NCBI GenBank assembly: GCA_934668285.1
Contig: CAKUNB010000010.1
Location: 1 to 22,614 of the forward strand
From: an uncultured Oscillospiraceae bacterium
GTDB lineage: Bacteria > Bacillota > Clostridia > Oscillospirales > Oscillospiraceae
Direction of reading: 5' to 3'
DNA: 22,614 nt
The translations under genes were made by a program, and so were the position numbers. The notes beneath the pieces are model-generated. The model was given only the letters and a program-made list of their open reading frames with translations. It was not told the DNA's origin and searched no databases. Positions 1 through 22,614 of this stretch are shown piece after piece; positions within the stretch are counted from its first letter, which is position 1, and each line of letters starts with the position of its first letter.

Positions 1-582
1 GTCGACCAGCTGGAAGACCTCCTCCGGATTCAGACCGGCGGCAGGCTCGTCGAGCATCAGAATCTTGGGGTTCGAGACCAGCGCGCGTGCAATTTCCACG
101 CGGCGCTGAATGCCGTAGGGCAGGTTCGACGGGCGGACATTGGCGTACTGATCCAGATTCAGCAGCTTCAGGCACTCCATGGCGCGGCGGGTGGTTTCCC
201 TTTCGCGCTTCCAGCGGCGCGGCAGGAGGAACATGGCCTCGATGAGGCTGTATTTGCCGTCGAAGTCCAGCGCGACCTTGACGTTGTCCAGAACGTTCAG
301 GCCGGTGAAAAGGCGGGTATTCTGGAAGGTACGCGAAACGCCGAGCCGCGCGGTTTCGATCTGGGAGGTCTTGGTAATGTCCTCGCCGGCAAAGGTCAGC
401 GTGCCCTCGTCGGGCTGATAGATTTTGGAAATGAGGTTAAAAATGGTGGTTTTGCCTGCGCCGTTCGGGCCAATAATCGCGATAATTTCGCCCGCGTCGA
501 TGGAGAAGGAGAAATCCTTGACGGCCTCAACGCCGCCGAAGCTTTTGCGCAGATGCTCCAGCTTCAGGACACAGTTGCTCAT
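1..582 (-). CDS. livG: LivG-type ABC transporter ATP-binding protein (partial, C-terminus outside window)
   Basis: This is the cytoplasmic ATPase of a branched-chain amino-acid-type (HAAT) importer. The first 194 codons are present and open to the window edge. Visible motifs are the Walker A GPNGAGKTT, a Q-loop in TFQNTRLF, a signature region reading NLPYGIQRRVEIARAL and the Walker B/D-loop ILMLDEPAAGLNPEE. The signature and the long insert after the Q-loop are typical of LivG rather than LivF. The ATG at 580-582 overlaps the stop of livM as ATGA (579-582), indicating translational coupling, and a GGAGGG ribosome binding site lies just upstream. A livF gene would be expected beyond position 1. 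The substrate cannot be read from the ATPase. Confidence 0.93.
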   Translation of the reverse strand, partial: MSNCVLKLEHLRKSFGGVEAVKDFSFSIDAGEIIAIIGPNGAGKTTIFNLISKIYQPDEGTLTFAGEDITKTSQIETARLGVSRTFQNTRLFTGLNVLDNVKVALDFDGKYSLIEAMFLLPRRWKRERETTRRAMECLKLLNLDQYANVRPSNLPYGIQRRVEIARALVSNPKILMLDEPAAGLNPEEVFQLVD

Positions 583-1484
583 AGCTTTCCCTCCTTGTTC
601 TGTTCGATGCTGCGGCGGCGGGCGGTGCGCTTGAGCCAGTTGAAGCTCAGCTCGCTTTCGCCCATGATGCCCTTGGTGCGGAAGTTGATGACGACGATGA
701 TGAGCAGGCAGTAGATGACGGTCTTAAAGCTCTGCAGGTCGATACCAAAGAGCTTGATGCCCTTGAGGAATTCGGGAAGCACCTTCAGGCCTGCGGCGGA
801 GATGACCGAGCCGGTCAGGGAGTTCGTGCCGCCGAAGAACAGGAGAATCTGCATCTCCGCCGACAGCGACCAGTCAAAGGCGTCCGGAGAAATGACGCGG
901 TTGCGCAGGCCGTAGCAGATGCCGCCGATGGCGGCGATCATGGAGGCCAGCACGTAAATTTTGACCTTCAGGCGGTACACGTCGATACCGAAGCTGCGCG
1001 CGGCGATCTCGTCGGTCTTGAGCGCAATGCACATCCGGCCGAAGCGCGAATACTTGAGGTTGCGCACCATGAAGACAATCAGGACGGTGATGCCGAGAAT
1101 GATCCAGACGAGGCCCTTGACCTTCGGAATCTTGGAAAAGCCGATCGATGCGTTGGTATAGTCGCCCAGAAGAATGACGATCGATGAGATCATTTGCCCG
1201 AAGGCGACGGACAGCAGTGCGAAGTAGTCACGCCGGAGCTTCAGCGTCGGCAGGCTGATAATCAGCGCGATCAGACCACTGGCGGCGATGCCGATGAAGG
1301 CCGTAAACCAGATCGGCAGTGACAGGAATTTGGCAAGGCAGAACGTCAGGTAGGCACAGATGGACATATAGGCAGCCTGACCCAGAGAGAACATACCGGC
1401 AAGGCTGGTCATGGAGAACACGCCGCAAACCGTAATGATGGAAATGCAGGCGAGCATGATGAGCGATAACTGATAATTACTCAT
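579..1484 (-). CDS. livM: LivM-type branched-chain amino-acid ABC permease
   Basis: A 301-residue, very hydrophobic inner-membrane permease that pairs with LivH to form the channel of a HAAT-family importer. The N-terminus shows closely spaced membrane helices, including the stretch MTSLAGMFSLGQAAYMSICAY, where GMFSLGQAA is the conserved LivM/LivH-type motif. The central LKLRRDYFALLSVAFGQM segment and the later CIALKTDEIAARSFGID match the cytoplasmic coupling region that contacts the ATPase. A C-terminal glycine-rich FFGGTNSLTGSVISAAGLKVL stretch is also family-typical. The ATG at 1484 follows AAGGAGG by five bases. The gene starts 10 bp after livH ends and overlaps livG by four bases. Confidence 0.93.
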   Translation of the reverse strand: MSNYQLSLIMLACISIITVCGVFSMTSLAGMFSLGQAAYMSICAYLTFCLAKFLSLPIWFTAFIGIAASGLIALIISLPTLKLRRDYFALLSVAFGQMISSIVILLGDYTNASIGFSKIPKVKGLVWIILGITVLIVFMVRNLKYSRFGRMCIALKTDEIAARSFGIDVYRLKVKIYVLASMIAAIGGICYGLRNRVISPDAFDWSLSAEMQILLFFGGTNSLTGSVISAAGLKVLPEFLKGIKLFGIDLQSFKTVIYCLLIIVVINFRTKGIMGESELSFNWLKRTARRRSIEQNKEGKL

Positions 1485-1494
1485 AACGGCCTCC

Positions 1495-2376
1495 TTAAAC
1501 CTTGTCCTTGGCGAACTTGCCGGAGATGCCCTCGGGACGCACCGCGAGGAATACCAGCATGATACCGAACAGGACGATGGGCGTTGCCAGAGAGCCGAGC
1601 CAGTAGGTCAGGAAAATTTCGACAACGCCGAGGATGATTGCGGCGGGGATTGCACCGCTCAGGCTGCCGAGACCGCCGATGACCGAGGCAATGAAGCCCT
1701 TGATCATCATCGAGGCGCCGAGCGAGGGGTAGACGGAATACTTTGTGCCCAGCAGCACGCCGGAGATGCCCGCCAGCGCGCCGGCAATGGCGAAGACGGT
1801 CATAATGACCACATTGGAGTTAATGCCCATCAGGCGGCTGGTTGCCGGACTGATGGCGACAGCGCGGATCGCCAGACCGATGCGGGTCTTGTTGATGACC
1901 AGAAGAAGAATGGTCAGAATGGCCAGCGAGACGACAAGAATCAACGTGTCGATGCTGGAGAAGCGGAGACTGCCGATATGGAAAGTCGTGCTTTCAAAGA
2001 TCTGCGGATAGCCGTAAAGGTTCTTTCCAAAAAACACGCTCAGAATCTGCTCAATCAGAATTGCGATGGTAATTGAGGCGAGGAAGTAGTACAGCGAGGG
2101 GGCCTGCTTCTTGCGGATGCGGCGGTAGGCGACGGTGTCGATCAGAAGCGCCATCACAACGCCGCAGACAGCCGTGAACAGCACGGTGACATAGAAGGGG
2201 GGCGGCGTTTCAAAGGAGGCCTGGAAGAAATAGCCGATGAAGGCGCAGGCGCTGATCATACCGCCGTGGGCGAAGTTACTGAACCGCAGAATGCTGAATA
2301 CGATTGCGAAGCCCACTGCGATCAGCGCATATACGGAACCGAGCGAAATGCCGCTGATGAGTAGTTGAAGTGTCAT
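1495..2376 (-). CDS. livH: LivH-type branched-chain amino-acid ABC permease
   Basis: A 293-residue permease with about eight hydrophobic segments. The N-terminal LISGISLGSVYALIAVGFAIVFSILRFSNFAHGG is the hallmark LivH start, with the conserved SNFAHG. The RAVAISPATSRLMGIN region is the cytoplasmic EAA-like coupling loop, and KGFIASVIGGLGSLSGAIPAAIILGVVE is the conserved glycine-rich C-terminal motif. The ATG at 2376 is preceded by AAAGGAGC at normal spacing. It lies downstream of the binding-protein gene across a 190-bp gap that holds a strong hairpin, and just upstream of livM, so it belongs to the same transcript. Confidence 0.93.
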   Translation of the reverse strand: MTLQLLISGISLGSVYALIAVGFAIVFSILRFSNFAHGGMISACAFIGYFFQASFETPPPFYVTVLFTAVCGVVMALLIDTVAYRRIRKKQAPSLYYFLASITIAILIEQILSVFFGKNLYGYPQIFESTTFHIGSLRFSSIDTLILVVSLAILTILLLVINKTRIGLAIRAVAISPATSRLMGINSNVVIMTVFAIAGALAGISGVLLGTKYSVYPSLGASMMIKGFIASVIGGLGSLSGAIPAAIILGVVEIFLTYWLGSLATPIVLFGIMLVFLAVRPEGISGKFAKDKV

Positions 2377-2528
2377 AATTCTGCTCCTTTAGGAAGAAGG
2401 GACTGCGAGCCTTCCGCGTCCTGCTGCCTGCCGCCGCGAGCCGCGGCCTCACGCAGTGTGAGATACCGGCTGCTTTCGCAGCGGGATGGGGAGACAAGGC
2501 CGGAAAAGCCGCAGTCCTCTTTTTGGTG

Positions 2529-2556
2529 GGAGGGAAGCGCGGGGGCGCTTCCCTCC
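2529..2556. terminator. Intercistronic stem-loop between the binding-protein gene and livH
   Basis: A perfect 12-bp stem: GGAGGGAAGCGC (2529-2540), loop GGGG, then GCGCTTCCCTCC (2545-2556). It begins 10 bp after the stop of the binding-protein gene. Neither strand has a clear T-tract after it, so a full terminator is unlikely. Hairpins in this position are commonly found between abundant binding-protein genes and their permease genes, where they stabilise the upstream message or lower read-through. That role is inferred here. Confidence 0.6.
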
Positions 2557-2566
2557 TGTTGGGTCA

Positions 2567-3838
2567 TCAGTTTGCTTTGTAGTCGGAGGTCATTCTGACG
2601 AGGCACTTGACAGCGTTGTTCTCGTCATAGGTTGCGATGTACATGCCCATGTCGCGGGTCGGGCGATGGGTTGCGGGGTCGATGGTGATCTTCTCGCCGC
2701 CGATGGACTGCACGTCCTTGGTGTCGTTTTCAAGAATGTTGCGAACCTCTGCACCGTCGGTCGGGTCGGAGGCCTTCAGCATTGCATTGTAGAGAACCAT
2801 GGTGGCGTCCCAGCCGAAGCCGACGTTGGAAGTCGGGTAGTCCGTGCCGGTGTCCTTCATCTGGATGTCGAGCAGGTTGGCGATATCGCCGGTGGTCAGA
2901 TCATAGTTCTGCACGAAGAAGCAGTTGCTGATCTCGTTCTTAACCAGAGTGTTGAAGGGGGGATACATGGTGTTTGCGCCGAGGATGTAGCCGGTGTAGC
3001 CGGCGTCGCGGAGGTTATCGTAGGCGGTAACCATCTGGTTGCAGTAGTCGCAGAGCAGAACGGCGTCCGGATTCAGGGCGGCGATCTTCTGGGCCTGCGC
3101 GGTGTAGTCGGTGTCGCTCCAGCCGAAGGTCTCTTCTGCGACGACCTCGCCGCCGTTGGAGCTGATGTAGTCAACGAAGGGGATCTCGTGCGCAACGGCG
3201 TAGGCATTGGAGGTGTTGTACAGGGTGGCAACGGACTTGACACCCAGCTCGTTCATGGCATACTCGGCAAGGATGTAGCTCTGCACGGAGCAGGAAGGCT
3301 CGGCCAGGAACATGTAGGGATACGGATCGCCGGTCTCGGGATCGGTGGTGCACAGCTCGTCCATGAAGTGGCCGACAATGGGGATTTCGTCCTCGGTAGC
3401 CAGCTCAACCCATGCGGAAGCGGGGTTGGACAGCGGGGGGCCGATGATGGCGGAAACGCCAACCTCGTCAACCAGCTCGCGGTAGCAGGTCACGCCGACC
3501 TCGGCGTCGTTCTGGCAGTCGCGGGTGTACAGCTCGACGGGACGGCCGTTGATGCCGCCGTTCTCGTTGATCCACTGCACGGCGTACTTGACGCCCCATT
3601 CATTGGGCTGACCGGCAAGGGATGCGCCGCCGGAGGTGTCCTGAATGCAGCCGATCTTGATCGGCTCGCCGGAGGGCGCCTCGGTGGGGGCGGCCTCGTC
3701 GGTGGGAGCGGGGGCATCGGTGGGAGTATCCTGCGAAGCAGAAGGCTCCTCAGTGGGCTTCTCTTCACCGGCGCAGCCGACAAACATGGCGGCGACCAGC
3801 GTCAGGGCGAGAAGCAATGCGATAAGTTTCTTCATCAT
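2567..3838 (-). CDS. livK: Periplasmic-type (lipoprotein) amino-acid/branched-chain substrate-binding protein
   Basis: A 423-residue extracellular solute-binding lipoprotein of the LivK/Peripla_BP_6 type that would feed LivHMG. The first 22 residues form a signal peptide (KK, then a long hydrophobic run) ending in FVGC, so Cys22 is the probable lipidated residue. An acidic, Pro/Thr/Glu/Ala-rich tether (about 23-57) follows, then EPIKIGCIQDTSGG, the usual first strand of the fold. The start is set at 3838: GGAGG (3844-3848) lies five bases upstream of an ATG-ATG-AAG, whereas the upstream ATG at 3850 overlaps this ribosome binding site. The ligand could be an amino acid, but the LacI-type operator upstream leaves other organic acids open. 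Confidence 0.9.
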   Translation of the reverse strand: MMKKLIALLLALTLVAAMFVGCAGEEKPTEEPSASQDTPTDAPAPTDEAAPTEAPSGEPIKIGCIQDTSGGASLAGQPNEWGVKYAVQWINENGGINGRPVELYTRDCQNDAEVGVTCYRELVDEVGVSAIIGPPLSNPASAWVELATEDEIPIVGHFMDELCTTDPETGDPYPYMFLAEPSCSVQSYILAEYAMNELGVKSVATLYNTSNAYAVAHEIPFVDYISSNGGEVVAEETFGWSDTDYTAQAQKIAALNPDAVLLCDYCNQMVTAYDNLRDAGYTGYILGANTMYPPFNTLVKNEISNCFFVQNYDLTTGDIANLLDIQMKDTGTDYPTSNVGFGWDATMVLYNAMLKASDPTDGAEVRNILENDTKDVQSIGGEKITIDPATHRPTRDMGMYIATYDENNAVKCLVRMTSDYKAN

Positions 3839-3933
3839 TGATTCCTCCATTCAAATTTTATCACACTGCGCCTTTGCGCAGTTGCGATCGAAAAATGGTT
3901 GGACGCAATTCGTGAATTGCGAATCGATTTTTG

Positions 3934-3947
3934 AGAAAACGTTTTCT
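3934..3947. promoter_or_regulatory. LacI/CcpA-type operator, copy 1
   Basis: A perfect 14-bp palindrome AGAAAACGTTTTCT with a central CG, the form recognised by LacI-family regulators. It lies about 96 bp upstream of the binding-protein start, on the liv side of the divergent region. An identical copy sits 176 bp away at 4110-4123. A LacI-family regulator is encoded at 4976-6019. The sequence also fits the CcpA cre consensus at 12 of 14 positions, so global catabolite control is an alternative. Confidence 0.75.
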
Positions 3948-4048
3948 AGTAACTTGTGCACAAGAAGGAAACGTAGGATTTGTGCGAACTGACGAAAGTT
4001 GGACGTTTTTCTCAAAAAATGTCAAAAATGCTTGGCATTTCTATTTCG

Positions 4049-4077
4049 AGGATATCACATGCGCACAAATTTTGCAA
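4049..4077 (-). promoter_or_regulatory. Candidate promoter for the liv operon
   Basis: On the minus strand, TTGCAA (4072-4077), a 17-bp spacer and TATCCT (4049-4054) preceded by TGTGA form an acceptable SigA promoter that would give a leader of about 200 nt. The -10 box is weak. A second good -35, TTGACA at 4020-4025, has no convincing -10. The choice is uncertain. Confidence 0.35.
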
Positions 4078-4109
4078 GTCTTTTTTTGCAATTTTTTTCT
4101 CTTTGCAAT

Positions 4110-4123
4110 AGAAAACGTTTTCT
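4110..4123. promoter_or_regulatory. LacI/CcpA-type operator, copy 2
   Basis: A second perfect copy of AGAAAACGTTTTCT, ending six bases before the -35 box (4130-4135) of the rightward promoter. With copy 1 it brackets the divergent region, an arrangement suited to DNA looping by a tetrameric or paired repressor. Confidence 0.75.
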
Positions 4124-4129
4124 CAGATA

Positions 4130-4158
4130 TTGACTATTTTCTGAGATGCCGCTATAAT
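4130..4158 (+). promoter_or_regulatory. SigA-type promoter for the Gfo/Idh/MocA-like gene
   Basis: TTGACT (4130-4135), exactly 17 bases, then TATAAT (4153-4158). It lies 35 bp upstream of the ATG at 4194, which has AGGAGG at 4181-4186. The operator copy 2 abuts the -35 box, so this promoter is probably regulated. Confidence 0.85.
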
Positions 4159-4193
4159 TTCGACAGAGGTATTCCAAAAAAGGAGGCGGTCGG

Positions 4194-4979
4194 ATGGTTT
4201 TCGGAGCAATCGGCGCGCGCAGCCGGCATCTGCGTTTTTTCCGTGATGCGCTGCTGCAGCTGTCGGAAGACCTGACCATCGGCCCGGTCTGCGCCTTTGA
4301 CGCGCCGGAGTTGATTCCGGAGCTTGCGGGGTTCCGGCTTTGCTCTACGCCGGAGGAGGCTATCGCGCAGGCGGATGCCGTTCTGCTGCTGCCGCGCGAG
4401 GGTTATCTCCACGCACCGGCGGCGGAGTTTGCGCTGCGCAGCGGCAAGCCGGTTTTCGTTGACAAGCCCTTTACCTGCGACCCGGCGCAGGCCGCCGCGC
4501 TGGCTGCGCTGAGCTGCGAAACGGGCACGCCCTGCACCGGCGGCTCGACGATCTGCTTTACCCCAGAGGTACAGACGCTGTGCGCTGCGCTGCCGGTCTG
4601 CGAGCACTATACGCTGTCTTATCAGGCCGATCCCTTTTCGCCCTTCGGCGGCTGGTTTTTTTATGGCAGTCATCTGACCGACCTGTGTACCTGCCTGTTT
4701 GGCGGCGGCTTTCTTTCCGTGCAGGCGCGGTGTGAGGACGCTGCCGTTACCGCAAGCGTCCGCTATTCTGATTTTACAGTGACCCTGCGCACCACGCCGC
4801 AGCCGCAGCCGCCGCTTCTGATCGCCGACCGCGTCTATCCGCTGGATGACCGCGGGTGCTATCTTGCGGGAATGTGTCACTTCCTTTCCGTAATAAAAAA
4901 CGAGACGTCCGGCTGCGCCGAGCGTCTCTGTGATTCGGTTCGTCTGATGGATGCGATCCTTGCCGCGCTGCGCGGCTAA
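4194..4979 (+). CDS. Short Gfo/Idh/MocA-family oxidoreductase-like protein
   Basis: A 261-residue protein resembling NAD(P)-dependent sugar or polyol dehydrogenases. Evidence is the order of motifs: an N-terminal glycine-containing loop (GAIGARSRH, residues 4-12), a VFVDKPF motif (88-93) equivalent to the EKP signature whose Lys is catalytic in the family, GGST (116-119), and YGSHLTD (157-163), which matches the G-x-x-H-x-x-D helix carrying the active-site His. It is shorter than the usual 330-380 residues, and the N-terminal GxGxxG is degenerate, so the cofactor site may be atypical. AGGAGG precedes the ATG by seven bases. Its stop overlaps the stop of the convergent LacI gene. The substrate is unknown. 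Confidence 0.72.
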   Translation: MVFGAIGARSRHLRFFRDALLQLSEDLTIGPVCAFDAPELIPELAGFRLCSTPEEAIAQADAVLLLPREGYLHAPAAEFALRSGKPVFVDKPFTCDPAQAAALAALSCETGTPCTGGSTICFTPEVQTLCAALPVCEHYTLSYQADPFSPFGGWFFYGSHLTDLCTCLFGGGFLSVQARCEDAAVTASVRYSDFTVTLRTTPQPQPPLLIADRVYPLDDRGCYLAGMCHFLSVIKNETSGCAERLCDSVRLMDAILAALRG

Positions 4980-6019
4980 GCGTTTGCAACCGGCCGGACG
5001 GATTCGCGGATGACCAGACTGGGGGTCAGGTTCATCGAAACGGACATTGTGTTGTTCCCCAGAAGATCCAGTATCATCAGCGCCGCAAGCCGCCCGGTTT
5101 CGGCAGCGGGGCAGTGAATTGTTGTCAGCGCCGGAAGGAAGGCCGAGGCAAACGGAATGTCGTCAAAGCCCATCACGGAAACTTGCTCCGGCACGCGGAT
5201 GCCGCCACGCAGGAGCGACTGGATCACGCCGATGGCGACCATGTCGTTGTTGCACATAATGGCGGTTGCTGGGCTGCCGTCGGCGAGAAAGCGCTCGGCA
5301 ATGGCGTGCCCGGCCTGCAGCTCCGGATCATCATTTTCCACCGTCGCATCCCGGTCAAATTCAAAAACAAGCGCGGGGTCATAGGCAAGGCTTGCCATCA
5401 AAAGCGCGTCGCGATAGCCCTTGTGCATTTCCACGCGCGTCCAGCGCGTCATCGGCATGGTGGCAAAGGCGATGCGCCGGTGGCCCTGCGAAATCAGATA
5501 TTCCGCCGCCATCCGCGCGCCCGCGCGGGAATCAAAATGAATGCCGGGACTCTCCACGCCGTCGGGGAGCTGGTCGAGCAAAACAAACTTCATGCCGCGC
5601 CGCGCGTAGTCCTTAACGACCTCGCTGCTGGCATCCACGGTGGAGATGATAATGCCGCGCGTCTGCCGCTCGTAGAGCTGGCGCAGATAGGCGCGCTCCT
5701 GCTCGGCGTTGCGCATTGTGTTGCACAGAATCATCTGGTACGACCGTTGCGCGAGCACGTCGTTGATGCCGAGCATGGTTTGCAGATAGAAGGGGTTGGA
5801 AACATTCGGAATGACCAGCCCGATATCCCGGCTGCCCTCCCGCCGCAGAGACTGCGCCATAAAATTCGGCACATATTCCAGCTTGTCCGCTGCGTCGCGG
5901 ACCTTCTGCCGCAGGTGCGGGTCAACGGGGTAGTCCGGATTGTTCAGGGCGCGCGAGGCCGTCGAGAGCGAAACGCCCGCCAGCTTTGCCACATCCCGTA
6001 TTGTCGTCTGCTTTGCCAT
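4976..6019 (-). CDS. LacI-family transcriptional regulator
   Basis: A 347-residue DNA-binding regulator. The N-terminus TIRDVAKLAGVSLSTASRALNN is the classic LacI helix-turn-helix plus hinge region, with DYPVDPHLRQKVRDAADKLEYVPNFMAQSLR following. The rest is a periplasmic-binding-protein-like effector domain, including DIGLVIPNVSNPFY and the C-terminal SVMGFDDIPFASAFLPALTTI. The start at 6019 is chosen because the HTH begins there and GGGGGG precedes it; the open frame extends 40 codons upstream without family sequence. The promoter is seen at 6042-6070. Likely targets are the two palindromes at 3934 and 4110. The coding ends of this gene and the dehydrogenase overlap tail to tail at 4976-4979. 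Confidence 0.93.
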   Translation of the reverse strand: MAKQTTIRDVAKLAGVSLSTASRALNNPDYPVDPHLRQKVRDAADKLEYVPNFMAQSLRREGSRDIGLVIPNVSNPFYLQTMLGINDVLAQRSYQMILCNTMRNAEQERAYLRQLYERQTRGIIISTVDASSEVVKDYARRGMKFVLLDQLPDGVESPGIHFDSRAGARMAAEYLISQGHRRIAFATMPMTRWTRVEMHKGYRDALLMASLAYDPALVFEFDRDATVENDDPELQAGHAIAERFLADGSPATAIMCNNDMVAIGVIQSLLRGGIRVPEQVSVMGFDDIPFASAFLPALTTIHCPAAETGRLAALMILDLLGNNTMSVSMNLTPSLVIRESVRPVANA

Positions 6020-6041
6020 ACCGCTGCCCCCCTTTTTTTCT

Positions 6042-6070
6042 ATTCTAATCCCTGTAAAAGTAAATTGCAA
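6042..6070 (-). promoter_or_regulatory. SigA-type promoter of the LacI-family regulator
   Basis: On the minus strand, TTGCAA (6065-6070), a 17-bp spacer and TAGAAT (6042-6047), 22 bp upstream of the start codon at 6019. The 85-bp gap between the divergent genes has no copy of the 14-bp palindrome. I could not find an equally good rightward promoter for the epimerase-like gene. Confidence 0.7.
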
Positions 6071-6104
6071 CCAAAAAATCAGAACATATTGGAGGAAATT
6101 TGTA

Positions 6105-7124
6105 ATGCTGCAAACTACGAAAGAACTGATGGAATTCATGACCCGTCCCAGCGCTCGCCTGGTCGAGGACTTAAAACGGCTAAAGGGCGATATCCTGATT
6201 CTCGGCGCGGGCGGGAAGGTCGGCCCGGCGATGGCCGTGATGGCAAAGCGCGGCGTGGAGGCGGCGGGAACAGGCGCAAAGGTCTACGCGGCATCTCTGT
6301 TTGACCGCCCGGATGCGCCGGAAACCATGCGCAGCGCGGGCGTCGAGGTCATCGAGGCCGACCTCTCCGATCCGGCGCAGCTTGCCGCGCTGCCGGAGGC
6401 GGAAAACATCATCTATATGGTCGGTAAAAAGTTCGGCACCGAGGGCTGCGAGGATCTGACCTGGCACATCAACGTGATCCTGCCCTATCTGGCGGCGGAG
6501 CGCTTCCCGCACGCGAATATCGTCGCTTTTTCCACCGGAAACGTCTACGGCATGGCGCCCGTGGTGAGCGGCGGCTTCTGCGAGGACGACCTGCCGCAGC
6601 CTATCGGCGAGTATGCGCTGACCTGCCTCGGCCGCGAGCGGGTTCTGGAGCATTGCAGCGCGCACAACGGAACGCCGATGCTCTTTTTCCGCCTGAATTA
6701 CGCTATTGATCTGCGCTACGGCGTACTCTACGACATTGCCAAGGCGATTGTGGAGGGCCGCCCCATTGATGTCAGTCAGGGCGTTTTCAACTGCATCTGG
6801 CAGGGAGACGTGTGCGAATTTGCCATCCGCAGCCTGCTGCATGCTGCCGTCCCGCCGCAGAAGCTGAACGTTTCCAGCCCCGAGGCCATTTCCATCCGCT
6901 GGGCGGCGAAGGAGCTGGGCAAGCGCCTCGGCCGTGAGCCGCGCTTTACCGGCGAGGAAGTGCAGTCTGCGCTGTTCAGCAACTGCCAGAAGATGGTGCA
7001 GCTGCTGGGCGCGCCGTCGGTCGGCGTGCTGGAAATGATGGATATGGTTGCCCGGTGGGTACTGAACGGCGGCGAAGCGATCTCCGCGCCGACGCACTTC
7101 GAGACGACAAACGGAGTATATTGA
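6105..7124 (+). CDS. NAD-dependent epimerase/dehydratase family protein (extended SDR)
   Basis: A 339-residue Rossmann-fold protein. DILILGAGGKVGPAMA (about residues 28-43) is the dinucleotide-binding GxGGxxG, ADLSDPAQL is the Asp-containing strand, and IVAFSTGNVYG supplies the usual Ser/Thr of the active site. The following GEYALTCLGRERVLEH aligns with the YxxxK helix but has Cys where the catalytic Lys is expected, so chemistry may differ from standard epimerases. GGAGG (6091-6095) sits nine bases before the ATG at 6105; the frame is open upstream but covers the intergenic region. It runs directly into the carrier gene (TGATG, one-base overlap), so the two are co-translated. The substrate is unknown; a sugar acid is a guess. 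Confidence 0.8.
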   Translation: MLQTTKELMEFMTRPSARLVEDLKRLKGDILILGAGGKVGPAMAVMAKRGVEAAGTGAKVYAASLFDRPDAPETMRSAGVEVIEADLSDPAQLAALPEAENIIYMVGKKFGTEGCEDLTWHINVILPYLAAERFPHANIVAFSTGNVYGMAPVVSGGFCEDDLPQPIGEYALTCLGRERVLEHCSAHNGTPMLFFRLNYAIDLRYGVLYDIAKAIVEGRPIDVSQGVFNCIWQGDVCEFAIRSLLHAAVPPQKLNVSSPEAISIRWAAKELGKRLGREPRFTGEEVQSALFSNCQKMVQLLGAPSVGVLEMMDMVARWVLNGGEAISAPTHFETTNGVY

Positions 7125-8047
7125 TGCCGCTTGATAACCTTTGCTTTTTCTTCCTGATGATCCTGATCGGCTACGGGGCGGCCCGCAGCGGGCTGGTGTC
7201 GGATAAAGCGCCGGACGCGCTGCCGGGGGTGCTGCTGAATATCTGCTACCCCGGCATGGTGCTGCACACCTTTACCACGACCGATGCCGAGACGCTGCTC
7301 ACAACGGGGCTGCCGACGGCGGCGGCGACGCTGGCGGTAACCGGCGTGCTGTTCTTTTCCAGCCTTCTCGTGTTTCGCCGCAGTCCGGTCAGCCGCCGCG
7401 CCTACTGGCGCTTCGTTACCGGCATCGGCAATGTGTCCTACGCAGCGATTCCGCTGCTGAGCGTGTTTCTCCCGAGCGAGGCTATGCTGCTGTGCGTCAT
7501 TCACGGCGCGGTGCAGGATTTTCTCATCTGGAGCCTGTACCATCCGCTGTTTCTCGGCAGCAGCGCGAAAAGCCGGAAGGAGCTGGTCAGAAAAACCCTG
7601 ACCAGCCCCTCCCTGATCGCAGCGGTGGCCGGTGTGCTGCTGGCGGTCTTTCAGGTGCAGCTGCCGTCATTTTTGCAGAGCACGGTGAACACGCTCAACA
7701 CCATGACCTCGCCGCTGGCGCTGCTCCTGCTGGGCACGCTCATCTGCCGCTACGGCGCGCTGAACTGGCGCAGGGACCGCCTTGCCATCCAGTATGCGCT
7801 ATTGAAGATCGTCGCGCTGCCGTTTGCGCTGTTCTGGATTCTGTGGTGCTTTATGGATACGGAGCAGGCCTTCCTGCTGGCGATCCTGTTCGGCAGCCCC
7901 GCGCCGCTGACCGGCGTCGTCTGGTGCAAGGAATACGGCGGCGACGCGGAGCTGGCGGTGGACTGCACGATTTGCTCGACGCTGATGTTTCTGGTCGTCA
8001 TGAGCGCCGTGCTGCTGCTGGGTAAGACCCTCGGTCTGGTCGCGTAG
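7124..8047 (+). CDS. AEC (auxin efflux carrier) family transporter
   Basis: A 307-residue inner-membrane protein with about eight to ten hydrophobic helices. The start MPLDNLCFFFLMILIGYGAARSGLVSDKA, the segment VLLNICYPGMVLHTF and the C-terminal LAILFGSPAPLTGVVWCKEYGGDAELA are typical of AEC-family carriers, which in bacteria move small organic acids such as malate or malonate. The ATG at 7124 overlaps the stop of the upstream gene (TGATG) and has ACGGAG seven bases before it. Co-translation with the epimerase-like protein suggests that it moves that enzyme's substrate or product. The next gene converges from the other strand nine bases after its stop, with no obvious terminator. Confidence 0.85.
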   Translation: MPLDNLCFFFLMILIGYGAARSGLVSDKAPDALPGVLLNICYPGMVLHTFTTTDAETLLTTGLPTAAATLAVTGVLFFSSLLVFRRSPVSRRAYWRFVTGIGNVSYAAIPLLSVFLPSEAMLLCVIHGAVQDFLIWSLYHPLFLGSSAKSRKELVRKTLTSPSLIAAVAGVLLAVFQVQLPSFLQSTVNTLNTMTSPLALLLLGTLICRYGALNWRRDRLAIQYALLKIVALPFALFWILWCFMDTEQAFLLAILFGSPAPLTGVVWCKEYGGDAELAVDCTICSTLMFLVVMSAVLLLGKTLGLVA

Positions 8048-8056
8048 CTGCCGGTA

Positions 8057-8812
8057 TCAGAGCTTGACCTGCTCGGAAACGCAGCCGCTGCCCTCGACGG
8101 TCAGCGTTTCGGTGTATTCCACGCGGCCGATTTTGCAGCCGGTGCCGATGCGGACATTGCGGCCGCGGACGACCTCGGCCCTCGTCAGCTCCAGTTCGAC
8201 CGTGTCGCCCTCGATGCTCTTCACGCTGAGGTGCGGCGTGCTGAAGCTGAAGCCGACCCAGCCCTTGCGCACGACGATTTTACTGCCGCCGATGTCGCTG
8301 ATTTCGTTGTCGGCGCAGATGCTGATATCGATCTCCTCGGCGTTCAGCAGACCTCGGATTTCAACCTTGCCGCTGCTGCGGAAGCGCTCGGCCTCCACGC
8401 CGCCCTCTGCCTCCAGACGGCCGGAGGCAGTCAGCTCCCGCACGTGGATATCTCCGGCGCAGCGGCAGGAGCCGGAGGCCTTCAGCTCATCGGCGGAGAG
8501 CTTGCCGCCGCAGCTCAGGCTGCCGCTGGTGTGCAGCGCACCCTTCACGCAGAGATCCGTACCGACCTCCAGCGCACCAGAGGCGCCGATGCAGCCGCCC
8601 TCCAGACCGCCTGCGACCCGGACGGCACCCGAGGCGGAGATTTTCCCTGCGCAGCGCAGCTCGCCCGCGACCTTGACCGCGCCGCTGGCGTGCAGCTCCT
8701 CACAGTCCAGCGAGCCGTTGACCTTCAGCGCGCCGCTGACGCGTACATTCTGATATGCCCCTCCGGCGATGCTCATGCCGCCGGAGGTTTTTAAATCCTG
8801 TCGTTCGTTCAT
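8057..8812 (-). CDS. Bactofilin-like polymer-forming protein (YhbE/YhbF type)
   Basis: A 251-residue cytosolic protein built from repeating short blocks of the form SGA-x-x-V-x-G (for example SGALKVNG, SGAVKVAG, SGAVRVAG, SGALEVG, SGKVEIRG) from about residue 25 to 165. This is the signature of a bactofilin right-handed beta-helix. The last 80 residues (from about GGSKIVVRKG) are a different domain rich in beta strands. Bactofilins form nucleotide-free filaments that place cell-wall or motility factors; in Bacillus subtilis YhbE and YhbF are linked to flagella, but no flagellar gene is visible here. Several blocks contain Cys (LDC, LRC, GGC, CRC), unusual for a bactofilin. The start overlaps the yhbD stop as ATGA (8809-8812). 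Confidence 0.82.
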   Translation of the reverse strand: MNERQDLKTSGGMSIAGGAYQNVRVSGALKVNGSLDCEELHASGAVKVAGELRCAGKISASGAVRVAGGLEGGCIGASGALEVGTDLCVKGALHTSGSLSCGGKLSADELKASGSCRCAGDIHVRELTASGRLEAEGGVEAERFRSSGKVEIRGLLNAEEIDISICADNEISDIGGSKIVVRKGWVGFSFSTPHLSVKSIEGDTVELELTRAEVVRGRNVRIGTGCKIGRVEYTETLTVEGSGCVSEQVKL

Positions 8813-9195
8813 AATTCGACTCCTTTCAAAAGCTCTAAGACATCCTTCTGCCGCTCTCCCTCGATGAGCGCTGCCTGCTGCAGCTCGTCAAAGCGGAAGC
8901 GCACCGTCCGAAAACCGTCGGACAGCGTCAGCCAGCGAACGGGCTTTTCCGGCGCGTCCGGCGACAGCTCGCGTGCCAGCGACTCAAGCGACACGGCGTC
9001 CGGCCGCGCGAGAATCCGCTCGATGCGCGGGCAGATCTGGCCGGTGTGGAAAAAGGTCTCCTGCCCGCTGGGCGTCGCCCGCCGCAGGAACCACTCCTCC
9101 GGAATCAGGCCCATTCGCTTCCAGCGGTAGAGCGCCCCGTAGGAAATGCCGTAGCGCTGCAAAACTTCCTTCTTGGAAATCAGCTGCTCGTCCAT
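8809..9195 (-). CDS. yhbD: YhbD-like DUF4004 protein with MerR-type DNA-binding domain
   Basis: A 128-residue protein. Residues 5-37 (ISKKEVLQRYGISYGALYRWKRMGLIPEEWF) are a MerR-like winged helix-turn-helix, and the PSGQETFF that follows is characteristic of the YhbD/DUF4004 family. The C-terminal half (about 85-128) has no recognised effector-binding motif. AGGAGG (9202-9207) precedes the ATG at 9195 by six bases. It is translationally coupled to the bactofilin gene, the arrangement known from B. subtilis yhbD-yhbE-yhbF. The promoter upstream holds two matching palindromes, one in the spacer as for MerR proteins, so autoregulation of this operon is likely. The family's DNA target is, as far as I know, not defined. 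Confidence 0.85.
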   Translation of the reverse strand: MDEQLISKKEVLQRYGISYGALYRWKRMGLIPEEWFLRRATPSGQETFFHTGQICPRIERILARPDAVSLESLARELSPDAPEKPVRWLTLSDGFRTVRFRFDELQQAALIEGERQKDVLELLKGVEL

Positions 9196-9209
9196 GGTTG
9201 CCCTCCTTT

Positions 9210-9224
9210 CGTAACACTGTTACG
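9210..9224. promoter_or_regulatory. Operator O2 of the yhbD-bactofilin promoter
   Basis: CGTAACACTGTTACG: seven-base inverted arms around one central base. It starts directly after the -10 box on the minus strand and covers the predicted transcription start. Confidence 0.75.
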
Positions 9225-9253
9225 ATAATAGCATAACAGTGTTACGATGTCAA
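9225..9253 (-). promoter_or_regulatory. SigA-type promoter of the yhbD-bactofilin operon
   Basis: On the minus strand, consensus TTGACA (9248-9253), a 17-bp spacer and TATTAT (9225-9230). The spacer itself is filled by operator O1, and O2 follows the -10 box. The predicted leader is only about 20 nt. Confidence 0.85.
9232..9246. promoter_or_regulatory. Operator O1 inside the yhbD promoter spacer
   Basis: CATAACAGTGTTACG, identical to the reverse complement of O2 except for one base (A for G at 9233). Centre-to-centre distance to O2 is 22 bp, about two helical turns. Placement between -35 and -10 is the MerR-family habit. Confidence 0.75.
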
Positions 9254-9310
9254 GGGGAAAATCTACATTTTTTCTGCGGCAGTGGGTTTGTAAAATTTCG
9301 CGGTTCAACA

Positions 9311-9339
9311 TTGACAACGCTTCCGCAATCGGGTAAGAT
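9311..9339 (+). promoter_or_regulatory. SigA-type promoter of the small gene at 9374
   Basis: TTGACA (9311-9316), 17-bp spacer, TAAGAT (9334-9339), 35 bp before the ATG. Confidence 0.75.
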
Positions 9340-9373
9340 TGAGGTATTGATTTGGCTGGGAGGCGTGTTGCGC

Positions 9374-9691
9374 ATGGAAACCGTTCGGTATGATACCCTG
9401 ACGCTCTGCTCGGATTACCGCTTTATTCGGGTCGTCAGTCGAGAGGGCGTGTTTTTTGACCTTGTCCGCAAATGGCGGTCGCGGGAGCATGTGTACCGCA
9501 TGCAGCAGCAATATGTGGATGCGAAAACGCTGGGACGGGCGCTGGTACCGCCGTGCATTGTGCGCGACTTCACGGCGCTCGACGGGCCGGACAAGTACCG
9601 CGAGGCCGTCTGGAAGGACGGCACGGTGCTCCTGTTTCCCCTGACCCCGACCGACCGCCTGCTGATCGCGGAGAAGGACGGGAAAAAATAA
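9374..9691 (+). CDS. Small conserved-looking protein of unknown function (105 aa)
   Basis: I do not recognise this protein. It is soluble-looking, 105 residues, with no signal peptide or membrane segment. It has a basic central part (LVRKWRSREHVYRMQQQYVDAKTLGR), and the C-terminal third (WKDGTVLLFPLTPTDRLLIAEKDG) has alternating hydrophobic residues, suggesting beta strands. The start at 9374 is supported by GGGAGG (9358-9363) ten bases upstream and by a consensus promoter at 9311-9339; the longer open frame begins before the promoter. It is transcribed divergently from yhbD and stands alone, followed by a repeat-rich gap. Confidence 0.7.
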   Translation: METVRYDTLTLCSDYRFIRVVSREGVFFDLVRKWRSREHVYRMQQQYVDAKTLGRALVPPCIVRDFTALDGPDKYREAVWKDGTVLLFPLTPTDRLLIAEKDGKK

Positions 9692-9942
9692 GGCGGGAGA
9701 ACACGCAGGCACGCTCGATAGACGGCCTGTTGCAGGCAGTATCGATTCTATTCGTAGGGCGGGGTGCCCTCACCCCGCCGGTGCAGGCAGCATCGGTTTC
9801 GTGAATAGCGAATAATGGTGGTGTGCCTTCGGCCCGGATTAGAAATCCGCTGCGGCGGGGACTCCTTCAGTCAACTTCGCTGACAGGTCTCGCTGCGGCG
9901 CGGGGATGAGTGACGCGGATTTGTTTGATTCATAAATAAAAT
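9692..9942. repeat. Repeat-rich intergenic region (no gene)
   Basis: No gene is supported here. A 17-base direct repeat with two mismatches (TGCAGGCAGTATCGATT at 9731-9747; TGCAGGCAGCATCGGTT at 9782-9798) flanks a hairpin, GGCGGGGTG-CCCT-CACCCCGCC (9758-9779). Positions 9855-9873 hold GCGGGGACTCCTTCAGTCA, found again exactly at 16360-16378. These look like remnants of small dispersed elements. Confidence 0.6.
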
Positions 9943-9982
9943 GTCGCCTCCTGCGCAAAATAGTCGCAGGGAGGCGATTTTT
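9943..9982 (+). promoter_or_regulatory. Terminator-like hairpin carrying the trxA ribosome binding site
   Basis: TCGCCTCCTGCG (9943-9954) pairs with CGCAGGGAGGCGA (9966-9978), twelve pairs with one bulged G, and is followed by a run of T (9979-9982) leading straight into the ATG at 9983. The right arm contains the AGGGAGG ribosome binding site of the thioredoxin gene. The structure could therefore end transcription or mask translation initiation. Confidence 0.7.
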
Positions 9983-10297
9983 ATGGTGGAACTGACGAGA
10001 AGCAATTTTAAGGCCGAGGCGGAAGAGGCGGAGCTGCCGGTTTTGATCGACTTTTATGCGGCGTGGTGCGCGCCATGCAGGGCCTTTGCACCGGTTTTGG
10101 AGCAGCTGGCAGCGGACTATGGCGACCGATGCAAATTTTGCAAGGTGGATATCGACCGGCAGGAGGGGCTGGCGCATCAGTTTGACATTATGAGCGTTCC
10201 GACGCTCGTGCTGCTGCGCGACGGCGAGATTCAGCAGCGCATCAGCGGCCTGCGCAGCAGGGAGGACATTCTCGAAATCCTCGGCATCGAAAAATAA
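9983..10297 (+). CDS. trxA: Thioredoxin
   Basis: A 104-residue cytosolic thiol-disulfide oxidoreductase of normal thioredoxin length. The active site is WCAPC (Cys29 and Cys32), with Ala in place of the more common Gly after the first Cys. The buried Asp is present in LIDFYAAWC (Asp23), and the cis-proline is Pro73 in SVPT. Two further Cys residues (50 and 53, CKFC) are unusual. The ATG at 9983 has AGGGAGG (9968-9974) at eight bases; the frame is open 14 codons further, but that part is the hairpin. It appears monocistronic and ends at a strong hairpin shared with the convergent operon. Confidence 0.93.
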   Translation: MVELTRSNFKAEAEEAELPVLIDFYAAWCAPCRAFAPVLEQLAADYGDRCKFCKVDIDRQEGLAHQFDIMSVPTLVLLRDGEIQQRISGLRSREDILEILGIEK

Positions 10298-10300
10298 CGC

Positions 10301-10336
10301 TTCGGCGCAGAACCGGGAAACCGGTTCTGCGCCGAA
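10301..10336. terminator. Bidirectional hairpin between trxA and the convergent operon
   Basis: A perfect 16-bp stem, TTCGGCGCAGAACCGG (10301-10316) with CCGGTTCTGCGCCGAA (10321-10336), closed by a GAAA tetraloop. It lies three bases after the trxA stop and three bases before the stop of the opposing gene. The T-run is weak on the plus strand (TGTTTAG) and absent from the minus strand apart from the stem end, but the position between converging genes fits a shared terminator. Confidence 0.75.
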
Positions 10337-10339
10337 TGT

Positions 10340-10606
10340 TTAGACAAGCGCTGTGATAATCCATGCGAGGGCGACCGGTGCGGCGCCCATCGCGGCGGGC
10401 AGCAGCCAGAGCAGCCTTGGCCGCCGCTTGTGCGCGGCCCGCTGTACATAGCCGTCGGCGGCGCGGCGCGCCTCCTCCAATAGCTCCCGCTCTGTTACGC
10501 CGCTGCGCTCCAGCGCGTCCTCCCGCAGCAGGAAGAACGCCTGCTCAAAGAGCTTGCCGTCCGGCGATTTGACGACGATGATCTGCCGCGTGTTTCCTCT
10601 GACCAT
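10340..10606 (-). CDS. Small membrane-anchored protein of unknown function (88 aa)
   Basis: I do not recognise this protein. Residues 1-60 are soluble-looking and charged, with a helical, Glu/Arg-rich stretch (LREDALERSGVTERELLEEARRAADGYV). The C-terminus (LLWLLPAAMGAAPVALAWIITALV) is a single hydrophobic segment with a short break, preceded by KRRPR, which by the positive-inside rule puts the N-terminal part in the cytoplasm. The start at 10606 is eight bases after GGGAGG (10615-10620); an ATG at 10613 is too close to that site. It is the last gene of an apparent minus-strand operon, 54 bp after the DUF4430 lipoprotein gene. Confidence 0.65.
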   Translation of the reverse strand: MVRGNTRQIIVVKSPDGKLFEQAFFLLREDALERSGVTERELLEEARRAADGYVQRAAHKRRPRLLWLLPAAMGAAPVALAWIITALV

Positions 10607-10660
10607 ACTGCATGCCTCCCTTTGCAGGGATTCTTGCCCGATCCGGAGGAAACTATACCC

Positions 10661-11092
10661 TTATTCCGCGCGGAAGGCGTAGGTGCTGCCGGCGGTCAGC
10701 TCGGTCTGGTCGACGCCGCTCATGGCATATGCGCCGTCGACATAGAATGCCCAGTATTTGCCGTCCGTATCATAGTCGAGCGTGATGCCCATGACGGTTT
10801 TGACGTACAGGCCGTAGTCGCTGTCCTCACCGGCAATCAGACCGGCGTCAAGCAGCGCCTTTCCGACGACGGTTTCGTCGGTGTGAACGGTGAAGGACTT
10901 CGTCGTTCCCTCGACATTCGTGACCTCGAAGGTGAAGGCGCTTGCGCCCGTGCCGAAGTCGGTCTCGGCCGTGTCGAAGGTCAGAGCAGTACTGCCCTGC
11001 GTCGGTTCTTCCTTCGAGCAGCCGCCCAGCAGCAGGGCTGTGACGAGCAGAAGGACGGTGATGATCGTTGCAGCGTTGCGAAGATGCTTCAT
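10661..11092 (-). CDS. DUF4430 lipoprotein
   Basis: A 143-residue secreted lipoprotein. The N-terminal signal has a long hydrophobic run ending in the lipobox LLGGC, so Cys25 is probably lipidated. The rest resembles DUF4430, a small beta-grasp domain related to the C-terminal domain of transcobalamin and intrinsic factor: TDETVVGKALLDAGLI, GLYVKTVMGI and the C-terminal GKYWAFYVDGAYAMSGVDQTELTAGSTYAF are the diagnostic parts. In Firmicutes such proteins occur as surface proteins, sometimes near corrinoid uptake, but no cobalamin gene is visible here, so the ligand is unknown. GGAG lies about eight bases upstream of the ATG, and the gene starts 27 bp after the amidohydrolase. Confidence 0.82.
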   Translation of the reverse strand: MKHLRNAATIITVLLLVTALLLGGCSKEEPTQGSTALTFDTAETDFGTGASAFTFEVTNVEGTTKSFTVHTDETVVGKALLDAGLIAGEDSDYGLYVKTVMGITLDYDTDGKYWAFYVDGAYAMSGVDQTELTAGSTYAFRAE

Positions 11093-11119
11093 GACAGATT
11101 CTCCTTTACGTAAAATGTT

Positions 11120-12475
11120 TCAGTTCTGTTCCAGATAACGGTCGCAGACGGCGGCGGCCTGTTCGGCGACGACCGGCTCATCCACGGTGCAGATATGGCC
11201 GTTTTCGACGGTGATGCGGCCGTTGACGACGGTGTAGTCCACCGGCGCGCGGAGGCCGACCGTGCCGAAGATGTTCTTGACGTCATACGTTGCACCGACC
11301 AGCTCCAGACGGCGGCGGTCAGCGAGGAAGAAGTCCGCGCATTTGCCGACCTCAATCGAGCCGATGTCGTTTCGGCCAAGGAGAGAGGCGGAGCCGCGCG
11401 TCGCCATTTTCAGCACATCGTAGCCGCTGGGGGCCTTGGACGAGGAATTGAGCCGGTGCAGCAGATAGCAGATGCGAATTTCTTCCAGCAGGTCCGAGCC
11501 GTCCTGCGAGGCGGAGCCGTCGACTGCAAGGCCGACCTTCACGCCGCGCTCCAGCATCTCCGGAATCCGCGCGATGCCGGACGAGAGCTTCATGTTCGAC
11601 ACGGGGCAGTGGGCAACGCCAGTGCCGGTTTGCGCCAAGAGGTCCAGCTCCTCGGTAGTGAAGTGGATGCCGTGCGCATACCACACATCGTTGCCCGTCC
11701 AGCCGAGAGACTGCATGAATTCCAGCGGGCGCATGTTGTGGTGCTCCCGCATGTAGCGCTCCTCGTCCTTCGTTTCGCACAGATGGGTGTGCAGCCGGAC
11801 GTGATACTGCCGCGCCAAGATTGCCGACTGCCGCAGCAGCTCCGGCGAAACGGAGAACGGCGAGCAGGGGGCCAGCACGATCTGCCGCATCGAGCCGAAC
11901 GACGGGTCATGATAGGCCTCAATCAGGCGCATACTGTCGCGCATGATTTCGTCCACGGGCTGCACGACGCTGTCCGGTGGCAGTCCGCCGTCCTTCACAG
12001 ACAAATCCATACTGCCGCGCGAGGACACCATACGCATTCCCAGCTCGTCCGCCGCGGCAAGCTGCGCGCCGATGAGGTCGCCGCTGTTCGCGGGGAAGAC
12101 ATAGTGATGGTCAAAGCAGGTGGTGCAGCCGTTTTTCATCAGCTCGCCCAGCCCGGTCAGCGAGGAGTAGCGGACGACCTCGGTGTCGAGATTTTTCCAG
12201 ATCTCATAGAGCGTTTTCAGCCAGTCGAACAGCTCCATGTTCTGCACCTGCGGCAGATTGCGCGAAAACTGCTGATACAGGTGATGGTGCGTGTTGATCA
12301 GGCCCGGATAGCACAGTAAGTTTGTGCCGTCCAGCTCGCGGTCGGCCTTTTGCGGCAGATTCGGGCCGATGGCGCGGATGATGCCGTTTTCGCTGTAGAG
12401 ATCGACCCTTTGCAGTACCTCGTCGGCATCGTTGCACGTGACGAGGGCGGAGAGATTGCGGAGCATGAGCGTCAT
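11120..12475 (-). CDS. Amidohydrolase, 8-oxoguanine deaminase-like
   Basis: A 451-residue zinc hydrolase of the amidohydrolase superfamily (TrzN/AtzB/8-oxoguanine deaminase group). The metal and active-site set is complete: H63 and H65 in NTHHHLYQQ, the HTHLCET motif (His231, Glu234), His268 in YAHGIH and Asp319 in AVDGSASQDGSDLL. NTHHHLYQ followed by a PQVQNMELFDWLKTLYEIW-like segment is the specific signature of 8-oxoguanine deaminase rather than of generic cytosine or chlorohydrolase members. The enzyme would turn 8-oxoguanine into urate, in nucleobase damage clearance or purine salvage. Its ATG overlaps the GTPase stop as ATGA (12472-12475), with GGAGG ten bases upstream. Substrate assignment is by similarity of motifs only. 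Confidence 0.8.
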   Translation of the reverse strand: MTLMLRNLSALVTCNDADEVLQRVDLYSENGIIRAIGPNLPQKADRELDGTNLLCYPGLINTHHHLYQQFSRNLPQVQNMELFDWLKTLYEIWKNLDTEVVRYSSLTGLGELMKNGCTTCFDHHYVFPANSGDLIGAQLAAADELGMRMVSSRGSMDLSVKDGGLPPDSVVQPVDEIMRDSMRLIEAYHDPSFGSMRQIVLAPCSPFSVSPELLRQSAILARQYHVRLHTHLCETKDEERYMREHHNMRPLEFMQSLGWTGNDVWYAHGIHFTTEELDLLAQTGTGVAHCPVSNMKLSSGIARIPEMLERGVKVGLAVDGSASQDGSDLLEEIRICYLLHRLNSSSKAPSGYDVLKMATRGSASLLGRNDIGSIEVGKCADFFLADRRRLELVGATYDVKNIFGTVGLRAPVDYTVVNGRITVENGHICTVDEPVVAEQAAAVCDRYLEQN

Positions 12476-15060
12476 TTTTGAGAATCCTCCTTGTTCAGCT
12501 GCGTTCGCAGTGGATTATTCTGAATGGCGGCGCGGCGGGCCTCCTCATGCAGGCGGCGGATGTAGGCCGCAATCTGCGCGTCCGTTCGCTCGATTTCGGC
12601 CAGCAGCTCCCGCGCGGAAACACGCAGCACGCCGCTGCGCAGGGAGGCAAGCTGGATCATGGTGTCCGAGGTCGCCACGCGGACGGTGTAATTTTTGCCG
12701 ATCTGGCCGACCAGCGACTCGATGTAGAGGTCGGCGCTTTCGTTTTCACGGGTGTAGACGACGCGCAGGCGGTCGCGGGTCGTTTTCGAGCCGACGCCGC
12801 CCTTGACGCGATAGCTGTCGAACACAACGACCAGCTCGCAGGGGTGAAAGCCGCAGTAGTTGCTCAGAAGGTCGAGCAGGCGCTCCCGTGCGCCCGCGAT
12901 ATCGTCCCGCGCCTGCTCGCGCAGCCCGTCCCACGCGAAGATCATATTGTAGCCGTCCACGATCAGGTAGTCCTTTTTCGGCGGCGGCAGGGTGATGGTT
13001 TCCTCACGCTTTGGCGCGGGCGGGCGGTAGAGCGTGCGCTTCTGCGGGCCGAATTCGCGCTCGATGATGCGCTCTAATTCGGCCTCGTCCGAGTCGATGC
13101 GGCAACGAGGCGGGGCAGCGGGCGCGGCCTCCGGCGTTTGCCGCAGCACCGGCGCGAGGTGCATATGGGAAAAGACTTCGTTCCACTTGACATTCACGCC
13201 CGCGCCGTGGGAGCAAAAGACGGAATCCGGCGTGTTTTCCACATCGGCCTCCGGCGAATAGTTCAGCGCTTCGATCACGCTCTCGGCGCTGCGGCAGAGG
13301 TCGTAGCCGTCCGGCAGACAGCGGAGCTTGCCGCGCCCGTGCGTGTAGGCGGCCACCTGCGCCATATAATCCTGCATCGCGCTGACCGGGCAGCGGCCCG
13401 CCAGTGTTACGCCGTCGGCTGCCTCCTTCGGTGCGCCGAACGAGCCGCCCATCATGCGAAGGTCGTTGATCGCACGGCCGAGCTGCGCTGCCGGGACGGT
13501 CAGCCGGAAGCGGTAGTACGGCTCCAATAAAATGCTCTGCGCCTGCATCAGGCCCTGCCGCACGGCGCGGTAGGTCGCCTGCCGGAAGTCGCCGCCCTCG
13601 GTGTGCTTCAGATGCGCCCGTCCGGCGACGAGCGTGATGCGCATATCGGTGATCGGCGAGCCGGTCAGCACGCCAAGGTGCTGTTTTTCTTCTAAATGCG
13701 TCAAAATCAGCCGCTGCCAGTTGCGGTCGAGCGCGTCCTCGGAGCAGTCGGCGCGGAATTCCAGCCCGCTGCCTCTGGGGAGAGGCTCGAGCAGGAGATG
13801 CACTTCGGCATAGTGCCGCAGCGGCTCAAAATGCCCCACGCCCTCGACCGGTGCGGCGATGGTTTCACGGTAGGCCACGCGGCCGTTGTCAAAGGTGACC
13901 TCCAAGGAAAACCGCTCGGCGATCAGCGCCTGTAATATCTCAAGCTGCACCTGCCCCATGATCTGCGCGTGAATTTCGCGCAGACGCGGGTCCCAGACGA
14001 GGTGGAGCTGCGGCTCTTCCTCCTCTAATTGCCGTAGCTTCGGCAGCGCGGTCTGCGCGTCCGTCCCCGGCGGCAGCCGCAGGCGGTAGAACATCACCGG
14101 CTGCAAAAGCGGCGGGGCCGTGAGCTGCTCCGCACCGAGCGTCTGCCCAGCCAGAAGGGCGGTGGGGCCGGTCACGGCGCAAATTTCGCCCGCAGGGACC
14201 TGCTCGGCCTGCGTAAACGCCGCGCCGGAATAGAGTCGGAGCTGTGTCGCCTTTTCTGTCAGCGATTCGCCGCCGGCCTCATAGGTCAGCGGATCGCGGA
14301 CATGGAGAACGCCGCCCGTGACCTTCAAAAACGTCAGGCGATTGCCCGCCGGGTCGCGGGAGATTTTATACACCCGCGCGGAAAATTCCGGCGGATAAAT
14401 TTTCGATTCCAGATAGCGCTCCAGCGCGGAGATCAGCGCCTCCACGCCGTCGAGCTGCAAGGCCGCGCCGAAGAAGCACGGGAAGCACCGCTCCTCGCGC
14501 AGCAGCCGCCCAATCGTCCCGTCCGAGAGCGCTTCCGTCGCGAGATACTCCTCCAGCGCGGCCTCATCGGCCATTGCGATGGCCTCAAAATCGTCCGGTG
14601 CGGCGCAAAGCTCACTCAGATTCGCCCGTGCGTCGGCCAGCAGCCGTGCTTTTTCTGCGCCGGGCAGATCCATTTTATTAAAGAATACCAGTGTGGGAAC
14701 GTGGTAGCGCCGCAGAAGCTTCCAGAGCGTTTCGGTGTGCGCCTGCACGCCGTCCGTCCCGCTGACGAGCAGCAGCGCGTAGTCCAGTACCGGCATGACC
14801 CGCTCGGCTTCCGGCGAAAAATCGACGTGGCCCGGCGTGTCGAGCAGCGTCAGCCACAGCCGCTCGGTTTTCAGCCGCGCCTGCTTGGAAAAAATCGTGA
14901 TGCCGCGTACACGTTCCAGCGCGAAATGATCCAGCAGAGCGCTGCCCTTGTCCACCCGGCCGAGCGTCTTGCGCTGTCCGGTCAGGTACAGCAGCGCCTC
15001 GGTCAGCGTGGTTTTTCCGGCGTCGACCTGTGCAAAAATACCGACGACCGCCTGCTTCAC
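12472..15060 (-). CDS. TetM/EF-G-like translational GTPase fused to a YacP/Rae1-type NYN nuclease domain
   Basis: An 862-residue fusion. Residues 1-640 match ribosomal-protection/EF-G GTPases: P-loop AQVDAGKTT (10-18), RGIT switch I (52-55), DTPGH (74-78), NKMD (128-131), the beta-barrel and domain III-V regions, and a domain IV loop HTEGGDFR (486-493) where TetM has its STPADFR loop. After a Pro/Ala/charged linker (about 640-695) comes a YacP/Rae1-like NYN/PIN domain (697-840) with acidic residues in DYLIVDGYN (Asp702), VVVFDSY (Asp748), ENESAD (Asp777) and ATSD (Asp799). B. subtilis Rae1 is a ribosome-dependent mRNA endonuclease. Start: the GTG at 15060 has GGAG at seven bases and overlaps the leader ORF stop. 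The frame is open to a TTG at 15120, but that part has no family match. Tetracycline resistance is possible but not implied. Confidence 0.88.
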   Translation of the reverse strand: MKQAVVGIFAQVDAGKTTLTEALLYLTGQRKTLGRVDKGSALLDHFALERVRGITIFSKQARLKTERLWLTLLDTPGHVDFSPEAERVMPVLDYALLLVSGTDGVQAHTETLWKLLRRYHVPTLVFFNKMDLPGAEKARLLADARANLSELCAAPDDFEAIAMADEAALEEYLATEALSDGTIGRLLREERCFPCFFGAALQLDGVEALISALERYLESKIYPPEFSARVYKISRDPAGNRLTFLKVTGGVLHVRDPLTYEAGGESLTEKATQLRLYSGAAFTQAEQVPAGEICAVTGPTALLAGQTLGAEQLTAPPLLQPVMFYRLRLPPGTDAQTALPKLRQLEEEEPQLHLVWDPRLREIHAQIMGQVQLEILQALIAERFSLEVTFDNGRVAYRETIAAPVEGVGHFEPLRHYAEVHLLLEPLPRGSGLEFRADCSEDALDRNWQRLILTHLEEKQHLGVLTGSPITDMRITLVAGRAHLKHTEGGDFRQATYRAVRQGLMQAQSILLEPYYRFRLTVPAAQLGRAINDLRMMGGSFGAPKEAADGVTLAGRCPVSAMQDYMAQVAAYTHGRGKLRCLPDGYDLCRSAESVIEALNYSPEADVENTPDSVFCSHGAGVNVKWNEVFSHMHLAPVLRQTPEAAPAAPPRCRIDSDEAELERIIEREFGPQKRTLYRPPAPKREETITLPPPKKDYLIVDGYNMIFAWDGLREQARDDIAGARERLLDLLSNYCGFHPCELVVVFDSYRVKGGVGSKTTRDRLRVVYTRENESADLYIESLVGQIGKNYTVRVATSDTMIQLASLRSGVLRVSARELLAEIERTDAQIAAYIRRLHEEARRAAIQNNPLRTQLNKEDSQK

Positions 15061-15095
15061 GGCGCTTCTCCGGCGTTCCAACGATGAGAATTCAT
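15057..15095 (-). CDS. 12-codon leader ORF upstream of the GTPase-nuclease gene
   Basis: ATG at 15095 with AAGGAG eight bases upstream, the best ribosome binding site in the leader, encodes MNSHRWNAGEAP. Its TGA overlaps the GTG start of the GTPase as GTGA (15057-15060). The GTPase site itself (GGAG) lies inside the leader. This makes translational coupling likely. Ribosomal-protection genes such as tet(M) are known for short leader peptides that govern expression, but those act by transcription attenuation; no attenuator pair is evident here. Confidence 0.6.
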   Translation of the reverse strand: MNSHRWNAGEAP

Positions 15096-15114
15096 AAGGA
15101 ATGCTCCTTTGTGC

Positions 15115-15143
15115 TTGCAAGATGAGAAAAAATAGGGTATAGT
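15115..15143 (+). promoter_or_regulatory. SigA-type promoter of the TIGR00300-like gene
   Basis: TTGCAA (15115-15120), 17-bp spacer, TATAGT (15138-15143), 30 bp before the ATG at 15174. The minus-strand promoter of the GTPase operon must lie in the same 78-bp gap or inside this gene, but I see no clear pair. Confidence 0.7.
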
Positions 15144-15173
15144 GAAAGAAAAAACAGAGAGGGGATTCACGTT

Positions 15174-16259
15174 ATGTTCCAGCTTCGGAAATATACCGCG
15201 CCCGATTTTACGCAGCCGCAGTTCCGCGATGCACCGGAGGCCGTCTGCGCGCCCGCGCCGAAGGACGGCGTTGCGCCGGAAAATTATCATGCCATGAGCA
15301 TTTTCCCGGAGTATTTTCACCTCGACGGCCGGTGGCTGTTGGCGGAGGAGAGCCGGATGGACTGCGTTCCGGTCTACGAAAACGGCAAGGTGCTCGTCCG
15401 CGAGTTCCGCCTATTGAAGCAAGGCGACCGGGTCGTTACCGGCCGGACGGAAAACTGCGAGGACGGCATTTACGTCCACCCGAACGGCTTTTCCGAGGAG
15501 GCCGAGCAGAAGGACGTGTTCGCTTTCCGGCAGAACCGTTCGCGCGAAACGGCGTTTTCTAAGGATTACGACGAAATTTATGAGCTGCTGCGCCATGAGC
15601 GTGACCACGGCAAGATCGTCTGGGTCATGGGCCCAGCGTTCGCCTTCGATGCCGACGCACGCCGCGCCATGTCCAAGCTGATCGAAAACGGCTATGTCCA
15701 TGCGATTCTGGCCGGCAACGCGCTGGCGACGCACGATCTGGAGGGCGCGTATCTGAAAACCGCGCTGGGGCAGGATATTTACACACAGCGCTCCATGCCG
15801 AACGGCCATTACAACCATCTTGATACCATCAATCGCGTCAAGCGCCACGGAAGCATCAAGGCGTTCATCGAAAACGAGGGCATCGACAACGGCATCATCT
15901 ACAGCTGCGAAAAGTATGGCGTACCGTACGTCCTTGGCGGCTCCATCCGCGACGACGGCCCGCTGCCCCCGGTGTTCGGGGACGTGTACGCAGCGCAGGA
16001 CGCGATGCGCAACGAGATCCGCGGCGCAACGACGGTGATCGCCATGGCGACCATGCTCCACACGATCGCAACGGGCAACATGACCCCGTCCTTCCGCGTG
16101 ATGCCCGACGGCACGGTGCGGCAGGTGTATTTCTACTGCGTGGACGTTTCGGAATTCGTGGTCAATAAGCTCGCCGACCGCGGCAGCCTCTCGGCCAAGG
16201 GCATCGTGACGAACGTGCAGGACTTCGTGGTCAATCTGCAAAAGGGCCTCGGGCTGTAA
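15174..16259 (+). CDS. TIGR00300/LOR-SDH-type protein, archaeal ornithine cyclodeaminase-like
   Basis: A 361-residue cytosolic protein. The C-terminal half carries family-typical motifs: AILAGNALATHDLEGAYLKTALG, YVLGGSIRDDGPLPPVFGDVYAAQDAMR and TVIAMATMLHTIATGNMTPS. These occur in the TIGR00300 family, which includes the archaeal ornithine cyclodeaminase and the C-terminal domain of cyanobacterial ArgZ/AgrE. That activity turns ornithine into proline and ammonia. The assigned reaction is by family only; related bacterial proteins have been annotated as LOR/SDH without proof. A GAGAGGGG ribosome binding site precedes the ATG by nine bases. It is monocistronic, divergent from the GTPase operon, and followed by a composite repeat. 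Confidence 0.65.
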   Translation: MFQLRKYTAPDFTQPQFRDAPEAVCAPAPKDGVAPENYHAMSIFPEYFHLDGRWLLAEESRMDCVPVYENGKVLVREFRLLKQGDRVVTGRTENCEDGIYVHPNGFSEEAEQKDVFAFRQNRSRETAFSKDYDEIYELLRHERDHGKIVWVMGPAFAFDADARRAMSKLIENGYVHAILAGNALATHDLEGAYLKTALGQDIYTQRSMPNGHYNHLDTINRVKRHGSIKAFIENEGIDNGIIYSCEKYGVPYVLGGSIRDDGPLPPVFGDVYAAQDAMRNEIRGATTVIAMATMLHTIATGNMTPSFRVMPDGTVRQVYFYCVDVSEFVVNKLADRGSLSAKGIVTNVQDFVVNLQKGLGL

Positions 16260-16270
16260 GCTCCCGTTCT

Positions 16271-16539
16271 GTCATTGCGAGGTCCTGAAAGGACCGTGGC
16301 AATCTCATGCAGGTACTTCAATTTTGGTACACGCTATCCCGCAACCTGCGCCTGCGGGCGCGGGGACTCCTTCAGTCATGGCCTGCGGCCATGCCAGCTC
16401 CCTCAAAGAGGGAGCCGAGGCGCTGCGGCGCGGGAAGGAACGGGGGATGCGGATTGCCACGGCCTGCGGCCGACCGGCGAGCGGAGTGCCCGCATCCGTA
16501 AGGCGGCGAAGCCGCCAACGGCTGCGACATCGCAATGAC
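16271..16539. repeat. Composite inverted-repeat (MITE-like) element, copy 1
   Basis: Begins with GTCATTGCGAGG (16271-16282) and ends with CGCAATGAC (16531-16539), giving nine-base terminal inverted repeats, with inner TGGCAATCTC (16297-16306) and GGATTGCCA (16451-16459). The middle is not related to the second copy at 20162; it contains hairpins CATGGCC-TGC-GGCCATG (16377-16393) and GCTCCCTC-AAA-GAGGGAGC (16397-16415) plus the 19-base sequence shared with 9855-9873. It reads as one small element nested in another. No transposase is encoded. The 319-bp gap 16260-16578 holds nothing else. Confidence 0.7.
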
Positions 16540-16578
16540 AATGTCAGAGACTATCTGTAGGTTTTACAATGGCGCTGC

Positions 16579-16965
16579 CTATTCGGTAGTGCCATTTCCT
16601 TCGGAAATTTCGCCTTTTTTTGCGGCGAGCTTGTTCTTGAACTGCTCGACGAGCGGCAGGAGGGCGGACAGCAGGCCGCCCTTTTCCTTTGCGGCGGCCT
16701 CGACCTGCAATAGGCGGACATCGGAGCCGCACACGGCGAGATAGGTCAGCGGCGTGCGCTTGACTTTGCCGCCCGCGCCGGCAAACACGCCGTCTGAGCG
16801 CTTGGTCAAATCCGAGCCGCCGCAGGAAAAACCGCACGACAGGGTGGAGATGGGAACGACGGTGACATCCCCGATCACGATGGGGGCCTCGGCGACGGAC
16901 TGCTCGGCGGCGAGCTTTCGCGTCTGCTCGGCGGTGAACTCAAAAATCGGCAGCAGTTGACTCAT
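16579..16965 (-). CDS. gerW: GerW (YtfJ) family spore protein
   Basis: A 128-residue protein of the GerW/YtfJ family. The recognisable parts are APIVIGDVTVVPISTLSCGFSCGGSDL (about residues 27-53), matching the family's PI-V-P-S-x-S-x-GF-x-GG core, then a Gly-rich AGAGGKVKRTPLTYLAV. In B. subtilis YtfJ/GerW is a spore inner-membrane-associated protein needed for normal germination, so the organism probably makes spores or retains part of that programme. Two Cys residues in SCGFSCGG are unusual. The start at 16965 overlaps the upstream gene as ATGA (16962-16965); its ribosome binding site GGAG lies eleven bases upstream. A longer open frame reaching 17673 is only an overlap with DUF2953. Confidence 0.88.
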   Translation of the reverse strand: MSQLLPIFEFTAEQTRKLAAEQSVAEAPIVIGDVTVVPISTLSCGFSCGGSDLTKRSDGVFAGAGGKVKRTPLTYLAVCGSDVRLLQVEAAAKEKGGLLSALLPLVEQFKNKLAAKKGEISEGNGTTE

Positions 16966-17630
16966 GACGGCTTTCGCTCCTTTTTCAGATAGTTTCCCAG
17001 CAGGAAGCAGGCATAGCGCAGCAGGTGCCACACCCGGTAGCGCAGCGCCAGATCGAGACTGACGCGGCTGCTTTCCTGCAGATAGTCGATTGCAACATTG
17101 ACGCGGCGGCGGCGAACGGTCATCGACTGCTCCAGCAGCGTGACCAGCGAGTAGACCGCCGCGCAGGCGGTTCCGTAGCTGATGGCGGCGTCGGCGGCAT
17201 CGTCCCCGCCGATCGTGACCGTTAAGAAAAAGCGCTGAAACACACCGGAGCCGAGGCACTTGCCCGTCCGCGCCAGCAGCGTTTGAATCGCGGCCAGTAC
17301 GTCGCCCAGCACCGCCGTCAGTCCGCGCTCGGCAATGGCGGCCTTGGCTCGCTCCTTCGTATTGATTTCGCCGAGGCCCAAAAGGGCCAGCAGGTCGGGG
17401 ACGGCGCTTTTTTTCTGCTCCACCGGCTGCTCTTTTTTCGGCGCAGCAGGCTTTTTTCTTGGCCTCTCTGCCTTTTCCGGCCTGTCGGAGCGGACGAGGG
17501 GAACAAACAGCAGGCGTATGCGGTAGAAAAATCCGTTCTCCGGGTCGTAGCGCAGGACGATTTGCAGCGGCAGGAGGAGCAGCAGACCGAGCAGGGCGAC
17601 GATTCCAAGAATGATCCAGAGCGCAAGCAC
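16962..17630 (-). CDS. DUF2953 (YtfI-like) membrane protein
   Basis: A 222-residue protein with an N-terminal hydrophobic anchor (LALWIILGIVALLGLLLLLPLQIVL) and a mostly cytoplasmic remainder. A Lys/Pro/Glu-rich linker (about 55-75) is followed by a conserved C-terminal part ending in ALRYRVWHLLRYACFLL. It matches the DUF2953 family, whose gene is ytfI next to ytfJ in B. subtilis. Its role is unproven; the context argues for spore function with GerW. The start is GTG at 17630, eight bases after AGGAGG; the frame is open to a TTG at 17651, but that codon lies upstream of the ribosome binding site. A promoter TTGTAA-17-TATAAT is seen at 17662-17690. Confidence 0.85.
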   Translation of the reverse strand: MLALWIILGIVALLGLLLLLPLQIVLRYDPENGFFYRIRLLFVPLVRSDRPEKAERPRKKPAAPKKEQPVEQKKSAVPDLLALLGLGEINTKERAKAAIAERGLTAVLGDVLAAIQTLLARTGKCLGSGVFQRFFLTVTIGGDDAADAAISYGTACAAVYSLVTLLEQSMTVRRRRVNVAIDYLQESSRVSLDLALRYRVWHLLRYACFLLGNYLKKERKPS

Positions 17631-17661
17631 CGCGCATCCCTCCTTCGCCAAAGATACTGCT

Positions 17662-17690
17662 ATTATACTGCAAATCCGCCGCGTTTACAA
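17662..17690 (-). promoter_or_regulatory. SigA-type promoter of the DUF2953-gerW operon
   Basis: Minus strand: TTGTAA (17685-17690), 17-bp spacer, TATAAT (17662-17667), 31 bp before the GTG at 17630. This is a vegetative-type promoter; sporulation sigma factor motifs are not obvious. Confidence 0.8.
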
Positions 17691-17703
17691 GCCCGAAGCG
17701 CTA

Positions 17704-17732
17704 TTTACTTTTCTGCGGCGATGTGCTATCAT
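17704..17732 (+). promoter_or_regulatory. SigA-type promoter of the small Cys-containing protein
   Basis: TTTACT (17704-17709), 17-bp spacer, TATCAT (17727-17732), 23 bp before the ATG at 17756. Confidence 0.6.
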
Positions 17733-17755
17733 CGTTGCGGAAGGGAGGTGGCCGC

Positions 17756-17926
17756 ATGGCTGAGAAGCTGATCTCCGGCTACTGCCGGGTGCTGAACGCG
17801 GCGCGGACGGTGCTGGCCGACAGCGACGACAAGACCGCCGACTGCCGCTACCCCGACTGCGAGCACCGCGAGGAATGCACCGTCGCGGCGCAGCTTCGGG
17901 AATTTTTGAGCGAGGATAAAAATTGA
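17756..17926 (+). CDS. Small Cys-containing protein of unknown function (56 aa)
   Basis: A 56-residue protein I do not recognise. It begins MAEKLISGYCRVLNAARTVL (amphipathic helix) and has a cysteine cluster, YCR plus CRYPDCEHREEC, spaced C-x4-C-x5-C with a His between, which could bind a metal. The last part is a short charged tail. The ATG at 17756 follows AGGGAGG (17742-17748) by seven bases, and a plausible promoter lies just upstream, so it is likely real despite its size. It is upstream of and codirectional with pepF, which has its own promoter. Confidence 0.7.
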   Translation: MAEKLISGYCRVLNAARTVLADSDDKTADCRYPDCEHREECTVAAQLREFLSEDKN

Positions 17927-17949
17927 TGCCCGTTTTTTGCCCGTCCGGA

Positions 17950-17978
17950 TTGTTTTACGGGGAAAAACGTGATATGAT
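17950..17978 (+). promoter_or_regulatory. SigA-type promoter of pepF
   Basis: TTGTTT (17950-17955), 17-bp spacer, TATGAT (17973-17978), 31 bp before the ATG at 18010, which has AAGGAGG seven bases upstream. Confidence 0.65.
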
Positions 17979-18009
17979 AGGAGAAATGAACTACAAGGAG
18001 GAAAAACCA

Positions 18010-19815
18010 ATGGCAGAAACCAAGAAAATTCCGGAACGCTCCGAGATCCGTGAGGAGGACAAGTGGGCGATTCATGACATTTACGCCACCGACGAGCTGT
18101 GGGAGGAGGACCTGAAGAAGATTAAGGACATGATCCCGCAGGTCGGGGCCTTTGCCGGTAAGCTCGGCGAGTCTGCGGACACTCTGCTGGCTTTTGTGAA
18201 GTGGGACGAGAATACCACTGTGCTGTTCGACGCACTGGGCAATTATGCGATGCGCCGTTCGGACGAGGATGCCCGCGTTTCCAAATATCAGGCGATGGTC
18301 GGCAATCTGATGAGTACCGTCGTCGAGCTGAACGCCGCTGCCAGCTTTGCGACGCCCGAGATCATGGCCATCGACGATGAAACCATGGAAAAATTCTACG
18401 CCGAGCAGCCGAAGCTGGAGCATTACCGCCGCTATCTGAACAACATTCGCCGCCGCCGTGCGCACGTTCTCAGCCCCGCCGAGGAAAAGCTGCTCGCCGC
18501 CGCCGGGGAAATGGCCAGTGCGCCGGATACCATCTACGGGATGTTCAACGATGCCGACGTGACCTTCCCCGATGCCGTGGACAGCAAGGGCGAAAAGCAC
18601 CCCCTGTCGCAGGGCACGTACATTTCCTACATGGAAAGCCCCGACCGCGCGCTGCGCAAGAGCGCGTTCGAGAACCTCTACCACACCTACGGCAGCTATA
18701 AGAACACGATTGCCGCCGTCCTGTCCGCGCAGGTCAAGCAGTTGCAATTCTTCGCCACCGCGCGAAAGTATTCCTCCGCAATGGAGGCCTCCCTCGACGT
18801 GACGAACGTCCCGACGAGCGTCTACACGAACCTCATCGAGGCCGTCCATAAGAACATGGACAAGATGTACCGCTATGTTGCGCTCCGCAAGAAGCTGCTG
18901 GGCGTGGACGAGCTGCACTTCTACGATATCTACACCCCGCTGGTCGAGGACGTGGCCACGCACGCCAGCATCGACGAGGCCAAGGCGCTGGTCCTCAAGG
19001 CCGTCGCTCCCCTCGGCGAGGAGTACTGCAAGGTCCTCAAGCACGGCTTCGAGAGCCGCTGGGTCGATATCTACGAGAACGCGGGCAAGCGCTCCGGTGC
19101 ATATTCCGCGGGTGCGAAGGTCCATCCCTTCGTCCTGATGAACTACACCGGCACGCTCGACAGCCAGTTCACGCTGGCGCATGAGATGGGCCACGCGATG
19201 CACTCTTATCTGTCTAACAAGCATCAGCCGCCGCTCGATGCCGATTACGTCATCTTCGTCGCCGAGGTTGCCTCGACCTGCAACGAGGCGCTGCTGATGC
19301 AGTACCTGCTCGGCCAGACCACGGATAAGAAGGAACGCGCGTATCTCATCAACCACTTCCTCGAGGGCTTCCGCACGACGCTCTACCGCCAGACGATGTT
19401 CGCCGAGTTCGAGCTGAACATCGGCAAGCTGGCGCAGGAGGGCACCAGCCTGACGCCCGACGTACTGAACGAAGAATACCGCCGCCTGAACAAGCTCTAC
19501 TTCGGCGACGACATCGTGCTTGACGACGAGATCGCCATGGAGTGGATGCGCATTCCGCACTTCTACTACAATTATTATGTGTTCCAGTACGCCACCGGCT
19601 ACTCCGCCGCAGTTGCGCTGTCCCAGCGCATCCTGCACGAGGGTGAGCCGGCCGTCAAGGATTACCTCGGCTTCCTCTCCGGCGGCTGCAGCAAGAGCCC
19701 GATCGACCTTCTGAAGGGCGCCGGTGTGGACATGAGCACCACCAAGCCCGTTGAGGATGCGCTGGCCCTGTTCGGCGAGCTGCTCGACGAGATGGAAGCG
19801 CTGATGCAGGAGTAA
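18010..19815 (+). CDS. pepF: Oligoendopeptidase F (M3B zinc metallopeptidase)
   Basis: A 601-residue cytosolic peptidase of the usual PepF length that cuts short peptides of roughly 5-20 residues. The zinc site is complete: HEMGH (residues 391-395) in FTLAHEMGHAMHSYLS, with Glu419 in FVAEVASTCNEALL as the third ligand. The N-terminal WAIHDIYATDELWEEDLKKIK and the C-terminal IPHFYYNYYVFQYATGYSAAVALSQ, whose Tyr residues line the active site in M3 enzymes, also match. The start at 18010 is set by AAGGAGG at seven bases; upstream in-frame ATGs lie in the promoter. A small gene follows after 3 bp, so the two are probably co-translated. Confidence 0.95.
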   Translation: MAETKKIPERSEIREEDKWAIHDIYATDELWEEDLKKIKDMIPQVGAFAGKLGESADTLLAFVKWDENTTVLFDALGNYAMRRSDEDARVSKYQAMVGNLMSTVVELNAAASFATPEIMAIDDETMEKFYAEQPKLEHYRRYLNNIRRRRAHVLSPAEEKLLAAAGEMASAPDTIYGMFNDADVTFPDAVDSKGEKHPLSQGTYISYMESPDRALRKSAFENLYHTYGSYKNTIAAVLSAQVKQLQFFATARKYSSAMEASLDVTNVPTSVYTNLIEAVHKNMDKMYRYVALRKKLLGVDELHFYDIYTPLVEDVATHASIDEAKALVLKAVAPLGEEYCKVLKHGFESRWVDIYENAGKRSGAYSAGAKVHPFVLMNYTGTLDSQFTLAHEMGHAMHSYLSNKHQPPLDADYVIFVAEVASTCNEALLMQYLLGQTTDKKERAYLINHFLEGFRTTLYRQTMFAEFELNIGKLAQEGTSLTPDVLNEEYRRLNKLYFGDDIVLDDEIAMEWMRIPHFYYNYYVFQYATGYSAAVALSQRILHEGEPAVKDYLGFLSGGCSKSPIDLLKGAGVDMSTTKPVEDALALFGELLDEMEALMQE

Positions 19816-19818
19816 GCC

Positions 19819-20085
19819 GTGCCGGATATTTACATTCCGACGCTGCACAGCTTCGAGAACGACAATTCCTTCACCGGCAGCTGCGGCCAGCTGCGGTTTC
19901 GCATCGTCCCGTCGGTCGTGATGGCCACGCCGAAGGAGGTCGACATGGCCGCAAGCTCCATCACCGCCGAGTATTGGCACGGCGAATGGTGCTACGAGCT
20001 GAGCGAAATGGAGGACAGGCAGACCTTTCCCATGAGCGAAGAAGGCCGCGCCGCCATGAAGGCGTGGATCGAAGCACAGGCATAA
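19819..20085 (+). CDS. Small protein of unknown function downstream of pepF (88 aa)
   Basis: An 88-residue soluble protein starting with GTG at 19819; CAGGAG at 19807-19812, inside the end of pepF, is the ribosome binding site at six bases. I do not recognise a domain. Visible features are a central block KEVDMAASSITAEYWHGEWCYELSEME and a C-terminal helix (SEEGRAAMKAWIEAQA). Two Cys residues and several aromatics are present, but there is no membrane segment. The three-base gap to pepF indicates an operon; a role with the peptidase is only a suggestion. A hairpin follows 20 bp after its stop. Confidence 0.65.
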   Translation: MPDIYIPTLHSFENDNSFTGSCGQLRFRIVPSVVMATPKEVDMAASSITAEYWHGEWCYELSEMEDRQTFPMSEEGRAAMKAWIEAQA

Positions 20086-20103
20086 CAACAGGCATAACAA
20101 AAC

Positions 20104-20135
20104 AAGCCGCCCGATTACAATGAATCGGGCGGCTT
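20104..20135. terminator. Hairpin after the pepF operon, left copy
   Basis: GCCGCCCGATT (20106-20116), loop ACAATG, AATCGGGCGGC (20123-20133), with AA before and TT after. The same stem recurs at 20310-20338 on the other side of the inverted-repeat element. No long T-run follows on the plus strand. Confidence 0.7.
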
Positions 20136-20161
20136 CAGACTGTCAAAAAACTACTCCGCGC

Positions 20162-20285
20162 GTCATTGCGAGGAGCGAAGCGACGCGGCAATCTTGTGCA
20201 GGAAGTTCCGAATTCGCCGAAATTTACAGAAATATCAAAACAATTCTGCGAGATTGCCACGGCCGCAAAGCGGCCTCGCAATGAC
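20162..20285. repeat. Short inverted-repeat (MITE-like) element, copy 2
   Basis: A 124-bp element with perfect 12-bp terminal inverted repeats, GTCATTGCGAGG (20162-20173) and CCTCGCAATGAC (20274-20285), and inner arms GGCAATCT (20188-20195) and AGATTGCC (20251-20258). The left end continues AGCGAAGCGACG, the widespread non-coding repeat family seen in many bacterial genomes. There is no coding capacity. A related copy starts at 16271. Outside it lie TGTCAAAAAA (20141-20150) and TTTTTTGACA (20296-20305). Confidence 0.8.
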
Positions 20286-20309
20286 AAAATCGGACTTTTT
20301 TGACAAGCT

Positions 20310-20345
20310 GCCGCCCGATTCCAATGAATCGGGCGGCAGGCTTAT
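20310..20345. terminator. Hairpin before the RluA-type gene, right copy
   Basis: GCCGCCCGATT (20310-20320, preceded by CT), loop CCAATG, AATCGGGCGGC (20327-20337), followed on the plus strand by AGGCTTATTTTTAT, a fair T-rich tail. It sits 3-10 bp from the stop of the minus-strand pseudouridine synthase and could stop transcription in either direction. Confidence 0.7.
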
Positions 20346-20347
20346 TT

Positions 20348-21319
20348 TTATAGCTTCACTTCGGGAAAGTATTCTTCTGCGAAATCGACGTGGGGGACTT
20401 GGAAGGTTTTGTTGTTCAGGTTATTCAGACTGCCGGCGTCGGTGGTGAAGCGGAAGGTCAGACGGTAGGAGTAGAGGGTCTGGTAGGGGCGGTCGGCGTG
20501 CCGGCCGGTTTTGCCGTATTTGCCGTCGCCGAGCAGCGGGTGACCCGCATGAGCGAACTGTGCGCGGATCTGGTGGGTGCGGCCGGTGATCAGCTCGCAT
20601 TCCACGAGCGCCAGCGAATTTTTGACAGCGAGGGTCGTGTAGCGCGTTTCACAGGAGCGCGCGCCCTTTTGCGGCGCATCGGTGACAAAGACGCGGTTTT
20701 TCACGGCGTCCTTGAACAGGTAGCCCTTCAGAACGCCGCTTTTCGGCTTCGGGCAGCCCTCGACGATGGCGAGATAGCGCTTGTCCAGCTCCCGATCCTT
20801 GATTTTCTGATTCATGATGCGCAGCGCCTCAGCGGTTTTCGCCGCGATGACGATGCCGCCGGTGTTGCGGTCGATGCGGTTACACAGGGCGGGGGTGAAG
20901 GAATTTTCCTCGCGCGGCCTCCATTCCTTCTTCTGATATAAATACGCCTGAATGTGGTCGATGAGCGTCTTCCCAAGCGCCGCGCCGTCGTGCGGGTGGA
21001 CGGCGATGCCGGGCGCCTTGTCCACGAGCAGGATGTTTTCGTCCTCATAGACGATGCGCAGCTGCGGCGTAGTGACGGTGAGATAGGCGTTGTCCGCCGA
21101 CGGCGTGTCGAAAAATTCGTCGTTGATATACAGCTGCAGCACGTCGCCCGCTTCGAGGCGGTCGTCCCGATTCACGCGTTGGCTGTTCCGCTTGATGCGC
21201 TTGAGGCGGAGATACTTCTGCGCCAGCGACGCGGGCAGCAGCGGAACTGCCTTGGCAAGAAACCGGTCGACGCGCTGACCGGCGTCGTTTTGCCCGATTT
21301 TCAGCTCCTTCACGGCCAT
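20348..21319 (-). CDS. RluA-family pseudouridine synthase (RluC/RluD-like)
   Basis: A 323-residue RNA-modifying enzyme that isomerises uridine in structured RNA, probably 23S rRNA. The first 70 residues form an S4 RNA-binding domain (GQRVDRFLAKAVPLLPASLAQKYLRLKRIKRN, RLEAGDVLQLYI). The catalytic domain has ILLVDKAPGIAVHP and the motif NRIDRNTGGIVIAAKT, where Asp150 is the catalytic residue; Asn replaces the usual His before Arg, and Gly-Gly replaces Ser-Gly. The C-terminal ELITGRTHQIRAQFAHAGHPLLGDGKYG is the family's conserved arginine/histidine motif. The start at 21319 has GGAAGG just upstream; the frame is open 17 codons further but passes through the promoter (21338-21366). Confidence 0.92.
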   Translation of the reverse strand: MAVKELKIGQNDAGQRVDRFLAKAVPLLPASLAQKYLRLKRIKRNSQRVNRDDRLEAGDVLQLYINDEFFDTPSADNAYLTVTTPQLRIVYEDENILLVDKAPGIAVHPHDGAALGKTLIDHIQAYLYQKKEWRPREENSFTPALCNRIDRNTGGIVIAAKTAEALRIMNQKIKDRELDKRYLAIVEGCPKPKSGVLKGYLFKDAVKNRVFVTDAPQKGARSCETRYTTLAVKNSLALVECELITGRTHQIRAQFAHAGHPLLGDGKYGKTGRHADRPYQTLYSYRLTFRFTTDAGSLNNLNNKTFQVPHVDFAEEYFPEVKL

Positions 21320-21337
21320 CGCCTTCCTTTCGCTTTT

Positions 21338-21366
21338 ACTATGCGGGAAAAAAATGAGAAAGTCAA
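21338..21366 (-). promoter_or_regulatory. SigA-type promoter of the pseudouridine synthase gene
   Basis: Minus strand: TTGACT (21361-21366), 17-bp spacer, CATAGT (21338-21343), 18 bp before the ATG at 21319. Confidence 0.75.
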
Positions 21367-21397
21367 GCATATTTGTAAGAAAAAATCAAAAAAGCAT

Positions 21398-21426
21398 TTG
21401 ACATCGGCGGCCAAAACCGTTATAAT
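21398..21426 (+). promoter_or_regulatory. Consensus promoter of the DUF177-rpmF operon
   Basis: Perfect TTGACA (21398-21403), 17-bp spacer, perfect TATAAT (21421-21426). This is the strongest promoter by sequence in the window, as expected for a ribosomal protein operon. Confidence 0.92.
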
Positions 21427-21459
21427 ATCTCCTGCACGACTATGAGACAGGGGATTTCT

Positions 21460-21966
21460 ATGCTGCTTGTGTTGTCTAAAATCATTGCAACGCCGGATAG
21501 CGTTCTGCCCTTTGAGACAGCGCTGGATCTGTCCGCGCTGGAATTCGGCGGGGCTTACCCCGTCAGCGAGCCGGTCCATGCAGCCGGAACGGTGCGGAAT
21601 GTTGCGGGCGTTCTGATTCTGGAGGCCACGCTGACCACGACGCTCCATGCCGTCTGCGACCGCTGCGCGAGTCCCTTTGAGTGTGCCGTTTCCTATCCGG
21701 TCAAGGCGGTGCTCACCCGCGAGCTGGAAAATGAGGACGAGGCCGATGTGTGGACGTTCCTTTTGCAGGACGACTGCGCCGACCTTGACGAAATCCTCAC
21801 CACCGCGTTCGTCTTAAACATGGATTCGAAGCTGCTGTGCAAGCCGGACTGCAAGGGCCTGTGCTTCCGCTGCGGCAAAAATCTGAACGACGGCCCCTGC
21901 GGCTGCCGTCCTGAAACCGATCCCCGTTTGGCTGTCCTTGGGCAGCTTTTGAAGGATAAGAAATAA
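21460..21966 (+). CDS. DUF177 (YceD) family zinc-binding protein
   Basis: A 168-residue protein of the DUF177/YceD family, usually found just upstream of rpmF and implicated in 23S rRNA accumulation in bacteria and plastids. The visible features are a beta-rich N-terminal half, [10 protein letters not shown], an acidic [12 protein letters not shown] block, and a C-terminal [23 protein letters not shown] cluster that probably binds zinc. The start is taken at 21460, where CAGGGGA stands at normal distance; an in-frame ATG at 21442 has no ribosome binding site and is only 16 nt from the -10 box. It is followed by rpmF after 23 bp in the same transcript. Confidence 0.85.
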
Positions 21967-21989
21967 CTCTGACCAAGGAGGTGTCATTC

Positions 21990-22178
21990 ATGGCTGTTCC
22001 CAAGTGTAAAGTTTCCAAGGCAAGACGGGATAAGAGACGCAGCTCCCACTGGAAGCTGTCCGTCCCCGGCGTCGTTGCTTGCCCGAAGTGCGGCGAAGCG
22101 CGTCTGCCCCATAGAGCCTGCAAGAACTGCGGTACCTACAATGGCCGCGAGGTTCTTCCTGTTGCCGAGGCAAAGTAA
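21990..22178 (+). CDS. rpmF: Ribosomal protein L32
   Basis: A 62-residue protein of the large ribosomal subunit. [23 protein letters not shown] is the diagnostic N-terminus of bL32, and [17 protein letters not shown] is the zinc ribbon with four Cys, marking the Cys-plus paralogue type. NGREVLPV near the end is also typical. The ATG at 21990 follows AAGGAGG by eight bases. It is the last gene of the DUF177 operon and is followed by an intrinsic terminator at 22191-22226. Confidence 0.97.
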
Positions 22179-22190
22179 TTCTGAACCGAA

Positions 22191-22226
22191 GAATGAGGAA
22201 GGCATTGGCCTTCCTCGTTCTTTTTT
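22191..22226 (+). terminator. Intrinsic terminator of the rpmF operon
   Basis: Thirteen-base-pair stem GAATGAGGAAGGC (22191-22203) with GCCTTCCTCGTTC (22208-22220, one G-T pair), a four-base loop, and TTTTTT at 22221-22226. It is classic in form and twelve bases after the rpmF stop. Confidence 0.92.
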
Positions 22227-22238
22227 GCATCAAAAATA

Positions 22239-22267
22239 TTGCAATCGAAGGAAATTCAAAGTATAAT
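22239..22267 (+). promoter_or_regulatory. SigA-type promoter of the downstream hydrolase operon
   Basis: TTGCAA (22239-22244), 17-bp spacer, TATAAT (22262-22267). It stands 180 bp upstream of the hydrolase ATG at 22447, so the leader is long. The leader contains a stem GCGTCGA/TCGACGC (22275-22281 with 22297-22303) soon followed by CTTTTTG (22312-22318). Confidence 0.8.
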
Positions 22268-22343
22268 GAAAATAGCGTCGAAGGCCCTGCGGACGCTCGA
22301 CGCAAGGTTATCTTTTTGACACAATGATCAGGAGGCTTATCAG

Positions 22344-22432
22344 ATGCTTCGATGCTGTGCATCAGTCTGAAAAACATGACGAATCTGCTCGACGAGCCGG
22401 AGCTGACGCCCGCGCTGCCGGAGGCAAACTAA
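22344..22432 (+). other. Structured leader with overlapping short ORFs (possible leader peptide or gene remnant)
   Basis: AGGAGG (22330-22335) precedes ATG 22344 at eight bases, but that frame stops after MLRCCASV (22344-22370). A second frame, ATG 22352 to TAA 22432, encodes 26 residues ending NLLDEPELTPALPEAN and finishes directly against the AAGGAG of the hydrolase gene. The good ribosome binding site next to a very short frame and the protein-like second frame suggest either a leader peptide or a small gene broken by a frameshift. I recognise neither product. Confidence 0.35.
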
Positions 22433-22446
22433 GGAGAAGTGGCCGC

Positions 22447-22614
22447 ATGCTGGAAAAGATGATACAGACGCAGACGCAAAAGCAGGCGCAGATGCTCAAC
22501 CGCTGGCTGGAAAAGCGCGAACGGGAGCAGCCGTTTCCGCGCGGCGTGTGCCTGACGGAGAACCTTCCCTATCTGGACGACGGGGAGGCCTGCCATAAAA
22601 TGGACGTCTACCGT
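22447..22614 (+). CDS. Alpha/beta hydrolase (esterase type), N-terminal part
   Basis: The first 56 codons run to the window edge. AAGGAG (22432-22437) precedes the ATG by nine bases. The N-terminus is a charged, Gln/Lys-rich helix (MLEKMIQTQTQKQAQML), and the segment ENLPYLDDGEACHKMDVYR is the typical start of the BD-FAE/esterase-lipase type hydrolase (N-x-x-Y-x-x-x-G-x-x-x-H-x-x-D-V-Y). The catalytic triad lies beyond the window. It has its own promoter at 22239-22267. The identification rests on that one segment. Confidence 0.55.
   Translation, partial: MLEKMIQTQTQKQAQMLNRWLEKREREQPFPRGVCLTENLPYLDDGEACHKMDVYR

What the first reader, a model, noticed from the sequence alone, without database searches (positions are those of the whole stretch)
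12472..15060. Translational GTPase fused to a Rae1-type ribosome-linked mRNA nuclease
Seen: complete TetM/EF-G-like GTPase motifs (P-loop, RGIT, DTPGH, NKMD, domain IV loop) followed by a linker and a YacP/Rae1-like NYN domain with its Asp residues. Known: Rae1 cuts mRNA on the ribosome A site in B. subtilis, and TetM/EF-G bind the same site. Inference: the GTPase half acts as a ribosome-targeting module and the NYN half cleaves mRNA, perhaps as a stalled-ribosome or drug-stress response. The family's function is, to my knowledge, not established.
Basis: partly seen in the sequence, partly recalled or inferred. Interest (0 to 1): 0.78.

Follow-up and report, generated by a model that had tools for sequence, protein, structure and literature searches.

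The report
Ribosome GTPase fused to mRNA-cutting nuclease
The gene encodes one protein that joins a ribosome-type GTPase to an RNA-cutting domain related to an enzyme that acts on the ribosome; the pairing was noted in print in 2015, but it is common in Clostridia and almost always stands in place of the free cutter, which makes its unknown job easy to test.

Summary
Window 12472-15060 (-) is one 862-aa frame: an EF-G/TetM-type GTPase, a flexible linker and a YacP/Rae1-type NYN domain. It is no assembly error. Of 293 genomes of the class Clostridia, 99 carry an unbroken fused frame, 87 a free NYN_YacP, one both; in all 99 a subfamily GTPase match lies beside the NYN. Four NYN aspartates are invariant in 78 of 78 fused and 43 of 43 free domains. 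Fused NYNs form one clade containing a single free member.

The fusion is already in print: Atkinson 2015 (PMC4342817) reported it in Tet proteins of ten clostridial species and suggested RNase-based resistance. What I add: the GTPase forms its own subfamily, apart from Tet in trees; its invariant domain IV tip has Lys where TetM has drug-displacing Pro509 and His where EF-G has one. In Coriobacteriia the subfamily is unfused (17 of 79 genomes) and every genome has a free NYN.

Best reading: the fused protein is these cells' Rae1, carried to the ribosome by its own GTPase. Ribosome binding, cleavage and GTP control are inferred.

The parts
12472..15060 (-). Whole fused gene, 862 aa, GTG start; its stop overlaps the ATG of the next gene (ATGA at 12472-12475)
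14407..15060 (-). GTPase (G) domain, residues about 1-218, with P-loop, RGIT, DTPGH and NKMD
   Evidence: GTP_EFTU
14137..14388 (-). EF-G domain II, about residues 225-308; domain III follows, seen in the fold only
   Evidence: (EF-G_D2)
13537..13884 (-). Domain IV, about residues 393-508; invariant G407-x-G-H-x-E-P-L-R-H-Y-A-E and tip H483-x-K-H-T-x-G-G-D-F-R
   Evidence: EFG_IV; invariant columns
13288..13530 (-). Domain V, about residues 511-591
   Evidence: EFG_C
13141..13287 (-). Conserved C-terminal extension of the GTPase (SVFCxHGAG...W...MH), about residues 592-640; unfused relatives end just after it
12973..13140 (-). Linker, about residues 641-696, mostly of low model confidence, with one helix (658-670)
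   Evidence: pLDDT under 50 at 642-659 and 672-693
12475..12972 (-). NYN_YacP (Rae1-like) domain, residues about 697-862; D702, D748, D777, D799

Best explanation
This is the Rae1 of its lineage, built into a dedicated translational GTPase. The GTPase half (EF-G/TetM fold) binds a ribosome whose A site is free or blocked. Its domain IV tip, which has its own invariant motif and differs from TetM's drug-displacing tip, probes the decoding site, and GTP hydrolysis ends its stay. The long linker holds the NYN nuclease at the ribosome, where it cuts mRNA in or next to the A site, most likely after domain IV leaves, since both modules are expected to use the same site. SHOWN here: one gene, both modules with intact motifs, one main fusion lineage, near-exclusion of a second, free NYN_YacP. 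INFERRED: ribosome binding, A-site cleavage, order of events, GTP control, and the trigger (stalled or slow ribosomes).
For: NYN_YacP 138.8 bits; alignment with solved YacP/Rae1; four Asp invariant in 78 of 78 fused and 43 of 43 free domains. Of 293 Clostridia genomes 99 have a fused frame, 87 a free one, 1 both (G293), 6 an intermediate frame, 102 none over the cut-off. A subfamily GTPase match lies beside the NYN in all 99, and 5 of the 6 intermediate cases look like fusions broken by contig ends or frame breaks. Independence would predict about 29 genomes with both, but the genomes are related. NYN tree: 78 fused plus 1 free row in one clade (100/99), 42 free rows outside. Free clostridial NYN keeps an rlmB-like neighbour in 33 of 43 loci, as B. 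subtilis rae1 lies with yacO (PMC6613710, passages); loci of the fused kind do so in 0 of 15 and 2 of 79. In Coriobacteriia 17 of 79 genomes have an unfused member and 79 of 79 a free NYN; the three placed in a tree fall in the fused clade. Rae1 as an A-site endonuclease: PMC6613710.
Against: No experiment exists here, and the exclusion amounts to roughly one evolutionary event kept by descent. 102 of 293 Clostridia show no NYN_YacP over the cut-off, so the function is dispensable (or some genomes are incomplete: I asked for 90% completeness but the answer shows no values). Domain IV and Rae1 cannot occupy the A site together. Unfused subfamily GTPases also occur in genomes with no NYN (6 of 102), so the GTPase has some use without the nuclease. 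No neighbouring gene is widely shared (at most 8 of 81 loci).
Confidence: 0.5

Rival explanations
1. Two independent jobs on one chain: the GTPase acts alone as a specialised translation factor and the NYN acts alone as Rae1; fusion only fixes their ratio or keeps the nuclease on ribosomes.
For: Unfused subfamily GTPases occur in 13 of 86 genomes with only a free NYN (two of the 13 matched only in part) and in 6 of 102 without NYN; Coriobacteriia have only the unfused form. The linker is long and variable: 64-156 residues between two motifs, median 84, in 64 proteins.
Against: The fusion is kept in at least 99 of 293 genomes, with one free NYN seen inside the fused clade (G218, S_L098), and only one of the 99 (G072, a partial copy at a contig end) shows a second subfamily GTPase.
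Confidence: 0.22
2. A tetracycline (or other A-site drug) protection protein whose nuclease half adds to resistance, as suggested in PMC4342817.
For: Same fold and domain order as TetM/TetO (389-395 bits with the family profile, EF-G close behind at 386). Some public records name relatives TetM/TetW/TetO/TetS family. An L. salivarius strain reported with Tet(M) and Tet(L) calls is of intermediate tetracycline sensitivity (PMC12502609, passages), but the passages do not say whether its Tet(M) is this relative; another strain is reported without resistance genes (PMC12427466, passage).
Against: 392 bits against the 775 cut-off for tet_protect, while a true Tet(M), L155, scores 881; yet the Tet-like control L152 scores 603, also under the cut-off, so the score alone does not decide. 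TetM Pro509, which clashes with tetracycline (PMC7456112, passages), is an invariant Lys here and Tyr507 a His. The subfamily branches apart from the Tet rows (100/100, with a long-branch warning).
Confidence: 0.13
3. An rRNA or tRNA maturation enzyme, the older proposal for YacP-type NYN domains quoted in PMC4342817.
For: The proposal is quoted.
Against: The one close relative with a described role that I found, Rae1, is called an A-site endoribonuclease acting on mRNA, and an A-site GTPase partner fits mRNA cleavage better than maturation.
Confidence: 0.1

Closest known systems
Tet-NYN fusion proteins of Clostridiales (Atkinson 2015, PMC4342817)
   Same: Same architecture and host group; this gene belongs to the group described there in a few lines.
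   Different: There classed as Tet, ten species, read as a possible resistance mechanism; here the GTPase separates from Tet and the NYN is tied to Rae1 (passages only seen).
Rae1/YacP of B. subtilis (PDB 5mq8, 5mq9)
   Same: NYN domain with the same four aspartates, matched over nearly the whole domain at E about 3e-25.
   Different: Rae1 is a free protein encoded beside rlmB; here it is the C-terminus of a GTPase encoded elsewhere.
Tetracycline ribosomal protection proteins TetM/TetO
   Same: Fold, domain order, G motifs, the DFR end of the tip loop.
   Different: Different tip (HxKHTxGG in place of YSPVSTPA), a different start of domain IV, under the curated cut-off, and a nuclease added.
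EF-G
   Same: Fold; a His at the same place of the domain IV tip in the three EF-G rows aligned.
   Different: 248 bits against the TIGR00484 cut-off of 659; genuine EF-G genes are also present in the three genomes checked.
Unfused subfamily members (Clostridia, Coriobacteriia, Ligilactobacillus salivarius pMP118)
   Same: Tip HxKHTxGGDFR in the 14 of 17 clostridial unfused members that the script printed and in three Coriobacteriia; same C-terminal extension.
   Different: No NYN domain; the L. salivarius member has lost the tip His and Lys.

Membership tests
Rae1/YacP | NYN_YacP domain over the curated cut-off | tested here: met
   138.8 against 24.6 bits
Rae1/YacP | Conserved acidic NYN residues | tested here: met
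   D702, D748, D777, D799 in 78 of 78 fused and 43 of 43 free rows
Rae1/YacP | Free-standing gene beside rlmB (yacO) | tested here: not met
   By a recalled SpoU-methylase motif: 0 of 15 small fused loci and 2 of 79 loci (a few of these unfused or partial), against 33 of 43 free loci. No rlmB was found among the window genes scanned, which did not cover every frame.
Rae1/YacP | Ribosome-dependent mRNA cleavage in the A site | not testable with these tools
   needs RNA-end mapping
Tetracycline ribosomal protection proteins | EF-G-like domains I-V with GTPase motifs | tested here: met
   (domain III by fold)
Tetracycline ribosomal protection proteins | Score over NCBIfam tet_protect cut-off (775) | tested here: not met
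   392 bits; Tet(M) control L155 881, Tet-like control L152 603
Tetracycline ribosomal protection proteins | Drug-displacing tip with Pro509 (as in TetM) | tested here: not met
   invariant Lys485 at that column; role of Pro509 from PMC7456112
Tetracycline ribosomal protection proteins | Confers tetracycline resistance | not testable with these tools
   no bench data
EF-G | Score over TIGR00484 cut-off | tested here: not met
   247.8 against 659.4 bits
Tet-NYN fusions (Atkinson 2015) | Tet-like trGTPase with C-terminal YacP-like NYN in Clostridia | tested here: met
   the window's own taxon is not known, its closest named relatives are Oscillospiraceae and other Clostridia

The most novel reading that the evidence does not exclude
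A GTP-timed mRNA-cutting machine: an EF-G-like factor with a basic, His-bearing tip moves or clears whatever sits in the A site, and only on GTP hydrolysis does its own tethered nuclease swing in and cut the A-site mRNA. It would be the first translational GTPase known to me that carries its own mRNA nuclease as a ribosome rescue or mRNA quality-control device, used in about a third of the Clostridia sampled in place of free Rae1.
Probability: 0.25. Interest if true: 0.82.

Novelty: new member of a known kind. Interest (0 to 1): 0.52.

Why it matters
How Rae1 finds its ribosomes is, as far as I know, not settled. A lineage that fused it to an A-site-type GTPase and lacks the free enzyme offers a natural answer to test: a GTPase partner delivers it. 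The family is also named as tetracycline resistance in some public records although the members tested fail the curated cut-off, which could inflate resistome counts in gut commensals.

Tried and rejected
Leader peptide: a 12-codon frame with a good ribosome-binding site ends on the GTG start (15057-15095) and looked like a regulatory sORF. A scan of 67 loci including the window, for upstream frames of at least 5 codons, found 4; only the window and L004 overlap the start in that way. No chance control was run. Not upheld as a family feature.

Split gene in L055: a run of N.

Conserved neighbours: besides the fused gene, the largest clusters reach 8 and 7 of 81 loci.

Phage or mobile origin: of 48 viral loci none matched past residue 635, so no fused copy was seen. 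In plasmid records only two places cover most of the protein, on replicons of 518 and 252 kb.

First NYN tree was wrong because I read minus-strand loci on the plus strand; one search had stopped with a script error for the same reason. One search has the right strands; one search supports nothing here. One fused row (L062) was missed by my motif and left out. Two of the 78 rows labelled fused (L108, L109) are cut by contig ends, with 210 and 144 residues before the NYN.

Quick GTPase tree (70 rows) was repeated carefully on 47 of these rows with the same fused clade; the tool warns of long branches between the subfamily and Tet. In one search a fourth EF-G row (L183) was wrongly cut out and shows gaps only.

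Fused and free were first told apart by frame length alone; when checking this report I ran the GTPase profile on all remaining genomes, so all 293 are covered. G213 has two half-length matches of 376 and 385 bits that I could not assign.

The Rae1/bmrX paper search showed 8 of 1,206 papers, all on other proteins called RAE1, and says nothing. The Rae1 paper of Leroy 2017 is not held. I did not predict the NYN domain alone or place the model on a ribosome. Whether L. salivarius has a free NYN was not tested.
Full report
What is there. The frame at 12472-15060 on the minus strand codes for 862 residues from a GTG start. Pfam gives GTP_EFTU, EF-G_D2, EFG_IV, EFG_C and NYN_YacP in that order, all over their cut-offs. 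The best solved relatives are TetM and EF-G for about the first 590 residues and B. subtilis YacP/Rae1 for about residues 697-852. An AlphaFold2 model on 64 sequences has mean pLDDT 85.8 and pTM 0.65; most of 642-693, between the halves, is of low confidence. The 50 Foldseek matches shown are EF-G or EF-2 type structures, as expected for the larger half.

Is it real. 80 related loci were found in GTDB representative genomes. In an alignment of the window with 63 of those 80, the GTPase motifs and D702, D748, D777 and D799 are invariant or nearly so, the aspartates invariant. The domain survey covered 293 genomes of the class Clostridia: 191 have a NYN_YacP domain over the cut-off and G270 only a trace below it. 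By length of the open frame 99 are fused (600 aa or more), 87 free (under 230 aa) and 6 intermediate; only G293 has both. A check with the GTPase profile found a subfamily match on the same contig beside the NYN in 99 of the 99. Of the 6 intermediate genomes, G195 is a fusion cut by a contig end, G182 and G166 have the two halves on different contigs, G244 and G054 have them side by side in broken frames, and G295 has no subfamily GTPase. Second NYN hits in G003, G130 and G184 are below the curated cut-off. If the two forms were independent, about 29 genomes would have both (99 x 87 / 293); relatedness makes this figure illustrative only. I asked for genomes at least 90% complete, but the answers show no completeness values, so some absences may be gaps.

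History. In a tree of 121 NYN domains the fused ones (78) and one free one (from G218) form a clade with support 100/99; the other 42 free ones lie outside (its bootstrap had not fully settled). The exclusion is therefore mostly one replacement, kept through a large radiation. Free clostridial NYN genes have an rlmB-like neighbour in 33 of the 43 loci fetched, of 87; fused genes rarely do (0 of 15 and 2 of 79). In B. subtilis yacO (rlmB) and rae1 are adjacent and co-transcribed (PMC6613710, passages). So the free genes look like true Rae1, and the fused copy sits elsewhere.

The GTPase. The subfamily, fused or not, separates from the Tet rows, subject to a long-branch warning. Its marks are G-x-G-H-x-E-P-L-R-H-Y-A-E at the start of domain IV and H-x-K-H-T-x-G-G-D-F-R at the tip, invariant in 64 fused proteins. 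The tip is also present in the 14 of 17 unfused clostridial members that the script printed; the L. salivarius member has lost the His and Lys. At the tip, TetM has Tyr507, Ser508, Pro509 and Val510 (numbering), and this family has His, a variable residue, Lys and His; three EF-G rows have a His at the first of these columns. Pro509 is the residue that overlaps tetracycline in the TetM-ribosome structure (PMC7456112, passages). NCBIfam tet_protect scores 374-450 bits for the window and the five relatives tested, against a cut-off of 775; a genuine Tet(M) reaches 881, but another Tet-like protein, L152, only 603, so the cut-off is strict. The name TetM/TetW/TetO/TetS family on some records goes beyond the curated evidence; other records say translation factor GTPase family protein.

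Unfused relatives. In the 86 genomes with only a free NYN, 13 have an unfused subfamily GTPase, two of them matched only in part (G156, G286; G156 is a 515-bit partial match that I assign by its tip and C-terminus); others carry Tet-like proteins of 386-504 bits or nothing at this threshold. In the 102 genomes without NYN over the cut-off, 6 have one. Among the 99 fused genomes only G072 shows a second subfamily match, a partial one at a contig end. In Coriobacteriia 17 of 79 genomes have an unfused member, scoring 901-993 bits, and all 79 have a free NYN and none a fused one by frame length. The three Coriobacteriia members placed in trees, and the one on L. salivarius plasmid pMP118, fall inside the fused clade (100/99), so they probably lost the nuclease. 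In Coriobacteriia this fits redundancy with the free NYN; for L. salivarius this was not tested.

Mechanism. From the relatives: EF-G-type factors put domain IV into the A site (general knowledge; for TetM and TetO), and Rae1 is described as an A-site endonuclease. Inferred for this protein: the GTPase brings the NYN to ribosomes with a free or blocked A site, and the tethered NYN cuts the mRNA once domain IV gives way. The two cannot share the A site, so the order is a prediction. The trigger is not known. Unfused members in genomes without NYN show that the GTPase can be useful alone, which is the main point for the rival that the halves work independently.

What is known. PMC4342817 reported Tet proteins of ten clostridial species with an added YacP-like NYN domain and suggested RNase-based resistance (passages). 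Searches for YacP with Rae1, with elongation factor G and fusion, and with tetracycline, for NYN with tetracycline and ribosomal protection, for Rae1 with ribosome, Bacillus subtilis and endoribonuclease, and for translation factor GTPase family listed no later paper whose title or shown abstract start addresses this fusion. Only open-licence papers were searched, and of those listed I read passages of a few. The architecture is known; the near-exclusion of free NYN_YacP, the single main origin, the distinct tip and the NYN-less Coriobacteriia are, to my knowledge, additions.

Noticed in passing
window 15057-15095 (-): A 12-codon frame (MNSHRWNAGEAP) with a strong ribosome-binding site ends on the GTG start of the fused gene (GTGA overlap); a 9-codon frame does the same in L004, but no general conservation was found.
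   Followed up: yes
window 12472-12475: The stop of the fused gene overlaps the ATG of an amidohydrolase (8-oxoguanine deaminase model, 556 bits against 532), suggesting coupled translation; that family appears in only 7 of 81 loci.
   Followed up: partly
window 15174-16259 (+): Divergent neighbour is a putative nickel-pincer-nucleotide-dependent ornithine cyclodeaminase (NF052526, 634 bits against 440); shared by 8 of 81 loci.
   Followed up: no
L176 (Ligilactobacillus salivarius UCC118 plasmid pMP118) 3402-5920: An unfused relative lies next to an rpsN (S14) copy and a putative metal homeostasis gene, which may hint at a link with ribosome make-up.
   Followed up: no
G218 (L098 and L148): A free NYN that falls inside the fused clade, in a genome whose GTPase belongs to the unfused clade: a fission or replacement case worth tracing.
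   Followed up: partly
window 8057-8812 (-): 251-aa protein with weak bactofilin and FapA beta-solenoid matches, both below the curated cut-offs.
   Followed up: no
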